From Alphaproteobacteria bacterium (GTDB lineage: Bacteria; Pseudomonadota; Alphaproteobacteria; Sphingomonadales; Sphingomonadaceae), in the NCBI GenBank assembly GCA_005883305.1, contig VBAC01000001.1, positions 2,356,001 through 2,420,000 of the forward strand: 64,000 nt of DNA. The letters are read 5' to 3'. The notes under the pieces were generated by a model, which did no database searches, was not told where the DNA came from, and worked only from the letters and a program-made list of their open reading frames with translations. The position numbers and the translations under genes are program-made. Positions 1 to 64,000 of the stretch are shown here, one piece after another. Positions within the stretch are counted from its first letter, which is position 1; each line of letters begins with the position of its first letter.

Positions 1-575
1 TCGTGCGAGACCGTGGCAACGATCGCCACGTGATCGTAGCTCCAGCGGGCGAGCGGCAGGTTGGCGGCCTCGCGCATGGGCGAGTTGCGCCCTTCGGCCG
101 CGACCAGCAGCGGCGCGGTGAGCAGGCGGCCGTCGTCGAGCGCCACGCGAACTCCGTTGCCGTCGCGCACAGTCTCGGCCGGGCGCGCCGGCATAACGAG
201 CTGGATAAGCTCGGCCGCCCGGGCGCTCTCCTGCAGCGCGCCGCGCAGGAGCCGGTTCTCGACCATCACGCCGAGCGGATCGTCGTTCTCCTCGGGCTCG
301 AAGGCGATGCCGCCTGGTGCGAGGCCATCGCTGACTCGGATGGCGCGGATCGCGCAGGTTCGGTCTTCGAGCCGGTCCGCCACGCCGAGCGCCTCCAGCA
401 TCCGCCAGGAGGAGCTCGAGACGGCGGTGGCGCGCCCGTCATAGGCTTTGGCGATCTGGGTGGCGGGATCGGCGGGATCCACGACGATCGTCGCCAGCCC
501 ATGCCGGTCGAGCGCGAGCGCTAGGCTGAGTCCCACCAGGCCGCCGCCGAGGATGATCACGTCCGCTTGGCTCAT
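1..575 (-). CDS. UbiH/Coq6-family FAD-dependent hydroxylase, C-terminus off the window edge
   Basis: Reading the minus strand from an ATG at 573-575 gives an open frame with no stop to the window edge, about 191 codons. The protein opens with MSQADVIILGGGLVGL; the GGGLVG at residues 10-15 is the FAD-binding GxGxxG of class A flavin monooxygenases. The later stretch ending in AAEGRNSPMR resembles the UbiH/UbiF/VisC family, which hydroxylates the ubiquinone ring at the membrane. A strong ribosome-binding site (AGGGGAAGG) lies just upstream of the ATG, supporting this start. The C-terminal half, with the conserved GD motif, is not visible, so the exact ring position cannot be assigned. Family call is firm, substrate is inferred. 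Confidence 0.8.
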   Translation of the reverse strand, partial: MSQADVIILGGGLVGLSLALALDRHGLATIVVDPADPATQIAKAYDGRATAVSSSSWRMLEALGVADRLEDRTCAIRAIRVSDGLAPGGIAFEPEENDDPLGVMVENRLLRGALQESARAAELIQLVMPARPAETVRDGNGVRVALDDGRLLTAPLLVAAEGRNSPMREAANLPLARWSYDHVAIVATVSH

Positions 576-587
576 TTCCTTCCCCTA

Positions 588-672
588 GACCGTTTTCCCG
601 AAAACGGTCCAGATCATTCAAAGGAGCGCTTTTCGGCCGCAAAACCGGACCACTTTTGCTGAAAAGCGCTCC
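588..672. repeat. Two adjacent palindromes upstream of ftsK
   Basis: Two inverted repeats lie back to back between the divergent ubiH-like gene and ftsK. The first has perfect 10-bp arms at 588-597 and 600-609 with a 2-nt centre. The second has perfect 12-bp arms (GGAGCGCTTTTC at 623-634 and its complement at 661-672) around a 26-nt loop. Neither is followed by a clear T tract on either strand, so they look like dispersed extragenic palindromes rather than intrinsic terminators. Similar GCGCTTTTC-type palindromes are common in alphaproteobacterial intergenic DNA. Confidence 0.6.
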
Positions 673-700
673 GCCGTTGCCCCGCTGCAACGCCAAGCGC

Positions 701-730
701 TTGACCGGGGAGTCCGAGCGGGCGCATTAA
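701..730 (+). promoter_or_regulatory. Candidate ftsK promoter
   Basis: TTGACC at 701-706 is followed after 18 nt by CATTAA at 725-730, a reasonable sigma70-like pair, leaving a leader of about 25 nt before the ftsK ATG at 762. Inferred from spacing only. Confidence 0.35.
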
Positions 731-761
731 GCCTGTTGGGAACATTTGGGGCACATATCCG

Positions 762-3068
762 ATGGCGGCAGCAACCGCGAACAGCGATGGGCCGGGCCGT
801 ATCGCGCAGTGGCGCGACGGCACGGTGCGGCTCGTCCGCCGCTCGCGGAGCTTCTTCGGCGGCCTGGCCCTCACGCTTGGCGCTTTGGGCGGCGCCGTCG
901 CCCTGATCACCTACCATCCGAGCGACCCCTCGCTGAACACCGACGCTGCGGGCCCGGTTCAGAATTGGATGGGCGCGATCGGCGCCTGGACTTCCGATTT
1001 GATGCTGATGCTGCTCGGGCCGCCGGCGGCGCTGCTGCTGCCGGTGATCCTCGTCATCGGCCTCAGGCTGACGCGTGGGAGCGATGCCGGCCGCTGGCTG
1101 CGCGCGCTGGTCGTCACCGCCATCGGAATCGCCCTGATCGGCGCCGGGGCAGGGCTGTTCGCGGGCGGCGCGGTCAACGGCCTGCCCGCGGGCTGGGGCG
1201 GCGCGTTCGGCCTCGCGCTGGCCGGTCTGATCGATTGGGGGCTCGCTTTCCTCGGCGACTCCGGGATCGTCGGCCCGTTCAGGATCGCGATCATCGCCAT
1301 CGCCGCCGCTTGCGGCCTGGCGCTCTGCCTGATCGGCCTCGGCCTCACCGCCGAGGAGCGCCGCTGGCTCAGCACGCGGCGGCTGGCGCGCGAGGCTGCC
1401 GACGAAGACGATCCGGCGGCCGTTCCCGAGCGCCCGGCGCGGGCTCCGGTCGTACCGGCGACCCAGCCGCGCGGTCCGGTCATCGCGGATCGCGCGCCCG
1501 ACGCGGTGCGCCGCCCGTTGCGCGAGCGCCAGCCCTCGCTCGCCCTCGGCGACAGCTACACTCTTCCCTCGGTCGACCTGCTCACGCCGCCGCCGCCGCG
1601 GACCAACGTCGTGCTCGACAAGGCGGCGCTCGAGCGCAACGCCCGTCTGCTCGAATCGGTGCTCGACGATTTCTCGGTCAAGGGCGAGATCGTCGAGGTC
1701 CGGCCCGGTCCGGTGGTGACGATGTACGAGCTCGAGCCCGCATCGGGCATCAAGGCGAGCCGGGTGATCCAGCTCGCCGACGACATCGCCCGCAACATGT
1801 CCGCGCTCTCGGCCCGGGTCGCGACCATTCCGGGCCGGTCGGTGATCGGCATCGAGCTTCCCAACGCCAAGCGCGAGATGGTGAGCTTCTCCGAGCTGGT
1901 GTCGAGCCCCGCCTTCGAGGATCAGGTCGCCTCGCTTCCGATCATCCTCGGCAAGAACATCGCCGGCGATCCGGTCGTCGCGGACCTCGCGCCGATGCCT
2001 CATTTGCTCGTCGCCGGCACCACCGGTTCGGGCAAGTCGGTCGGCCTCAACGCGATGATCCTCTCGTTGCTCTACCGGCTGACTCCCGAGCAGTGCAAAC
2101 TGATCCTGATCGACCCCAAGATGCTCGAGCTCAGCGTCTACGACGACATCCCGCACCTCCTCGCTCCGGTCGTCACCGAGCCCGCCAAGGCGATCCGCGC
2201 GCTCAAATGGACGGTCGAGCAGATGGAGGAGCGCTACCGGATGATGGCCTCGGTGGGCGTTCGCCAGCTCTCCTCGTTCAACGCCAAGGTGCGCGAGGCG
2301 AAGATGAAGGGCCAGCCGCTCGGCCGCCGGGTTCAGACCGGCTACGATCCGGAGACCGGCCAGCCGCGCTACGAGATGGAGGAGCTGGACTACGACGTGC
2401 TACCCCAGGTCGTCGTCGTCGTCGACGAGCTCGCCGATTTGATGATGACCGCCGGCAAGGAGGTCGAGTTCCTGATCCAGCGCCTCGCCCAGAAGGCGCG
2501 TGCCGCCGGAATCCACCTGATCATGGCCACCCAGCGGCCCTCGGTCGACGTCATCACCGGCGTGATCAAGGCGAACCTTCCGACCCGAATCTCCTTCTCG
2601 GTCACCTCGAAGATCGACAGCCGTACGATCCTCGGCGAGCAGGGCGCGGAGCAGCTGCTCGGCCGCGGCGACATGCTCTACATGCCCGGCGGCAAGCAGA
2701 TCGCCCGGGTCCACGGGCCCTTCGTCTCCGACGAGGAGGTGCGCGCAGTCGCCGATTTCTGGCGCGCCCAGGGCCATCCCGACTACGTCCAGGCGGTGAC
2801 CGAGGAGCCCGAGGACGGCGGCTATATGTTCGAGGGCCAGCCGGTCGGCGAGGACGATGCCGAAACCCAGCTGTTCCGCCGCGCGATCCAGATCGTCGCC
2901 GAGAGCCAGAAGGCGTCGACCTCCTACCTCCAGCGACAGCTGCGCGTCGGCTACAACAACGCCGCGCGCCTGATCGAGCGGATGGAGAAGGAAGGCGTGG
3001 TCAGCGCGCCCGATCACGTCGGCCGCCGCGAGGTGCTGGTCGACCCCGAGGGGCGGCCGCTGGTCTGA
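762..3068 (+). CDS. ftsK: DNA translocase FtsK
   Basis: Septal DNA pump that moves chromosome dimers and terminus DNA during division and activates XerCD. The 768-residue protein has an N-terminal membrane domain with hydrophobic segments between about residues 28 and 190, a short charged linker (about 200-260), then the RecA-like motor. Walker A is GTTGSGKS at 419-426; Walker B ends in DE at 555-556 after a run of valines. The C-terminal gamma domain (about 700-768, with a YLQRQLRVGYNNAARLIE motif) is the winged helix that reads KOPS polarity sequences. The linker is short compared with E. coli FtsK (1329 aa) but normal for alphaproteobacteria. ATG chosen; an overlapping frame on the other strand is a GC shadow. 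Confidence 0.96.
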   Translation: MAAATANSDGPGRIAQWRDGTVRLVRRSRSFFGGLALTLGALGGAVALITYHPSDPSLNTDAAGPVQNWMGAIGAWTSDLMLMLLGPPAALLLPVILVIGLRLTRGSDAGRWLRALVVTAIGIALIGAGAGLFAGGAVNGLPAGWGGAFGLALAGLIDWGLAFLGDSGIVGPFRIAIIAIAAACGLALCLIGLGLTAEERRWLSTRRLAREAADEDDPAAVPERPARAPVVPATQPRGPVIADRAPDAVRRPLRERQPSLALGDSYTLPSVDLLTPPPPRTNVVLDKAALERNARLLESVLDDFSVKGEIVEVRPGPVVTMYELEPASGIKASRVIQLADDIARNMSALSARVATIPGRSVIGIELPNAKREMVSFSELVSSPAFEDQVASLPIILGKNIAGDPVVADLAPMPHLLVAGTTGSGKSVGLNAMILSLLYRLTPEQCKLILIDPKMLELSVYDDIPHLLAPVVTEPAKAIRALKWTVEQMEERYRMMASVGVRQLSSFNAKVREAKMKGQPLGRRVQTGYDPETGQPRYEMEELDYDVLPQVVVVVDELADLMMTAGKEVEFLIQRLAQKARAAGIHLIMATQRPSVDVITGVIKANLPTRISFSVTSKIDSRTILGEQGAEQLLGRGDMLYMPGGKQIARVHGPFVSDEEVRAVADFWRAQGHPDYVQAVTEEPEDGGYMFEGQPVGEDDAETQLFRRAIQIVAESQKASTSYLQRQLRVGYNNAARLIERMEKEGVVSAPDHVGRREVLVDPEGRPLV

Positions 3069-3145
3069 GGGAACTGCCGGGTTCACTGGACATTCAAGCG
3101 GCAAGCGACATATCGCCCGCCATCCCCGCCCGAGAAGGATAGTTC

Positions 3146-3775
3146 ATGCTGCGTCTTCGCGCCCTCGCCCTCGCGACCCTTCCCGCGACCCTCGCCGTCG
3201 CCGCGCCGGTCGCGCTCCACGCGCAGGCGGCCCCGGCCGGCCTGGCTCAGGTCCAGGCCCATTTGCGCGCGGTCAACACGATGACCGCCAACTTCAGCCA
3301 GAGCGACCGCCAGGGCCGGACCCTCGCGGGCACGCTGACCATCCGCCGTCCAGGCCGCGTCCGCTTCGATTACGGCCGCACCGCCAACATCCTGATCGTC
3401 GGCGACGGCAACGCGCTGACCTTCATCGACTATGACGTCGGGCAGCGCCAGCGCTGGCCGATCAACGATTCCCCGCTCTCCGTCCTGCTCAACCCCAATC
3501 AGGACCTCGCCCGCTACGCGCATGTGGTGCAGAACGACGCGCAGGTGCTGATGATCGAGGCCCGCGATCCGCGGCGCCGCGAGTTCGGAACGATCAGCAT
3601 CGCCTTTGCCAAGGTCGCCAGCGCTCCGGCCGGCCTGATGCTCCAGGGGTGGAACATGCGCGACGCGCAGAACCACCTGACGACGGTTCGGCTCTCCAAC
3701 CAGCGCTTCAACGTGCCGGTCGCCGACAGCGCCTTCACCTACCGCAACCCGACGCGGCGCGGCCCGCGCGGTTAA
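3146..3775 (+). CDS. lolA: LolA-family outer-membrane lipoprotein carrier
   Basis: Predicted periplasmic chaperone that shuttles lipoproteins from the LolCDE release complex to the outer membrane. The 209-residue product begins with a cleavable signal peptide (hydrophobic residues 4-24 ending in ALHAQA). It continues with the LolA half-barrel pattern: LRAVNTMTANFSQSD near residue 42, the G-T-L-T-I-RRPGRVRFDY strand pair, and SVLLNP in the middle. Placement 77 bp downstream of ftsK on the same strand is the usual lolA position in many proteobacteria (ftsK-lolA). Low sequence conservation is normal for this family, so LolA-like is the safe wording. Confidence 0.88.
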   Translation: MLRLRALALATLPATLAVAAPVALHAQAAPAGLAQVQAHLRAVNTMTANFSQSDRQGRTLAGTLTIRRPGRVRFDYGRTANILIVGDGNALTFIDYDVGQRQRWPINDSPLSVLLNPNQDLARYAHVVQNDAQVLMIEARDPRRREFGTISIAFAKVASAPAGLMLQGWNMRDAQNHLTTVRLSNQRFNVPVADSAFTYRNPTRRGPRG

Positions 3776-3996
3776 TCCTCGTTCATCGGCGCGACAGGTC
3801 GCCGGGCATAGAATCAGCCTGCAATTGCCGGTTGCGGGGCGGGTTTTCCCCCTGTTGCTCGTGTCGCAACCGCGCAATTGACCTCGCGTAGCAACGCTTG
3901 GTGGGCCTCCGCTCCACGCCCCCGGAGCGGGGGCCCTTCATGCCTTCGCGCCCTGCCGAATCGACAGCCAAACAACCTGCCGCTAAGCCCGCCGCA

Positions 3997-4791
3997 ATGT
4001 CCTCCTCTCTGAAAATCGCCTCATGGAACATCAATTCGGTCCGCGCGCGCGTCGAGATCGTCGAGAAGTTCCTGACCCAGGAGGCGCCCGACATCCTCTG
4101 CCTGCAGGAAACCAAGGTCCGCGATTCCGAATTCCCGGAGGGACTGTTCCGCCGCCTCGGCTATGATCAGATCATCATATGCGGCCAGCCGATGCACCAC
4201 GGCGTCGCCATCGTCTCCAGGTTGCCGATGCGCGAGGACGACCGGCACGACTGGCAGGACAATGGCGAGGCGCGCCATGTCGGCGTGCGCCTCGATTGCG
4301 GGATCCGGCTGGAAAACGTCTACATCCCGGCCGGCGGGGACGTTCCGGACCGCGCGGTCAACCCGAAATTCGGCCAGAAGCTCGATTTCATCGGCCGGAT
4401 GACGCGCTGGTCCGAGGGCGTGCGCTGCCCGACCATCGTCGTCGGCGACTTCAACGTCGCGCCGCTCGAATGCGACGTGTGGAGCCACAAGCAGCTGATC
4501 AATGTCGTCAGCCACACGCCGATCGAGGTCGAAGCGCTGACGGGCCTGCAGGCGAGCAACGACTGGGTCGACCTGGGCCGCCACTTCCATCCGGCCCCGC
4601 AGCGTCTCCATACCTGGTGGAGCTACCGCTCGCCGGACTGGACGAAGAACGACCGCGGCCGCCGGCTCGACCATATGTGGGCGACCGCCGACGTCGCCGC
4701 CCTGGCTTCCGCGCACAAGGTCTACGAACCCTGCCGCAACTGGACGCGGCCGTCCGACCACGTGCCGCTGATGACGGAATTCGCTCTTTGA
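3997..4791 (+). CDS. xth: Exodeoxyribonuclease III / AP endonuclease
   Basis: Repairs abasic sites and trims 3' blocks in base-excision repair. The frame is open from a TTG at 3898, but family members begin MKIASWNINSVR, so the ATG at 3997 (MSSSLKIASWNINSVR) is chosen, giving 264 residues, the normal length. The metal-binding and catalytic landmarks of the exonuclease-endonuclease-phosphatase fold are present: N in SWNIN, LCLQETKV (glutamate metal ligand), VVGDFNVAP and the terminal SDHVPL. The stop overlaps the TTG start of ribA (TTGA), implying translational coupling. A GC-rich hairpin (3903-3936) lies upstream. Confidence 0.94.
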   Translation: MSSSLKIASWNINSVRARVEIVEKFLTQEAPDILCLQETKVRDSEFPEGLFRRLGYDQIIICGQPMHHGVAIVSRLPMREDDRHDWQDNGEARHVGVRLDCGIRLENVYIPAGGDVPDRAVNPKFGQKLDFIGRMTRWSEGVRCPTIVVGDFNVAPLECDVWSHKQLINVVSHTPIEVEALTGLQASNDWVDLGRHFHPAPQRLHTWWSYRSPDWTKNDRGRRLDHMWATADVAALASAHKVYEPCRNWTRPSDHVPLMTEFAL

Positions 4792-5834
4792 GCGGCGCGC
4801 GGGATGTCGCCCGCGCGATCGACGCGCTCCGGCGCGGCTGGCCGGTGGCGGTCGGCGAAATCTCGTTCCTCGCCGTCGAGACGGCCGACGAGGAAGGCCT
4901 TGCCGAATTCGACGGCGACACGCCCTCCGGCCTGCTCATCGCCGGCAATCGCGCCGCGACCCTGAAGCTCACCAACCAGCGCGAAGCTCTGCCGACGGAG
5001 CCCGTGCTGATCGTCCGCGCGCCCTGGATCGATCTCGCCGCCGCAATCGCCGTCGCCGATCCGGCGCTCGACCTCGCATACCCGCTCAAGGGCCCGTTCA
5101 AGACCGCGCCGCTCTGCTCGCCGCCGACCGCCGAGGCGGCGATGCGCCTTGCCCGCCTCGCCGGCCTGCTCCCCGCGCTGTTCACGCGCCGCGACGCGCC
5201 CGCCGAGATGCGCGTCGCGGCGGATGACGTCATGACGTTCGGGTCGGGCGCGGACCTCAGGATCGTCTCGCGTGCCCGCCTGCCCAGCCGCTTCGCCGAG
5301 AAGGCCGAGATCGTCGCCTTCCGCTCGGACGGCGACACCGCCGAGCATGTCGCGCTCATCGTCGGCGACCCGGCCGGAGAGCCGCCGCTGGTCCGGGTCC
5401 ATTCCGAATGCCTCACCGGCGACGCGCTCGGCAGCCTGAAATGCGATTGCGGACCCCAACTGAGCGCCGCGCTCGAGGCCATCGCCGCTTCGGGCTGGGG
5501 CATCCTGCTCTACCTCCGCCAGGAAGGCCGGAGCATCGGCCTGGTCAACAAGCTGCGCGCCTATGCGCTGCAGGACCAGGGCTTCGACACGGTCGACGCG
5601 AACCTGCGCCTCGGCTTCGCCGACGACGAGCGCGATTTCTCGGTCGCCGCCCGCATGCTCGAGAAACTCGGCCAGCCGCGCATCCGCCTGCTCACCAACA
5701 ATCCGCGCAAGGCCGAAGCGCTGGAGCGGCTCGGCATCGCCGTCGTCGAACGCGTCCCGCTTAGAATCGGCGAGAGCGAGCACAACCGCGCCTACCTCGC
5801 CACCAAGCGTGATCGGAGCGGGCACCAGCTCTAG
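4788..5834 (+). CDS. ribA: GTP cyclohydrolase II (RibA) with degenerate N-terminal domain
   Basis: Opens the GTP imidazole ring, the first committed step of riboflavin synthesis. The C-terminal half carries all signatures: VRVHSECLTGDALG and KCDCG (zinc ligands C-x10-C-x-C), LRQEGRSIGL, and LTNNPRKAEAL. The N-terminal 150 residues resemble a RibB-like (DHBP synthase) domain in size but lack the acidic DDEDRENEGD-type active site, so this half is probably not catalytic. Start is a TTG overlapping the xth stop; no ATG fits better. The stop codon is shared in a CTAG tetranucleotide with the stop of the opposite-strand HAD gene. Confidence 0.92.
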   Translation: MSGARDVARAIDALRRGWPVAVGEISFLAVETADEEGLAEFDGDTPSGLLIAGNRAATLKLTNQREALPTEPVLIVRAPWIDLAAAIAVADPALDLAYPLKGPFKTAPLCSPPTAEAAMRLARLAGLLPALFTRRDAPAEMRVAADDVMTFGSGADLRIVSRARLPSRFAEKAEIVAFRSDGDTAEHVALIVGDPAGEPPLVRVHSECLTGDALGSLKCDCGPQLSAALEAIAASGWGILLYLRQEGRSIGLVNKLRAYALQDQGFDTVDANLRLGFADDERDFSVAARMLEKLGQPRIRLLTNNPRKAEALERLGIAVVERVPLRIGESEHNRAYLATKRDRSGHQL

Positions 5835-6493
5835 CGAAGAAGCCGGGCGACCTCATCGAAGTCGTGGGCGATCATGGTTACGCCCAGCCCGCGCAGCCGC
5901 TCTTCATGGCCCTCCAGGCAATGACGCCCGGCGACCAGCCCGATCACCGTCGCCCCGCTCGCAAGCGCGCCTTCGACTCCGACCGGCGAATCCTCGATGA
6001 TCGCGATGCGCTCGATCGGAACGCCCATCGCCGCGGCCGCGTGGAGATAGAGGTCGGGCGCCGGCTTGCCGCGCTCGACATGCTCGCGCCCCGAGAAGAT
6101 CCTGCCTTCGAAAACCCCGGCGAGACCGAGATGGGCGAGGTGGCTCTCGATCCAGTGGGTAGAGCTCGACGAGCAGATCGCCTTGGGGAGATCGGCGGGC
6201 AGGCCCCGGATGAAGGCGACCGCGCCGGCAACCTCCTCCAATCCCTCGGCGATGGCCCGGGCATCCTCTTCGGCGCGGGCGTCGTGAAAGTCGCCCGGCA
6301 GGTCGCCGCCGATCCAGCGTTCGATCGCGCCGAGGAAGTCGCGGCCCGCCAGCCCCATGAACTCGCGCATCGAATCCTCGACGCTGGTCGGATAGCCGCG
6401 CTCGGTCAGGTAATCGGCGATCTGCTTGTTGCCCGCCCATTCGCTCTCGAGGAGGACGCCGTCGAAATCGAAAATGAGCGCGTCGAATTTCAA
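5831..6493 (-). CDS. HAD-superfamily phosphatase (phosphoglycolate phosphatase / beta-phosphoglucomutase type)
   Basis: A 220-residue haloacid dehalogenase-fold hydrolase. Motif I is FDFDGVLLE with the nucleophile D9 and acid/base D11; motif II is the SSSS cluster near residue 108; motif III is the lysine of RGKPAPDLY; motif IV is IEDSPVGVEGA. The inserted helical cap after motif I places it in subfamily I, with phosphoglycolate phosphatase and sugar mutases. Substrate cannot be read from sequence. The start is TTG at 6491-6493, overlapping the stop of yggS (TTGA), so the two are co-transcribed. The 3' end overlaps the ribA stop convergently. Confidence 0.85.
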   Translation of the reverse strand: MKFDALIFDFDGVLLESEWAGNKQIADYLTERGYPTSVEDSMREFMGLAGRDFLGAIERWIGGDLPGDFHDARAEEDARAIAEGLEEVAGAVAFIRGLPADLPKAICSSSSTHWIESHLAHLGLAGVFEGRIFSGREHVERGKPAPDLYLHAAAAMGVPIERIAIIEDSPVGVEGALASGATVIGLVAGRHCLEGHEERLRGLGVTMIAHDFDEVARLLR

Positions 6494-7149
6494 GCGTTAC
6501 GCTCGCCGAACAAAGCCGTGCCGACGCGCACATGGGTCGCGCCGCACATTATGGCGGTCTCGAAATCGGCCGACATGCCCATGGACAGGCCTTTGAGGCC
6601 ATGACGCCGCGCCAGCTTGGCGAGCAGGGCGAAATAGGGCGCCGCCTCGACGCCCTCGGGCGGGATCGCCATCAGGCCGAGGACGCGCAGCCCTTTCCCC
6701 CGGGCCGCATCGAGCAGGCCCGGCAGCTCCGCCACTGTGCAACCGCCCTTTTGCGGCTCGTCGCCGATATTGACCTGGATGAAGCAATCCGGCCCGCGGC
6801 CGAGCTTGGCGACCGCCTTGGCCAAGGCTTCCACCAGCGAGGGACGGTCGATCGAGTGGATCGCGTCGAACAAAGCCGCCGCGTCTTCCGCCTTGTTCGA
6901 TTGGAGCCGGCCGATCAGGTGGAGGCGCAGATCGCCCCGCCGCGCCCTCAGCGCCGGCCACTTCTCCTGGGCCTCCTGGACCCGGTTCTCGCCAAAGACG
7001 CTTTGCCCCTCGGCGATGAGCCCCTCGATCGCCTCGGCGCCTTGAGTCTTCGATACGGCGATGAGGGTCACGTCGCCCGCCGGGCGCCCGGCGCGCTGCT
7101 CCGCGGCGGCGATCCGGCTCCTGATCTCTTCCAGCGGGGAAAGCGCCAT
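6490..7149 (-). CDS. YggS/PROSC-family pyridoxal-phosphate homeostasis protein
   Basis: A 219-residue single-domain PLP-binding protein with the alanine-racemase N-terminal fold. The PLP lysine is K34 in IAVSKTQ. Other family landmarks are FGENRVQEAQEKW, LHLIGRLQSNK, QVNIGDEPQKGG and GLSMGMSADFETAI near the C-terminus. Members have no known catalytic activity; they buffer PLP and keep amino-acid and keto-acid metabolism balanced. First gene of a two-gene operon with the HAD phosphatase, divergent from the thiamine-phosphate-synthase-like gene with only about 20 bp between starts. Confidence 0.93.
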   Translation of the reverse strand: MALSPLEEIRSRIAAAEQRAGRPAGDVTLIAVSKTQGAEAIEGLIAEGQSVFGENRVQEAQEKWPALRARRGDLRLHLIGRLQSNKAEDAAALFDAIHSIDRPSLVEALAKAVAKLGRGPDCFIQVNIGDEPQKGGCTVAELPGLLDAARGKGLRVLGLMAIPPEGVEAAPYFALLAKLARRHGLKGLSMGMSADFETAIMCGATHVRVGTALFGERNA

Positions 7150-7171
7150 GGCCTATGCTATAGGAAGGGCG

Positions 7172-7693
7172 ATGCGCCCCCGCCACCCTCTGCCGCGCCT
7201 CTGGCTGATGACCGACGAACGGCAGGGCGACCGGCTGGCCGACGCGGTCGAGCGCCTGCCCGAGGACGGCGGGATCGTCTTTCGCCATTACGGTCTTATC
7301 GAAGTCGCGCGGCGCAACTTGTTCGATGCGGTGCGGGCCGCGCATCCCGGCCTGCTGTTGCTCGCCGGACCGGCCACGCTCGCGGAAAGCTGGGGCGCCG
7401 ACGGAAGCCACGGCCGAGGCCCTGGGCGCGGCCTGAGGAGCGCCCCCGTCCACAATTATGCGGAGCTACGCGCCGCCGAGCGCGACGGAGCCGCCCTCGT
7501 CTTCCTCTCGCCGGTCTATCCCACGCGAAGTCACCCCGACGCGAAGGCGCTCGGCCTCGCCCGCTTCGCCTGGCTCGCCCGCCGAACGCCGCTGCCGGTG
7601 ATCGCGCTCGGCGGCATGAATCGAAGGCGCGGACGAAGGCTCGCCTCGTTCGGCGCTTACGGCTGGGCGGGAATAGACGCCTGGAGCGCCTGA
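7172..7693 (+). CDS. Thiamine phosphate synthase-like protein (ThiE/TenI family), short form
   Basis: A TIM-barrel protein of 173 residues, shorter than canonical ThiE (about 210). It shows VFLSPVYPTRSHPDAKALG, matching the phosphate-binding and pyrimidine-binding segment of ThiE, and VIALGGMN near the C-terminus. The N-terminal beta strands that bind the HMP pyrophosphate are abbreviated, so it may be a TenI-like paralogue rather than the true synthase. The ATG at 7172 follows an AGGAAGGGCG ribosome-binding site; the upstream ATG at 7148 overlaps the divergent yggS start and is less likely. Confidence 0.75.
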   Translation: MRPRHPLPRLWLMTDERQGDRLADAVERLPEDGGIVFRHYGLIEVARRNLFDAVRAAHPGLLLLAGPATLAESWGADGSHGRGPGRGLRSAPVHNYAELRAAERDGAALVFLSPVYPTRSHPDAKALGLARFAWLARRTPLPVIALGGMNRRRGRRLASFGAYGWAGIDAWSA

Positions 7694-7697
7694 GGCG

Positions 7698-8432
7698 CTA
7701 GAAGCGGAACGCGGTCCCGACGTAGACGGCCTGGCTGTCGCGGCGGCCGACCGGGGCCAGCGGCTCGAGCCGGTCGCGGGCGATTCGGTAGCGTGCGCCT
7801 GCGGTGACGTCGACGTTGCGGGCGATCGAGAAGGCGCCGCCGACGTCGAGCTGATAGGCCTGGTCCTCGGAGAGGATGCGTTGCGTGCCCTCCGCCCGTT
7901 CGGCGGCGACCGCGACTCGGCCGGTGATCCGGCGGGTGGCGCGGTAGCTCATGCCGACTTCGGCCGATTCGCGGGTGCCGGCGATCAGGCCGGCATCGGC
8001 CTGGGCCACGTCGCCGGTGATGGCGAAGCGCCGCCACCCCAGGGAAACCCCGAGATTGTAGGAGCTCGGCGTGATCGCGGTGACCGCGGAGGCCGAGGTC
8101 GGCCCCGCGTCGCGCTGCGCGGCCGCCATGCTGTTCGTCTGGCCGCGGATCGCGACCTGGATGCCGCGCTGGCGCTCGCGCCCCGCGGTCGCCGCCGGGG
8201 TCAGGCGGAAATCGCCGCCCAGGCTGGTGCCCCGGCGGGCCAGGGCCGCTGCGAGTCGCGGATCGGAAACGGCCGGCGTGAAGGCGCCGACCGGGCGGCT
8301 TGCGCTCGCCACGGCGGCTGGGCGATTACCCTTGGTTCTCTGGGTGGTGGTCGCGAATGCGGGCGCGATGAGCAGCGCCATCGCGATCAGCGATGCGCTT
8401 GCCGTCGTGCCTAGGGCCCGCACTTTGTTCAA
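7698..8432 (-). CDS. Predicted outer-membrane beta-barrel protein, unknown function
   Basis: A 244-residue protein with a signal peptide (about residues 1-30, ending in APAFA) and a C-terminal domain of alternating strands that finishes in YVGTAFRF. A terminal aromatic residue is the classic signal for BAM-dependent insertion into the outer membrane. Alternating hydrophobic strands begin near the segment SYNLGVSLGWRRFAITGDV. No enzyme motif is visible. The chosen start is TTG at 8430-8432 because it follows a purine-rich site (GAGGGGAGAAAGG); a GTG three codons later is possible. The longer open frame upstream has no signal sequence and is rejected. Confidence 0.7.
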   Translation of the reverse strand: MNKVRALGTTASASLIAMALLIAPAFATTTQRTKGNRPAAVASASRPVGAFTPAVSDPRLAAALARRGTSLGGDFRLTPAATAGRERQRGIQVAIRGQTNSMAAAQRDAGPTSASAVTAITPSSYNLGVSLGWRRFAITGDVAQADAGLIAGTRESAEVGMSYRATRRITGRVAVAAERAEGTQRILSEDQAYQLDVGGAFSIARNVDVTAGARYRIARDRLEPLAPVGRRDSQAVYVGTAFRF

Positions 8433-8597
8433 ACGACCTTTCTCCCCTCTTGACCGGGACTTAGTATGAGTCAGTGGCGAATCCCAGCGAAGCCGGTCCT
8501 CCCGCACCTGAATCTCTCCCTCTGTTGCAACATTCCCACAATAAGGGTTTCCCCTGAACCGCCGGTTGCCCGGACCCACCCCCGGCGGCGCTCAAGA

Positions 8598-8642
8598 GGG
8601 CGCTTGCCGGGGACGCGGCGATACCTATAACGGCAAGCGCCC
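8598..8642 (+). promoter_or_regulatory. Promoter embedded in an 11-bp inverted repeat, upstream of the DUF3576 gene
   Basis: CTTGCC at 8603-8608 and TATAAC at 8626-8631 are separated by exactly 17 nt, a strong match to alphaproteobacterial housekeeping promoters. The pair is framed by a perfect 11-bp inverted repeat, GGGCGCTTGCC at 8598-8608 and its complement at 8632-8642. The left arm overlaps the -35 element and the right arm abuts the -10 element, so the repeat could be an operator or form a 5' hairpin. The coding start is 23 bp downstream. Confidence 0.6.
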
Positions 8643-8664
8643 CTTTCGTTTCCAAGGATCCCAT

Positions 8665-9126
8665 ATGGCTCGCCTAATTTCCCTCGGCCTGGCCGCCGTT
8701 GTCGCCGTCTCCCTGCCGGCCTGTTCGTCGCTCGAATTCGGCCGGCCGCGCGGAAGCGCCACGACTTCCGAGCGCAGCGACATCGCCGCCAGCCAGGTGA
8801 CGACGATCGGCGTCAACGCCTATCTCTGGCGCGCCGCGCTCGACACGCTCTCTTTCGCGCCGTTCGCGCAGACCGATTCCAACGGCGGCGTGATCGTCAC
8901 CGACTGGTACGTCAACGCCGAAAACCCCTCCGAGCGGGTCAAGCTGACCGCCGTGATCCTCGACCGCGACCTGCGCGCCGACGCGCTTCGGGTCACCGGG
9001 GCGCGGCAGACGCTGCAGAACGGCCAGTGGATCGACGCTCCGCTGGCCGCGGCGACCGTCCAGCGGATCGAGGAGATCATCCTCACCAGAGCGCGCGACC
9101 TGCGCCGCGCCGCGATCGCGGGCTAG
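8665..9126 (+). CDS. DUF3576-family lipoprotein
   Basis: A 153-residue predicted lipoprotein: the signal segment LAAVVAVSLPACSS ends in a lipobox with Cys at about residue 20. The mature part (NAYLWRAALDTLSFAP, VIVTDWY, RIEEIILTRARDLRRA) matches the DUF3576 family, a small alphaproteobacterial envelope protein of unknown role that is regularly found just upstream of leuS. The start follows AAGGA. Location before leuS-lptE-holA, the last including an LPS-assembly lipoprotein, fits an outer-membrane function but that is inference. Confidence 0.9.
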   Translation: MARLISLGLAAVVAVSLPACSSLEFGRPRGSATTSERSDIAASQVTTIGVNAYLWRAALDTLSFAPFAQTDSNGGVIVTDWYVNAENPSERVKLTAVILDRDLRADALRVTGARQTLQNGQWIDAPLAAATVQRIEEIILTRARDLRRAAIAG

Positions 9127-9148
9127 GCAACCGGAGTAAGCGTTCGCG

Positions 9149-11650
9149 ATGGCATCGCGCTTCAATCCTCTCAAAGCCGATGCCCATTGGCAAAAAGTGT
9201 GGGACGATGCGGGCAGCTTCCGCGCGTCCGACGCGAGCGATCGTCCCAAGGCCTATATCCTGGAGATGTTCCCCTATCCGTCGGGACGCATCCACATGGG
9301 GCACGTCCGCAATTACACGATGGGGGACGTGCTCGCGCGCTATCGGCGAATGAACGGTTTCGAGGTGCTCCACCCGATGGGCTGGGACGCCTTCGGTATG
9401 CCGGCCGAAAATGCGGCGATGGAGCGCAAGGTTCATCCGGGCGAATGGACCTGGTCGAACATCGCGACGATGAAGGCGCAGCTGAAGAGGCTCGGCTTCG
9501 CGCTCGACTGGAGCCGGGAGATCGCGACCTGCGATCCCGCTTATTACGGGCATGAGCAGGCGCTGTTCGTCGATCTGTTCGAGGCGGGGCTCGTCTATCG
9601 CAAGGAAAGCGAGGTCAATTGGGACCCGGTCGATATGACCGTGCTCGCCAACGAACAGGTGATCGACGGACGCGGCTGGCGCTCCGGCGCGCTCGTGGAG
9701 CGGCGCAAATTGAGCCAGTGGTTCCTGAAGATCACCGATTTCGCCGAGGAGCTGCTCGACGGCCTGGCGACGCTCGACCAGTGGCCGGACAAGGTCCGGC
9801 TGATGCAGGAGAATTGGATCGGCAAGAGCCGGGGCATGAAGTTCCGGTTCGCGGTCGAGCCGGCCGAGCGCGGCGCCATCAAGTCGGTCGAGGTGTTCAC
9901 CACCCGGCCCGACACGATCTTCGGCGCCAGCTTCGTCGCCGTCTCGCCCGACCACCCGCTCGCGCAGGAATATGCCGCCCGCTCGCCCGAGGTGGCCGCC
10001 TTCATCGAACGTTGCAAGCAGGGCGGAACGACGGCGGCCGAGCTGGAGACGGCGGAAAAGCTCGGCCTGGAGATCGGCGAGGCCTATCACCCGCTCGATC
10101 CGGATTGGGAGCTGCCGGTCTTCATCGCCAATTTCGTGCTGATGGATTACGGCACCGGAGCCATTTTCGGCGTGCCCGCGCACGACCAGCGCGATTTCGA
10201 ATTCGCGACCAAATACGGCCTGGAGATCCGGCGCGTGGTTGCGGCGAGCGCCGAGCAGGCAGACAAGCCGGTCGTGGGCGAGGCGGAAAGCGGCGACGGC
10301 ATTTTGGTCAACTCGCGCTTCCTGGATGGCAGGACCGTGGAGAGCGCCAAGGCGGCGGTGATCGAGCGCGCCGAGGCCGAGGGCTGGGGCGAGGGAACGA
10401 CGGTCTGGCGGCTGCGCGACTGGGGCGTCTCGCGCCAGCGCTATTGGGGCACGCCGATCCCGATCGTCCACTGCGCGAAATGCGGCGCCGTGCCGGTCCC
10501 GAAGCGGCAGCTTCCGGTCGTGTTGCCCGATGACGTCAGCTTCGACATCCCGGGCAACCCGCTGGAGCGCCACCCGATCTGGGCGAAAGTCGCCTGCCCG
10601 AGCTGCGGCGGCGAGGCTCGGCGAGAGACCGACACGCTCGATACGTTCGTCGATTCCTCCTGGTATTTCATGCGCTTCGCCAGCCAGCCCGAGGACAGGC
10701 CGTTCGACAAGGCCGTCGCCGGGCGCTGGCTTCCGGTCGATCAGTATATCGGGGGCGTCGAGCATGCGATCCTGCATTTGCTCTACGCCCGCTTCTGGAC
10801 GCGCGCTTTGCAGCGGATCGGGATGATCGACGTGGCCGAACCGTTCCGCGGCCTTTTCACCCAGGGCATGGTCACCCACCGCACCTATCAGGACGAGGCC
10901 GGAAACTGGCTTCTGCCCGAGGAAGCCGAGGCGGCGATGCAGGCCGGCAAGGCGGTGACTCCGGGCCGGGTCGAGAAGATGTCTAAGTCCAGGCGCAACA
11001 CGGTCGATCCCGAGCCGATCGTCGACCAATACGGCGCCGACGCGGTGCGCTGGTTCATGCTGTCCGATTCGCCCCCCGAGCGCGACCTCGAATGGAGCGA
11101 GGCGGGGATCGAGGGCGCCTGGCGCTTCATCCAGAGGCTGTGGCGAATTTCCGAAACGCGCGAGGGCGCCGAAGGCGAGGACAAGGCGCTCGATCGCAAG
11201 CTCCACCAGACCATCGCCGCAGTCGGCGCGAACATCGAATCGCTCGCCTTCAACAAGGCGGTCGCCAATATCTACGAGCTCGCCAACGCCATCGAAAAGG
11301 CGCCCCCCAGCGCCTCGCGAACCGGCGCTGCCGAGGCATTGATCCGCCTCGTCGCGCCGATGGTCCCGCATGTGGCCGAAGAGGCCTGGGCGGCGGCCGG
11401 CCGGGTAGGCCTGATCGCCGACGCGCCCTGGCCGAAGGCCGATCCGGCGCTGCTCGTCGAGGACGAGGTGACGATCGCGATCCAGGTCAACGGGAAGCTG
11501 CGCGACACGCTGACCGCCCCCAAGGGCGCGCCGAAGGAGGCGCTCGAGGAGATGGCGCTCGGCTCCGAGAAGGTCGCCAGGATCCTCGAGGGCAAGCCGC
11601 CGCGCAAGGTGATCGTCGTTCCCGACCGGCTGGTGAACCTCGTCGCGTGA
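9149..11650 (+). CDS. leuS: Leucyl-tRNA synthetase
   Basis: Class I aminoacyl-tRNA synthetase that charges tRNA-Leu. The 833-residue protein has HMGH at 49-52 and KMSKS at 610-614, the two ATP-binding signatures. Between them is the CP1 editing domain, including [10 protein letters not shown] and [12 protein letters not shown], which hydrolyses mischarged tRNA. The zinc-binding module is visible as two CxxC pairs near residue 445-490. Full length for bacterial LeuRS. The stop codon overlaps the GTG start of lptE by 4 nt, so leuS-lptE-holA is a coupled operon. A tRNA-Leu(GAG) gene lies in the same window at 40043-40129. Confidence 0.98.
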
Positions 11651-12147
11651 ACGGCCGCGCCGCCCTCGCTCTCCTTTTGCTTGCGCTGGCGGGATGCACG
11701 CTCCGCCCGCTCTACGCGGGCGGCGCTTCCGGCGCCGTCGTCCAGACGTTGCGCGGCGTGCAGGTGGCGCCCATCGCCGGGCGCGGCGGCTGGCTGGTGC
11801 GCACGGCGCTCGAGGACCGGCTCGGGCGCGGCGAAGGCCAACCGGTCTACCGGCTGGAGGTCGAGCTCAGCGACGACATTACCGGCTTCGGCATCCGCTC
11901 CGACAATGCCGTGACCCGCGAGCGGCGAACCTTGCGCGCGCGCTACCGGCTGGTCGAGGCCGAACGCGGGACGGTGGTCCTCGACGCCACCGCGGGCTCG
12001 GACGCCGGCATCGACGTCGTCTCCAGCGAATATGCCACGGTCGCGGCCGAACAGACCGCGCTCGAGCGGCTGTCGGTCGAGATCGCCGACCAGATCGTCG
12101 CCCGGATCGCGCTTTTCGCCCAGCGGGGCGGCGCCGGCGGCCGGTGA
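11647..12147 (+). CDS. lptE: LPS-assembly lipoprotein LptE
   Basis: Outer-membrane lipoprotein that plugs the LptD barrel and helps deliver LPS to the cell surface. The 166-residue product begins with a lipoprotein signal ([18 protein letters not shown]), with the modified Cys near residue 16, followed by the LRPLY segment typical of LptE. The remainder matches the LptE pattern of a long strand-helix domain ([35 protein letters not shown]). Start is GTG overlapping the leuS stop; its own stop overlaps the holA GTG start. The leuS-lptE-holA order is conserved in proteobacteria. Confidence 0.92.
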
Positions 12148-13166
12148 AGGCGAACGCCGCCCAGATCGCCAAGGCGCTCAAGGCTCCCGCCGAGACCCGC
12201 TTCTTCCTTCTGCACGGGCCGGACGAGGCCGGGAGCCGGGCGATGGTCAAGGCGCTGGCCGCCGCCGTCGGCGCCGATGCCGAGCGGATCGATCTCAGCG
12301 GCGCCGATCTCAGGGCCGATCCGGCGCGATTGGCCGATGAGGCCGCCTCCATCTCGATGTTCGGCGGCGCTCGCTGGATCCTCGTCGAACAGGCCGGCGA
12401 CGAGATCGTCCCGGCGCTGGAGGCGCTGATCGAGGCGCCGGCCGCCGGAAACCCGGTCGCCATCGTCGCCGGCCCGCTCAAGCCCGCCTCGAAGCTGCTC
12501 AAGCTCGCTCTGGCCTCGTCCGATGCGCTGGCCCACGCCTCCTACGTCCCCGACGGGGAGCATGCGTGGAAGCTGGTTCCGGAGCTCGCCCGCGTCCAGG
12601 GCCTGACCGTGCGCGCCGACGTCGCCCAGCGCATCTTCGATTCGAGCGGCGGCAACCGCGCGATCGCCGAGCAGGAGCTCGCCAAGTTCGCGCTCTATCT
12701 CGACGCCTCGCCGGCGGCTCCCGCCACGCTCGACCACGACATCATCGACGCACTCGGCGCCGCCGCGGACGAGGGCGACCTCGGACGGCTGGCCGACAGC
12801 GCGATCGGCGGCGACGCGGCGGCGTTGGAGAGCGAGCTTGCGCGGCTGCACACTATGGGGATGGAGGGCGTCACGCTGATCCGCGCCTTGCTCCGAAGAA
12901 TGGCGCTGCTGGCGCGCCTCCGGGCCGAAGTCGATTCCGGCCGAAGCCCGGGCGCAGTCATGGCGTCATCGGGCAAGTCGATCTTTTTCAAGGAGAAGGA
13001 CCGGATCGAGGCGCAGCTCAGGCGCTGGCCCTCCGATCTTCTGGCCAAGGCGATCGCCCGCCTCGCCGAGGCCGAGCGGCAGGTGAAGAGCTCCGGCGGA
13101 GTCGGCCCGATCGCCGCCGACGTGGAATTGTTCGCCGTCTGCCGACAGGCGGCTCGGCTGCGGTAG
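12144..13166 (+). CDS. holA: DNA polymerase III delta subunit
   Basis: Clamp-loader subunit that opens the beta sliding clamp. The 340-residue protein has the N-terminal FFLLHGPDEAGSRAMVKAL segment (a degenerate P-loop region of the AAA+ domain), the middle SFGG-type sequence SMFGGARWILVEQAGDE that contacts the clamp, and a C-terminal collar domain. Start is GTG, overlapping the lptE stop. The terminal TAG codon (13164-13166) lies within the end of an adjacent MITE-like repeat, which may therefore have supplied the present stop. Confidence 0.92.
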   Translation: MKANAAQIAKALKAPAETRFFLLHGPDEAGSRAMVKALAAAVGADAERIDLSGADLRADPARLADEAASISMFGGARWILVEQAGDEIVPALEALIEAPAAGNPVAIVAGPLKPASKLLKLALASSDALAHASYVPDGEHAWKLVPELARVQGLTVRADVAQRIFDSSGGNRAIAEQELAKFALYLDASPAAPATLDHDIIDALGAAADEGDLGRLADSAIGGDAAALESELARLHTMGMEGVTLIRALLRRMALLARLRAEVDSGRSPGAVMASSGKSIFFKEKDRIEAQLRRWPSDLLAKAIARLAEAERQVKSSGGVGPIAADVELFAVCRQAARLR

Positions 13167-13415
13167 AGCCCGTACTCAATTGGCCCGGGCGGTTTTCGTT
13201 TGATTCACAGAGTCATCCCGGCGAAGGCGCACCCCGCAAAGTAGTACTTTGCGGGGACCCCGAAGGCCGGGACCCATGAACACGGTCTTCGAGGTGAAGC
13301 GCGATCGCCGCCGGGAGCCTCTCGACCACTTCGGTTCATGGGCCCCGGCTTTCGCCGGGGTGACTCCCCCTGAGTTGCAGCGACACCCGACTTCCTGATT
13401 GAGTCCGGATCCTAG
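13163..13415. repeat. MITE-like palindromic element, copy 1, with nested 25-bp palindrome
   Basis: A 253-bp non-coding element between holA and parB. Read in reverse complement, it aligns along its whole length with 32265-32474: shared ends, shared GTCATCCCGGCGAA palindrome arms and shared spacer. It begins at the holA stop TAG and ends in CTAG. Relative to the other copy it has about 40 extra bp inside one arm, including a perfect palindrome at 13232-13256 with 12-bp arms (CCCCGCAAAGTA) around a single G. No reading frame of note and no transposase, so it would have moved in trans. Confidence 0.85.
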
Positions 13416-13449
13416 TTCCGCCGGGCCACGTGCCCCGCACGCGCCCCGA

Positions 13450-14343
13450 CTAAAACTTGTCGCCGGAAAGCCGCTGGCAGATCATGTCGAGCTGGTCGAG
13501 GCTCGAATAGGCGAGCGCGACTATGCCTCCCTGCGGGCTGTGCCGGATCGCGACCTTGAGGCCGAGCATGTCGCCGAGCTGCCGCTCTAGCGCGGCAATG
13601 TCGGTGTCGCTGCCCTTATATTCGATCGGCGCTTGGCGCGGCTTCTTCGCCTTGCCGGCGCGGGCCAGCTTCTCCGCCTCGCGCACGGAAAGGCCGCGGC
13701 GCACGATCTCTTCGGCCAGGGCCTCGGGATTCTTGGCGGTGATCAGTGCGCGCGCATGGCCCATGCTCAGCTGCCCGGTGCCGACCATGATCTGCACGCT
13801 GGCAGGAAGATCGAGCAATCTCAACAGGTTGGCGACATGGCTGCGCGACTTGTGGACGATCCGGCCGAGCTCTTCCTGGGTGTGCCCGTAATCCGCGACC
13901 AGCCGCTGATAGGCCTGTGCCTCCTCGATCGCGTTGAGGTCCTGGCGCTGGATATTCTCGATCAGCGCGATCTCGAGCGTTTCTTCGTCCGAGAAGTCCC
14001 GGACGATCGCCGGAAGCTCGTGCAGCTGCGCCCGCTGGGCGGCCCGCCAGCGGCGTTCGCCGGCGACGATCTGGAAGCGGTGGCCGTGCGGGCGGACGAC
14101 GATCGGCTGGATCACGCCGCGGGCCTGGATCGATTCGGCGAGCTCGGCGAGCGCCTCTTCCTGGAAGATTCGCCGCGGCTGGCCCGGGTGCGGCTCGATG
14201 CTCGCCACCGGGATCATCTGCACCGAACCCTGCGCATTCTCGCCGCCGCGCACGGGCGCCTCCACGGCGACCTCCCCGAGCAGCGAAGAGAGGCCGCGCC
14301 CGAGGCCCGAGGGGCGCTTTCTCGCAGGCAGGGGGTCGCTCAT
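13450..14343 (-). CDS. parB: Chromosome-partitioning protein ParB
   Basis: CTPase clamp that loads at parS and spreads along DNA to build the centromere complex. The 297-residue protein has the N-terminal ParB/Srx domain with the arginine-rich box GERRWRAAQRA near residue 97, followed by the helix-turn-helix (TQEELGRIVHKSRSHVANLLRL) that recognises parS, and a C-terminal dimerisation segment ending in the LDQLDMICQRL helix. Its start overlaps the parA stop (ATGA). Two parS sites lie 1.4 and 3.3 kb away. This is a chromosomal system by neighbourhood, not a plasmid remnant. Confidence 0.96.
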   Translation of the reverse strand: MSDPLPARKRPSGLGRGLSSLLGEVAVEAPVRGGENAQGSVQMIPVASIEPHPGQPRRIFQEEALAELAESIQARGVIQPIVVRPHGHRFQIVAGERRWRAAQRAQLHELPAIVRDFSDEETLEIALIENIQRQDLNAIEEAQAYQRLVADYGHTQEELGRIVHKSRSHVANLLRLLDLPASVQIMVGTGQLSMGHARALITAKNPEALAEEIVRRGLSVREAEKLARAGKAKKPRQAPIEYKGSDTDIAALERQLGDMLGLKVAIRHSPQGGIVALAYSSLDQLDMICQRLSGDKF

Positions 14344-15125
14344 GCCGCTTCCTTCTCCTTCTTGGGCAGGCGGGCGATCAGTTCGCGGGCCAGCGCCATA
14401 TAGGCTTCGGAGCCCGGGCAGCGATGATCGTAGATCAGCGCGGGCACGCCATGGCTCGGCGCTTCGGAGAGCCGGACGTTGCGCGGGATGACCGTGTCGA
14501 ACACCACCTTGCCGAGACAGGCCCGAACGTCCTCCGCCACCTGTGAGGAAAGGTTGTTGCGCTTGTCGTACATGGTCAGCGCCACTCCAAGGATCGAGAG
14601 CTCCGGATTGAACCGTGCGCGGATCCGCTCGACCGTCTGCAGCAACTGGCTAAGCCCTTCGAGCGCGAAGAATTCGGCCTGGAGCGGGACGAGGATCGAA
14701 TTGGCGGCGATCAGGGCGTTGACCGTGAGAAGGCCGAGCGACGGCGGGCAATCGATCAGGCATACATCCCAGCGCAGGTCGGCCGAGCCGTCCAGCGCGG
14801 TGTCCAAACGGTGGGTTCTTCCTTGTAATTCAATGAGTTCGATCTCCGCGCCGGAAAGATCGACGGTTGCCGGGATGACGTCCAGACGGGGGATCGAGGT
14901 CGGCACGACCGCCTGCTCGATCGTGCACCGCCCGGTAAGCAATTCGTAGCTCGAGCTGCCGCGCTCGGCTTGGCCGATGCCCATGCCGGTGGAAGCGTTG
15001 CCCTGCGGATCGAGATCGATCAGCAGCACTCGGCTTCCCGTCGCTGCCAGCGCAGTCGCGAGGTTGATCGCCGTGGTGGTCTTCCCCACGCCGCCCTTCT
15101 GATTGGCAACCGCGATCCGGATCAC
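14340..15125 (-). CDS. parA: Chromosome-partitioning ATPase ParA
   Basis: Deviant-Walker ATPase whose nucleoid gradient pulls ParB-parS complexes to the pole. The 261-residue protein begins [18 protein letters not shown]10 is the signature lysine and K15 the Walker lysine. Other motifs are DLDPQGNASTGMG and VCLIDCPPSLGLLT. The start is GTG at 15123-15125, overlapping the rsmG stop, and the stop overlaps the parB start, so rsmG-parA-parB is one transcript. It lacks the N-terminal extension of plasmid type Ia ParA proteins. Confidence 0.97.
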   Translation of the reverse strand: MIRIAVANQKGGVGKTTTAINLATALAATGSRVLLIDLDPQGNASTGMGIGQAERGSSSYELLTGRCTIEQAVVPTSIPRLDVIPATVDLSGAEIELIELQGRTHRLDTALDGSADLRWDVCLIDCPPSLGLLTVNALIAANSILVPLQAEFFALEGLSQLLQTVERIRARFNPELSILGVALTMYDKRNNLSSQVAEDVRACLGKVVFDTVIPRNVRLSEAPSHGVPALIYDHRCPGSEAYMALARELIARLPKKEKEAA

Positions 15126-15763
15126 TTGGGCTTCTTCCTTCCAGCCTTGCGCCGAACGCCCTCGGCAATGATGATCTGCGCGTCGGCATCGGTCACGCTC
15201 GGTTCGAGCCGGAAGCTACCCTGCCACGACGGATCGAGCGCCGCCAGTTCGGACTCGGCGTTTATGCCCTTTGGAAGCAGCCAGATGCTCTTATTTGTGG
15301 AAAATCCTGTGCCCAACTCGAGCAGGCGGCCCAGCGGCGCGAAGGCGCGAGCGCTGATGACGTCGAACGGACGGGGCGCAATGCGTTCCGCCTTCGCCGC
15401 GACCACCTCGACTCGGACGCCCAGCGCTTCGGCGGTTCGGCTCAGGAATCCGGCGCGAAGCCGGCGTTCCTCCACCAAGGTGACGGGTCCTTGATGCAGC
15501 AGGGCGGCAATCATGCCCGGAAAGCCCGCCCCGGTGCCCAAATCGAGCCAGGTCGAATCCCGGGCGGGAACGAATCGCAGCAACTGCGCCGAGTCCGCTA
15601 TGTGCCGAAGCCACATATGGCCAACGCTGGCTCGGGCAACGAGGTTCTGGCGCTCATTTTCCTCCCGCACGAGCGCCGCGAACCGGTCGAGGCGCGCCAT
15701 TGTTTCACGTGGAACATCCAACGCCGATTCGACCCAGGCGCGAGCCTCTTCTTCGCTCTTCAT
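15122..15763 (-). CDS. rsmG: 16S rRNA (guanine527-N7)-methyltransferase RsmG
   Basis: Methylates G527 of 16S rRNA; loss gives low-level streptomycin resistance in many bacteria. The 213-residue protein contains the SAM-binding motif [13 protein letters not shown] near residue 78 and the RSRA-like stretch ISARAFAPL further on. Residues about 17-21 read VPRET, encoded by a parS site (15701-15716), a recurrent feature of rsmG (gidB) genes next to parAB. Start ATG overlaps the mnmG stop. Confidence 0.95.
15701..15716. other. parS: parS site inside rsmG
   Basis: TGTTTCACGTGGAACA matches the 16-bp bacterial parS consensus, which is nearly palindromic around CACGTG; one base differs between the half-sites. 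It lies in the 5' coding part of rsmG, where it encodes VPRET. With parAB adjacent and a second site 1.9 kb away, it is very likely a genuine ParB-binding centromere site. Confidence 0.93.
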
Positions 15764-17562
15764 GCAGCCCGACGCCGTGCATGGACCAATATCGCCGCCA
15801 GGGCCGCAGGCGTGACCCCGCGGACGCGCGAAGCCGCCCCAAGAGTGCTCGGCCGCGCGGCGGAAAGCCGCTCGACCATCTCATTGGAAAGGCCGGGTAA
15901 GGCCGAATAGTCCAGCTGGGCAGGCAGGCACACCGCATCGTCCGCCCGCACCCGGTCGATCTCGGCCTGCTGGCGCGCGACATAGGGCGCGTAGCGATGG
16001 TCCTGAATCGCTTCCTCCAGGAGCTGCGGCGGCACTCCGGCGAGCTCCGGCTCTACAGCGATCAGCGTCTCGGCGCCGGTCTCGGGAGAACGCAGCCTGT
16101 CCGCAAGGCGGCCGTTCTCGCGGCTGCGGCAAAGAATATTTTCGACGCGCGTGCGCGCGGCGCGCCACTCATCGAAATGCCTCCTGCGCGTCTGGGAGAC
16201 GCAACCGGCGGCGATCGCCTTGGGAGTCAGCCTGGCGGGGGCATTGTCGGCGCGGAGGCGCAGCCGGTATTCGGCGCGGGCGGTGAGCATCCGATAAGGT
16301 TCGGTGACGCCCTGCAATACGAGATCGTCGACCATCACGCCGATGTAGGAATCCTCGCGATCGAACAGCACCGCCGGACGATCGCCTGCCCGGGCGGCGG
16401 CGTTGAGACCGGCCACCAGCCCCTGGGCCGCGGCCTCCTCGTAGCCGGTGGTGCCGTTGATCTGGCCCGCGAGATAGAGACCGTCCACGTCGCGCACGGA
16501 AAGGTCGGGCCCCAGAATGCGCGGGTCGACATAGTCATATTCGACCGCGTAGCCCGCCTGCAGGATCTCGGCCTGCTCCAGACCCGCCATCGTTCGGACC
16601 ATGGCCAGTTGCACATCCTCGGGCAGCGAGGTCGAAATGCCGTTTGGGTAGATGGCCGGATCGTCCAGCCCCTCCGGCTCCAGAAAGACTTGGTGGCCGT
16701 CGCGATCGGCGAAGCGGTGAACCTTATCCTCGATCGACGGGCAGTAGCGCGGGCCGACGCCACTAATCTCGCCGGCGAAGAGCGGAGAGCGATCGAGATT
16801 GGCGCGGATGATGTCGTGGGTCCGGCTGTTGGTGCGGGTGATCGCGCAAAACAGCTGAGGGAGAACGCGCCCTTCGCTCACCGGGGACATCGTCCAACTC
16901 TCGCGGTCCGAGTCCTGCCGCTCTAGGCCCGACCAGTCGATCGTCCGGCCGTCGAGGCGAGGCGGGGTCCCGGTCTTCAGCCGGGCGAGCGGCAGGCCGA
17001 GCGCCCGAAGCTGCCCCGCCAGCGCGGTCGCCGCGCGCTCGCCGACGCGTCCTCCCGCGCGCGCGGACATTCCGAAATGGAGCTTGCCGCCGAGGAAAGT
17101 GCCGGTCGCCAGAACGACCGCTCGCGCGGAAAGACTTCGGCCGTTGGCCAGCGCGAGGCCCTCGACCCGCCGTCCGCGAAGCTGAAGCGCGGCGGCCTCT
17201 CCCTCGACGATCGTCAGGCCGTCCTGGGCATCGAGCAGAGCGTGGATCGCCTCCTTGTAGCGCTTGCGGTCGGCCTGGACTCGCGGACCGCGCACGGCCG
17301 CGCCCTTGCTGGCGTTGAGCATCCGATAGTGGATTGCCGCCTGATCGGAGGCGCGGGCGATCAGCCCGTCGAACGCGTCAACCTCGCGGATCAGATGGCC
17401 CTTGCCGAGGCCGCCCATTGCCGGGTTGCACGACATGGCGCCGATCTGCGAGCGGCTGAAGCTGACCAGCCCGACCGACGCGCCCATCCGGGCCGCCGCG
17501 GCCGCAGCCTCGGTGCCGGCATGGCCTCCGCCGACGACGATGATGTCGAAATCGCACTTCAC
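15760..17562 (-). CDS. mnmG: tRNA uridine-5-carboxymethylaminomethyl synthase subunit MnmG (GidA)
   Basis: FAD enzyme that, with MnmE, installs the cmnm5 group on wobble U34 of several tRNAs. The 600-residue protein has GGGHAG at residues 11-16 for FAD, the [17 protein letters not shown] region, [11 protein letters not shown], and the C-terminal [20 protein letters not shown] helix bundle that binds tRNA and MnmE. The catalytic cysteine in SCNPAMGG is present. Start is GTG at 17560-17562. Partner mnmE lies just upstream on the same strand, separated by 63 bp that hold a parS site. Confidence 0.97.
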
Positions 17563-17608
17563 GACCGCGCCTTAAAAGAAATTGCCGGCGCGATCCACCG
17601 CCTGTCGA

Positions 17609-17624
17609 TGTTCCACGTGGAACA
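17609..17624. other. parS: parS site between mnmG and mnmE
   Basis: TGTTCCACGTGGAACA is a perfect 16-bp palindrome and an exact match to the strongest bacterial parS form. It lies in the short gap between mnmE and mnmG, 1.9 kb from the second site and about 7.5 kb from the predicted origin. Confidence 0.95.
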
Positions 17625-17625
17625 T

Positions 17626-18906
17626 TCACTTGCCGATGCAAAACCGTCCAAATAACGCGTCTAACATGTCTTCCACGCCGGCCGCGCCAGTGATCCGATC
17701 GGCTGCCGCGCGGGCGCCGCGCAGCCCCTCGGCCGCGATCAACAGGTCGTCGCTGCCCGCATCCGCGATTCCGGCCAGCATGTCTTCCACGGCCGTCCGA
17801 TGCCGGGCGTTGAGCGCAATCTCCCCTTCCCTCGGAAGCAAGGCCCGCGCTTCCTCGACCAGAACGTCGATCAAACGGTCCAAGCCCTCGCCGGTCGGTG
17901 CTGACAACCGAAGTCCCGGCTCGCGCACCGCCGCCCCGAGGTCGGCCTTGGAATGGATCTGAATCGCGTTGACGGGCCTCTCCGCGGGGGGACCAAGCCA
18001 CAACAGGATGTCGGCGGCCTCGAGCGACAGGCGCGCGCGGTCGATGCCGATGGCCTCGATCGCATCCGCCGGCTCGCGGAGACCGGCCGTGTCGATAAAG
18101 AGGAACGCGACCCCACGAATGGCCGCCGGCACTTCGATCACGTCGCGCGTCGTGCCGGGCAAGGCCGTGACTATGGCCGCGTCCCGCGCCACCAACGCAT
18201 TGAGCAAGCTGGATTTTCCGGCATTCGGCGGCCCGGCGACAACCACCCGGATCCCGTCCTTCAGCCGCTCCGCCGGCGGGCGCGCCAGCCAGTTCGCAAG
18301 CTCCTGCCGAAGCGTCCCGAGACGCTCGTCGAAATCGGCGGCGAGCGGACGGACATCGTCCTCGTCGGAAAAGTCGAGCGCCGCCTCGACCTCCGCGGCC
18401 AATCCAAGCAGGCGCTCCTGCCAGCGCTGGACCTCCCGGCTAAGCGCTCCCCCCGCAAGCCTCATGGCCGCGCGGCGCTGCGTCTCTGTTTCCGCCTCGA
18501 GCAGATCGGCGAGGCCCTCGGCCTCGGCCAAGTCGATTCGCCCATGTTCGAACGCGCGCCGAGTGAACTCTCCCGGGACAGCCTCCCGCAAGCCGGGAAT
18601 CTCCTTCAGCGCGGCCAGCACGCCCGTCACGACCGCTCGTCCGCCGTGGAGATGGAGCTCGGCGACATCTTCGCCGGTTGCGCTCGCTGGGCCGGGAAAA
18701 CGAATAATCAGCGCCTTATCAAGAACTTCGCCATTGTGCCTGAGCGTCGCCAGCCGCGTCCTGCGCGGCTCCGGAAGCGCCCCCGCCAAATCGGCGAGCG
18801 CTGCATCCGCGCGAGGCCCGCTGATGCGCACAACCGCCACCGCGGCGGGCGGCGCGCCCGAGGACAGGGCGTAGATGGTATCCGCGCTGGTTCCGCAATC
18901 GCTCAG
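17626..18906 (-). CDS. mnmE: tRNA modification GTPase MnmE (TrmE), probable CTG start
   Basis: GTPase partner of MnmG in U34 modification. Domains: N-terminal folate-binding domain (VRISGPRADAAL, GEDVAELHLHGG, EFTRRAFEHGRIDLAEAEGL), helical domain, G domain with P-loop AGPPNAGKSSL at about residue 213-223 and DTAGLREP, and the terminal FCIGK whose Cys is catalytic. The N-terminus expected from homologues lies just before DTIYALSSG, but no ATG, GTG or TTG is there. The best-placed start is CTG at 18904-18906 with AAGGG six bases upstream, overlapping the preceding stop as CTGA. A GTG 14 codons upstream (18948) is the conventional alternative. Confidence 0.9.
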   Translation of the reverse strand: MSDCGTSADTIYALSSGAPPAAVAVVRISGPRADAALADLAGALPEPRRTRLATLRHNGEVLDKALIIRFPGPASATGEDVAELHLHGGRAVVTGVLAALKEIPGLREAVPGEFTRRAFEHGRIDLAEAEGLADLLEAETETQRRAAMRLAGGALSREVQRWQERLLGLAAEVEAALDFSDEDDVRPLAADFDERLGTLRQELANWLARPPAERLKDGIRVVVAGPPNAGKSSLLNALVARDAAIVTALPGTTRDVIEVPAAIRGVAFLFIDTAGLREPADAIEAIGIDRARLSLEAADILLWLGPPAERPVNAIQIHSKADLGAAVREPGLRLSAPTGEGLDRLIDVLVEEARALLPREGEIALNARHRTAVEDMLAGIADAGSDDLLIAAEGLRGARAAADRITGAAGVEDMLDALFGRFCIGK

Positions 18907-19139
18907 CGGTCGCCCTTCGCGCCCGCCTGGCCGAGCATCTGCCGCCACATCGCCATGCCGGCCTCGTTCATCGGCCCCCACGCCTTCATCATCTCGGCCA
19001 TGCCGTCGGCGGCGGCGCCGTCGACAAGGGCGGCTTTCATTCGCTCGATATAGGCCTCGTGCACGGGCGTAAGATCCGGAAGCCCCAGGAAACGCCGCGC
19101 TTCCTCCGGTGTGCAATCGACGTCGACGCTGACTTTCAT
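18903..19139 (-). CDS. DUF6489-family small protein
   Basis: A 78-residue acidic protein starting MKVSVDVDCTPEEARRFLGLPD, matching the small DUF6489 family found in alphaproteobacteria. The PEEARRFLGLPDLTPVHEAYIERM stretch forms two amphipathic helices, and a second methionine-rich helix follows. No catalytic residues or export signal are evident; function unknown. It sits immediately upstream of mnmE, whose start overlaps its stop, so the two are probably translated as a coupled pair. The open frame extends 20 codons further upstream, but the internal ATG at 19137-19139 matches the family N-terminus. Confidence 0.82.
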   Translation of the reverse strand: MKVSVDVDCTPEEARRFLGLPDLTPVHEAYIERMKAALVDGAAADGMAEMMKAWGPMNEAGMAMWRQMLGQAGAKGDR

Positions 19140-19215
19140 CGGCTCTCTCCCTCTCGCACCTTTTGGGCTAACGGCTCTATGGCTATAGCCGCCGCTCACG
19201 CAAGTGGAGGATCAC

Positions 19216-19914
19216 ATGCCCAACATAGCGATCGACACGCTGGGCGGCGACGGCGCGTTCGGCGCCTGGCTGGCCGAGCCTGAAGGAAGCCCGCGCGGCG
19301 CCGTGGTCGTCATCCAGGAGATTTTCGGGGTCAACGAGGGCATCCGCCGCAAGTGCGAGCATTGGGCGGCCCTCGGCTATGTCGCGCTGGCGCCCGACCT
19401 GTTCTGGCGGCTCGAGCCGGGCGTCGAGCTCGATCCCGACCAGCCCGAGCAGTTTCAGCAGGCGCTCGGCCTGATGCAGAAATTCAATCAGGACAATGGG
19501 ATAAGAGATATCGAGGCAAGCATTCGAGCGGCTCGGGCGCGGCTGCCCGAAGGCGGCAAAGTGGGCTGCGTCGGCTATTGCCTCGGCGGCCGGCTCGCCT
19601 TCATGACGTCAGCGCGAACCGACATCGACGCCTCGGTCGGCTATTATGGAGTCGGCCTCGAGGGGCTGATGAGCGAGAAGCACGCCATCGCCCGCCCGCT
19701 CATGCTCCACATCGCCGGCGCCGACCATTTCGTGACTCCCGACAAGCAGGCGATGATCCACGACGGTCTGGACGACCATCCGAAAGTTACCCTCTACGAT
19801 TATCCGGGCGAGGATCACGGATTCGCCGCCGAGATGGGCAAGAGGCGCAGCGGCAACGCCGCGATGCTCGCCGACAGCCGCACCGAAGCCTTCTTCGCCG
19901 AGCATATCGGCTAG
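19216..19914 (+). CDS. Dienelactone hydrolase-family protein
   Basis: An alpha/beta-hydrolase of 232 residues. The nucleophile elbow is GYCLGG (Cys near residue 121), with the acid and base in GADHFVTPDK and GEDHGFAAE. This Cys-Asp-His triad is characteristic of carboxymethylenebutenolidase. IQEIFGVNEGIRRKCEHWA near residue 37 is the conserved glutamate region. True dienelactone activity belongs to chloroaromatic degradation; here no such genes are nearby, so a general ester hydrolase role is more likely. The ATG at 19216 follows GTGGAGG; a GTG four codons upstream is less likely. Its stop abuts the quinone oxidoreductase start. Confidence 0.88.
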   Translation: MPNIAIDTLGGDGAFGAWLAEPEGSPRGAVVVIQEIFGVNEGIRRKCEHWAALGYVALAPDLFWRLEPGVELDPDQPEQFQQALGLMQKFNQDNGIRDIEASIRAARARLPEGGKVGCVGYCLGGRLAFMTSARTDIDASVGYYGVGLEGLMSEKHAIARPLMLHIAGADHFVTPDKQAMIHDGLDDHPKVTLYDYPGEDHGFAAEMGKRRSGNAAMLADSRTEAFFAEHIG

Positions 19915-20886
19915 ATGGAGCGCTACCGCCTTGTCTTTCGCCGCACCGGCGGGCCCGAGGTGATCGATCGCGAGCCGCTCGGTGCGCTCACGCCGGGTCC
20001 GGGCGAGGTGCTGATCCGCCACGAGGCGATCGGCCTCAACTTCATCGACACCTACCACCGCTCCGGCCTCTATCCGCTGGCGCTCCCCTCCGGCCTCGGC
20101 AGCGAGGCCGCCGGGATCGTCGAGCAGGCCGGCGACAAGAGCGGATTCGCACCGGGAGAGCGGGTCGCCTACGCGCTTGCGCCGCCCGGTGCCTACGCCA
20201 CGCACCGCCTGATCGCGGCCGAGCGGCTGGTTCGGCTGCCGGACGGCATCGATGCCGAAATCGCCGCAGCCGCGATGCTGAAGGGCTGCACGGCCGAGAT
20301 GCTGATCGAACGTTGCGCCAAGGTGCAGCCGGGCGACTGGGTCCTGGTCCACGCCGCCGCCGGCGGAGTCGGGTCGATCCTTGTGCCGTGGCTGAAGGCG
20401 ATCGGCGCCAGCGTGATCGCCCATGCCGGGTCGCAGGAGAAGGCGCGAATCGCCGCCGATCTGGGTGCCGATCACGCCCTTTCCTGTACTTTCGACGAGC
20501 TCGCGGCCCAGGTGAAGGCCGTCAGCGCCCACGGCGTCGCCTGCGTCTTCGACGGCATCGGCGCGGCGAGCTGGGCGGCCTCGATGGCTTGCCTGAGACG
20601 GCGCGGACTGATGATCAGCTTCGGCAATGCCTCGGGCCCGGTGCCGCCGCTGAGCCCGCTTGAGCTGGCGCGCGGCGGGTCGCTGTTCCTGACCCGGCCG
20701 ACGCTGGCCGACTATGTCGCCGATCCGGCGGAGTTGCAGGCTTCGGCGGCGCGCCTGTTCGCGATGATCGGATCGGGCGCGGTGCCGATTCGAATCGGCG
20801 CCCGCTTCCCGCTCGCCGATGCCGCCGAAGCGCACCGCGCGCTCGAGGCGCGCCAGACCACGGGATCGACCCTGCTGATCCCCTGA
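19915..20886 (+). CDS. NADPH:quinone oxidoreductase (zinc-free MDR family)
   Basis: A 323-residue medium-chain dehydrogenase of the Qor/zeta-crystallin type. It has the GroES-like N-terminal domain with GLNFIDTYHRSGLYP, the NADPH-binding loop VHAAAGGVGSILVPW, and ends with the usual AHRALEARQTTGSTLLIP. The zinc ligands of alcohol dehydrogenases are absent, as expected for the family. Probably reduces quinones or reactive carbonyls. The ATG follows directly after the hydrolase stop (TAGATG), so these two are an operon. Its TGA is immediately followed by the convergent terC stop. Confidence 0.9.
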   Translation: MERYRLVFRRTGGPEVIDREPLGALTPGPGEVLIRHEAIGLNFIDTYHRSGLYPLALPSGLGSEAAGIVEQAGDKSGFAPGERVAYALAPPGAYATHRLIAAERLVRLPDGIDAEIAAAAMLKGCTAEMLIERCAKVQPGDWVLVHAAAGGVGSILVPWLKAIGASVIAHAGSQEKARIAADLGADHALSCTFDELAAQVKAVSAHGVACVFDGIGAASWAASMACLRRRGLMISFGNASGPVPPLSPLELARGGSLFLTRPTLADYVADPAELQASAARLFAMIGSGAVPIRIGARFPLADAAEAHRALEARQTTGSTLLIP

Positions 20887-21534
20887 TCAGATTGGAAGAT
20901 AGTGGAGCACGCCGACCTCGCGGTCGACGACGCCGTCGTAGATCATCCGCCCGGCGACCCAGACGATGACCGCGAGCCCGATCCAGGCAATCCAGCGGTA
21001 GCGATCGATATATTTGGCGATGTAGTTGGCCGCGACGCCCATCAGGGCGACGGACATGATCAGGCCGCCAACGAGCACCCAGGGGTGCTCGCGCGCCGCG
21101 CCGGCGACCGCAAGCACGTTGTCGAGACTCATCGACACGTCGGCCAGGGCTACCGCCCAGGCGGCCGCGGCGAAGCTCTTCGCCTTGCGGATGCCGGAAC
21201 GCTCGTCGCCCTCGATCTCGCCCGCCCCGGACGACTGGCCGTCGTGCCTGAGCTCGCGGAACATCTTCCAGGCGACCCAGAGCAGCAGCAGGCCCCCGGC
21301 GAGAATGAGGCCGATGACCTGGAGCAGCTGGGTCACCAGCAGCGCGAACAGGATGCGCAGGACCAGCGCCGCGGCGATGCCGATCAGGATGACCTTCTTG
21401 CGCTGAGCGTCGGGGAGGCCGGCGGCGAGCGCTCCGACGACCACCGCATTGTCGCCGGCGAGGACGAGATCGATCAGCAACACCTCGGTGAGAGCGGCGA
21501 AACCGCCAGTCGTCAGCAGCGCCGCCAGGTCCAT
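20887..21534 (-). CDS. TerC-family integral membrane protein, paralogue 1
   Basis: A 215-residue protein with about seven transmembrane helices. The family signatures are LIDLVLAGDNAVVVGALAAGLP near the N-terminus and LADVSMSLDNVLAVAGAAREH in the middle; the paired GDN and LDN aspartates line a putative ion path. TerC proteins (Alx, YkoY, MeeF types) are linked to manganese export, alkaline response and metal loading of secreted enzymes. Lies 10 bp downstream of a close paralogue on the same strand. A yybP-ykoY manganese riboswitch was looked for upstream of the pair and not seen. Confidence 0.9.
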   Translation of the reverse strand: MDLAALLTTGGFAALTEVLLIDLVLAGDNAVVVGALAAGLPDAQRKKVILIGIAAALVLRILFALLVTQLLQVIGLILAGGLLLLWVAWKMFRELRHDGQSSGAGEIEGDERSGIRKAKSFAAAAWAVALADVSMSLDNVLAVAGAAREHPWVLVGGLIMSVALMGVAANYIAKYIDRYRWIAWIGLAVIVWVAGRMIYDGVVDREVGVLHYLPI

Positions 21535-21544
21535 CGAAAGGGTC

Positions 21545-22192
21545 TCAGATCAACAGGTGCAGGATGCCGTAATGCTCGTCCACCACGCCGTCATAGACCA
21601 TCCGCAGCGAGACGTAGAGGATCATGAGCAGGCCGCCCCAGGCGATCCAGCGGTAGCGCTGGACGAGCTTGGCGACGAGGTTGGCGGCGAGGCCCATCAG
21701 GCTCACCGACAAAGCGAGGCCGATGAACAGGACCGCGGGATGGTCCCGCGCCGTCGCAGCCACCGCCAGCACGTTGTCGAGGCTCATCGACAGATCCGCG
21801 AGCGTGACCTGGATCGCCGCTTGGAGGAAGGACTTGCTGCGGGGCGGGCCCTCGATCGCCGGAGTGTCGGGATCGTCGACCGCCCCGGGCGGCGGAGCGT
21901 GCCTGAGCTCGCGGTACATGTTGTAGGCGACCCACAGCAGCAGCAGCCCCCCGGCCAGGACCAGGCCCGTGAAATGGAGCAGCCTTGTGGCGATGAGCGC
22001 GAAGGCGATTAGGAAGACCAGCGCCATGCCGACGCCGAGCATGATCACCCGCTTGCGCTCTTTCTCGGGAAGCCCAGAGGTCAGCGTGCCCATGATCACG
22101 ACGTTGTCGCCGGCCATGGTGAGGTCGATCAGCACCACCTGGCCCAGAGTGACAAGGCCGGCGGTGGTGAAAATGTCGGCGAAATTGAACAT
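21545..22192 (-). CDS. TerC-family integral membrane protein, paralogue 2
   Basis: Also 215 residues, with LIDLTMAGDNVVIMGTLTSGLP and LADLSMSLDNVLAVAATARDH at positions equivalent to its neighbour. Residues around the helix ends differ clearly (loop with PPPGAVDDPDTPAIEGP versus SSGAGEIEGDERSG), so the pair is an older tandem duplication rather than a recent one. Possibly the two form a heteromeric transporter, as has been suggested for YceF/YkoY-type pairs; this is inference. Starts 16 bp downstream of the rho stop and may be co-transcribed with rho. Confidence 0.9.
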   Translation of the reverse strand: MFNFADIFTTAGLVTLGQVVLIDLTMAGDNVVIMGTLTSGLPEKERKRVIMLGVGMALVFLIAFALIATRLLHFTGLVLAGGLLLLWVAYNMYRELRHAPPPGAVDDPDTPAIEGPPRSKSFLQAAIQVTLADLSMSLDNVLAVAATARDHPAVLFIGLALSVSLMGLAANLVAKLVQRYRWIAWGGLLMILYVSLRMVYDGVVDEHYGILHLLI

Positions 22193-22208
22193 CGCGCCGC
22201 GAGCCCCG

Positions 22209-23465
22209 CTACTGGTTCATCGAGGCGAAGAAATCCTCGTTGGTCTTGGAATCCTTCATCTTGTCGAGCAGGAACTGCATCGCGTCGACGGTTCCCATCT
22301 GCATCAGGATCCGGCGCAGCACCCACATCTTGGAAAGCTTGGCCTGGTCGACGAGCAATTCCTCCTTGCGGGTGCCGGACTTGCCCACGTCGAGCGAGGG
22401 GAAGATGCGCTTGTCGCTGACCTTGCGGTCGAGCACGATCTCCGAATTGCCGGTGCCCTTGAACTCCTCGAAGATGACCTCGTCCATCTTGGAGCCGGTG
22501 TCGATTAGGGCGGTGGCGATGATCGAGAGCGAGCCGCCCTCCTCGATGTTGCGCGCCGCTCCGAAGAAGCGCTTCGGCCGCTGCAGCGCGTTGGCGTCGA
22601 CGCCGCCGGTCAGCACCTTGCCCGAGCTCGGCACGACGGTGTTGTAGGCGCGGCCGAGGCGGGTGATGGAATCGAGCAGGATCACGACGTCCTTCTTGTG
22701 CTCGACGAGGCGCTTCGCCTTCTCGATCACCATCTCGGCGACCTGGACGTGGCGGCTGGCCGGTTCGTCGAAGGTCGAGGAGATGACCTCGCCCTTCACC
22801 GAGCGCTGCATGTCGGTCACTTCCTCGGGCCGCTCGTCGATCAGGAGGACGATCAGGAAGACTTCGGGATGGTTGTCGGTGATCGCCCGTGCGATGTTCT
22901 GGAGGAGCACCGTCTTGCCGGTGCGCGGCGGCGCCACGATCAGAGCGCGCTGGCCCTTGCCCTGCGGCGAGATGATGTCGATCACCCGCGCCGACTTGTC
23001 CTTGATCGTCGGATCGGCCGAATCGAGCGTCAGCTTCTCGTCCGGGTAGAGCGGCGTCAGATTGTCGAAATTGACCCTGTGGCGGACGGCGTCGGGATCG
23101 TCGTAATTGACCTGGGAGACGCGCACGAGGCTGAAATAGCGCTCGCCCTCCTTGGGACCGCGGATCTCGCCTTCGACCGTGTCGCCGGTCCTCAGGCCGA
23201 ACTTGCGGACCTGATTGGGCGAGACGTAGATATCGTCCGGGCCGGCCAGATAGTTGGAATCGGCCGAGCGCAGGAAGCCGAAGCCGTCCTGCAGAACCTC
23301 GATCGTGCCCATGCCCATGATCTCGCCGCCTTGGTCGGCGCGGACCTTGAGGATCGAGAACATCAGCTCCTGCTTGCGCAGCGTCGAGGCGCCTTCGATG
23401 CCGAGCTCCTCGGCCATCGCCACCAGCTCCGCCGGGGTCTTTTGCTTGAGATCGTTCAGATGCAT
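22209..23465 (-). CDS. rho: Transcription termination factor Rho
   Basis: Hexameric RNA helicase ending untranslated transcripts. The 418-residue protein has the N-terminal helix bundle ([20 protein letters not shown]), the OSB RNA-binding fold with [13 protein letters not shown], Walker A at [12 protein letters not shown] (about 173-184), Walker B with [13 protein letters not shown], the Q-loop and R-loop [14 protein letters not shown], and the standard [14 protein letters not shown]-like end. Length equals that of E. coli Rho. Placement next to hemE near the origin is conserved with Caulobacter. Confidence 0.98.
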
Positions 23466-23572
23466 TTTGGGAAACTCTTGGAATACGGATTCCGGGCGTC
23501 GAAGCTCGGAACGATTGGAAAATGTGGTGCTTGAACACCCGCGCGGACGGCAGGAGCAACGACTGAGGCCGC

Positions 23573-23600
23573 CCTATGCTCCGCCCTTGGCCGAGTCAAG
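23573..23600 (-). promoter_or_regulatory. Candidate rho promoter
   Basis: On the minus strand CTTGAC (complement of 23595-23600) is followed after 16 nt by CATAGG (complement of 23573-23578). CTTGAC is the preferred alphaproteobacterial -35 form. A leader of roughly 100 nt would precede the rho ATG, which fits an autoregulated gene. Inferred from sequence only. Confidence 0.4.
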
Positions 23601-23612
23601 CAAGCGCAAGGC

Positions 23613-24068
23613 TCAAAACGGCTTCACGATCACCAGCACGACGATCAGCACGACCGCGATCCCGGGCACCTCGTTCATGATCCTCAGCGCCCGCCCGCTG
23701 ACGGGGCGAAGGCCCTGCTCCAGCTTCTTGCCGTAATCGATCATCCAGCCGTGATAGCCGGATAAAGCGATCACGATCGCGAACTTGGCGAGGAACCAAT
23801 ATTGGGTCCAGGCCTGGATCGTCCAGGCGAGCAGAAGGCCGAACGTCCAGACGAGGATCATCGCCGGGGTGATGACGATCTTCCTCAGCTTCTTTTCGCG
23901 CTCGATCCAGCGCTGCTCCTCGTCCGAGCCGGGGGCCGATTCCTGGTGATAGACGTAGAATCGCGGAAGCATGAACAGTCCCGCGATCCAGAAGATCACG
24001 AAGATCAGATGGCCGGCCTTGAGCCATGCGTAGGTCACGATCAGGATCGATCCGACTTGAAAGGTCAC
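23613..24068 (-). CDS. hemJ: Protoporphyrinogen IX oxidase, HemJ type
   Basis: A 151-residue membrane protein with four or five hydrophobic helices. It converts protoporphyrinogen IX to protoporphyrin IX, the penultimate haem step. Family features: YAWLKAGHLIFVIFWIAGLFMLPRFYVYH near the N-terminus, with the conserved histidine in AGH, and LARKFAIV-like and YHGWMIDYGKKL segments later. Start is GTG overlapping the hemE stop (GTGA), so hemE and hemJ form a coupled operon. Neighbouring hemE strongly supports HemJ over generic UPF0093. Confidence 0.9.
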   Translation of the reverse strand: MTFQVGSILIVTYAWLKAGHLIFVIFWIAGLFMLPRFYVYHQESAPGSDEEQRWIEREKKLRKIVITPAMILVWTFGLLLAWTIQAWTQYWFLAKFAIVIALSGYHGWMIDYGKKLEQGLRPVSGRALRIMNEVPGIAVVLIVVLVIVKPF

Positions 24069-25093
24069 CGGCGCACCAAAGCGAGCAGCTGCTCGACGTG
24101 GGTGATCGGCGTTTCCTTGATGATTCCGTGGCCGAGGTTGAAGACGTGCGGCCTCCCCGACAAGCTAGATAGGATGCGATCCACCGCGCTTTCAAGCGCA
24201 GCGCCGCCGGCGAGCAAGGCGAGTGGGTCGAGATTGCCTTGGACCGGAAGATCCGGCGGCAATTCTCGGGCCGCCCATTCGGGATCGATCGTCTCGTCGA
24301 GGCCCAGCGCATCGACGCCGGTCTCGCGCGCATAAGTGGCGAGCTTGGCCCCGGCGCCCTTGGGGAAGCCGATCAGCGGCGTTTCGGGATGGCGCTCCTT
24401 GAGCGCCGCGACGATCCGCGCCGTCGGGGCGATCACCCATTGTTCGAACTGCGCGGGGGCAAGGCTTCCGGACCACGAATCGAACAGCTGAACGGCATCG
24501 GCGCCGGCGCGGATCTGGCCGGACAGATAGTCGATCGTGACCTCGGCGATGGCCTCGATGATGGCTTCGAAGGCATTCGGATCGGCATAGGCATAGCCGC
24601 GCGCTTCGGCTTGGTCGCGGCTTCCCTGTCCCGCCACCATATAGGTCGCGACCGTCCACGGGCTGCCCGCGAAGCCCAGCAAAGTCGTTTCGGGCGCCAG
24701 CATCGCCTTGACGTTCTCCACAGTCCGATAAATCGGCTCGAGTCGCCTGGGAACGCGCTCCAGCGCGGTCAGCGCAGAGTCGATCAGCGGCGGTGAAAGG
24801 CGCGGTCCTTCGCCCGCCTCGAAGCGCAAATCCTGGCCGATCGCGTGGGGCACGATCAGGATATCGGAAAAAAGGATCGCCCCGTCGAAGCCGAAACGGC
24901 GCACCGGCTGGAGCGTGATCTCCGCCGCAGCTTGCGGATCGTATGCCAGCGCGAGGAAGCCCCCCTTTTCCGCCCGCAGCTTCCGATACTCGGGAAGGTA
25001 GCGCCCGGCCTGGCGCATCAGCCATATCGGAGGAACGCTTTGTTTTCCGCCCCTTAGGACGTTGAGAAGAGGCTTGGAGATATCGGGCGTCAA
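24065..25093 (-). CDS. hemE: Uroporphyrinogen decarboxylase
   Basis: Removes four acetate carboxyls from uroporphyrinogen III to give coproporphyrinogen III. The protein has WLMRQAGRYLPEYR near residue 22, DGAILFSDILIVPHAIGQ with the catalytic Asp, GFAGSPWTVATYMV, and the terminal NLGHGIIKETPITHVEQL. Open frame continues to 25288, but homologues start just before KPLLNVLRGG. A TTG at 25091-25093 with GGAGCGGAG eight to nine bases upstream gives 342 residues, the usual length. The upstream extension lies in predicted origin DNA and contains no family sequence. Confidence 0.94.
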   Translation of the reverse strand: MTPDISKPLLNVLRGGKQSVPPIWLMRQAGRYLPEYRKLRAEKGGFLALAYDPQAAAEITLQPVRRFGFDGAILFSDILIVPHAIGQDLRFEAGEGPRLSPPLIDSALTALERVPRRLEPIYRTVENVKAMLAPETTLLGFAGSPWTVATYMVAGQGSRDQAEARGYAYADPNAFEAIIEAIAEVTIDYLSGQIRAGADAVQLFDSWSGSLAPAQFEQWVIAPTARIVAALKERHPETPLIGFPKGAGAKLATYARETGVDALGLDETIDPEWAARELPPDLPVQGNLDPLALLAGGAALESAVDRILSSLSGRPHVFNLGHGIIKETPITHVEQLLALVRR

Positions 25094-25404
25094 GGCGGGA
25101 AGCTCCGCTCCCTTATCTATTATATTAGATTCTAAGAGAGTCTGTTGAAGGTGATAGTAGGGAGATGAGCGGGGTTTATTGGCTCCCACGGATTTTGCCA
25201 ACAGCTTGACGGCGCGAGACTCGCGGGTTTGCGCGGAGTCGCGCGCGCCTTCCCCGCAATTCACAGGCGCCGTGTGGGTTTTTTCCATTGTGCGCGCCGC
25301 TGTGGGCGAATCGATGCGCGACTCTGGACCAAAGCTTTCCTTGAGTTTGCCCCGAGCCTTCCGCTAGCGATTTCCCCATATTTTTCCACAGGGGCGCGGG
25401 GCGC
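25094..25404. other. oriC: Predicted chromosomal replication origin (oriC), Caulobacter-type position
   Basis: The largest functional gap in this part of the window, 311 bp between hemE and the PPSR gene, the exact position of Cori in Caulobacter. It holds an AT-rich tract at about 25111-25140 (22 of 30 bases A or T), a second short T-rich tract at 25372-25386, a DnaA box at 25382-25390 and six GANTC sites (25128, 25138, 25218, 25236, 25308, 25320). GC content is otherwise high. Transcription points away on both sides. No gene is evident; the in-frame extension of hemE is explained by chance. Experimental or skew confirmation is lacking. Confidence 0.8.
25382..25390 (+). promoter_or_regulatory. 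DnaA box
   Basis: TTTTCCACA fits the relaxed DnaA-box consensus TTWTNCACA. It is the only full match seen in the predicted origin; CAATTCACA at 25256-25264 and the TGTGGG motifs at 25274 and 25301 are partial matches that could act as weak boxes. Confidence 0.55.
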
Positions 25405-26226
25405 GTGCAGCAGCTTCACCTGCATCTTCTCTCGGACTCGACCGGCGAGACGCTGGACATGGTCGCCAAGGCCTGTCTCGCCCAGTTCGACGGAGTCGAG
25501 GCGCTGCGCCACCTGTGGCCGATGGTGCGCTCCGAGGGCCATCTCGACCGCGTGCTGGACGATGTCGAGACCCGGCCGGGGCTGGTCCTCTACACCGTCG
25601 TCAATCCGACGATCAGGCGCGAGCTCGAGCGCAAATGCCGGCAGCGCAAGATCAACGCGGTCTCCGTCCTCGATCCGGTGATCGACGCTCTGGCGGCGGT
25701 CAGTGGGGAGGCTGCGAAAGGGCGCGCCGGCCGCCAGCACGCGCTCGACGCCGCTTATTTCGCCCGGGTCGACGCGATCCAGTTCACCATCGCCCATGAC
25801 GACGGCATCGGATCGGAGAATTGGGAGGAAGCGGACATCGTCCTGGCGGGCGTGTCGCGAACGTCGAAGACACCGACGAGCATCTATCTCGCCAATCGCG
25901 GCTACAAGGTGGCGAACATTCCCTTGGTCCCTTCATCGCCGCCCCCCCCGAACCTCTTCCAGCTCAAGCATCCGCTCGTCGTCGGGCTCACGGCCAACCC
26001 CGAGCGGCTGATCGCCATCCGGCGCAACCGCCTGCTCTCGCTCAACCAGGCGCCGGAGACCGACTATGTCGACATGGAGGCGGTCAACGCCGAGCTCGCC
26101 TTCGCCCGCCGGATGTTCGCCGATCAGGGCTGGCCGGTGATCGACGTCACCCGTCGTTCGATCGAAGAAACCGCGGTGGCGATCATTCGGCTATGCACCG
26201 AGCGGCTCGAGGCGTCGCGGGCGTGA
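25405..26226 (+). CDS. PEP synthase / pyruvate phosphate dikinase regulatory protein (DUF299, PPSR)
   Basis: Bifunctional serine/threonine kinase and phosphorylase that switches PEP synthase or PPDK off and on using ADP and Pi. The 273-residue protein starts HLHLLSDSTGETL and has the P-loop-like AGVSRTSKTPTSIYLANRGYKVAN near residue 150, both diagnostic of DUF299. Start is GTG at 25405. The partner dikinase is not in the window. Immediately right of the predicted origin, equivalent to the first gene (RP001/CC_0001) beside Caulobacter Cori. Overlaps maf by 4 nt. Confidence 0.94.
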   Translation: MQQLHLHLLSDSTGETLDMVAKACLAQFDGVEALRHLWPMVRSEGHLDRVLDDVETRPGLVLYTVVNPTIRRELERKCRQRKINAVSVLDPVIDALAAVSGEAAKGRAGRQHALDAAYFARVDAIQFTIAHDDGIGSENWEEADIVLAGVSRTSKTPTSIYLANRGYKVANIPLVPSSPPPPNLFQLKHPLVVGLTANPERLIAIRRNRLLSLNQAPETDYVDMEAVNAELAFARRMFADQGWPVIDVTRRSIEETAVAIIRLCTERLEASRA

Positions 26227-26816
26227 GGCTGCTTCTCGCATCGCAGAGCGAAACGCGCCGCAAGATGCTGGAGGCGGCCGGCGTGCCGTTCGAATGCGTC
26301 GCGGCGCCGCTCGACGAGGAGGAGGCCAAGGCCGGCCTCGCCGCCGCCGGCTTCGAGCCGCGCGACATGGCGGAGATGCTCGCCGAGATGAAGGCGAAGA
26401 GCGTGGTCGCGGCGGCCGATGCGCTGGTGATCGGCGCCGATCAGGTGCTGGAACTCGACGACGGCACGATGCTGAGCAAGCCCGCCTCGCGCGAAGAAGC
26501 GCACGAGCAACTGCGGCGCCTCGGCGGCGCTACCCATTATCTGCACAGCGCCGCGGCGATTGCCGAGAATGGCGAGCGGGTCTGGGGCGAAACCGAGAGC
26601 GTCGCGCTCGATGTTCGGCCGCTGAGCGAGGCCTTTCTAAAAGCCTATCTGGACGCGGAATATGAAGCGGTCCGCTGGAATGTCGGCGGCTACCGCGTCG
26701 AGGGGCCTGGGGCGCAGCTGTTCGATGAGATCGACGGCAGCCACTTCGCCGTCCTCGGTCTGCCGCTGCTTCCGTTGCTCGCCTATCTGCGCGAGCGCGG
26801 CGTGCTCAAAAGCTGA
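26223..26816 (+). CDS. Maf/YceF-family nucleoside triphosphate pyrophosphatase
   Basis: House-cleaning hydrolase of non-canonical or modified NTPs. The 197-residue protein begins VRLLLASQSETRRKMLEAAG, the Maf substrate-binding signature, followed by IGADQVLELDD (metal-binding acidic residues) and the SKPASREEAHEQLRRLGG stretch. The segment VGGYRVEGPGAQLFDEIDGS near residue 155 is characteristic. Start GTG overlaps the PPSR stop, stop overlaps aroE (TGATG). Subtype (YhdE-like dTTPase versus YceF m7GTPase) is not certain. Confidence 0.92.
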   Translation: MRLLLASQSETRRKMLEAAGVPFECVAAPLDEEEAKAGLAAAGFEPRDMAEMLAEMKAKSVVAAADALVIGADQVLELDDGTMLSKPASREEAHEQLRRLGGATHYLHSAAAIAENGERVWGETESVALDVRPLSEAFLKAYLDAEYEAVRWNVGGYRVEGPGAQLFDEIDGSHFAVLGLPLLPLLAYLRERGVLKS

Positions 26817-27607
26817 TGGGCGTCCCTTATGCCGAGGTGATCGGCGATCCGATCGCCCATAGCAAGTCGCCGCTGATTCACAATTTCTGGTTGAAGGCGC
26901 TCGGCGTCGAGGGCGATTATCGCGCGACTCGGGTGACGGCGAACGAGTTGGACGATTATCTCGACGCGCGGCGCGCCGACCCGGATTGGCGGGGCTGCAA
27001 CCTCACCATGCCGCTCAAGCAATGCGTGGTGAACCGGCTGGATACGGTTCATCGCCAAGCGCGACAGATCGGCGCGGTCAACGCGATCGGGCGGGGCGAG
27101 GATGGGCGGCTCCACGGCAGAAATACCGACGTTCACGGCGTTGCGCGCTGTCTGGACCACATCGCTTCTTCGGGCCTCACCGCCATCGTGATCGGCGCTG
27201 GCGGTGCCGCCAGAGCGGCAGCGTATATCCTGCGCACCTATTCGGCCGCTCACGTCACGGTGATCAACCGCTCGGTCGAACGCGGGCAAGAGCTGTTGCG
27301 CGATTTCCACCTCGCTGGCCGGGCCACGGACGAGACCCGGATTGCGGCGGCGGATCTGGTGATCAATGCCGCGCCGCTTTATGCCCCGTTCAGGCTGGAC
27401 GCCCTGGATCCGGCCGCGGTGGTGTTCGATATGATTTATGATCCGGCCCAAGGAGCCCTGCTGGCCGAAGCCAGGCGCCGCGGATTGCGGGCGGTGGATG
27501 GTCTGACCATGCTTGTTCACCAGGCGGCCGAGGCTTTCTCGGTCTTCTTCAAGCGCTATCCGCCAGCCGGGCGAAGCGAGGAGTTGCGGGCCTTGCTGGA
27601 ATCATGA
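26816..27607 (+). CDS. aroE: Shikimate dehydrogenase family protein
   Basis: Reduces 3-dehydroshikimate to shikimate with NADPH in the aromatic pathway. The 263-residue protein has HSKSPLIHNF-like substrate loop near residue 16, the catalytic lysine in NLTMPLKQ (usually NVTIPHK), GRNTDVHG with the conserved Asp, and the nucleotide loop GAGGAARAAAY. The changed residues around the lysine are unusual but the lysine and aspartate are retained, so activity is likely. Part of PPSR-maf-aroE-coaE, with 1-4-nt overlaps at each junction, as in Caulobacter. Confidence 0.9.
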   Translation: MGVPYAEVIGDPIAHSKSPLIHNFWLKALGVEGDYRATRVTANELDDYLDARRADPDWRGCNLTMPLKQCVVNRLDTVHRQARQIGAVNAIGRGEDGRLHGRNTDVHGVARCLDHIASSGLTAIVIGAGGAARAAAYILRTYSAAHVTVINRSVERGQELLRDFHLAGRATDETRIAAADLVINAAPLYAPFRLDALDPAAVVFDMIYDPAQGALLAEARRRGLRAVDGLTMLVHQAAEAFSVFFKRYPPAGRSEELRALLES

Positions 27608-28197
27608 TCGTCCTCGGTCTCACCGGTTCGATCGGCATGGGCAAGTCGACCGTAGCGAAGATGTTCGCGGACGAGGGGGTTTCGGTTTTCGATGCCGATG
27701 CGGCGGTGCATCGGCTGCAGGGATCCGAGGGTGCGCTCGTGGCCGAAATCGAGGCCGCTTTTCCAGGGACGACCGGTGACGAGGGGGTCAACCGGACCGC
27801 CCTGGCGGAGCGCGTGCTTGGGGAACCCGAAGAGCTGAAGCGGCTGGAGGCCTTGATCCATCCGGCGGTGGCGCGCGAGCGCGAGGCCTTCCTTGCCGCG
27901 CATGCCGAGGCTCCGGTGGTCGTGCTCGATATCCCGCTGCTGTTCGAGAAGGGCGCTGCAGAGCTGGTCGACAAGATCGCGGTGGTCTCAGCCGATGCTG
28001 AGACTCAGCGCTTACGCACCCTCGCCCGCCCGGGCATGACCGCCGAGAAATTCCTGCGCATCCTCGCCTACCAAATGCCCGACGCGGAAAAGCGCGCGCG
28101 TGCCGATTTCGTCATCCCGACCGATTGTTCTCTCGAAGAAACAAGGGCTTCGGTTCGGCGCATCATGGCTTGCCTTGCGGGCCCGGCGGATTCATAG
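27604..28197 (+). CDS. coaE: Dephospho-CoA kinase
   Basis: Final step of coenzyme A synthesis: phosphorylates the 3'-hydroxyl of dephospho-CoA. The 197-residue protein starts MIVLGLTGSIGMGKST; the P-loop is G8-S15. Further landmarks are VFDADAAVHRL with the catalytic Asp, LIHPAVAREREAF, and VLDIPLLFEKGA. Length matches bacterial CoaE. Its ATG overlaps the aroE stop by 4 nt, and dnaQ follows 7 bp downstream. Confidence 0.96.
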   Translation: MIVLGLTGSIGMGKSTVAKMFADEGVSVFDADAAVHRLQGSEGALVAEIEAAFPGTTGDEGVNRTALAERVLGEPEELKRLEALIHPAVAREREAFLAAHAEAPVVVLDIPLLFEKGAAELVDKIAVVSADAETQRLRTLARPGMTAEKFLRILAYQMPDAEKRARADFVIPTDCSLEETRASVRRIMACLAGPADS

Positions 28198-28204
28198 GAA
28201 CGGG

Positions 28205-28915
28205 ATGCGGGAAATCATCTTCGACACCGAGACCACCGGCCTGAGCCCGGCTGGCGGCGACCGGATGGTCGAGATCGGCTGTGTCGAGCTGTTCAACCGC
28301 GTCGAGACCGGCCGTACCTTCCATAGCTATTTCAATCCTTGTCGCCCGATGCCGAGCGAGGCCGAGGCGGTTCATGGCCTTTCCGACCGCTTCCTCTCCG
28401 ACAAGCCGAACTTTCATGAGCGCTGCGAGGAGCTGCTCGCCTTCATCGGCGAGTCGCCGATGATCGCGCACAATGCGAGCTTCGATTTCGGCTTCATCAA
28501 CCACGAGCTCAAATCGTGCGGCCGGCCGCTCGTCTGCACCTCGCGGATGGTCGACACGCTGGCCATCGCCCGGCAAAAGTTTCCCGGCGCCAAGCACAGC
28601 CTCGACGCGCTTTGCACCCGCTTCGGCGTGGACCGCTCGCAGCGCGTCAAGCATGGCGCTCTGCTCGACGCGCAGCTGCTCGCGCAAGTCTATGTCGAGC
28701 TGACCGGCGGCCGCCAGATCGGGCTCACGCTGGTCGCCGAGCTGATCGAGGACGAAAGGATAGAGAAGGTGCCGGGCACGGCTGAAGCCCCCGTCACTTT
28801 GACGGTGCGCCCCGCTCGCCCCCACGGCCCGTCCGAGGAAGAACTCGCGCGGCACGCCGCGTTCATGAGCAGGATCGCGGATCCGCTCTGGAACCGGCTG
28901 GCCCCGCGCGGTTGA
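28205..28915 (+). CDS. dnaQ: DNA polymerase III epsilon subunit (3'-5' proofreading exonuclease)
   Basis: Proofreading subunit of the replicative polymerase. The 236-residue protein has the DEDDh exonuclease triad: D7 and E9 in FDTETTGLSP, HNASFDFGFINHEL with the second Asp, and KHGALLDAQLL with the catalytic His and last Asp. The C-terminal tail contains the alpha-binding segment. The frame is open further upstream, but ATG at 28205 is the start that leaves a proper FDTETT N-terminus. Last gene of the origin-right operon. Confidence 0.96.
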   Translation: MREIIFDTETTGLSPAGGDRMVEIGCVELFNRVETGRTFHSYFNPCRPMPSEAEAVHGLSDRFLSDKPNFHERCEELLAFIGESPMIAHNASFDFGFINHELKSCGRPLVCTSRMVDTLAIARQKFPGAKHSLDALCTRFGVDRSQRVKHGALLDAQLLAQVYVELTGGRQIGLTLVAELIEDERIEKVPGTAEAPVTLTVRPARPHGPSEEELARHAAFMSRIADPLWNRLAPRG

Positions 28916-28970
28916 CGGCATGGCTGACGCGGGCTTAAGGCCCGCGCCCGTAGCCACATCGGAGAGCGAG

Positions 28971-29546
28971 ATGGACATCCGGGTCTCGGGTCATCAGATC
29001 GACACGGGCGAATCACTGCGCGCGCAGGTCGATGAACGGCTGCAGGCCCTCGCCGAGAAGTTTTTCTCGCGCGCCATCTCCGCCCAGGTCACCTTCGGCC
29101 GGGGCCCCTACGACCACAGCTTCACCTGCGACATCGTCGCTCACGTTCCCCAGGGCGTCGTTCTCAAGGGCTCGGGCGCCGGAGCGCTCGCGCCGGTCGC
29201 CTTCGAGCTCGCGGCAGACCGAATCGAGACACAGCTGCGCCGTTACAAGCGGCGGCTGAAGGATCGCCACGCGCAGAGCGCCCATGCCGAGACCGAGCCC
29301 GACGCGGGCTATACGGTCTTCGCGCCGCCTCCGGAGGAGGAGGAGCCGGCGGACAATCCGCCGGTAATCGCCGAGACGAAGGTCGATATTCCCACGGCGA
29401 GCGTCTCGGACGCGGTGATGCTGCTCGATCTCAGGAACACCAACGCGCTCCTGTTCCGCAACGGCGGGACGGGCGCCTACAACATGGTCTATCGCCGCGG
29501 CGACGGCACGATCGGCTGGGTCGAACCCGCGCGGGCTGGCGCCTAG
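28971..29546 (+). CDS. hpf: Ribosome hibernation-promoting factor, long form
   Basis: Dimerises and silences 70S ribosomes in stationary phase. The 191-residue protein has an N-terminal S30AE domain (MDIRVSGHQIDTGESL, through ETQLRRYKRRLKDRH) and the C-terminal dimerisation domain found only in long HPF (SDAVMLLDLRNTNALLFRNGGTGAYNMVYRRGDGTIGWVEP). The two are joined by an acidic, proline-rich linker. Start is the ATG after GGAGAGCGAG; an in-frame ATG at 28920 would add 17 unrelated residues. Downstream neighbour ptsN fits the common hpf-ptsN pairing. Confidence 0.95.
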   Translation: MDIRVSGHQIDTGESLRAQVDERLQALAEKFFSRAISAQVTFGRGPYDHSFTCDIVAHVPQGVVLKGSGAGALAPVAFELAADRIETQLRRYKRRLKDRHAQSAHAETEPDAGYTVFAPPPEEEEPADNPPVIAETKVDIPTASVSDAVMLLDLRNTNALLFRNGGTGAYNMVYRRGDGTIGWVEPARAGA

Positions 29547-29612
29547 CGGACCCGTTCCTATATCCATTCCTTCAAAAGGGGGCCGCCGGCTCCCCCACCG
29601 GTGCACGAGACG

Positions 29613-30080
29613 ATGACCGACCTTTCCGATCTGATATCCATCCAGGCGATCGACGCCGATCTCGTGGTCGCCAACAAGAAGGCCCTGCTCCAGCAGCTCG
29701 GCGCCGCGGCGGCCCGGCAGCTCGGCGTTCCGGCCAAGCAGATCGTCGCCGCCCTGAACGCGCGCGAGAAGCTCGGCTCGACCGGCTTCGGCGCCGGCAC
29801 CGCCATCCCGCACGGCAAGATCGAAGGGCTCGCCAAGGTGTTCGGCTATTTCGCGCGGCTGACTCCGCCGATCGATTTCCAGGCGGTCGACGGGCTGCCG
29901 GTCGACCTCGTCTTCCTCCTGCTGTCGCCGGCCGACGCCGGCGCCGACCATCTAAAGGCGCTGGCCTCGGTCAGCCGCGTGTTCCGCGACCGGGCGACGG
30001 TCGCCAAGCTGCGCGGCGCGCGCTCGAGGGACGCGATCTTCGCTCTTCTCGCCGGCGTCGAAGCCCGCGATGCCGCCTGA
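29613..30080 (+). CDS. ptsN: Nitrogen PTS IIA component (PtsN, EIIA-Ntr)
   Basis: Regulatory phosphocarrier of the PTS-Ntr cascade, not a sugar transporter. The 155-residue protein has the EIIA-Ntr fold with the active histidine in GAGTAIPHGKIEGL (about residue 67) and LVFLLLSPADAGADHLKALA later. In alphaproteobacteria the phosphorylation state controls potassium uptake and stringent response. No other PTS genes occur here. The ATG gives the typical start MTDLSDLIS; a GTG four codons upstream is possible. Follows hpf by 66 bp; overlaps the next gene by 11 bp. Confidence 0.92.
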   Translation: MTDLSDLISIQAIDADLVVANKKALLQQLGAAAARQLGVPAKQIVAALNAREKLGSTGFGAGTAIPHGKIEGLAKVFGYFARLTPPIDFQAVDGLPVDLVFLLLSPADAGADHLKALASVSRVFRDRATVAKLRGARSRDAIFALLAGVEARDAA

Positions 30081-30525
30081 GGCGGGTGCACCCGCGCATT
30101 TCCGAGCGCTCGAATCGCTCTACCGGCACGCGGCGATCAACCGCCTGTTCCAGTCCGAGATCGAGATCGTCGAGGCGGGCTTCGCGCGCATCCGCTTCGA
30201 CGTCGCCCCGGACACCAATCACGCCGCGGGGGCCGCGCACGGCACGCTCTACTTCAAGATGATGGACGACGCCGCCTTCTACGCCTGCAATTCGATGGTC
30301 AGCGACCGCTTCCTCCTGACGACCGCCTTCAACCTCGTCTTCACCCGCCCGCTCAAGCCCGGCCCGATGATCGCCGAAGGTAGATGGGTCAGCGGCCGGC
30401 GGCGGGTGTTCGTCGGCGAGGCGCGGCTGGTCTCTGCGGACGGCGAGGAGGCTGCGCGCGGCACGGGCACCTTCATGCGCTCGCACATTCCGCTCAGCAG
30501 CCTCGAAGGCTATCGGCCCGGCTGA
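30070..30525 (+). CDS. PaaI-family hotdog thioesterase
   Basis: A 151-residue hotdog-fold protein. The active region NHAAGAAHGTLYFKMMDDAAFYACNS corresponds to the HGG-loop and central helix of PaaI/YbgC-type acyl-CoA thioesterases, and LTTAFNLVFTRPLKPG to the last long strands. Substrate is unknown; thioesterases of this size hydrolyse aromatic or short acyl-CoAs. Overlaps ptsN by 11 nt and the following DUF1491 gene by one base of the stop codon (TGATG), so translation is probably coupled. Confidence 0.87.
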   Translation: MPPEAGAPAHFRALESLYRHAAINRLFQSEIEIVEAGFARIRFDVAPDTNHAAGAAHGTLYFKMMDDAAFYACNSMVSDRFLLTTAFNLVFTRPLKPGPMIAEGRWVSGRRRVFVGEARLVSADGEEAARGTGTFMRSHIPLSSLEGYRPG

Positions 30526-30860
30526 TGACGCGCCTCGCGAGCTCCGTTCTGGCATCCGCCCTGTTGCGGCGTGCGGAACAGTCCGGAGGATTCGGCGCGG
30601 TGCTGGCAAAGGGCGATGCGACTGCGGGGGCGATCGCCGTTATTCTCGCCGAAAAGGGCAGAAAAGCGCGCTTTTTGGAGCGAGTCATGCACGCAAACGG
30701 GGGCTACGCCTGGCAGTGCACGCGCGAAGATGTTGAAAACGAAGAAGAATTCGAAAAGTTCCTTCAGCGGCGCCAAAAATCGGATCCTGACCTGTGGATT
30801 TTGGAACTGGATATCGCATCAGCCGAACGGTTCGCCGCTGAAATGAACGACTCAGGTTGA
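30525..30860 (+). CDS. DUF1491-family protein
   Basis: A 111-residue cytoplasmic protein starting MTRLASSVLASALLRRAEQSGGFGAVLAKGD. It carries the family features: AIAVILAEKGRKARFLERV near residue 40, and the C-terminal FLQRRQKSDPDLWILELDI. Members are small alphaproteobacterial proteins of unknown role; no catalytic or membrane segment is evident. Start overlaps the preceding stop by TGATG. The open frame extends upstream within the thioesterase but is shadow. Confidence 0.85.
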   Translation: MTRLASSVLASALLRRAEQSGGFGAVLAKGDATAGAIAVILAEKGRKARFLERVMHANGGYAWQCTREDVENEEEFEKFLQRRQKSDPDLWILELDIASAERFAAEMNDSG

Positions 30861-31027
30861 CCCCTTTTCGCGGCCGGGCGAAGGCGTCCCCAGCACTTCG
30901 AGCGTAGAGCGGGGGGCGCCCATTCCCTGACGTGAAGGGCTGGGCGGCCACGCGAGACGGGGGGCGATCAGCGGTGGTTGAGTGACCCACCGTGTTCGAT
31001 CCGCTCACCGCAAAGAACAGAGTTCCA

Positions 31028-31741
31028 ATGCGACGCCTTTCCCGCGCTGCGGCATTGACCGCGGCTGCCCTTACATTTTGCGCCGCCGGCGGCCTTGCCG
31101 GCCCGTCGATCGCCTCCCAGGCGGATACCGCCCCGGCGGTCGCTTATACGGCTCACCAGAGCGCCGGTCTCACGGCCCAGAATCTCGGCCTCAACGACCT
31201 GACCGATTCGCCTCGCCCCGCAGGGGGCTTCGAAGCTCAGGCCCCGGTCGTTACCCACGCCCTAGCCCCTGCCTTTCCGCAAGCCACCCCCGGGGACGAA
31301 TCCGACGATCAGGCCTCCGAGCGGAACGGCCGCAGCCTGAGCCAGCTCGTTCAGGATCTCGCCAGCTCGGACGCTTCGGACGAGCAGACCGATTGCCTCG
31401 CCCGCGCCGTCTATTGGGAATCGAAGGGCGAGCCGCTCTCCGGCCAGCTGGCCGTCGCCGAGGTGATCATCAACCGCTCCCATTCGGGCCGGTTTGCCTC
31501 GACCGTCTGCGGAGTCGTGCGCCAGCGCGGCCAGTTCTCCTTCGTCCACGGCGGCCACATCCCCGCCGCTCCGCAAGCGTCGCGCGACTGGCGCACCGCG
31601 GTGGCGATCGCCGAGATCGCGCAGCGCGACCTTGCCGACGGCGGGGCACCCCGCGCCCTGTTCTTCCACGCCCGCCGCGCTCATCCCGGCTGGCGCCTGA
31701 CCCGGGTCGCCGCGGTGGGAAATCACATCTTCTACCGCTAG
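31028..31741 (+). CDS. SleB-like cell-wall hydrolase (Hydrolase_2 family)
   Basis: Predicted secreted peptidoglycan hydrolase of 237 residues. A signal peptide spans about residues 1-30 (RRLSRAAALTAAALTFCAAGG). The C-terminal catalytic domain has CLARAVYWESKGEPLSGQLAVAEVIINR, with the conserved glutamate E in WES, and CGVVRQRGQFSFV; this matches the SleB/CwlJ lytic transglycosylase fold. In non-spore-formers such proteins act in cell-wall turnover. ATG at 31028 chosen because it begins the signal peptide; a GTG 12 codons upstream is less likely. Confidence 0.88.
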   Translation: MRRLSRAAALTAAALTFCAAGGLAGPSIASQADTAPAVAYTAHQSAGLTAQNLGLNDLTDSPRPAGGFEAQAPVVTHALAPAFPQATPGDESDDQASERNGRSLSQLVQDLASSDASDEQTDCLARAVYWESKGEPLSGQLAVAEVIINRSHSGRFASTVCGVVRQRGQFSFVHGGHIPAAPQASRDWRTAVAIAEIAQRDLADGGAPRALFFHARRAHPGWRLTRVAAVGNHIFYR

Positions 31742-31779
31742 CCGGTTTTCACCGTTCCCGTTTCATTCTAGGCTGGCGC

Positions 31780-32268
31780 ATGGCCAGCCTGCCCGATTCG
31801 TCCTGCTTCGCCGACGCCCCGCTGATTGCGCGGGACGTCGCGCGAGGCGTCGGCCGGCTGCTTTTCCGCGGCGACAGCTATGCTTTGTGCGAAGTGCCGC
31901 TGCCCAATGGGCGGCGCGCGGACATGATGGCGGTCGATCCGGGCGGGAAGCTGACGATCGTCGAGATCAAGGTGTCGCGGGCCGATCTGCTCGGCGACGG
32001 CAAATGGACCGACTATCTCGATTATTGCGACTATTTCTTCTGGGCCGTGCCGGTCGGTTTCGACCTGACGCCGTTCGACGGGGATTGCCATGGGCCTGAT
32101 TGCGCAGGGCTGATCGTGGCCGACCGCTACGACGCCGAGGTCATTCGACCCGCGCCCTGCATCCCGCTCGCGGCCGCGCGCCGCAAGGTCGAAACCCTGC
32201 GCTTCGCCCGTCGCGCCGCGCGGCGGCTGGCCGGAAGCCTCGATCCGGGGCTCGGGGGGCTCGACTAG
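31780..32268 (+). CDS. mmcB: MmcB-family DNA repair protein
   Basis: A 162-residue protein of the MmcB-like family. In Caulobacter mmcB is in the DNA-damage response together with imuABC. The central RADMMAVDPGGKLTIVEIKVSRADLLGDGKW is a PD-(D/E)XK-type nuclease-like core with the EIK motif; DYCDYFFWAVPVGFD follows. The DNA-cleaving activity is inferred from the fold. ATG at 31780 selected for match with homologues; the upstream frame is shadow of sleB. Ends on TAG at 32266-32268, inside the end of a MITE-like repeat. Confidence 0.88.
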   Translation: MASLPDSSCFADAPLIARDVARGVGRLLFRGDSYALCEVPLPNGRRADMMAVDPGGKLTIVEIKVSRADLLGDGKWTDYLDYCDYFFWAVPVGFDLTPFDGDCHGPDCAGLIVADRYDAEVIRPAPCIPLAAARRKVETLRFARRAARRLAGSLDPGLGGLD

Positions 32269-32474
32269 AGTCCGGACTCAATTAGAAAGTCGAAGTGTCG
32301 CTGCCAATGCAGGAGTCACCCCGGCGAAAGCCGGGGCCCATGAACCGAAGCGGTCGATGGCTGGCGGCGGCGGTCCCGCTTCACATCGAAGGCCGCGTTC
32401 ATGGGTCCCGGCTTTCGCCGGGATGACTCTGCAATCAAATGAAACCACCCAGGCTAATCGAGTGCCGACTCTAG
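32265..32474. repeat. MITE-like palindromic element, copy 2
   Basis: A 210-bp element with CTAG at each end. The outer 21 bases at left and right are inverted copies of each other with three mismatches (left end CTAGAGTCCGGACTC). Inside are two arms of the GTCATCCCGGCGAAAGCCGGG type facing each other. It aligns in inverted orientation with 13163-13415 over its whole length. The left CTAG carries the mmcB stop and the right CTAG the stop of the ankyrin gene on the other strand. Confidence 0.88.
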
Positions 32475-33076
32475 CGGGTCGGCCCGGCGGCGTTGGCCGG
32501 GCGGCGCTGGGCGGCGGATTGCTCGAGCAGGCGGAGCACTTGCGCCGCGCGCGGATCCTGGCGGGCATAATCGATCGCCGTATTGCCCGACACGTGATCG
32601 CTCTGGTTCGGATCGGCCCGAGCCGCGAGCAGCAGGCGCACCATCGCGACGTCCCGAGTCTGCGCGGCGACGATCAGCGGAGTCTCGCCGCGGCGGTTGC
32701 CGAGATTCACGTTGGCGCCGCGCGCCAGCAGCTCCTGAGCGCCGTCGGTCCAGCCGATCTGCGCCGCGAGGATCAGCGGAGTCGCGCCGTCGTTATTCGG
32801 TGCGTCCGGCCGGGCGCCCCGGCTGAGCAGGAAGGAGAGCCAGGTGAGGTCGCGTCCGCGCACGAGGATGTGGAGCGCGCCCTCCCCGCTGCCCGAATCC
32901 CGTGCGTTGACCGCAGTCGAGGATGGATTGGAAAGGATCCGTTCGGTGGTGGCGCCGTCGCGTTCGCGCACCGCCTTGAGGAAGGTATAGCCTTCCGAGA
33001 AGCCCTGGGCCGCCAGCGGCGCCGCGATCAGCGCCAGCACGGCGAAGCCGAGCCGCAGCCCGTTGGTCCTGTCCAT
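32471..33076 (-). CDS. Secreted or periplasmic ankyrin-repeat protein
   Basis: A 201-residue protein with a signal peptide (about 1-23, LRLGFAVLALIAAPLAAQG) followed by about four ankyrin repeats, seen as LHILVRGRDLTWLSFLLSRGARPDA, ATPLILAAQIGWTDGAQELLARGANVNL, ETPLIVAAQTRDVAMVRLLLAARADPNQ and TAIDYARQD. Ankyrin repeats bind proteins; the partner is unknown. The stop (TAG, complement of 32471-32473) falls in the terminus of the adjacent MITE-like element. The C-terminal tail SAAQRRPANAAGPTR may have been shaped by that insertion. Confidence 0.88.
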   Translation of the reverse strand: MDRTNGLRLGFAVLALIAAPLAAQGFSEGYTFLKAVRERDGATTERILSNPSSTAVNARDSGSGEGALHILVRGRDLTWLSFLLSRGARPDAPNNDGATPLILAAQIGWTDGAQELLARGANVNLGNRRGETPLIVAAQTRDVAMVRLLLAARADPNQSDHVSGNTAIDYARQDPRAAQVLRLLEQSAAQRRPANAAGPTR

Positions 33077-33143
33077 ATTGTCCGTAACCCCGATTTCATT
33101 CGACTTTGAGCGCGGACCTTAGCAAAGCACGGCTAAGCCTGTC

Positions 33144-33743
33144 ATGAACGAAAGCATGCCCTTGCGTCTCTTCCTCTTGCCGCTTGCCGCGATGGCGCTC
33201 GCGCTGGGAGGCTGCTCCGGGGCGCCGCCCGCGCCGCCGCTCCAGGGCGCGACGATGGGCGGGCCGTTCACGCTCACCGATCAGAACGGTAGGCGAGTCT
33301 CGGACTCGGCCTTCGCCGGCAAATATAGACTGGTCTATTTCGGCTACACCTTCTGTCCCGACGTCTGCCCGGTCGACATGCAGGTGGTCGGCGCCGGTCT
33401 CCGGCAGTTCGAGGCGGAGGACTCCGCGCGCGCGGCCAGGGTCCAGCCGATCTTCATCACCGTCGATCCGGCGCGCGACACGCCCGCCGTGCTTCGCGCC
33501 TTCGTCGCCCATTTCCACCCGCGGCTGATCGGACTCACCGGGAGCGAGGCGGAAATCGCGGAAGCGGCGCGCAGATACCGGGTCTTCTACGAACGGGGCG
33601 AGCCCGGCGCCGGCGGGGGCTATATGGTCAATCACACGCGAATGATGGTGCTCTACGGTCCGCAGGGCGAGCCGATCGCGATGATTCCTCACGACCAGGG
33701 GCCGGCCGGGGTGGCCGCCGAGCTCGCGCGCTGGGTGCGATGA
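33144..33743 (+). CDS. SCO1/SenC-family copper chaperone lipoprotein
   Basis: A 199-residue lipoprotein: signal and lipobox in LPLAAMALALGGCSG, with the Cys near residue 24. The thioredoxin-like domain carries the copper-binding CPDVCP motif (FGYTFCPDVCPVDM, about residue 72-77) and the third ligand histidine near MVNHTRM. SCO proteins insert copper in the CuA site of cytochrome oxidase or act as redox sensors. No cox genes are nearby. Overlaps the next gene by ATGA. Confidence 0.93.
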   Translation: MNESMPLRLFLLPLAAMALALGGCSGAPPAPPLQGATMGGPFTLTDQNGRRVSDSAFAGKYRLVYFGYTFCPDVCPVDMQVVGAGLRQFEAEDSARAARVQPIFITVDPARDTPAVLRAFVAHFHPRLIGLTGSEAEIAEAARRYRVFYERGEPGAGGGYMVNHTRMMVLYGPQGEPIAMIPHDQGPAGVAAELARWVR

Positions 33744-34171
33744 GGGAGCGCTTCTGGGAATTGCCGCTGGGCGCCCTCGATCGGGCGGAGTGGGAAGCGC
33801 TCTGCGACGGCTGCGGCAAGTGCTGCATCCACAAGCTCGAGGACGAGGAGACCAGCGAGCTTCTGCCGACCAACGTCGCCTGCCGGTTGCTCGACCGGCG
33901 CAGCTGCCGATGCTCCAACTACCGGCTTCGGCGCGCCTTCGTCCCCGATTGCGTCCGGCTCGACGCCGGCAATGTCGCCGGCATCGACTGGCTGCCCTCG
34001 ACCTGCGCCTACCGCCTGAGGGCGGAGGGCCAACCGCTATACGAGTGGCACCATCTGATCAGCGGCAGCCGGGAAACGGTGCACGAGGCGGGCATGTCGG
34101 TACGCGGCTGGACGGTTTCGGAAGATGAAGCGGGCGATCTCGAACATCACCTCGTCGACCGCCCGCTCTGA
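33740..34171 (+). CDS. YcgN/UPF0260-family cysteine-cluster protein
   Basis: A 143-residue protein with the UPF0260 cysteine pattern: LCDGCGKCCIHKLEDEE, CRLLDRRSCRCSNY, VPDCVRLD and LPSTCAYR. The clustered Cys (CxxCxxCC then spaced Cys) resembles a metal-binding site, as in the zinc/iron YkgJ superfamily. Function unknown. Start overlaps the SCO stop by 4 nt. The 3' end is overlapped by the next gene's proposed start. Confidence 0.92.
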   Translation: MRERFWELPLGALDRAEWEALCDGCGKCCIHKLEDEETSELLPTNVACRLLDRRSCRCSNYRLRRAFVPDCVRLDAGNVAGIDWLPSTCAYRLRAEGQPLYEWHHLISGSRETVHEAGMSVRGWTVSEDEAGDLEHHLVDRPL

Positions 34172-34853
34172 GCTGACGCTCAGCGGCGCGCCGCTCGTGC
34201 TGCGCGAATCGCCGCGCGCGCGGCGGCTGCGCCTGCGGGTCGATCCGCGCACCGGCGCCGTGACCCTGACCGTTCCCCCGCGCATGTCCCATCGCCGCGC
34301 TCTGGCCTGGGCCGAGGGCCATCGCGAGTGGGTCGAGCGCGCGCTCGCGGCGGTGCCGCAATCGGTGCCGCTCGCTCCCGAAAGCATCGTCCCGCTCTAC
34401 GGACTGCCCCACCGGATCGATTGGGATCCGGAGCGGCCGCGGCGGATAGAGCGCGGCGAAGGGCGGCTGCTCGTCGGCGGGCCGATCGAAGGGGTGCAGG
34501 GGAGAATGATCCGCTGGCTCAAGAGCCACGCGCTCGACCTGCTGGGGCGGGAAACGGCCGAATTCGCCCATCTGGCGGGCGTTACCGTGGCCCGTGTCGG
34601 GGTGGGGGATCCGGTGTCGCGCTGGGGGAGCTGCTCTGCCGGTGGCGCTATCCGCTACAGCTGGCGGCTGATCCTCGCGCCCGAATTCGTTCGCCGCGCG
34701 ACCGTCGCGCACGAAGTGGCGCACCGCGTGCACCTCAACCATGGCGCTGCGTTCCACGCCTTGGTCGCCGAGCTGCTCGGCGCCGATCCCGCGCCGGCCC
34801 GCGCCTGGCTGAGGCGCGAAGGCGCAGCCCTGCACCGCTACGGAATCAAGTGA
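34125..34853 (+). CDS. YgjP-like zinc metallopeptidase (M48-related)
   Basis: A 242-residue cytoplasmic protein with the gluzincin motif HEVAH (in TVAHEVAHRVHLNHGAAFH) and a downstream His, and the RWGSCS sequence near residue 168 that precedes it in the YgjP/SprT-like family. Substrate unknown. The proposed ATG overlaps the YcgN gene by 47 nt, which is long for real genes; a GTG at about 34198 would avoid overlap but would lose part of the N-terminal strand region. The 3' end overlaps the convergent PBP gene by 8 nt. Confidence 0.87.
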   Translation: MKRAISNITSSTARSELTLSGAPLVLRESPRARRLRLRVDPRTGAVTLTVPPRMSHRRALAWAEGHREWVERALAAVPQSVPLAPESIVPLYGLPHRIDWDPERPRRIERGEGRLLVGGPIEGVQGRMIRWLKSHALDLLGRETAEFAHLAGVTVARVGVGDPVSRWGSCSAGGAIRYSWRLILAPEFVRRATVAHEVAHRVHLNHGAAFHALVAELLGADPAPARAWLRREGAALHRYGIK

Positions 34854-36942
34854 GGTAAGGCTCGCGGCGGTCCTGGGGCTCGCTCCGCCGAGGCTCGCGC
34901 GGGCGCGGCTCTGGGCGGCGGGGACGGTCGATCGCCCGGTCGAGCCATTCCTGGTCGAGCCGGTCCGGCCGCTCCTCCTTCGGGCGAACGGCTTCGTCGG
35001 GCACGTCCGGCGCAGGCTCCTCCTCGGGCGGCGGAGGCGCGGCCTCCACCGGGTTGCCGTCGGCATCGACCAAAGGCTGGTCCTCGGGGGGAGCGTACCA
35101 GATTTCGTTGCCGCCCTCGCTCTGCCAGTCGGGCGCCGCCGCCTCTGTGGCGAAAGGCTCGACCGGCCGCCGGGCGACGGCGCGGATCATGAAATCGTGG
35201 AAGGCGCGCGCCGGGTTGCGCCCGCCGGCGAGGCCCGGGAGCGCGCGATTGTCGTCGCGGCCGAACCACACGCCCGTGGTCAGACCGCTTGAAAAGCCGA
35301 TGAACCAGCCGTCCTTGTTCGAGGTCGTGGTCCCGGTCTTGCCCGCCGTCGGCCGGCCGAGATCGGCGGCGCGCCCGGTGCCGTGCAGGACGACGCCCTG
35401 GAGCAGGTCGGTCATCTGCGCCGCGACCCATGGCGCCACCAGCACGCGCGATTGATCGTCCTGATGCTGGTAGAGCAAGGTGCCGTCGGCGGTCGTTACC
35501 CGCCGAATGCCGTAGGGAGTCACCGCCACGCCCCCTCGGGCGACCGAGGCGTAGGCTCGGGCCATGTCGATCAGCCGCACGGCCGAGGAGCCGAGCGCCA
35601 TGCTCGGGTTGGTATCGATCCGGCTGGTGATTCCGAAGCGCTGGGCCATGTCGGCGACCGCGCGCGTGCCCACTTCCTGGGCGAGGCGGACCGCCACGGT
35701 GTTGATCGAATAAGCGAAGGCGACGCGCATCGGCACGGGGCCGACATGGCGGCCATTGTCGTTGCGCGGGGTCCAGCCGTTGATGGTGATCGGATCGTCG
35801 TGGACGATCGTGTCCGGCCGGAAGCCGGCTTCGATCGCGGTCATGTAGACGAACAGCTTGAACGAGGAGCCGGGCTGGCGGATCGCCTGGGTCGCGCGGT
35901 TGTAGCTCGAATGGACATAGTCGCGGCCGCCGACCATCGCGCGCACCGCCCCGTCCCGGTCGAGCGAGACCAGGGCGCCCTGCGCGCCCTCCGGAGCGTT
36001 GGCGTTGATCGTCGCCATCGCCGTGCGCTGCATGTTCGGATCGAGCGTGGTCCATACGTCGAGCGGTGCGATGCTCTCGTCGATCAGCGTGTCGAGCTGC
36101 GGCAGCACCCAGTCGGTGAAGTAGCGCATCTCGTCCTGGCGCTCGACGGTTTGGACGAACTGGACGTCCTCCGGGTGGGCGTCGGCCGCCTCGGCCGGAG
36201 TGATCGTCCCGTTCTGCACCATCAGGTCGAGCGACACCGAAGCGCGCCCGCGCGCCGCCTCGCGGTCGGCCGTCGGCGAATAGTTGGAGGGCGCCTTGAC
36301 GAGGCCGGAGACGATCGCCGCCTCGGCGACGCTCATTTCGGTCGCGCTGTGGCCGAAGAAGCGACGCGAGGCGGCATCGATGCCGTAGGCGCCGCCGCCG
36401 AAATAGACGCGGTTGAGGTAGAGCTCGAGGATCTGGTCCTTCGAGAAGCGCCACTCCAGCGCCATGGCGAGGATCGCCTCGCGAAGCTTGCGCGCGAAGC
36501 TGCGGTCGTTGTTGAGGAAGATGTTTCGGGCGAGCTGCTGGGTGATGGTCGATCCGCCCTGCCGCCAGCGTCCCTGCTGGAATCGGATCATGAACGCTCG
36601 GACGATGCCGATCGGATCGACTCCGACATGGCTTCGGAAGCGCCGGTCCTCGACCGCGACCATCGCGTCGCGCATCACCGGGGGGATTCGGTCGAAGGCA
36701 AGCCATTCGCCGAACACCGGCCCCATCGACTGGATGATCGCCCCGTTGGCCGCGCGAACGCGCACCATCTGGCCGAGATTGTCGCGACGGGTCAGCTCGG
36801 CATAGCTCGGCAGCTGGCTGACCGCGACCGCGACCGCCACTGCGAGCGCGATCAGCGCCACCACCAGGCCATAGGCCGCGACCTTCAGGCCGGTGACGAC
36901 GATGCGCCGGAAGCGGGAGCGCTGGGGAGGGGCAGATGCCAT
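34846..36942 (-). CDS. Bifunctional penicillin-binding protein, PBP1A type
   Basis: Class A PBP that polymerises and crosslinks peptidoglycan. The 698-residue protein has a short cytoplasmic tail and one membrane anchor (about 16-42), the GT51 glycosyltransferase domain with EDRRFRSHVGVDP (catalytic Glu) and GGSTITQQLARNIFL, then the transpeptidase domain: SxxK as PGSSFKLF near residue 360, SxN as YSINT, and KTGT. A proline-rich acidic tail (from about 620) is typical of sphingomonad family members. Gene context gives no special role. ATG at 36942. Confidence 0.93.
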   Translation of the reverse strand: MASAPPQRSRFRRIVVTGLKVAAYGLVVALIALAVAVAVAVSQLPSYAELTRRDNLGQMVRVRAANGAIIQSMGPVFGEWLAFDRIPPVMRDAMVAVEDRRFRSHVGVDPIGIVRAFMIRFQQGRWRQGGSTITQQLARNIFLNNDRSFARKLREAILAMALEWRFSKDQILELYLNRVYFGGGAYGIDAASRRFFGHSATEMSVAEAAIVSGLVKAPSNYSPTADREAARGRASVSLDLMVQNGTITPAEAADAHPEDVQFVQTVERQDEMRYFTDWVLPQLDTLIDESIAPLDVWTTLDPNMQRTAMATINANAPEGAQGALVSLDRDGAVRAMVGGRDYVHSSYNRATQAIRQPGSSFKLFVYMTAIEAGFRPDTIVHDDPITINGWTPRNDNGRHVGPVPMRVAFAYSINTVAVRLAQEVGTRAVADMAQRFGITSRIDTNPSMALGSSAVRLIDMARAYASVARGGVAVTPYGIRRVTTADGTLLYQHQDDQSRVLVAPWVAAQMTDLLQGVVLHGTGRAADLGRPTAGKTGTTTSNKDGWFIGFSSGLTTGVWFGRDDNRALPGLAGGRNPARAFHDFMIRAVARRPVEPFATEAAAPDWQSEGGNEIWYAPPEDQPLVDADGNPVEAAPPPPEEEPAPDVPDEAVRPKEERPDRLDQEWLDRAIDRPRRPEPRPREPRRSEPQDRREPYLT

Positions 36943-37008
36943 CGACGGTCAGGGATAGAGTCGGCGAGTCATGGCGGCAAGCAGAAGCCTTAGGGCCTTA
37001 ACCGCGGC

Positions 37009-37413
37009 TTACTTCGCCTCGTCCCGCTTCTCGAAATCCAGAGCGGCCGAGTTGATGCAGTAGCGCAGGCCCTCCGGACCCGGGCCATCGGGAAAGACGT
37101 GGCCGAGATGCCCGCCGCATTTGGCGCAGCGCACCTCGGTGCGGACCATTCCGTGGGCGGTATCCTGGTGCAAAGTCACTTTGTCCCGGGCCTCGGGGCC
37201 GGTGAAGCTCGGCCAGCCGCTGCCGCTGTCGAACTTGGTGTCGCTGTTGAACAACATCTCCCCACAGGCCGCGCAGCGATACCCGCCCTTCTCGTGATTG
37301 TCCCACAGGAGGCCGGCGAAGGCCCGTTCCGTCCCCCCTTCGCGGAGCACGCGATATTGCTCGGGCGACAGGCGCTTGCGCCATTCCTCTTCGGGGAGGT
37401 CCATCTTTTCCAT
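37009..37413 (-). CDS. msrB: Peptide methionine-R-sulfoxide reductase MsrB
   Basis: Reduces methionine-R-sulfoxide residues. The 134-residue protein has the catalytic region [13 protein letters not shown] near residue 118, the GSGWPSF motif, and the two zinc-binding CxxC pairs CAACG and [12 protein letters not shown]. The resolving cysteine of some MsrB forms is in the N-terminal part and is absent, so it probably uses thioredoxin directly. The start ATG GAA AAG ATG was chosen at 37413; the next ATG, three codons in, is an alternative. Divergent from the Rieske oxygenase gene. Confidence 0.95.
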
Positions 37414-37493
37414 GATAGGAATGTGGAGCCGCCCGCCGCCGCGGTCAATCGGGCCACGGGGACTTTCGGGCCCGGCTGTGCTAGGCCCGCGCC

Positions 37494-38651
37494 ATGTCCG
37501 AGATCGTGCGCCTCCTTCATCCAGAGCCCGATACGCTCGACGATATGAGCCTGCCGGGCTGGGTCTATCACGACGCCGACTATTTCCGGGTCGAGATGGC
37601 GCGGCTGATCCGGCCTTCGTGGCAGATCGTCTGCCATGCGAACGACATTCCCGAAGCCGGGGACTGGCGCACATTGGAGCTTCTGGGCGAAAGCGTGATC
37701 GCGATCCGCGGGCAGGACGGGCAGGTTCGCGCCTTCGCCAATGTCTGCCGCCATCGCGGCTCGCGCCTCCTCGACGGCGAAGCCGGCTGCGCGAAGCGGC
37801 TGACCTGTCCCTATCACGCCTGGACCTACGCCATCGACGGGCGGCTGGTCGGCGTGCCGATGCGCGAGGATTATCCGGCGCTTGATCCGGCGGCGCTCGG
37901 ACTCCACCCTGTCGAGATGGAGAGCTGGCACGGCTTCCTCTTCGTCCGGCTCGAGGGCGGCGGGCCGAGCGTTGCGGCGATGATGGCGCCATACGAGGAG
38001 GAGGCCGCGCCCTATCGCCTTGAGGAGCTCGAGGCGATCGGACGGATCACCTTGCGCTCGCGCGACGTCAACTGGAAGAACGTCGCCGACAATTATTCGG
38101 ACGGTCTGCACATCACGGTCGCCCATCCCGGGCTAACCCGGCTGTTCGGCGGCGACTACCGGATCGAGGCAGGCGAGCATGTGGACCGCATGTCGGGCGA
38201 CCTCGCCGAAAAGCCCTCTGCCAACCTTTCCGAGCGCGCCTATCAGGCGTTCCTGCCTGGCGCGGACAGGCGCTGGCTTTACTACAAGCTGTGGCCCAAC
38301 GTCGCGATCGACATCTATCCGGACCAGGTCGATTTCATGCACTTCGTGCCGGTCGGGCCGACCGAAACCCTGATCCGCGAGATCAGCTATGCGTTGCCGG
38401 ACGCCAAAATTCCCGAACAGTGGCGCCGCGAGATGAAGGCGGCGCGCTACCTGAACTGGCGGATCAACCGGCGGGTGAACGCCGAGGACACGGCGCTCAT
38501 CCGCCGGGTCCAGCAGGGCATGGAGAGCGCCAGCTACACGCCCGGGCCGCTGGGGCGGAGCGAGGTCTGCCTGCGCAGCTTCGCGGGCAAGCTCAGGCGG
38601 CTGATCCCGGAGACTCGGGAGCAGTCGCCGCCGGCTCGCTGGGACGCGTGA
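37494..38651 (+). CDS. Rieske-type aromatic ring-hydroxylating oxygenase, alpha subunit
   Basis: A 385-residue non-haem iron oxygenase. The [2Fe-2S] Rieske ligands are C85-x-H87 and C105-x2-H108 with exactly 17 residues between. The mononuclear iron site is the usual facial triad region [13 protein letters not shown], with H206 and H211; the acidic ligand is expected near the C-terminal third. Ferredoxin and reductase partners and ring-cleavage genes are absent nearby, so the substrate is unknown; several orphan members act on carnitine, glycine betaine or choline-like amines. The 3' end overlaps the convergent permease gene by 59 nt. Confidence 0.88.
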
Positions 38652-39951
38652 GTCGCATGATCGCGTAGATCGCGCCGCCGACGACGAGCAGCACCGCGCC
38701 CCACTTCAGCGCGTCCTTTCCGGCGCCGGCCAGGGTCCAGACCGAATAGACCGCGCCGAGCAGGGCGATCAGCGCCAATGTGCCCGAGAAGGGAATGGCC
38801 CGAACCTGCTGAAGGCGGAGCGCGGTCAGCGAGCAGGCGAGGTAGAGCACCAGGGTCGACGAGGTGGAGAGCAGGATCATGAACTGGAACAGCTCGGCCA
38901 GCGAGCTGCTGTAATTGGCGGCGAGCAGCAGCGATGTGCACAGGCTCGACAGGATGTGCGCGCGAACCGGAATGCCGTCACTGGTCGTTCGCGAGAACCA
39001 GGCGGGAAAGCCGCCGCTTCGCGCCATCAGCAGCGGCATCTCGCCCTGGAGCATGATGAAGCCGTTGAGCGCGCCGATGCAGCTCACCGCCGCGAACAGG
39101 CCGACGAAGAGTGCGAGGCCGTCGCTCCAATAATAGCTGACGAAGAGTGCGATCGGCGCGTTCGACTGGGCGACCTCGCCTTGCGGCAGGAGCATCGCCA
39201 CCGCCGACGAGACGCTGATGTAGATGAGCCCGACGACGAGTGTGCCGATCATCGTCGCGCGCGGAATGTTGCGGCCGGGATCGCGGACGTTGCGCGCCGC
39301 GACCGACGCGCATTCGACGCCGAGCAGCGCCCAGAGAGTCAAAGTCGCGGCGGCGCTGATCGAGCCCAAGCTGAGGTCGCTCCCGCGCAAAGCCGGGGCG
39401 GCGTCCTGGCGCCCTTCGGCTAGGATGATCAGAGTGACCGCGATCACCACGATCAGCGGCACCAGCTTGGCGAGGACCGTCACCGTCTGGATTCCGCCGC
39501 CGGCGCGCACGCTGACGCAATTGGCGGCGGTCAGTGCCCAGACGATCGAGATCGCGGCAAGGGCGCCGGCGCCGGGCACGCCCGCCAGGCCCGGCGCGAA
39601 CAGCGAAAGATAACTGACCGCCGCGGCGCCGAGCGCGGCGTTGCCGACGATGATCGAGATCCAGTAGCTCCAGGTGACGACGAAGGCGGGCAGAGCCCCG
39701 AACGCGCGCTCGACATAGGCGAAAGGCCCCGGCGCGAGCGGCATTGCGCGTGCGAGGCGGCCGAAGACGTAGGCGAGGCAAAGGGCGCCGGCGATGGTCA
39801 CGACCCAGCCGAAGAAGCCGTTCCAGCCATAAGGCGCGAGTTGCGCCGGCAGCAGGAAGATGCCCGAGCCGATGAAATTGCCGACGATGAGCGCGAGGGC
39901 CAGCCAGAAACCGAGCGCGCGGCCGGCTTGCGGCGATGGATCGTCGGTCAT
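38593..39951 (-). CDS. APC-superfamily amino acid permease
   Basis: A 452-residue transporter with about 12 membrane helices. The first helix GFWLALALIVGNFIGSGIFLLPAQLAPYG contains the unwound substrate-binding segment (GSG) of APC permeases; later helices include LWALLGVECASVAARNVRDPGRNIPRA. Related to arginine/agmatine and other amino-acid antiporters. Substrate unresolved. Divergent neighbour is the tRNA-Leu region; its 3' end overlaps the Rieske oxygenase gene by 59 nt. A link with amine oxidation by that neighbour is possible but speculative. Confidence 0.86.
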   Translation of the reverse strand: MTDDPSPQAGRALGFWLALALIVGNFIGSGIFLLPAQLAPYGWNGFFGWVVTIAGALCLAYVFGRLARAMPLAPGPFAYVERAFGALPAFVVTWSYWISIIVGNAALGAAAVSYLSLFAPGLAGVPGAGALAAISIVWALTAANCVSVRAGGGIQTVTVLAKLVPLIVVIAVTLIILAEGRQDAAPALRGSDLSLGSISAAATLTLWALLGVECASVAARNVRDPGRNIPRATMIGTLVVGLIYISVSSAVAMLLPQGEVAQSNAPIALFVSYYWSDGLALFVGLFAAVSCIGALNGFIMLQGEMPLLMARSGGFPAWFSRTTSDGIPVRAHILSSLCTSLLLAANYSSSLAELFQFMILLSTSSTLVLYLACSLTALRLQQVRAIPFSGTLALIALLGAVYSVWTLAGAGKDALKWGAVLLVVGGAIYAIMRLTRPSEPAATAPESPGSAA

Positions 39952-40042
39952 GAATGGCCCCCCCCTCAGGGAGGATTGCGCTCATCGCTCGGGATTAGCA
40001 ACGACCCGGCGCTTCGCTTGGGAGTCTCGGCGATGCCGAAAC

Positions 40043-40129
40043 TGGTGCGGTCGAGAAGACTCGAACTTCCACGGCCTTTCGGCCACAGCGACCTCAACGC
40101 TGCGCGTCTACCAGTTCCGCCACGACCGC
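40043..40129 (-). tRNA. tRNA-Leu (anticodon GAG)
   Basis: Reading the minus strand, the 7-bp acceptor GCGGTCG pairs with CGACCGC, followed by discriminator A and an encoded CCA (complement of 40043-40045). The anticodon stem CAGCG/CGCTG encloses the loop TTGAGGT, giving anticodon GAG for leucine CUC/CUU codons. The T arm has GTTCGAGTC. The long variable arm (TGGCCGAAAGGCCGT region) fits a class II tRNA-Leu. Total 87 nt including CCA. Confidence 0.96.
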
Positions 40130-40206
40130 ACGTCATGCATCCCGGGGACGCCCCGGGCCGGTAGGAGCGGGGCCTCTAGCAGCGGTTTCCCGCCCAAGCA
40201 ACGCCC

Positions 40207-41307
40207 TCAGTAGAGGAACATCGGCATGCCCTCGACCCGCATCAGGCGGGCGCGATAGGCTTCGCGATCGTAGAGCGCGCTGACGTCGACCGACTTGGTG
40301 CCGTGAAGTAAGGTGTCGATCGGCACGTGATCGTATTTGCCGTCGGACAGTGTCACCATCCGCCCGCCCTCGCCGCGATCGAGCAGCTGGACGGCGAGGC
40401 CGCCGAAGGCGAAGCCGACCATGCGGTCCATTGCGTCCGGCTCGCCCGAGCGCATCAGGTAGGCGAGCTCCTGGACGACCACGCCGTCGCCGAGTCTCTC
40501 GCGGATCGCGAGTCCGAGCCGCTGGCCGACGCCCGCGTCGGCGCGCTGGGCGGCCGGCTTGGCGATGTCGCCGTCGCCGCCATCGTCGCCGGCGATCCGA
40601 GCGCCTTCGGAGATGACGCACATCGCATAATGATGCGGGTTCGACGCCTTGTCCTCGGCGAGCAGCGGCAGCAGGACGCCGAGATCCGCCGGCACCTCGG
40701 CGATCACCGTCCGGTCGACCTGGGCGAGGAAGCCTGCCAGCAAGGCCGTCTCGCCGCTGCGCCGGCCGAACAATTCGACCACTCCGATCCGTTCGTGGCT
40801 TTCAACCGTGGTGCGGAGCGCGTTGATCGCCTCGACCGAGCGGCTGACGGCGGTCGAGAAGCCGATGCAATAATCGGTGCCGAAGACGTCGTTGTCCATC
40901 GTCTTGGGGATGGAGATGACCTTCACGCCCTGCGCCGCCAGGTGGGCCGAGAAGCGCAAGGTCCCATCGCCGCCGAGCGTGATCATCGCGTCGATGCCGA
41001 GACGGGAGAGCACCGAGAGAACGTCTCCGGTGCGGTCGCCGCCCGCCTCGGTGCGCGGGTCGCGGCGCGAGGTGTGGAGGATGGTGCCGCCGGCGCGGTC
41101 GATTCCGCGCACCGCCTCGCGGGTCAGTGCGGTCGTGTGAGCGGCGAGGCTTTCGGGGTCGGCGGGATCGAGCTTCATCACGCCTTCCCAGCCGCGCCGG
41201 AAGCCGGTCACCTCCCAGCCGAGCGCGTCGGCCGAAAGCACGACCGAACGGATGCAGGCGTTGAGCCCTGGCACGTCGCCGCCGCCGGTCAGTATTCCGA
41301 TCCGCAT
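40207..41307 (-). CDS. 6-phosphofructokinase, G-K motif type
   Basis: A 366-residue PFK-A family enzyme. Landmarks: GGGDVPGLNACI near the N-terminus, GGDGT at 112-116, PKTMDND at 134-140 and ELFGRRSGETA later. The GGDG glycine predicts ATP use, whereas K135 in PKTMDND (instead of PGTIDND) predicts a PPi-type site; such G/K enzymes exist and some use ATP. Phosphoryl donor must be measured. In sphingomonads glycolysis often relies on the Entner-Doudoroff route, which makes this gene's role interesting. Start ATG at 41307; the next gene on the other strand starts 24 bp away. Confidence 0.88.
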   Translation of the reverse strand: MRIGILTGGGDVPGLNACIRSVVLSADALGWEVTGFRRGWEGVMKLDPADPESLAAHTTALTREAVRGIDRAGGTILHTSRRDPRTEAGGDRTGDVLSVLSRLGIDAMITLGGDGTLRFSAHLAAQGVKVISIPKTMDNDVFGTDYCIGFSTAVSRSVEAINALRTTVESHERIGVVELFGRRSGETALLAGFLAQVDRTVIAEVPADLGVLLPLLAEDKASNPHHYAMCVISEGARIAGDDGGDGDIAKPAAQRADAGVGQRLGLAIRERLGDGVVVQELAYLMRSGEPDAMDRMVGFAFGGLAVQLLDRGEGGRMVTLSDGKYDHVPIDTLLHGTKSVDVSALYDREAYRARLMRVEGMPMFLY

Positions 41308-41331
41308 GGGGACCGTCTATCGGCCGGCGCG

Positions 41332-42690
41332 ATGGACGACAACCGGACTGCTGCAATCGCGGAGGCGAAGCGCATATTGCGGCTCGCCTGGCCGATCATG
41401 CTGACCAGCCTCAACTGGACGATGATGCACATCGTCGACGTCGCCGTCGTTGGCCATTACGGGACCGGGGAGTTGGCCGCGCTGGCGGCGAGCCGGACGC
41501 TGACCTTCATCGCCATCGTCATGGGCTTTTCCGGGCTTTCCGGGGTTCTGGTCTACGCCTCCCGCGCAGACGGTGCCGGCCGGCTCGCGGAGACGGGCGA
41601 TATCTTTCGCTCGGGCCTCGCGCTCGGGCTCGTCCTCGGCGTGATGATCTTCGCCGTTCTGGGGCTGTGGGCCTACGATCTTCTCGCCCTGGTCGGCGTC
41701 GAGCCGAGCCTGCTCCGGCCGGGCGCGGCGGTCGTTCAGGCGATGGCGCTCGCCTTTCCGGCGCAATTGGTGCTCGCGGCCTCGTCCTACTTCCTCGAAG
41801 GAATCAGCCGGCCGCGGCGGGTGATGACCGTCAATCTGTGCATGCTGCCGGTCAACGCCGTGCTGGCCTGGGCGTGGGTCGGCGGGCATCTGGGGCTGCC
41901 GGCGCTGGGCGCGGTGGGCGCCGCTTACGCAACCGCCACCACCTCCTGGCTCGGCACCGTCTTCATGCTCGCCTTGATCTGGCTGCTGCCGCGCGCCGGG
42001 GAGCGCCGCGTGCGCGATTTCGGACCGGCGGCGCTCCGCCGCGCGCTGAAGGGCGTTCCGGAGCTTGCCTGGTTCGGCCTCGTTCCGGCGATCGGCGCGT
42101 CGCTCGAGCTGGCGGGCTTCGCCTGGCTGATGGTGCTCTCCACACGGCTCGGCAACGCGCCCGCGGCCGGCTTCCAGGCGATGCTCTCGCTTCACAACCT
42201 CGTCTTCGCGCTGTCGATGGGCTTCGGCTCGGCCGCCGGCGTTCGGGTCGGCAACGCGGTCGGCGCGGGCGAGCGCGATCGGGCGTGGTCGCGAAGCCTG
42301 ATCGCCGGCGGGCTCGCTTTGGGAACCTTGGGCATCCTGTCCCTCGCGCTCGTCCTGTTCGCTCGAATTCTGGTGCTGCCCTTCTCCGACGATCCCGAGG
42401 TGCTGTCGCTCGCCGCCTCGATGCTGGGGATCATGGCCGCCTTCCTCGTCTTCGACGGGCTTCAATATGTGTTCGGCGCGGCCTTGCGCTCATTGGGCGA
42501 GCAGGTCTGGGCGGGGCTCAACGGGATCGCCGGCTTCTTCGTCGTCACCGGCGGCCTCGGCTGGCTGCTGGTCGCTCGGGGATGGGGGCCGGACGGGCTC
42601 GCTTATGCGGCGGGCCTGGGAATGCTCGCCTGTGCCTCGCTTCAGTTCGGCCGGCTGGCCTTCGTGCTCAGGATATCGGGCCGAAGCTGA
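41332..42690 (+). CDS. MATE-family multidrug efflux transporter
   Basis: A 452-residue membrane protein with about 12 helices. The helix-1 region [30 protein letters not shown] and the helix-7 equivalent [43 protein letters not shown] are typical of MATE exporters (NorM/DinF types), which extrude cationic drugs using sodium or proton gradients. ATG at 41332 chosen; the longer frame upstream is a shadow. Divergent from the PFK gene. 3' end overlaps the following minus-strand gene by 23 nt. Confidence 0.93.
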
Positions 42691-43351
42691 GGCTCAAGGT
42701 GCGGCCGCCGCGCGGCACGTCCATCTCGGCGCTGTCGAACGGAACGCGGCCGCGCGCCTGAAGCTCGCGCACCGGCGGAGCGATCGACCAGGCGTAAACC
42801 ACCCGGCCCTGCCCGTCCTTGAGCTCGGCGCGGATCTGCGGGACTCGCTGCACCTCGTCGGTCTGGTTGGCGATCTCGCCATGGACGGCGAGAAGCTCGT
42901 TGCCGCTCTCCAGCCGCCGCCGGTCCGCCTGGCCGCGTATGTCGAGGTTGCTGACCGTGCGCACCGGGATGCCGAAGCTCCGGCCGACTCCGGGCAGCCC
43001 GAAATATTGGAGCGCGAGCACGGCACCGATCATCAGCGCCGCCGCGACCACCGCGACGATCGTCCAGATCCGTCCCCAGTTGCGCCGGGGCCGCCCCGAT
43101 TGGGGATAGACGGGCGGCGGCGCCTCGGGAGCGGGCTCGCGCCAGGAGGGCGGGGGCGGCGGCTCCTCCCGCGGCCCCGGCCCAGCGGGGGGAGGCGGCG
43201 CAGCCGGAGCGGCGTCCTGGAGGTCCAGCGGGGCGGGATCCTGCACCCAGGAAAAGCGGCAGCTCGCGCAGCGCACCTTGCGGCCGGTCGGCCCGATCGC
43301 GCTGTCCGGCACGACGTAGCGGGTCTTGCAGGACGGGCAGGAGAGGATCAT
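42668..43351 (-). CDS. MJ0042 zinc-finger / DUF3426 single-pass membrane protein
   Basis: A 227-residue protein. Its N-terminus has an MJ0042-type zinc ribbon with two CxxC knuckles (CPSC and CASC) framing a short loop. A long proline-rich segment (about 45-90) follows, then one transmembrane helix near 100-120 ([19 protein letters not shown]), and the DUF3426 domain with [16 protein letters not shown]. Function unknown; often encoded next to ftsEX in alphaproteobacteria. ATG at 43351 is favoured over a TTG three codons upstream. Divergent from ftsE. Confidence 0.88.
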
Positions 43352-43465
43352 TGGCGTCAAGCACTCCGAACGCAGGAAGCGACTCTAAGCACGGTCGGTT
43401 CCGTCGTGGCAAGCGCGCCGGAAGGCGCGACAGGCGCGCGAGACGCTTGTTGGGGCGCTGCGGTC

Positions 43466-44218
43466 ATGCCATTGCGGGGCCATGAAGGTGCCGGGGAGGC
43501 CGCTCTGAACGCCGGGTCGATCGTCCAGTTCGAAAATGTCGGGCTGCGCTACGGCACCGGCGCCGAGACGCTGTCCGATCTCTCCTTTTCCCTTCGCGAA
43601 GGCGGGTTCTACTTCCTCACCGGCCCGTCGGGCGCCGGCAAGACTTCGCTGCTGAAGCTGCTTTATCTCGCGCTCCGGCCGAGCCGCGGGCTGATTCGGC
43701 TGTTCGGCGAGGACATCGTCACGATGCCTCGCGGGCGGCTCCCGGGCTTCAGGCGGCGGATCGGCGTGGTCTTCCAGGATTTCCGCCTCGTTCCGCATCT
43801 CTCCACTTTCGACAATGTCGCGCTTCCGCTGCGGGTGGCCGGGGTCGAGGACAAGGATTTGGAAAATCCGGTCAACGAGATGCTGGCCTGGGTGGGGCTC
43901 GCAGACCGGGCGAGTGCTCGCCCGGCGACCCTGTCGGGCGGAGAGCAGCAGCGCGTCGCCATCGCCCGCGCGGTGATCGGCCGGCCCGAACTGCTGGTCG
44001 CCGACGAGCCGACGGGCAACGTCGATCCGGACATGGCGCGGCGCCTGCTCTATCTGTTCGACAGCCTCAACAAGCTCGGCACGACGATCATCGTCGCGAC
44101 CCACGATCTCCATCTGCTGACCGAGGTGCCGCGTTCGGAGATGCTCCGGCTGGACCGCGGCCAGGTCGCGGACCCCACCGGGGCGCTGCGCCATCCGCCC
44201 AAGAGGCCCGAGGCATGA
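43466..44218 (+). CDS. ftsE: Cell-division ATP-binding protein FtsE
   Basis: ATPase of the FtsEX complex that controls peptidoglycan hydrolases at the septum. The 250-residue protein has Walker A GPSGAGKT at 53-60, the ABC signature [15 protein letters not shown] and Walker [13 protein letters not shown]. The aspartate and following glutamate are intact. The N-terminal 16 residues before [12 protein letters not shown] are longer than in most FtsE, so a start further in cannot be excluded, but no better start codon exists. Stop overlaps ftsX (ATGA). Confidence 0.94.
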
Positions 44219-45111
44219 GGGCCGACGCGCGCAAGTTCGGAACGGCCGAAAAGGGTCTGCTTCCCGAAGGCCGGGTGGCCGGGCCGATGCCGTGGGTCAT
44301 CGCGATCATGATGTTCCTGACCGTTCTCGCCGCGGCGGCGGGGCTCGGCCTCGCCGGCGCCGCCTCGCGCTTCGACGCGCAGATCGGGACCCGGATCACC
44401 ATCCAGGTCGTCGAAGCCAATCCGGACCTGCGCCGCGCCCAGGCGGCGGCGGCCGCGCGCGCGGTTCAGAACCTTCCCGGAGTCACCGCGGTGCGGCCGG
44501 TGCCCGAGACGGAGGTGCAACGGCTGCTCGAGCCCTGGCTCGGGGCGGGCGGGCTCGAGAGCGACATTCCGGTACCGGCACTGATCGACGTCGACATGAC
44601 TGCAGAGGCCCATCGCTCGCTCGATCGCCTTCGCGGCGCAGTCGCCGCCGCCGCGCCCGCCGCTCGGGTCGACGACAACGGCCAATGGCTGGCGCCGCTC
44701 GCCTCGCTGATCGGCGCGCTCAAATGGCTCGCGGTCGGCCTCGTCCTGCTGATGGTCGGAGCGACGGCGGCGACCGTGGTGCTCGCCGCGCGCGCGGCGC
44801 TCGACACGCATCGCGGAACGATCGAGATCCTCCATCTCATGGGCGCGACCGACGTCCAGGTCGCGCGGCTGTTCCAGCGGCGGATCGCGCTCGACGCTTT
44901 GTTCGGCGGCCTGCTCGGCTTCATCCTCGCGGCGCTGGTCCTGATCGGCATCGGCGAGCGAGTCTCCGCGCTGGGCTCCGAGCTGCTCGGCTCGGCCGCG
45001 GTGCCGGCGCCCGCATGGGGCGTTTTGGTCGCTTTGCCGGCTTTCGGCGTTTTCCTCGCCATGCTGGTCGCGCGCCTGACGATTCTCAAAGCCCTGGGGC
45101 GGATGCTATGA
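44215..45111 (+). CDS. ftsX: Cell-division protein FtsX
   Basis: Membrane partner of FtsE. The 298-residue protein has four hydrophobic helices: one near 25-45 (VIAIMMFLTVLAAAAGLGLAG) and three clustered after 160, with a large periplasmic loop between that is the contact site for hydrolase activators such as EnvC-like proteins. Topology and position fit FtsX; sequence conservation is low as usual. Overlaps ydcF-like gene by 4 nt. Confidence 0.9.
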   Translation: MRADARKFGTAEKGLLPEGRVAGPMPWVIAIMMFLTVLAAAAGLGLAGAASRFDAQIGTRITIQVVEANPDLRRAQAAAAARAVQNLPGVTAVRPVPETEVQRLLEPWLGAGGLESDIPVPALIDVDMTAEAHRSLDRLRGAVAAAAPAARVDDNGQWLAPLASLIGALKWLAVGLVLLMVGATAATVVLAARAALDTHRGTIEILHLMGATDVQVARLFQRRIALDALFGGLLGFILAALVLIGIGERVSALGSELLGSAAVPAPAWGVLVALPAFGVFLAMLVARLTILKALGRML

Positions 45112-45647
45112 TCCGCTGGCTGTTCCGCCTGATCGCTTTCGGCTTGCTGGTCTATCTGATCGGCTACGCCTTGTTCGCCATCCTTCTCCCCCGCCCGGCG
45201 GGCGAGGAACGGACCGAGGCGATCGTCGTCCTCACCGGCGGCTCGGGCCGGCTCGACCGCGGCTTCGAGCTGATGCAACGCGGGCTTTCGCGCCAGATGC
45301 TGATCTCCGGCGTCGCCCGCACCGTTCGGCCGGAGGAGCTGGAGGCCGCCTATAGCGTCGATCCGCGCCTTTTCGCCTGTTGCATCACGCTTGGGCGCGA
45401 AGCGTTCGATACCCGCTCCAACGCGGACGAGGTCGCCCGCTGGCTCGACCGGCGCCACGTCCGTTCGATCCGGCTGGTTACCAACGATCTTCACATGCGC
45501 CGTGCCAAATACGAGCTGCGCAAGCGCGTCGGCGACGAGGTCTCGATCGTTGCCGACGGGGTTCCGACCCAGGCCGATTTCCGGGCGATCTTCGTCGAAT
45601 ATAACAAATATCTGCTCGGCCGGGCCGCCGATCTCGTCGGAATCTAG
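45108..45647 (+). CDS. YdcF/SanA-family DUF218 protein
   Basis: A 179-residue protein with an N-terminal membrane anchor (about 3-23) and a DUF218 domain: IVVLTGGSGRLDRGFELM, SNADEVARWL and the conserved LVTNDLHMRRAKYEL, expected to include a catalytic Asp/His pair. The related SanA and YdcF proteins affect envelope permeability and vancomycin resistance. Periplasmic location inferred from the anchor. In the ftsEX-plsC operon, joined to ftsX by ATGA overlap. Confidence 0.87.
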   Translation: MIRWLFRLIAFGLLVYLIGYALFAILLPRPAGEERTEAIVVLTGGSGRLDRGFELMQRGLSRQMLISGVARTVRPEELEAAYSVDPRLFACCITLGREAFDTRSNADEVARWLDRRHVRSIRLVTNDLHMRRAKYELRKRVGDEVSIVADGVPTQADFRAIFVEYNKYLLGRAADLVGI

Positions 45648-45656
45648 GGCTTCGGC

Positions 45657-46349
45657 ATGGCGCTCTTGCGCTCGCTCCTCTTCGCTTTGGTCTTCTACGG
45701 CTGGACGGTGGTGGCGGTGCTCCTCTCCTTTCCCGTCAGCCTGTTGGGGACTCATGCCCTGCGGTCCTGGGCCCATCTCTGGGCGCGAGCCCACCGCTGG
45801 TGTGCGCGCCACATTCTCGGCATCCGCACCCGCGTTGAGGGCGATCCGCCGCGCGGGGCGGTGCTCGTCGCGGTCAAGCATCAATCGATGTACGAGACGC
45901 TGGAAATCGTGCTGATGCTCAACGAGCCGGCGATGGTGCTGAAGCGCGAGCTCATCGGCATTCCGCTCTGGGGCTGGGTGGTGCGACGCTATGGCGTCAT
46001 TCCGGTTGATCGCTCGGCCGGCGCGACGGCGCTCAGGCAGATGATGCGCGCCGCCGAGCAGGCGAGCGCCGAGGGCCGCCCGATCCTGATCTACCCCGAG
46101 GGCACACGCGTTCCGCCCGGCGAAACTCCGCCGCTCCAGCCTGGCTTCGCCGGGCTCTACCGCGCACTGAAGCTGCCGGTCGTCCCGGTGGCGCTCGACA
46201 GCGGCCGGCTTTCGCCGCGCAACAGCTTCGTCAAGCGGCCGGGAATCGTCACCTTCCGCTTCGGCGAGACGATTCCGCCCGGCCTCAAGCGCGACGAGAT
46301 CGAATCCCGGGTCCACGCCGCCATCAATGCTTTGGAGACTGGGGCGTGA
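45657..46349 (+). CDS. plsC: 1-acyl-sn-glycerol-3-phosphate acyltransferase (PlsC family)
   Basis: Membrane acyltransferase that makes phosphatidate. The 230-residue protein has an N-terminal hydrophobic anchor and the block I motif HQSMYE at 75-80, a HX4D variant with Glu, seen in other alphaproteobacterial PlsC. Block II is the KRELIGIPLWGW segment and block III IYPEGTR. Motif IV with the final VPVALDSGRLSPR is present. The E substitution is conservative and the enzyme should be active. Stop overlaps the GH84 gene start (GTGA). Confidence 0.92.
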   Translation: MALLRSLLFALVFYGWTVVAVLLSFPVSLLGTHALRSWAHLWARAHRWCARHILGIRTRVEGDPPRGAVLVAVKHQSMYETLEIVLMLNEPAMVLKRELIGIPLWGWVVRRYGVIPVDRSAGATALRQMMRAAEQASAEGRPILIYPEGTRVPPGETPPLQPGFAGLYRALKLPVVPVALDSGRLSPRNSFVKRPGIVTFRFGETIPPGLKRDEIESRVHAAINALETGA

Positions 46350-47410
46350 CTCCGGAGCTTGGGATCATCGAAGGCTTTTTCGGCCGCCCCTGGACGTGGG
46401 CGCAGCGCGACGAAGCCGTGCGCTTCCTCGGCCCCCACGGCTATCGCTCCTATCTCTACGCGCCCAAGGCCGACGCCTATCTCCGCCGCCGCTGGCAGGA
46501 GCCGCACCCGGAGCCCGAGCTGGCGCTGTTGCTCGCGCTGCGCGAGACGTGCCGGCGCGAGGGCGTTCGCTTCGGCATCGGCCTCAGCCCGTTCGAGCTT
46601 CACCTCCATCCGGAGCGCGGCTGGCAGGACCGGCTCGCGGCCAAGCTCGCAGCGCTCGCGCACCTGAAGCCCGACGACCTCGCCATCCTGTTCGACGACA
46701 TGCGCGGCGACGTTCCCGACCTCGCCCAGCGCCAGGCGGCGATCGTTCACTTCGCCGCCGAGCGCAGCGGCGTGAGCCGGATCCTGTGCTGCCCCTCTTA
46801 TTATTCGGACGATCCGATCCTCGACGTCGCCTTCGGCCAAAGGCCTCCCCTCTATCTCGAGCAGCTCGGCCGCCTGCTCGATCCCGCGATCCGGATCTTC
46901 TGGACCGGCGAGGAGGTGTGCAGCCGCGAATTCAGCCCCGGCCACCTCGCGCGAGTCGCCGAGCAGCTTCGGAGAAAGCCCGTGCTGTGGGACAATTACC
47001 CGGTCAACGACGGCGCCCGAATGTCGCAGCATCTGCACCTGCGCGCCTTCACCGGCCGCCCGGCCGCGATCGGCGCGCACATTGCGGGGCACGGCGTGAA
47101 CCCGGCTTCCCAGCCCTTGCTCAGCCGGGTGCCGCTGCTGACTCTGGCCGAAAGCTACGCGCAAGGAGACGCCTATCAATATCGCGCGGCGTTCGACCGC
47201 GCGGCCCGAGCGGTGCTCGGCGAGGAGCTTGCCGGGCGCTTGGCGAAGGACGTCCTCACTCTTCAGGACCGCGGGCTCGACCGGCTTGGCGAGCGGCGCG
47301 CGGCGCTGCACCTGCGCTATTCGGCCTTCGCCCATCCCGCCGCGCAGGAGATCGTGCAGTGGCTGGACGGCTATTGGAATGTCACCGACGAACTGGTTCA
47401 GACGCAGTAG
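46346..47410 (+). CDS. GH84-family beta-N-acetylglucosaminidase-like protein
   Basis: A 354-residue protein without a clear signal peptide. It begins GIIEGFFGRPWTW (residues 6-18), the GH84 opening in which homologues read EGFYGRPW, then YLYAPKADAYLRRRW, and FDDM with adjacent aspartates D117 and D118, the acid and assistant pair of O-GlcNAcase-type substrate-assisted catalysis. No C-terminal binding modules. Likely removes N-acetylglucosamine; lack of export signal suggests a cytoplasmic role in cell-wall or glycan recycling. Translation is coupled to plsC by GTGA overlap. 3' end overlaps the convergent DUF2332 gene by 29 nt. Confidence 0.86.
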   Translation: MTPELGIIEGFFGRPWTWAQRDEAVRFLGPHGYRSYLYAPKADAYLRRRWQEPHPEPELALLLALRETCRREGVRFGIGLSPFELHLHPERGWQDRLAAKLAALAHLKPDDLAILFDDMRGDVPDLAQRQAAIVHFAAERSGVSRILCCPSYYSDDPILDVAFGQRPPLYLEQLGRLLDPAIRIFWTGEEVCSREFSPGHLARVAEQLRRKPVLWDNYPVNDGARMSQHLHLRAFTGRPAAIGAHIAGHGVNPASQPLLSRVPLLTLAESYAQGDAYQYRAAFDRAARAVLGEELAGRLAKDVLTLQDRGLDRLGERRAALHLRYSAFAHPAAQEIVQWLDGYWNVTDELVQTQ

Positions 47411-48443
47411 CGAGCCACTCCACCGACTGTCCGTGAGGATGGGTCCAGGCGAGCAGCATATCCTCGCCCGGCCAGGTCCGCAGCCGCAGGCTGAACCGGC
47501 CCTCACCCTCATTCTCCTCGTAGCGCAGCCAGGCGAGCGGGGCGCCTGCGCTCGCCGCAGCGCCGACCGCTTCGATATGCCGGGCGATTCGTCCGCGTCG
47601 GTCCACGGGGAAGTAATGGTAGGCGACCGAGTGCATCACGACGCGCGCGACGCCGGGCTCGGGCTCCGGCGCGAGCGCGGCCTCGATCCACTCCGCGGCG
47701 TCGCCCTGGTCGATCCGCGGCGGCGCGATAGCGGCGATCTCCAGCGCGGACTCGAGGCGGGCGATCCGCTCCGTCTGGTCGGCCCAGACATAGGCGAGCA
47801 GCCGCTCGCGTCCGGCGGGCAGCGGAACGGGGTCGAGATCGACGCCCGCGCGGTCCTCGATGGATATCCGCGCGTCGGGCGGGGGCGGGCCCGACCAATC
47901 GGGTTTAAGCAACAGCGGCGAGGCCGCGTCGCCCGCCGCGCGGCCGCCGAGGTCGTAGCGATAGCGGTCGAGGTTGAGGTTGAGGCCGGCGCTGGCGCCG
48001 AGCTCATAGAGCCGGAGCGGCAGGCCGAACCGGTGAGCGACGACCAGCAGCCCGCTCATCAGCACCGCGGCGCGGCCGACTTCGTTGGTCTGGGGCGGGC
48101 CGTCGAGCCAGGCGGCGAGCCTTTCCTCGTCGAGCAGCCGCGACAGCGCGTCCCAGAGCCGATCCGGATGCGGCAGCGGCGCGGGCGGATAGAGCGCCGC
48201 CAGGTGGGGCGCCGTGCCGTTCCGGACCAGAAAATGGAGGCCGCCGTAGACCCTAAGCGCGAGCGCGTCGCCGATCGGGGCGGGATTGCCGGGCCACTCC
48301 AGGACGCGCCGGCCGATCAGGGTGGTGCGATCGAGCCGCTCTCCCAGCAAGGCGCAGACCAGTCCGGTAAGGGGCGCGAAGAGCGAATCGCAGTAAAAGG
48401 CCTGCTGTGCGAAAGCGGCGCGAATGTCCGCTTCGCCCGCCAT
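47382..48443 (-). CDS. DUF2332-family protein
   Basis: A 353-residue soluble protein. It matches DUF2332 with FAQQAFYCDSLFAPLTGLVCALL near the N-terminus, the central RLYELGASAGLNLNLDRYRYDLGG, which resembles a SAM-binding G-loop, and HSVAYHYFPVDRRGRI. A methyltransferase-like fold is possible but catalytic function is unproven. The open frame extends well upstream as shadow of pheT; ATG at 48441-48443 is used because it overlaps the pheT stop (TGATG), suggesting co-expression with pheST. Confidence 0.88.
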   Translation of the reverse strand: MAGEADIRAAFAQQAFYCDSLFAPLTGLVCALLGERLDRTTLIGRRVLEWPGNPAPIGDALALRVYGGLHFLVRNGTAPHLAALYPPAPLPHPDRLWDALSRLLDEERLAAWLDGPPQTNEVGRAAVLMSGLLVVAHRFGLPLRLYELGASAGLNLNLDRYRYDLGGRAAGDAASPLLLKPDWSGPPPPDARISIEDRAGVDLDPVPLPAGRERLLAYVWADQTERIARLESALEIAAIAPPRIDQGDAAEWIEAALAPEPEPGVARVVMHSVAYHYFPVDRRGRIARHIEAVGAAASAGAPLAWLRYEENEGEGRFSLRLRTWPGEDMLLAWTHPHGQSVEWLATASEPVRR

Positions 48444-50818
48444 CAGGCGCGCAAATTCGCCCCGAGCTTTGCAGCGGCGGCGACGATGCGCTCGGAGATG
48501 GCCTTGATCTCCTCTTCGGTGAAGCTCTTCTCGCCGGGCTGGAGCGTGACCTCGATCGCCAGCGATTTCCGGCCCTGCGGAACGCCTTGGCCGGTGAAGA
48601 CGTCGAACAGGCCCACGCCGGCAATCGCCGTCTTGTCCGCGCCGCGCACGGCGCGCAGCAGCTGGTCGGCCGGCAGATCGGCGGTGACGAGGAAGGCGAA
48701 GTCGCGCTTCACCGCCTGGAGCGCGGGCGGCGCATAGGCGCTCCGCATATGGCCGGCGCCGCCGCGCTTCTGCGGGATCGCGTCGAGGAAGATTTCCGCC
48801 GCGACGACCGGGCCGTCGAGGTCGAACGCCTTGGCGGTCCTGGGATGCAAGGCGCCGAACTCGGCGAGCGCGTTCTTCGGGCCGAGGCACAGGCGGCCGG
48901 ACTGGCCGGGGTGATAGACTTGGGAGGCCTCGCCCACGACCTGCAGATTGTCGACCGGAGCGCCGGCGGCGGCAAGCAAAGCGAGCGCCTCCGCCTTGGC
49001 GTCATAGGCGTCGACCGAACTGCTTTTGCCGCTCCAGTGGCGCGCGGCGCGTGGGCCTGCGAGGACCAGGCCGATCGTCGGCCGCTCGCCCTCATCCAGG
49101 TAGCGCCGTCCGATCTCGAACAGGCGCACGCTTTCGGCGCCGCGGGCGATGTTGCGCGCTGCGGCGGCGAGCAGACCGGGCAGGAGCGAAGGGCGCATCG
49201 CCTTCATCTCCTCGCTGATCGGATTGGCGAGCAGCCAGGCGGAGCCACCGAAGGGCGCGGCCTCGGCTTCGGAAATGAAGCTCCAGGTGACCGCCTCGTT
49301 GAGCCCGCGCGCGGCAGCGGCCCGCCGCGCGTCGCGCTCGACCAGCTGCTCGGCGGTCGCCGTCGGGCGGGCGACGCCGGGCGCGCGCGGCAGCGCGGTC
49401 GAAGGGACATTGTCGATGCCCTCGATCCGAACGACCTCCTCGACAAGGTCGGCCGCGCCGTCCACGTCGCGCCGCCAGCTCGGAACCGCGATTTGCCAGA
49501 CATCGCCCCGAGTCACGGTGAAGCCGAGCCGCTGAAGGATGTCCTGCTGGCGGTCGTCCGGCACGTCGAGGCCGCCGAGGGCGGCGCAGCGGGCGGGATC
49601 GTAGGCGATGACCTTGGCCGCTTGCGGAGGCGCGCCGGCGCGGACGACTTGGGACGGCTCGCCGCCCGCCAGATCGATCGCCATCGCCGTCGCCAGCTGC
49701 AGCCCATCCTCGAGGAAGGCGGGATCGACGCCGCGCTCGAACCGGCTCCGCGCGTCCGAGAAGAGGGCCAGCTTTTGTCCGGTCAGAGCGATATGCTCGG
49801 GATCGAAATAGGCGCATTCGATGAGGATGTCGGCGGTCGCTTCGGTGACTCCGCTATGCTCGCCGCCCATGATCCCGCCGATGTCGTGGACGGCTTCATC
49901 GTCGGCGATCACGGTCATCGAGGGATCGAGCCGGTAGCTCTTGCCGTTGAGCGCCAGCACCTCCTCGCCGTCGCGCGCGCGGCGGGCGACGAGCGCGCCT
50001 TTCAGGGTCGCCAGGTCGTAGACGTGGAGCGGCCGGCCGTAGGTCAGCATGATGTAGTTGGTGAGATCGACCAGGGCGCTGATCGGCCGCTGTCCGACCG
50101 CCTTCAGCCGCCGCTGCAGCCAGTCGGGCGAGGGGCCGTTGCGCACCCCGCGGATGACGCGGCCGTAGAAAGCGGGGCAGCCTTGCGGGTCGTCGGTGCG
50201 GATCTCGATCGGACAGGGATAAGTGCCCGCGACCGGCGGCGCCTCGACCGGCTTCAGCGTGCCGAGACCCGCCGCGGCGAGATCGCGGGCGATTCCCTGG
50301 ACCCCCATCGCGTCCTGCCGGTTGGGGGTGACGGAGACGTCGATCGCCGGGTCGTCGAGCCCGGCCCACTCGGCATAAGCGGCACCGACCGGCGCGTCGA
50401 CGGGAAGCTCGATGATCCCTTCATGCGCGTCGCCGAGCTCAAGCTCGCGCACCGAGCACATCATTCCGCGGCTCTCGACTCCGCGAATTGCCGCCACCTT
50501 CAGCGTCAGGTCGCTGCCCGGCACATAGGCGCCGGGGGCGCCGAACACGCCTTTGAGGCCGGCGCGCGCATTGGGCGCGCCGCAGACGACCTGGATCGTC
50601 TCGCCGGTGCCCGCGTCGACCGTGAGCACCTGGAGCTTGTCGGCCTGCGGGTGCGGTGCCGCGGTCAGCACCTCCGCGACGACGAAGGGCGCGAGCTTTT
50701 CGGCCGCGTTCTCGACGCCCTCGACCTCGAGGCCGACGCGGGTGAGCGCCGCGACGATTTCGTCCAAAGTCGCATCCGTCTCGAGATGCTCCTTCAGCCA
50801 CGAAAGGGTGAACTTCAT
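48443..50818 (-). CDS. pheT: Phenylalanyl-tRNA synthetase beta subunit
   Basis: Large subunit of the class II (alpha-beta)2 enzyme; holds the editing B3/B4 domain. The 791-residue protein starts [20 protein letters not shown], then has the EMAPII-like tRNA-binding fold ([23 protein letters not shown]), the B3/B4 editing region, the catalytic-like B6/B7 ([16 protein letters not shown]) and the C-terminal ferredoxin-like anticodon domain. Length is normal. Its start overlaps the pheS stop (ATGA). Confidence 0.97.
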
Positions 50819-51897
50819 GCGCCGACGCCTCCCGAGAGGGTCGGAACGTCGAGCGCGCCAAAGCCGTAATGCTTCAGCCAGCGAAGGTCGCCGTCGAAGA
50901 AGGCGCGCAGGTCGTCCATTCCGTATTTGAGCATCGCCAGCCGGTCGATCCCGCAGCCGAAGGCGAAGCCCTGCCATTCGTCGGGATCGAGCCCGCAATT
51001 GGCGAGCACGCGCGGGTGGACCATTCCGGAGCCGAGAAGCTCCATCCAATGGTCGCTGCCGCCGAGCACGCGCCGGCCTTTCTCGATGCGGTAGCCGATA
51101 TCCACCTCGGCCGAGGGCTCGGTGAAGGGGAAGTAGGACGGTCGCAGCCGAAGGACGATGTCGTCGCGCTCGAAAAAGGCCTTGAGGAAGGTCTCCAGAG
51201 TCCATTTGAGATGGCCGAGCGTGATTCCGCGATCGATTACCAGCCCCTCCACCTGATGGAACATCGGCGTGTGGGTCGCATCGCTGTCGGAGCGGTACAC
51301 GCGGCCCGGCGCGATCAGGTAGAGCGGCGGCTTCTGCGTCTGCATGGCGCGGATCTGCACCGGCGAGGTGTGGGTGCGCAGAAGCATCGGGCGGCCGCTT
51401 TCGTCCGCCCGGTCGAAGTAGAAGGTGTCGTGCATCGCCCGCGCCGGATGGCTTTCGGGGATGTTGAGCGCTGTGAAATTGTGCCAGTCGTCCTCGATCT
51501 CGGGGCCGGTCGCGACCGAGAAGCCGAGATCGGCGAAGATTTCGGCCAGCTCGTCGAGCACCTGGCTGATCGGATGGACGCTGCCCTCGGCCGAAAGCGC
51601 GACCGGCAGCGTCATGTCGATCCGCTCGGTCGCCAGCCGGCGCTCGAGATCGGCCTCCTCAAGCGCGTTCTTCCGCGCCGCAAGCGCCTCGGTCACCGCC
51701 TCGCGCAGGCCGTGGATTCGCGGCCCCTCGGCCTGGCGCTCCTCGGGCGACATGGCGCCGAGGGTCTTGAGCAGTCCCGTCACGGCGCCCTGCTTGCCCA
51801 GAGCCGCGACTCGCGCCGCCTCGAGCGCCGGCAAATCAGCCGCCGCTTCGATCCGGCCGAGCCAGTCGTCTTTCATAACGTCGAGGTCGCTGCCCAT
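50815..51897 (-). CDS. pheS: Phenylalanyl-tRNA synthetase alpha subunit
   Basis: Catalytic subunit that forms Phe-tRNA. The 360-residue protein has the coiled-coil N-terminal domain, then class II motif 2 ([45 protein letters not shown]) and motif 3 ([14 protein letters not shown]). Another ATG seven codons downstream (MKDDWLG) could be the true start. Divergent from the DUF5996 gene, with 64 bp between. A classical pheST attenuator with a Phe-rich leader was not found. Confidence 0.97.
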
Positions 51898-51926
51898 GCC
51901 TCGCCCCTAGAGGAGAAAGGGAGCGC

Positions 51927-51965
51927 ATGAAAACCCCCGAGCATTGGGCTAGAGATGGCGCATGA
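51927..51965 (+). CDS. Possible 12-codon leader ORF coupled to the DUF5996 gene
   Basis: ATG at 51927 is preceded by a strong purine-rich ribosome-binding site (AGGAGAAAGGGAG). The frame encodes MKTPEHWARDGA and stops at 51963-51965, overlapping the downstream ATG as ATGA. The main gene lacks an equally good site of its own, so the short frame could deliver ribosomes by translational coupling. Peptide not similar to anything I recognise. Could be chance. Confidence 0.4.
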   Translation: MKTPEHWARDGA

Positions 51966-52891
51966 ACGCGTGGCCCGTCCTTACCGCCGACGATCGGCCG
52001 ACGATCGTCGCGCTGCACCTCTTCTCTCAGGTGGTGGGGAAGGTGCCGACGGCGCTGTCGCCATGGCGCAACCATGGCTGGCACCTGACTCTTCACGTGA
52101 CCCCGCGCGGCCTGATCACCGAGCCGATCCATTCCAAGGCTGGCACGTTCACGCTCGGCTTCGATCTCGTCGATCACGCGCTGGTGCTGGAGGACGCGCA
52201 GGGACGCCGGGCAGTCCCGCTGGCGCCGATGTCGGTTGCCGATTTTCACGCCAGGGGACTCGCGATGCTGTTGGAGGCGGGCCACGACGTCCGTATCTAC
52301 GCCGTTCCCAACGAAGTCGAACCTGCCACTCCCTTCGCTGCCGACCGGGAGCCTCGCGCCTACGATCGGGACACTGCCCGCCGTCTCCACGGCGCCCTGC
52401 TCCAGGCGGACCGGGTCTTCCGGCTGTTCCGCTCGTCCTTCCTCGGCAAGGTGAGCCCGGTCCACTTCTTCTGGGGCAGCTTCGATCTCGCCGTCACCCG
52501 CTTCTCGGGCCGGAGGGCGCCGCTCCATCCCGGCGGCATTCCCAACCTGCCCGACGACGTGACCCGCGAGGCCTATAGCCACGAAGTGTCCAGCGCCGGC
52601 TTCTGGCCCGGCGGAGCGGGCGCTCCGGGCGGGCCGTTCTTCTATTCCTACGCCTATCCGCAGCCCTCCGGCTTCGGGGAGGCCGATGTCGCTCCGGGCG
52701 AGGCCCGTTTCGACCCCGCTTTGGGCGAGTTCGTGCTCGACTACGAAGAGGTCCGCGGCGCACCCGACCCCGATTCGGCGCTCCTCGCCTTCCTGGAATC
52801 GACCTACGCGGCGGCCGCGGACCTCGCCGGCTGGGACCGCGCGGCGCTCGACTGCGCGCCCGGCCGGCCCGGCGTGCCGCGCCCCGTCTGA
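51962..52891 (+). CDS. DUF5996-family protein
   Basis: A 309-residue cytoplasmic protein that matches DUF5996 through WRNHGWHLTLHVTPRGLITEPI, FHARGLAMLLEAGHDVRIYAVPNEVEPATPF, FFWGSFDLAVTRFSGRRAP and SHEVSSAGFWPGG. Many conserved aromatic residues and His suggest an enzyme, but no catalytic class is assigned. Divergently placed from pheST; 3' end is one base from the convergent small hypothetical gene. Strong start context shared with a short leader frame. Confidence 0.88.
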   Translation: MNAWPVLTADDRPTIVALHLFSQVVGKVPTALSPWRNHGWHLTLHVTPRGLITEPIHSKAGTFTLGFDLVDHALVLEDAQGRRAVPLAPMSVADFHARGLAMLLEAGHDVRIYAVPNEVEPATPFAADREPRAYDRDTARRLHGALLQADRVFRLFRSSFLGKVSPVHFFWGSFDLAVTRFSGRRAPLHPGGIPNLPDDVTREAYSHEVSSAGFWPGGAGAPGGPFFYSYAYPQPSGFGEADVAPGEARFDPALGEFVLDYEEVRGAPDPDSALLAFLESTYAAAADLAGWDRAALDCAPGRPGVPRPV

Positions 52892-52892
52892 G

Positions 52893-53168
52893 CTATTCGC
52901 CGATATAATTTCCGGGCCTGAAGAGATCCTCGATGAAGGCGCGGCCGACTCCGCCCTCGTTGGCGAAGGCCTGGAGCAGCTGGATCGTGCGAAGCGCCGC
53001 ATCGTCGTAATACCAGTTCGCGTCGGCGAAATTGCAATTCTCGAAGCGCGGCAGGCCGCCGCCGCCATAGCGCAGCTGCGCGCCGTCGAAGGTGCAATCG
53101 AAAAAGGCGGTATCGTCCACCCGCACCTGTTCGCCGCCAGTGAAGGTGCGGCCGCGCACGTCTGCCAT
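52893..53168 (-). CDS. Small hypothetical protein with pentapeptide-like segment, end of suf cluster
   Basis: A 91-residue protein beginning MADVRGRTFTGGEQVRVDDTAFFDCTFDG. The segment TFDGAQLRYGGGGLPRFENCNFADANW resembles a run of pentapeptide repeats (A-x-L/F pattern: AFFDCTFDGAQLRY, FENCNFADANW). The helical tail contains LQAFANEGGVGRAFIEDLFRPGN. Function unrecognised. Lies 27 bp downstream of the HesB-type gene on the same strand and may be the last member of the suf transcription unit. Confidence 0.7.
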   Translation of the reverse strand: MADVRGRTFTGGEQVRVDDTAFFDCTFDGAQLRYGGGGLPRFENCNFADANWYYDDAALRTIQLLQAFANEGGVGRAFIEDLFRPGNYIGE

Positions 53169-53195
53169 CGTCGAATTCTCCTTGAAGGTTTGGGC

Positions 53196-53549
53196 TTAGA
53201 CGGTGAAGCTCTCGCCGCAGCCGCAGGCGCCCTTGGCGTTGGGATTTTCGAAGACGAATCCGGCAACGAAATCGTCCTCGCGCCAGTCCATCGTCGATCC
53301 GACGAGATAGAGGACCGACGCGCCGTCGATATAGAAGGCGCCGCCCGGCGTCTCGATCTTCTCGTCGAACTTCGCCTCCTCGGTGACGTAATCGACCGAG
53401 TAAGCGAGGCCCGAACAGCCGCGGCGCGGGGTCGACAGCTTGACCCCGATCGCGCCCTCGGGCGCGCGCGCCATCAATTCGGCGACGCGGGCCTCGGCGG
53501 CTGGAGTGAGGGTGACGGCGGCGGGTCGGGCTCTCTGCTGCACCGTCAT
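53196..53549 (-). CDS. sufA: A-type Fe-S carrier protein (SufA/IscA/HesB)
   Basis: Carrier or scaffold for iron-sulfur clusters. The 117-residue protein has the three conserved ligands: Cys in PRRGCSGLAYSVDY and CxC in KGACGCGESFTV. Additional match DGASVLYLVGSTMDWREDDFVAGFVFENPNAKG. The ATG at 53547-53549 gives the usual length; the frame is open upstream to 53711 but that region is repeat DNA. In the suf operon, downstream of the DUF59 gene. Confidence 0.93.
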   Translation of the reverse strand: MTVQQRARPAAVTLTPAAEARVAELMARAPEGAIGVKLSTPRRGCSGLAYSVDYVTEEAKFDEKIETPGGAFYIDGASVLYLVGSTMDWREDDFVAGFVFENPNAKGACGCGESFTV

Positions 53550-53567
53550 CTCCCGATGCCCCTCTGA

Positions 53568-53670
53568 TCCGTTCGTGTCGAGCGAAGTCGAGACACCCCT
53601 TCGAGCGGCAGCGAGAAAGAGCCTCGGCTTCGCTCGGCGGGGTCCCTCGACTTCGCTCGGGACGAACGGG
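53568..53670. repeat. Palindromic element 1 in the suf region
   Basis: Two facing arms, CCGTTCGTGTCGAGCGAAG (from 53569) and its imperfect complement ending at 53669, each about 29 nt, flank a 43-nt centre with further GCTTCGCTCGG palindromy. Located between sufA and the DUF59 gene. Open frames on both strands read through it, so it disturbs no stop. This type is frequent in sphingomonad intergenic DNA. Confidence 0.8.
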
Positions 53671-53691
53671 TTAGGGCGTGCGGTCGCACCA

Positions 53692-54162
53692 TCACAACAT
53701 CCCCAGTTCAAGCCGGGCCTCGTCGGTCATCTTCTGCGGGTCCCAGGGCGGCTGCCAGACCAATTCGACCTCGGCATCGCCGATGCCCGGCACCGCGCCG
53801 ACCCGAAGCTCGACCTCGCCGGGCATGGACTCGGCGACGGGGCAGTGCGGCGTGGTCAAAGTCATCTTGATCCGGGCGTGATGCTCGGGAGTGATCTCGA
53901 CGTCGTAGATCAGCCCGAGATCGTAGATGTTGACCGGGATTTCGGGGTCGTAAATGTCCTTCAGCGCGGCGATCACCTGCTCGTAGAGGTCGCCGCCAGG
54001 CTCGGCCGGCGTTGGCTCGGCCGAGGGCGGCGGCCTGGAGAGGAAGCCTTCGAGATAGTCGCGCTTGCGCTCATAGCCCTCGCGCACGTCCTCGACGCGC
54101 GCCTTGGGCGGCGGCGCGACGCCTTCGACCTCCTCGACCTCGATCTTGCGTTCCTGCTCCAT
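53692..54162 (-). CDS. SUF-system Fe-S assembly protein, DUF59 (SufT-like)
   Basis: A 156-residue protein with a C-terminal DUF59/MIP18 domain: IYDPEIPVNIYDLGLIYDVEI and TLTTPHCPVAESMPGEVE, containing the conserved Cys for cluster chemistry. The N-terminal 55 residues are charged and likely flexible. SufT-like proteins assist Fe-S maturation under high demand. Follows sufS by 10 bp. ATG at 54162 favoured; a GTG one codon upstream could also be used. Confidence 0.9.
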   Translation of the reverse strand: MEQERKIEVEEVEGVAPPPKARVEDVREGYERKRDYLEGFLSRPPPSAEPTPAEPGGDLYEQVIAALKDIYDPEIPVNIYDLGLIYDVEITPEHHARIKMTLTTPHCPVAESMPGEVELRVGAVPGIGDAEVELVWQPPWDPQKMTDEARLELGML

Positions 54163-54172
54163 CACACGATGC

Positions 54173-55369
54173 TCACCCGAAGATCCTCGTTACCCGTTCG
54201 ATTCCGCGCACCAGCGCCTCGATGTCGCGCGGCCCGTTATAGACTCCGAAGCTGGCCCGCGCCGTCGCGTCGACCCCCAGCGCGGCCATCAGCGGCTGGG
54301 CGCAATGATGGCCGGCGCGGACCGCGACATGCTCCTCGTCCAATATGGTGCCGACGTCGTGCGGATGAACCCCCTCGACCGCGAAGCTGACGATGCCGGC
54401 CGAATTCTCGGGGCCGAACAGGCGCACCGAATTGAGGCCGCGCAGGGCGTCGCGCGTCTCGCGGACCAGGGCGGCCTCGTGGGCGCGGATCGAGCCGAGG
54501 CCGATGCCGTCGACATAGTCGATCGCCGCGTGCAGGCCGACAACGCCGACGACGTGCGGAGTCCCCGCCTCGAACCGGGCCGGCGGCGGGGCGTAGGTGG
54601 TGCGATCGAACGTCACCCTGTCGATCATCGCTCCGCCGCCCTGCCAGGGCGGCATGGCCTCGAGGATCTCCGCGCGCGCCCAGAGCACACCGATGCCCGT
54701 GGGGCCGTAGAGCTTGTGGCCGGAGAAGACGTAGAAATCGCAATCGAGATCGCGGACGTCGACCGGCATGCGCGGCACCGCCTGGCAGCCGTCGAGCAGC
54801 AGCTTCGCGCCGACCGAATGGGCGATATCCGCGGCGCGCTTCGCGTCGAGCGTGGAGCCGAGCACGTTGGAGACGTGGGCGAGGGCGACCAGCTTGTGCT
54901 CGGGCCGGATCATCGCCGCCATCGCGTCGAGGTCGATGCGATGATCGTCGGTCAGTGGAACGACGTCGATCTCCGCTCCCGTCATCTGCCAGGGGACGAT
55001 GTTGCTGTGGTGCTCGAGCGTCGAGAGCAGAATCCGGTCGCCGGGCTTGAGGTGGTCGCGGCCCCAGCTCTGCGCGACGAGGTTGATCCCCTCGGTCGCG
55101 CCGCGGACGAAGACGATCTCCTCCGCCGCGGCGGCGCCGATGAAGCGGGCGACCCGGGCGCGGCTGGCCTCGAAGGCGAGCGTCATCTCCGCCGAGCGCT
55201 GATAGACGCCGCGATGGACGGTCGCGTAGGTCTCGCCATAGGCGCGGGCGACCGCGTCGATCACCATTTTGGGCTTCTGCGCGGTCGCCGCGCTGTCGAG
55301 ATAGGCCCAGCCTTCGGGGATCGCCGGGAAGTCGGCGAGCCAGTCGAGCGGGCGGGTGGAAGCTGCCAT
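54173..55369 (-). CDS. sufS: SufS-type cysteine desulfurase
   Basis: PLP enzyme that extracts sulfur from cysteine as a persulfide for Fe-S assembly. The 398-residue protein has the PLP lysine in FSGHKLYGPTG (about residue 222), the catalytic Cys in AGHHCAQPLM (group II, RxGHHCA), and THHSN-like EHHSNIVPW. The ATG at 55369 sits just outside a palindromic element; upstream in-frame sequence is repeat DNA. No sufE gene is in the window. Confidence 0.95.
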   Translation of the reverse strand: MAASTRPLDWLADFPAIPEGWAYLDSAATAQKPKMVIDAVARAYGETYATVHRGVYQRSAEMTLAFEASRARVARFIGAAAAEEIVFVRGATEGINLVAQSWGRDHLKPGDRILLSTLEHHSNIVPWQMTGAEIDVVPLTDDHRIDLDAMAAMIRPEHKLVALAHVSNVLGSTLDAKRAADIAHSVGAKLLLDGCQAVPRMPVDVRDLDCDFYVFSGHKLYGPTGIGVLWARAEILEAMPPWQGGGAMIDRVTFDRTTYAPPPARFEAGTPHVVGVVGLHAAIDYVDGIGLGSIRAHEAALVRETRDALRGLNSVRLFGPENSAGIVSFAVEGVHPHDVGTILDEEHVAVRAGHHCAQPLMAALGVDATARASFGVYNGPRDIEALVRGIERVTRIFG

Positions 55370-55376
55370 GTCCACT

Positions 55377-56543
55377 TCACCCCTCCCCTTCAGGGGAGGA
55401 GACGGGGGTGGGGGATGTGGACGAGACGCCGTGCTGCGTGACAGGCCCCACCCCAACCCCTCCCCTGAAGGGGAGGGGCTTGGCTCCTCCGAACCACTCC
55501 TCGGCATCCGCGTAGAATGTCGCGCGCACCTCCTCCTCCCCGATCCGGTCGAGCGCGTCGGCGACGAAGGCGCGGGTCAGGAGGCTCTTCGCTTCGGCGG
55601 GCTCGACGCCGCGGCTTTCGAGGTAGAAGAGCGCGCCCCGGTCGAGCTCGCCGACCGTCGCGCCGTGCGCGCATTTGACGTCGTCGGCGAAGATTTCGAG
55701 CTCGGGCTTGGCGTTGATTACTGCCGAGCGGGCCAGAAGGAGCCCCTTGAGGCTCTGCTCGGCGTCGGTCTTCTGCGCACCGCGCGCGACCTCGACCCGG
55801 GCAGCGACCGAGCAGGCGGAACGGTCGTCCGCCACCGAGCGCCAGACCTGGCGGCTCACGCCGTTCGGCACCGCGTGGCGGATGACGAGGTTGGCATCGT
55901 GCCGCTGACGGCCGCGGGCGAGCAGCGCGCCACCGGCCTCGGCATAGGCCTCCTCCCCAGTGAGGAGAATCTCGCCGTCGAGCCTGGTGTCTGCGCCGCC
56001 CGCCGCGAGCATGGTCGTCGTCAGGCTCGCGCCCGCGCCCAATTCCGCCTGGTCGGTGAGGCTGACGAAGCCGCTTTCCCCAAGCAGCCGCCGGCTCAGC
56101 ATCAGCCGGGCGCTCTTGCCGAGGCGGATCGCGGTCAGGCGGTTGGCCCAGCCCTGGCCGACGAAGGTCTCGACCACCGAGCATTGCGCGTCGGCATCGA
56201 GCACCATCTCGGCCGCGAGATGGTCGGCGGCGCCTGTCGAGACGTGGACGATCTGGACGAGGCCGGGCGCCGCCTGATCCCGCCCGAGACGCAGCGACCA
56301 GCCGCTCTTGCCCGCGAGGCCGCCGAGCGGATGGCGGGTCTCGATGTTGAGCGGGGCGAATTCGACGTCGCCGGAGCGCAGAGCGCCGTCGACGAACAGC
56401 AGCCGCACGCCCTTGTCGCAATCGATCCAGGGCAGCGCGTCCGGAACCTTCCCCGAGGGCGCCGCCTCAGCCAGCGCCGGAAGCGCGGAGAGATCGCTCC
56501 AGCGCCAGCCTTCCGTGCGGTTCGAGGGAAGGTCGAGGGGCAT
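55377..56543 (-). CDS. sufD: SufD, Fe-S cluster scaffold subunit, repeat-derived C-terminus
   Basis: Component of the SufBC2D scaffold complex. The 388-residue protein starts MPLDLPSNRTEGWRWSDL, contains the SufBD core beta-helix pattern (HAVPNGVSRQVWRSVADD, ADDVKCAHGATVGELD, LTRAFVADALDRIG) and ends in a Pro/Gly/Ser tail. The last 34 residues (from about 355, KPLPFRGG onward) are encoded by palindromic element 2, unlike other SufD. The start lies 316 bp beyond the sufC stop, where normally the two genes touch. The function of the core should be retained. Confidence 0.93.
   Translation of the reverse strand: MPLDLPSNRTEGWRWSDLSALPALAEAAPSGKVPDALPWIDCDKGVRLLFVDGALRSGDVEFAPLNIETRHPLGGLAGKSGWSLRLGRDQAAPGLVQIVHVSTGAADHLAAEMVLDADAQCSVVETFVGQGWANRLTAIRLGKSARLMLSRRLLGESGFVSLTDQAELGAGASLTTTMLAAGGADTRLDGEILLTGEEAYAEAGGALLARGRQRHDANLVIRHAVPNGVSRQVWRSVADDRSACSVAARVEVARGAQKTDAEQSLKGLLLARSAVINAKPELEIFADDVKCAHGATVGELDRGALFYLESRGVEPAEAKSLLTRAFVADALDRIGEEEVRATFYADAEEWFGGAKPLPFRGGVGVGPVTQHGVSSTSPTPVSSPEGEG
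55378..55479. repeat. Palindromic element 2 in the suf region, 3' end of sufD
   Basis: Arms ACCCCTCCCCTTCAGGGG at the left and its complement-like ACCCCTCCCCTGAAGGGG at the right flank about 55 bp of spacer. Each arm is itself palindromic (CCCCTTCAGGGG type). It lies between sufS and sufD and is read in frame by sufD as its last 34 codons. Confidence 0.85.
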
Positions 56544-56710
56544 CAGGCGCGCCCGAACCTGAACGGAAGTTTCCGAAGTTTCCGGTTCCCTGGGGCAAAA
56601 AAAGTCACGGACCCGAGCGCGCCGCCAGTCCCTGTTTGCAGGCCTGGGCGACGGTCGCGCATCGGAGCGATGTAAGCACGATTCGGGGCATGTAGGAAAG
56701 GGGCCGCAAA

Positions 56711-56845
56711 CTCCTCCCCGGAACGGCGAGGGGGACCGCGACGCGAAGCGGCGTGGTGGTGGGGTCGACGGCGCAAGCGGGCGTGGCAAGGCCCCGACCC
56801 CTCCACCATGCTTCGCACGGTCCCCCTTCCCGTTCCGGGGAGGAA
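56711..56845. repeat. Palindromic element 3 in the suf region, sufC-sufD spacer
   Basis: Long hairpin of 135 bp. Outer arms of 28 nt (CTCCTCCCCGGAACG from 56711, complement ending 56845) have about three mismatches; inner arms are GGTGGTGGGGTC and GACCCCTCCACC. It occupies the 316-bp gap (56544-56859) between sufC and sufD; the remainder (56570-56700) has a run of seven T on the minus strand near 56598-56604 and otherwise nothing I can support. Confidence 0.85.
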
Positions 56846-56859
56846 TTGGAAGGCCGCGC

Positions 56860-57696
56860 TCACGCAGCGATCTCCCCATAGCCTTCGCGCTCGAGCTCGT
56901 GGGCGAGCTCGGCGCCGCCGGAGCGGACGATCCGGCCGCCGGCGAGGACGTGGACGAAATCGGGCTCCACGATGTCGAGCAGGCGCTGGTAGTGGGTGAT
57001 CAGCAGCACGGCCTTGTCGGGCTTGCGCATGATCCGGTTGATCCCTTCGCCGACGATTCGCAGCGCGTCGATGTCGAGGCCGGAATCGGTCTCGTCGAGG
57101 ATGGCGAGCCTCGGATCGATGATCCCCATCTGGACCATCTCGTTTCGCTTCTTCTCACCGCCAGAGAAGCCGACGTTGACGCTACGCTTCATCATCTCGA
57201 AATCGAGCCCGAGCGCGTCGGCCTGGGCGCGGGCGAGGCGCAGGAAATCGCCCGCCGACAATTCCGCCTCGCCGCGCGCGCGGCGCTGGGCGTTGAGCGC
57301 GGTGCGCAGGAACTGGACGCCCGAGACGCCGGGAATCTCGACCGGGTACTGGAAGCCGAGAAACATGCCGTTGGCCGCTCGCTCGTGCGGCTCCAGCGCG
57401 AGCAGGTCGATAGGCTCACTTGTGCTCCGGCCAAGGCCGGAGCCCTGCTCGCCCGCGCCCGAAGCCTGCGACGAAACGCTCCGGCCTTCGCCGGAGCACG
57501 CAGGCGGAGTAAAGATCACCGAGCCTTCGGTCACCTCATAGCCCGGCCGCCCGGCGAGCACGTAGGACAAAGTCGACTTGCCCGACCCGTTCGGCCCCAT
57601 GATCGCATGGATCTCGCCAGGATTCAGCGCGAGGCTGATTCCCTTGAGGATCGCCTTGCCGTCGACATTGGCGTGGAGGTTTTCGATTTGGAGCAT
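56860..57696 (-). CDS. sufC: SufC ATPase with in-frame repeat insertion
   Basis: ABC-type ATPase of the SufBC2D complex. The 278-residue protein (typical length 245-250) has Walker A GPNGSGKST at 34-42, the Suf-specific signature NVGFSGGEKKRNEMVQMG and Walker B with LAILDETDSGLDIDALRIV. Between GSVIF and DLLALEPHERAA it carries about 33 extra residues rich in Gly, Ser and Ala, of which 66-92 correspond to a 78-bp palindromic element. The extension sits next to the Q-loop side, away from the P-loop, so ATPase activity is plausible. ATG at 57696 overlaps the preceding stop (TGATG). Confidence 0.94.
   Translation of the reverse strand: MLQIENLHANVDGKAILKGISLALNPGEIHAIMGPNGSGKSTLSYVLAGRPGYEVTEGSVIFTPPACSGEGRSVSSQASGAGEQGSGLGRSTSEPIDLLALEPHERAANGMFLGFQYPVEIPGVSGVQFLRTALNAQRRARGEAELSAGDFLRLARAQADALGLDFEMMKRSVNVGFSGGEKKRNEMVQMGIIDPRLAILDETDSGLDIDALRIVGEGINRIMRKPDKAVLLITHYQRLLDIVEPDFVHVLAGGRIVRSGGAELAHELEREGYGEIAA
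57422..57499. repeat. Palindromic element 4, inside sufC coding sequence
   Basis: Seventy-eight bp: arms GTGCTCCGGCCAAGGCCGGAGC (starting 57422) and GCTCCGGCCTTCGCCGGAGCAC (ending 57499), each internally palindromic, face each other across 34 nt. The outermost 10 bp are perfectly inverted. The length is exactly 26 codons, so it preserves the reading frame. No stop occurs in the sufC frame. Confidence 0.93.
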
Positions 57697-58442
57697 CACT
57701 TATCCTTGGGCGCCGCGTCTTCGCCGGGCGTGGCGGGCACCGTGGCCTCGATCAGATAGTCGCTGTCGAACCGATCGAAGGCGCGCCGCACCGCCGCCTG
57801 CGCGTTGGCCTGACCGCCATACAGCCGGTTGTCGGTCTGCAATTCGAGCGCCCGCGCAAGCTGCTGCGCGCGCACCTCGCGGCAGCCGGCCAGCGCGTCC
57901 TGATTTGCCTGGCGGAGCATCTGCGGATCGGCGCCGTCGAAGCGCGGATCGCCGTTCAGGCGACCGCTGACGCAAGCCGCATAAGTCTGGAATGCGGGCA
58001 TGATCTGATAGGGGATGTCGATCGGCGCCATCGCTTCGCGCCGCGCCGCGGCTCCAGCGCCATAGCGGCGTTCCTCGTCCAGAATCTCGGGCATGTCGCG
58101 CATCTGCTGCTCCGATTCCCGGAAGACGCGGTGAACCTCGGCGGCGCGATAAGCTGACTCGCGATAATCACGCTCTCGGGAGAGCAGCCGGTCCGCCTCG
58201 GCAAGCGTAGTCCGCCTCGTGTGGCCGCAGGCGTCAATCGAATCCTCGACAGCGTCCCGGTAGCGTTGGCGATCGGCCGTGCTCATGCCGCCGCGCTGGT
58301 CCATCTCCCGCCTGAGGCAGAGCATGTAACGTTCAACCGGCGGCGCGATCGGATTGGGGATCTCGACGCCGTCATGAGGAACGTTCGGCCTCGCAACGGC
58401 AGGAGAGGCCTGGGCGAGCAGCAGCGCGGCAACAAGGATCAT
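57696..58442 (-). CDS. Hypothetical secreted protein encoded between sufB and sufC
   Basis: A 248-residue protein with a signal peptide ([16 protein letters not shown]) and no membrane segment after it. The mature part is rich in Arg, Glu and Ala with helical character: [69 protein letters not shown]. Four cysteines could form disulfides in the periplasm. No known domain is recognised. Its start overlaps the sufB stop and its stop overlaps sufC, so it is co-translated with Fe-S assembly genes, an odd place for an exported protein. Confidence 0.82.
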
Positions 58443-59911
58443 CCGACGCTCCCCTCAAGGCTGATCCCCAGCAATTTCTGCGCCTCGACCGCGAACTCCA
58501 TCGGCAGCTGCTTGAGCACCTCGCGGGCGAAGCCGTTGACGATCAGGGCGACCGAATCCTCCGCGCTGAGGCCGCGCGACATCGCGTAGAAGAGCTGGTC
58601 GTCGCTGATCTTCGAGGTGGTCGCCTCATGCTCGATCTGCGCGGTGGGGTTGCGAACCTCGATATAGGGCACGGTGTGGGCGCCGCATTGGTCGCCGAGC
58701 AGCAGTGAATCGCACTGGGTGAAGTTGCGCACGTTCTCGGCGCCGCCGTTGACCCGGACGAGGCCGCGATAGGTGTTGTTCGACTTGCCGGCGCTGATCC
58801 CCTTGGAGACGATCGTCGAGCGGCTGCCGGCGCCGATGTGGATCATCTTGGTGCCGGTATCGGCCTGCTGGCGATTGTTGGTGACCGCGACCGAATAGAA
58901 TTCGCCGACGCTGCCCTCGCCCTTCAGGATGCAGGACGGATATTTCCAGGTAATCGCGCTTCCGGTCTCGACCTGGGTCCACGAGACCTTCGAGCGCGCT
59001 CCGGCGCACATCGCCCGCTTGGTGACGAAATTGTAGATGCCGCCCTTCCCCTCGGCATCGCCCGGATACCAGTTCTGGACGGTGGAGTATTTCACCTCCG
59101 CATCCTCGTGGGCGTAGATCTCGACCACCGCCGCGTGGAGCTGGTTCTCGTCGCGCATCGGCGCGGTGCAGCCTTCGAGGTAGGAGACGTAGCTGCCCTT
59201 GTCGGCGACGATCAGCGTGCGCTCGAACTGGCCGGTATTCTCGGCGTTGATCCGGAAATAGGTGGAGAGCTCCATCGGGCAGCGCACGCCTTCCGGCACG
59301 TAGACGAAGGTGCCGTCGGAAAAGACCGCGCTGTTGAGGCACGCGAAATAATTGTCTCGCTGGGGGACCACCGAGCCGAGATATTGGCGGACCAGATCCG
59401 GATAGTCGCGGATCGCCTCGGAGATGGAGCGGAAGATGACCCCGGCCGCTTCCAGCTCCTTGCGGAAGGTGGTGGCGACCGAGACGCTGTCGAACACCGC
59501 GTCCACCGCAACCTTGCGCGCGCCCTCGACTCCGGCGAGCACCTTCTGCTCCTCGATCGGGATTCCGAGCTTTTCGTAGACTCGCAAAATCTCGGGATCG
59601 AGCTCGTCGAGGCTGGCGAGCTTGGGCTTGGCCTTGGGCGCGGCGTAATAATAAGCGTCCTGGAAATCGATTTCGGGGATGTCGAGCTTGGCCCAGCTCA
59701 CCTCCTCCATCGTCAGCCAGGCGCGATAGGCCTTGAGCCGCCAGTCGAGCATCCACTCCGGCTCCTGCTTCTTGGCGGAGATGAAGCGGACGGTGTCCTC
59801 ATCGAGGCCCTTGGGCGCGAACTCCTGCTCGATGTCGGAGGTGAAGCCCCATTCGTAGGTCGAGGCGCGGTCGACCGCGTCCTGGGCTTCCTTGTTGCGC
59901 ACCTCGCTCAT
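58439..59911 (-). CDS. sufB: SufB, Fe-S cluster scaffold subunit
   Basis: Core scaffold protein of SufBC2D that receives sulfur and builds the cluster. The 490-residue protein has the typical start [23 protein letters not shown], then [101 protein letters not shown] and the closing [32 protein letters not shown]. The catalytic Cys and His region is intact. Start ATG at 59911 overlaps the Rrf2 stop; the open frame upstream is shadow. Confidence 0.97.
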
Positions 59912-60402
59912 CGCGCTTGTTCCCCGGCGAAGGTCGGGGTCCAGGACTTCGTCCCGGCCTGGGCCGGGGAGCGGGACAATTGTGCCAGCGATACCCCCGC
60001 CAGTGCGCCGCGCACCGCGTGGTTGACGACACCCATGTGGGGGCGGACCTGGCAGGCCCCTTCGAGGACACAATCGTGGCGCTCCGAGTCGACGCAGCTG
60101 GTCATCTCGATGGGTCCTTCGACCGCCTCGACGATGTCGGCGAGGCTGATCGCGGCGGGAGGCCGCGCGAGGCGGACTCCGCCCCCGGTGCCGCGGCTCG
60201 ATTCGAGCAGGCCGGCGGTCGACAGGCGGCTGACCAGCTTCTGCGCGGTGGGGAGCGGGATGCCGGTCTCGGCGGCGAGCGTCGTCGCGTTGACCTTCGG
60301 GCGCTTTCCGTTGGACGCCGGCACGAGCCCGGCTTGGCCGCAATGGCGCGCGGCGGCCGACATCATCACGACGGCATAATCGGCGAGGCTGGACAGGCGC
60401 AT
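59908..60402 (-). CDS. Rrf2-family Fe-S-sensing regulator of the suf operon
   Basis: First gene of the operon. The 164-residue protein has an N-terminal winged helix ([53 protein letters not shown]) and the three cysteines C103, C111 and C117 expected to bind a cluster, as in IscR/SufR. Presumably represses suf when clusters are plentiful. The last 21 residues (from about 144, SRSPAQAG onward) are encoded by palindromic element 5 and differ from homologues. Its stop overlaps the sufB start (ATGA). An inverted repeat upstream is a candidate operator. Confidence 0.92.
59919..59971. repeat. Palindromic element 5 in the suf region, 3' end of the Rrf2 gene
   Basis: Arms TTCCCCGGCGAAGGTCGGGG (59919-59939) and GGCCTGGGCCGGGGAGC (ending about 59971) are inverted with mismatches. 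It encodes the Rrf2 C-terminal tail on the minus strand and immediately precedes the sufB start. Confidence 0.75.
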
Positions 60403-60413
60403 GGGCTCGGGCT

Positions 60414-60438
60414 CAATCGGATCGATTCGTTCCGATTG
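60414..60438. promoter_or_regulatory. Candidate Rrf2-type operator
   Basis: Perfect 8-bp inverted repeat CAATCGGA (60414-60421) and TCCGATTG (60431-60438) with a 9-nt centre, 12 bp upstream of the regulator start codon on the minus strand. The size and spacing fit a dimeric Rrf2/IscR-like protein and would allow autoregulation of the suf operon. Operator identity is inferred. Confidence 0.5.
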
Positions 60439-60469
60439 GACCTTTGGTCGTCTTAGGCACGAAAATCAA

Positions 60470-60543
60470 CCGTCATCGCGAGGAGCGAAGCGACGCGGCG
60501 ATCCAGCACGGGACTGGATTGCTTCGCTGCGCTCGCAATGACA
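60470..60543. repeat. Palindromic element 6, between the suf regulator and pyrD
   Basis: Arms CGTCATCGCGAGGAGCGAAG (from 60471) and GCTTCGCTGCGCTCGCAATGA (ending about 60541) face each other around CGGCGATCCAG and CTGGATTG. This is a widespread proteobacterial palindromic class. It fills most of the divergent promoter region of the suf regulator and pyrD. Confidence 0.85.
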
Positions 60544-60553
60544 GGAGAGGGCG

Positions 60554-61594
60554 ATGGCGCTCTATCCCCTCGTCCGGCCTTTCGCCTTCGCGCTCGACGC
60601 GGAGCGGGCGCATCGCGCCACGATCGCCGCGCTGAAGCTGCTTCCGCCGGGGCGGCCCGCCGACCGCGATCCCGCGCTCGCGGTGAGCGTCGCGGGGCTC
60701 GACTTCCCCAATCCGGTCGGCCTTGCCGCAGGGTTCGACAAGGATGCCGAGGTTTACCGCCAGATGCTCGGCTTCGGCTTCGGCTTCGTCGAGGTCGGCA
60801 CGGTGACACCGCGGCCGCAGGCAGGGAACGAGCGCCCGCGCCTGTTCCGCCTGGTCGAGGACCGGGCGGTGATCAACCGGATGGGCTTCAACAGTCAGGG
60901 GCAGGCCGCAGCTATGCGGCGGCTCGAGGGACGCGACCGGCGACGCGGGATCGTGGGCGTCAACATAGGGGCCAACAAGGACAGCGCCGACCGTGTCGCG
61001 GATTATTCGGCGGGGATTGCGGCGATGACGGGGCATGCCGACTATCTCACCGTCAACATTTCCTCGCCCAACACGCCGGGGCTTCGCGGCCTGCAGGACA
61101 AAGGCGCGCTGGGCGAATTGCTCGCCGGCGTGATGGAGGCGCGCGGCGCCGGGCCGCCGGTGTTCCTCAAGGTCGCGCCGGATCTGGAGGGCGGCGAGAT
61201 CGACGACATCGCCGCCGTGGCGATCGAGCGCAAGGTCGACGCGCTGATCGTCGCCAACACGACGCTGAGCCGGCCGATGCTCAGATCGCGCCACAAAGAC
61301 GAGGCGGGCGGGCTTTCGGGGGCTCCGCTCAAGGCGCTGGCGCTGGCGCGGCTGCGCGACTTTCGGCGCGCGACGGGCGGGGCGCTGCCGCTGATCGCCG
61401 CGGGCGGCATCGAGAACGGGGTGGACGCCTTCGACCGCATCCGCGCCGGGGCGAGCCTGGTCCAGCTCTATTCGGCGCTCGTCTATCATGGGCCCGGCCT
61501 GGCCGAGGAAATCATCGGCGAGTTGAGGCGCTTGCTGACGCTCCACGGCTTCGGGCGCTTGACGGATGCGATCGGGACTGAAAAGCCGGAATGA
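60554..61594 (+). CDS. pyrD: Dihydroorotate dehydrogenase (quinone), class 2
   Basis: Membrane-associated FMN enzyme of pyrimidine synthesis, oxidising dihydroorotate with ubiquinone. The 346-residue protein starts MALYPLVRPFAFALDAERAH, the amphipathic N-terminal helix of class 2 enzymes, then NPVGLAAGFDKDAEV, INRMGFNSQG, and VNISSPNTPGLRGLQ with the catalytic serine of class 2 rather than cysteine of class 1. FMN-binding GGIENG and the LYSALVYHGPGL end fit. Stop overlaps ggt (ATGA). Confidence 0.96.
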   Translation: MALYPLVRPFAFALDAERAHRATIAALKLLPPGRPADRDPALAVSVAGLDFPNPVGLAAGFDKDAEVYRQMLGFGFGFVEVGTVTPRPQAGNERPRLFRLVEDRAVINRMGFNSQGQAAAMRRLEGRDRRRGIVGVNIGANKDSADRVADYSAGIAAMTGHADYLTVNISSPNTPGLRGLQDKGALGELLAGVMEARGAGPPVFLKVAPDLEGGEIDDIAAVAIERKVDALIVANTTLSRPMLRSRHKDEAGGLSGAPLKALALARLRDFRRATGGALPLIAAGGIENGVDAFDRIRAGASLVQLYSALVYHGPGLAEEIIGELRRLLTLHGFGRLTDAIGTEKPE

Positions 61595-63276
61595 TGCTGC
61601 ACCGCCTCTTGCTCGCCCTTGCCCTATTCCTCGCCCCCGTCGCGGCGATCGCGCAGGGCGTGTCCGCCGCCGATCCCCGCGCCGCCCGGGCCGGAGTCGA
61701 GATCTTGCGCGAGGGGGGCACGGCGGCAGACGCCGCCTTCGCGACGATGCTCGCGCTGACCGTGGTCGAGCCGCAAAGCTCGGGCATCGGCGGCGGCGGC
61801 TTCCTCGTCTATCACGACCAGGCGAGCGGCCGGCTTTCCAGCTTCAACGGCCGCGAGACCGCGCCGCACGCGGCGACGCCTTCCTATTTCCTCGGCCCCG
61901 ATGGCCGCCCGCGCGACCATCGCGACGTGGTGGCGGGCGGGATGAGCGTCGGCGTTCCGGGCAATGTCCGGCTGATGGAGCTGGCGCACGAGCGGCACGG
62001 GCGGCTCGCCTGGGCGCGGCTGTTCCGGCCGGCCATCCGCCTCGCCCGCGACGGCTTCGAGATCAGTCCGCGCCTCTACCGCGCTTTGGCCTCGCCGGGC
62101 TCGCTGGCCGGCTTCTCGCCCGGGGGGCGGGCGCTCTTCTACCAGGCCGACGGGACTCCGAAGGCGGCGGGGACGCTGGTGCGCAATCCCGCGCTCGCCG
62201 CCTTCCTGACGGCCCTCGCCGCGCGCGGGCCGGAGCATTTCTACACCGGCGCCGCCGCGCGGGCGCTGGTCGATACGCTGCGCAACGCGCCGCGCAATCC
62301 TTCGACCATGACCCGCGACGATCTCGCCACCTATCAGGCGCAGGAGCTCGCCTCGCCCTGCGGCACCTATCGCGGCTACCGCATCTGCGGGATGGGGCCG
62401 CCCTCCTCGGGCGAGACGACGGTGTTCGCCATCCTCAAGCAGCTCGAGCGCTTCGACCTGCGCGCGCTGGGTCGGGACAATGCGACGTCATGGCACCTGA
62501 TCGCCGAATCGATGCGGCTCGCCTACGCCGACCGCGACGCCTATCTGGGCGATGCCGATTTCGTGCGCGTGCCGGTCGCCGGGCTGATGGACCCGGCCTA
62601 TCTCGCGGGCCGTTCCCGACTCATCTCGCCCGAGCGCGCGATCGCCCACGTCACCGCGGGCACACCCCCCGGCGCCGACGCCCGCGCTCCGGCGCCGGTG
62701 CCTGACGAAGGGGGGACCTCGCATTTCGTCGCCGTCGACAGGGCGGGCAATGTCGCCTCCTATACGTCGACGATCGAGAGCGCGTTCGGCTCGGGGCTGA
62801 CGGTCAATGGCCTGTACCTCAACAACGAGCTGACCGACTTCAATTCCGCGCCCGACCTGAACGGCGTTCCGACCGCCAACCGCGTCGAGGGCGGGAAGCG
62901 TCCGCGAAGCTCGATGTCGCCGACGATCGTCTATGGCCCCGACGGCCGCGTGCGGATCGCGATCGGCGCCGCCGGCGGCTCGACGATTATCGCCCAGGTC
63001 GCCAAGGCGCTGATCGCGGTGATCGACTGGGACATGAGCGCTGAGGAGGCGATCGCTCTTCCGCAGATCATCGGCATGGGCGACCGGGTGACGATCGAGC
63101 GCGGCACGAGGCTGGAGGCAATGATCCCGGCGCTCCAGGCGCTCGGCCAGAACGCAGTCATCGTCGAGCCCGGCTACAAGGCCAATGCGATCGAGCGCGT
63201 GGACGGCCGTTGGGTCGGTGCGGCGGACCCGCGCAGCGAGGGCGTCTGGGTGGCGCAGGGGCCGGCGGCTCGCTAA
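61591..63276 (+). CDS. ggt: Gamma-glutamyltransferase
   Basis: Periplasmic Ntn-hydrolase that cleaves glutathione and transfers gamma-glutamyl groups. The 561-residue precursor has a signal peptide (about 1-22) and is expected to self-cleave before T376 in DEGGTSHFVAVD, which becomes the nucleophile of the small subunit. Upstream features: SGIGGGGFLVYHD, NGRETAP with the conserved Arg, and GPPSSGETTVF. In the small subunit KRPRSSMSPTIVY holds the PSSM-type catalytic loop, and AAGGSTIIAQV the oxyanion-binding Gly pair. Start overlaps the pyrD stop. Confidence 0.94.
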   Translation: MMLHRLLLALALFLAPVAAIAQGVSAADPRAARAGVEILREGGTAADAAFATMLALTVVEPQSSGIGGGGFLVYHDQASGRLSSFNGRETAPHAATPSYFLGPDGRPRDHRDVVAGGMSVGVPGNVRLMELAHERHGRLAWARLFRPAIRLARDGFEISPRLYRALASPGSLAGFSPGGRALFYQADGTPKAAGTLVRNPALAAFLTALAARGPEHFYTGAAARALVDTLRNAPRNPSTMTRDDLATYQAQELASPCGTYRGYRICGMGPPSSGETTVFAILKQLERFDLRALGRDNATSWHLIAESMRLAYADRDAYLGDADFVRVPVAGLMDPAYLAGRSRLISPERAIAHVTAGTPPGADARAPAPVPDEGGTSHFVAVDRAGNVASYTSTIESAFGSGLTVNGLYLNNELTDFNSAPDLNGVPTANRVEGGKRPRSSMSPTIVYGPDGRVRIAIGAAGGSTIIAQVAKALIAVIDWDMSAEEAIALPQIIGMGDRVTIERGTRLEAMIPALQALGQNAVIVEPGYKANAIERVDGRWVGAADPRSEGVWVAQGPAAR

Positions 63277-63315
63277 GACGGACGCTCGACACGGGCAAAC
63301 CGTGCGGGAGGGGCG

Positions 63316-64000
63316 ATGCGTCAGCTGGAGCATTTCGAAAATCTGGTCGCCATGTTTTTCGCCCGGGCGAAGGAGAAAGGCGATTCGCCGTTTCTCTGGG
63401 CCAAGCAGGGAGGCGAATGGCGCTCGACCAGTTGGCGCGAGTCCGCGGAAAAGGTCGCGGGGCTCGCGGCGGCGCTGAAGCGGATCGGGCTCACGGCCGG
63501 CGATCGCGTGATGCTGGTCTCCGAGAACCGCCCGGAATGGCTGATCTCCGACTTGGCGATCATGGCTGCGGGCTGCGTGACCGTGCCGACCTACACCACC
63601 AATACCGAGCGCGACCACCAGCACATTCTCGACGACAGCGGCGCCCGCGCGGTGATCGTCTCGACGGCGAAGCTGGCCAAGACTTTGCTTCCCGCCGCAT
63701 TGCGCTCCAATTCGTGCGAGGCGGCGATCGGAATCGAGCCGCTCAACGTCGGCCAGTCCGGCAACGTCGCCTTCCACGATTGGGCTGCCCTGATCGCCGC
63801 GGAGCAGGCCGACGTCGAGGCCACGGCCCGCGGGGCGGCGTTCAGGCGCTCGGACCTCGCCTGCATCATCTACACCTCCGGCACCGGCGGCGCCCCGCGC
63901 GGCGTGATGCAGCATCACGGGGCGCTGCTTCACAATGTCGAGGGCTGCACGGCGCTGATCGCCGAGGATTTCGGCTGGGACGACGAGATTTTCCTCTCCT
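63316..64000 (+). CDS. Long-chain acyl-CoA ligase (AMP-forming), truncated by window edge
   Basis: Activates fatty acids (or other acids) to acyl-CoA. The visible 228 residues start at ATG 63316 after GGGAGGGGCG and contain WRSTSWRESAEKVAGLAAALKRIGLTAGDRVMLVSENRPEW, then the AMP-binding P-loop YTSGTGGAPRGVM (about 189-201, TSGT standard, then GGAPRG where homologues usually read TGxPKG). The Lys of the second conserved position is replaced by Arg here. The rest, including the C-terminal lysine and fatty-acid motif, is beyond the edge, so chain specificity is unknown. Confidence 0.88.
   Translation, partial: MRQLEHFENLVAMFFARAKEKGDSPFLWAKQGGEWRSTSWRESAEKVAGLAAALKRIGLTAGDRVMLVSENRPEWLISDLAIMAAGCVTVPTYTTNTERDHQHILDDSGARAVIVSTAKLAKTLLPAALRSNSCEAAIGIEPLNVGQSGNVAFHDWAALIAAEQADVEATARGAAFRRSDLACIIYTSGTGGAPRGVMQHHGALLHNVEGCTALIAEDFGWDDEIFLS

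Follow-up and report, generated by a model that had tools for sequence, protein, structure and literature searches.

The question raised by this locus is whether the gap between hemE and the PPSR/DUF299 gene (25094-25404) is the chromosomal origin of replication, as the initial annotation had proposed, and what the GANTC sites crowded into it might do. The window, by which we mean the whole stretch of 64,000 nt that was analysed, belongs to a genome whose nearest named relatives are Sphingosinicella (sphingomonads), and it was compared with the rest of that genome, with related loci and with other Alphaproteobacteria. With high confidence the gap is predicted to be a DnaA-dependent chromosomal origin (oriC), and the original proposal is supported by gene order, parABS, a polarity switch on the terminus side and conservation. 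Such a position is ordinary for Sphingomonadaceae and both the location and the kind of origin are already known: PMC4741004 places oriC near hemE, in agreement with the DoriC predictions for most Sphingomonadaceae, and cites Brassinga et al. for the gene cluster.

Gene neighbourhood and the terminus side

The gap had been described as 311 bp long, lying between hemE on the minus strand and PPSR/DUF299 on the plus strand, and this was confirmed by the Pfam matches of both neighbours, URO-D (7.8e-112) for the uroporphyrinogen decarboxylase gene hemE (24065-25093) and Kinase-PPPase (9.7e-95) for the kinase-pyrophosphorylase gene (25405-26226, GTG start at 25405). The TTG start of hemE at 25093, assigned from the reading frame, leaves 25094-25404 free of coding. 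A longer hemE beginning at the in-frame ATG at 25288 would reach into the gap, yet URO-D similarity starts only at residue 72 of that ORF.

The divergent orientation of the genes around the gap was likewise borne out. To the left, all on the minus strand, lie hemJ (UPF0093), rho, a pair of TerC genes, an ORF (19609-20835) that gave no Pfam match, mnmE, gidA, rsmG, parA and parB. To the right a maf-like gene comes first, with aroE, coaE and dnaQ after it, all of them on the plus strand; the NCBIfam matches of Maf and RsmG are both under their curated cut-offs, that of RsmG by a small margin. The two TerC-family membrane protein genes (20887-22192, minus strand), in the interval from mnmE to rho, are adjacent and equal in length at 215 aa, and a TerC ORF also stands beside rho in locus L060 of Sphingomonas vulcanisoli. 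The Caulobacter origin, according to the initial annotation, lies between hemE and the DUF299 gene, followed by maf, aroE, coaE and dnaQ.

A parABS system several kb from the gap, the arrangement that the initial annotation gives for Caulobacter, was found, with parAB and two parS-like sites all within 12 kb of it. The genes are parB (13450-14343, minus strand; TIGR00180 1.3e-58 and Pfam ParB domains) and parA (14340-15125, minus strand), the latter named from its Pfam AAA_31 match (1.3e-60) and its place beside parB. The parS-like sites are at 15701-15716 (one mismatch, 9.5 kb from the gap) and, between gidA and mnmE, at 17609-17624 (two mismatches, 7.6 kb from the gap).

Gene order was sampled in 142 genomes of the class, 90 of which had a PPSR match including the source genome, and 69 of the other 89 were taken. 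hemE was divergent from PPSR in 62 of these 69, the remaining seven having no hemE in the stretch. The PPSR match was absent in 52 of the 142 genomes, and the gene order is thus not universal or not always assembled.

FtsK KOPS motifs point to the terminus, and it is on this basis that the strand of GGGNAGGG was read. A switch was found near 1.0025 Mb of contig C1 of the source genome, from nine plus and no minus copies at 985-1002 kb to no plus and eight minus copies at 1003-1020 kb. A dif-like site with three mismatches (G000:C1:1002885-1002906) coincides with the switch and is likely the terminus. The dif pattern gave two matches versus one for a control pattern, and the second of them (three mismatches, 1.499 Mb) had no polarity switch. 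From the gap, at 2.381 Mb of C1, the dif-like site is 1.38 Mb away in one direction and 1.65 Mb in the other, roughly opposite, the longer distance assuming that contigs C2 (372.5 kb) and C3 (4.9 kb) complete the circle. Total counts of the KOPS-type motif were 419 forward and 423 reverse, those of the control 342 and 350. Motif polarity on the origin side was uninformative, with two plus and six minus copies just right of the gap, contrary to expectation, and mixed strands over 2.25-2.65 Mb. Cumulative GC skew of the window, for which a minimum at about 25.2 kb would have supported the proposal, reached its minimum near 20 kb, shallow and too weak to confirm an origin, and skew on the sampled arms was nearly flat (+0.0027 versus -0.0077); skew is therefore too flat to decide the origin position.

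Conserved elements within the gap

The gap was alignable as conserved non-coding DNA in 77 relatives among the best 80 of 565 matches, and this conservation in sphingomonads counts towards the oriC reading. The locus set comprised these best 80 and the window's own, 81 in total, with near kin over-represented. L060 and L071 (no hemE match) and L070 (long gap) were dropped, giving 78 aligned gaps including that of the window, and 62 after removal of close copies. Read from hemE towards a 16-nt core, the 78 aligned gaps show first an AT-rich tract and next a trinucleotide-like repeat whose last letters are often TAGTAGG or GTTGG; CGGGG-TTAT and the core TTGCCAACAGcTTGAC follow. Beyond the core, in the direction of PPSR, come a GANTC site, then TCCCC with ATCCACA at core+62 (the latter in 39 of 78), further boxes in both orientations, and a box between core+183 and core+188. 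The distance from core to PPSR ranges from 166 to 299, the middle 80% being 205-238. Repeats within the gap were limited to short two- or three-copy matches.

The AT-rich tract reported in the gap is real. At 25114-25145, the likely unwinding element, A+T reaches 75%, which is exceptional for the source genome, being attained by 0.006% of 97,712 windows of 32 bp (783 kb of the genome), for a tract that had been chosen by eye before the statistic; at the same position mean A+T is 68-76% in 60 sequences. Adjoining the tract is the DnaA-trio-like repeat TGTTGAAGGTGATAGTAGG (25143-25161, plus strand), a putative trio. In-frame WWG triplets between core-64 and core-38 averaged 2.77 versus 2.00 in shuffled sequences (z 7.6, 60 sequences, the shuffles ignoring relatedness), and the signal beside the AT-rich tract is weakened by the stretch from +140 to +166, which also gave about z 5, on both strands. 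The middle base of A/T-N-G triplets was T in 106, A in 90, G in 44 and C in 1, as counted in the WWG-richest frame, a choice that favours A and T, and TTG (73) exceeded TAG (57) among the triplets counted. Compared with L009, the repeat of the window is one triplet (3 nt) longer and the spacer that follows it 3 nt shorter.

A loose version of the BUS rule, our own, was defined as three A-centred triplets, a spacer of at most 16 and a box with at most two mismatches. Such modules were present in 25 of 62 sphingomonad gaps, where shuffling gave 5.7, and among the class gaps in 37 of 61 (13.2 after shuffling), and modules according to a strict version in 1 of 62 (0.1) and 2 of 61 (0.7), all shuffles ignoring relatedness and the figures serving as guides; the 61 class gaps are the 69 above minus seven without hemE and one with a 1.6-kb gap. 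The window's own gap falls outside the rule, since nowhere in it do three A-centred triplets have a box at up to two, nor at up to three, mismatches 16 bp away or nearer.

The DnaA box TTTTCCACA previously reported at 25382-25390 (plus strand, core+187) is real, with one mismatch, and is the only box with at most two mismatches in the gap of the window. As the sole box it carries little weight, because 1.5% of 15,430 windows of 311 bp hold at least one box at up to one mismatch, and 22% at up to two. Of the 78 sequences, 55 have a box at up to one mismatch between core+183 and core+188. The single box of the window is not exceptional in the family, since 23 of the 78 gaps likewise hold just one at this threshold; one gap had none, 33 had two, 15 three, five four and one five. 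Exact TTATCCACA was discarded as a genome-wide origin marker, with 10 copies versus 11 for the reversed control and none in the gap. The DnaA encoded by the source genome carries GGRDHTTVIHA in its DNA-binding domain, which we take to be the canonical DnaA DNA-binding motif.

The core itself, TTGCCAACAGCTTGAC (25195-25210, plus strand), was delimited by alignment and occurs at one place in the source genome at up to one mismatch. Its first 9 nt read TTGCCAACA exactly in 41 of 78 sequences and are near variants in most others. L040 reads TTATCCACA and L080 reads TTGTCCACA at these nine positions, and for this reason the core resembles a diverged DnaA box. The conserved element CGGGGTTTAT (25170-25179, plus strand) stands 25 nt before the core, with the same spacing in 60 of 78. 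At core+62, the place of ATCCACA in other gaps, the window has the degenerate DnaA box CAATTCACA (25257-25265, plus strand), a decay that leaves it with one box at up to two mismatches. In locus L060 (542-3001) hemE is missing, and rho and hemJ are followed directly by the trio, the core, the box and then PPSR, an arrangement that binds the conserved element to the locus rather than to hemE.

Two other roles for the core were tried and rejected. Read as a promoter, with TTGAC as -35, it has no conserved -10, and information is low at +33 to +39. Read as a family-wide signature, the core word was present at up to one mismatch in just 57 of 149 family genomes, and of eight such places examined, five adjoin hemE and PPSR and three do not. 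One family genome carries the same 145 bp, surrounding a core match with one mismatch, on both its contig C1 and its contig C2 (L197 and L198), and neither hemE nor PPSR lies close by; this duplicate is a repeat unrelated to the origin.

GANTC sites in the gap

Six matches to GANTC, the CcrM motif, lie in the 311 bp of the gap, at 25128-25132, 25138-25142, 25218-25222 (core+23), 25236-25240 (core+41), 25308-25312 and 25320-25324, and only one other 311-bp place reaches that number in 782,906 sampled bases of the source genome. The site at core+41 is position-locked: 75 of 78 sequences have a GANTC that falls between core+40 and core+42, with T (44) or G (31) as middle base. Another is found at core+13 in 37 of 78. 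The density of GANTC in the gaps (with short coding edges) was 14.86/kb versus 2.28/kb in the flanks and was higher in all 62 of 62 sequences. Trimmed gaps held 4.61 sites versus 1.20 expected under a first-order model, a 3.8-fold excess, and other words were enriched there too (AGNCT 2.5-fold, CTAG 1.8-fold and AGCT 1.5-fold). In the sampled source genome the hemE-PPSR gap was denser than each of 164 other gaps with a length of 150 bp or more, for which the figure was 3.52 GANTC/kb; this list was built from mechanical ORFs, and the origin gap itself was hidden from it by spurious ORFs. Second densest among the 164 was the gap downstream of parB (13167-13449), with four GANTC in 283 bp. A class-wide excess was considered and set aside, being slight (154 seen versus 119.3 expected in 61 gaps), and the dense array therefore looks like a family trait.

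CcrM is encoded in the source genome (best PDB match 6pbd, CcrMI, E 7.8e-152), as are DnaA and GcrA. GANTC carries m6A in Sphingomonas sp. AAP5 (PMC8067484), and over 99% of GANTC sites are methylated in Zymomonas (PMC8088579); by analogy with these two, the sites in the source genome, those of the gap included, are probably methylated too. The array might serve a methylation-linked control of initiation or of local promoters, and we consider the chances that it has some effect on initiation to be about even. A more specific proposal, that the Sphingomonadaceae origin is methylation-gated, with few good DnaA boxes (one in the source genome) and a frame of CcrM sites, one of them locked about 41 nt from the box-like core, retained so that CcrM methylation sets the time at which DnaA can reopen it, appears unlikely. 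A partial literature search, supplements aside, found no GANTC arrays in sphingomonad origins, no position-locked array and no 16-nt core.

As to mechanism, DnaA would bind the box beside PPSR together with weaker sites on the hemE side, among them probably the TTGCCAACA core, and would then spread along the trio-like repeats that adjoin the AT-rich tract; the tract would open and allow helicase loading; this order of binding and unwinding is modelled on Bacillus and Caulobacter. Departure of the fork would leave the CcrM sites hemimethylated, to be refilled later in the cycle, and the sites may in this way tune re-initiation or local transcription.

Alternative readings and known systems

The gap might be a divergent regulatory region only, with GANTC sites and core as parts of GcrA/CcrM-controlled promoters of hemE and PPSR, both of which start at the gap, and with oriC elsewhere. 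GcrA does act at promoters carrying GANTC (PMC8116508). This reading is nonetheless highly improbable, as L060 keeps the trio, the core and the box though hemE is missing from the stretch, TTGAC stands without a conserved -10 at promoter spacing, the layout of AT-rich tract, trio-like repeat and box is origin-like, and the gene order matches the known origin cluster. Hardly credible at all is an origin elsewhere, for instance near dnaA, a gene that marks origins in many bacteria; here dnaA (711.7 kb of C1) and the dif-like site are separated by about 0.29 Mb.

Far closer to the balance, at slightly less than an even chance, is the reading in which the gap is oriC and its GANTC sites work only via transcription of hemE and PPSR, not initiation. 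Initiation control is described as normal in Caulobacter lacking CcrM, which is dispensable there, and several GANTC lie in that origin too (PMC3973325); the action of GcrA at GANTC promoters (PMC8116508) also speaks for this reading. Against it stands the +41 site, whose offset from the core stays at 40-42 nt in 75 of 78 sequences while the distance from core to PPSR varies from 166 to 299, as does a GANTC density above that of each of the 164 other gaps. Over-expression of CcrM gives extra chromosomes in Caulobacter (PMC3973325), and in Agrobacterium CcrM is linked to ori2, with no obvious effect on ori1 (PMC11514494).

For the gap as predicted oriC, the position-locked CcrM site offers a single-site handle on whether an alphaproteobacterium couples origin firing to adenine methylation, a question with a negative answer so far for Caulobacter (PMC3973325) and for Agrobacterium ori1 (PMC11514494). 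Deviant trios are suspected by PMC8287927, and the trio-like repeats with a central T are candidates for them. The likely origin of the source genome is fixed, and the comparison yields a map of the sphingomonad origin with its core, its spacing, the trio-like repeats and the boxes.

The hemE/DUF299 neighbourhood is shared with Cori of Caulobacter crescentus, the Caulobacter side being that given in the initial annotation and the order class-wide. Few and weak DnaA boxes are likewise common to Cori, where they are of G- and W-type and accompanied by five high-affinity CtrA sites (PMC4468827), and so are several GANTC (PMC3973325). The predictions for Sphingopyxis and Sphingomonadaceae (PMC4741004) likewise place oriC by hemE and describe several putative DnaA boxes, which are conserved, along with a putative element for unwinding, whereas GANTC, trios or a core are not mentioned in the compared text. 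The BUS/DnaA-trio module (PMC8287927) is matched in part of the family, 25 of 62 by the loose rule, by the succession of AT-rich tract, trinucleotide repeat, spacer and DnaA box; it differs in that the window lacks a box placed according to the rule and that TTG (73) is commoner here than TAG (57). Finally, adenine-methylation sites packed into an origin are known from the Dam/SeqA-controlled oriC, where, as here, the methyltransferase is encoded in the genome, although it is CcrM here instead of Dam, and from the GANTC-rich repABC origins (PMC6090056, PMC11514494).
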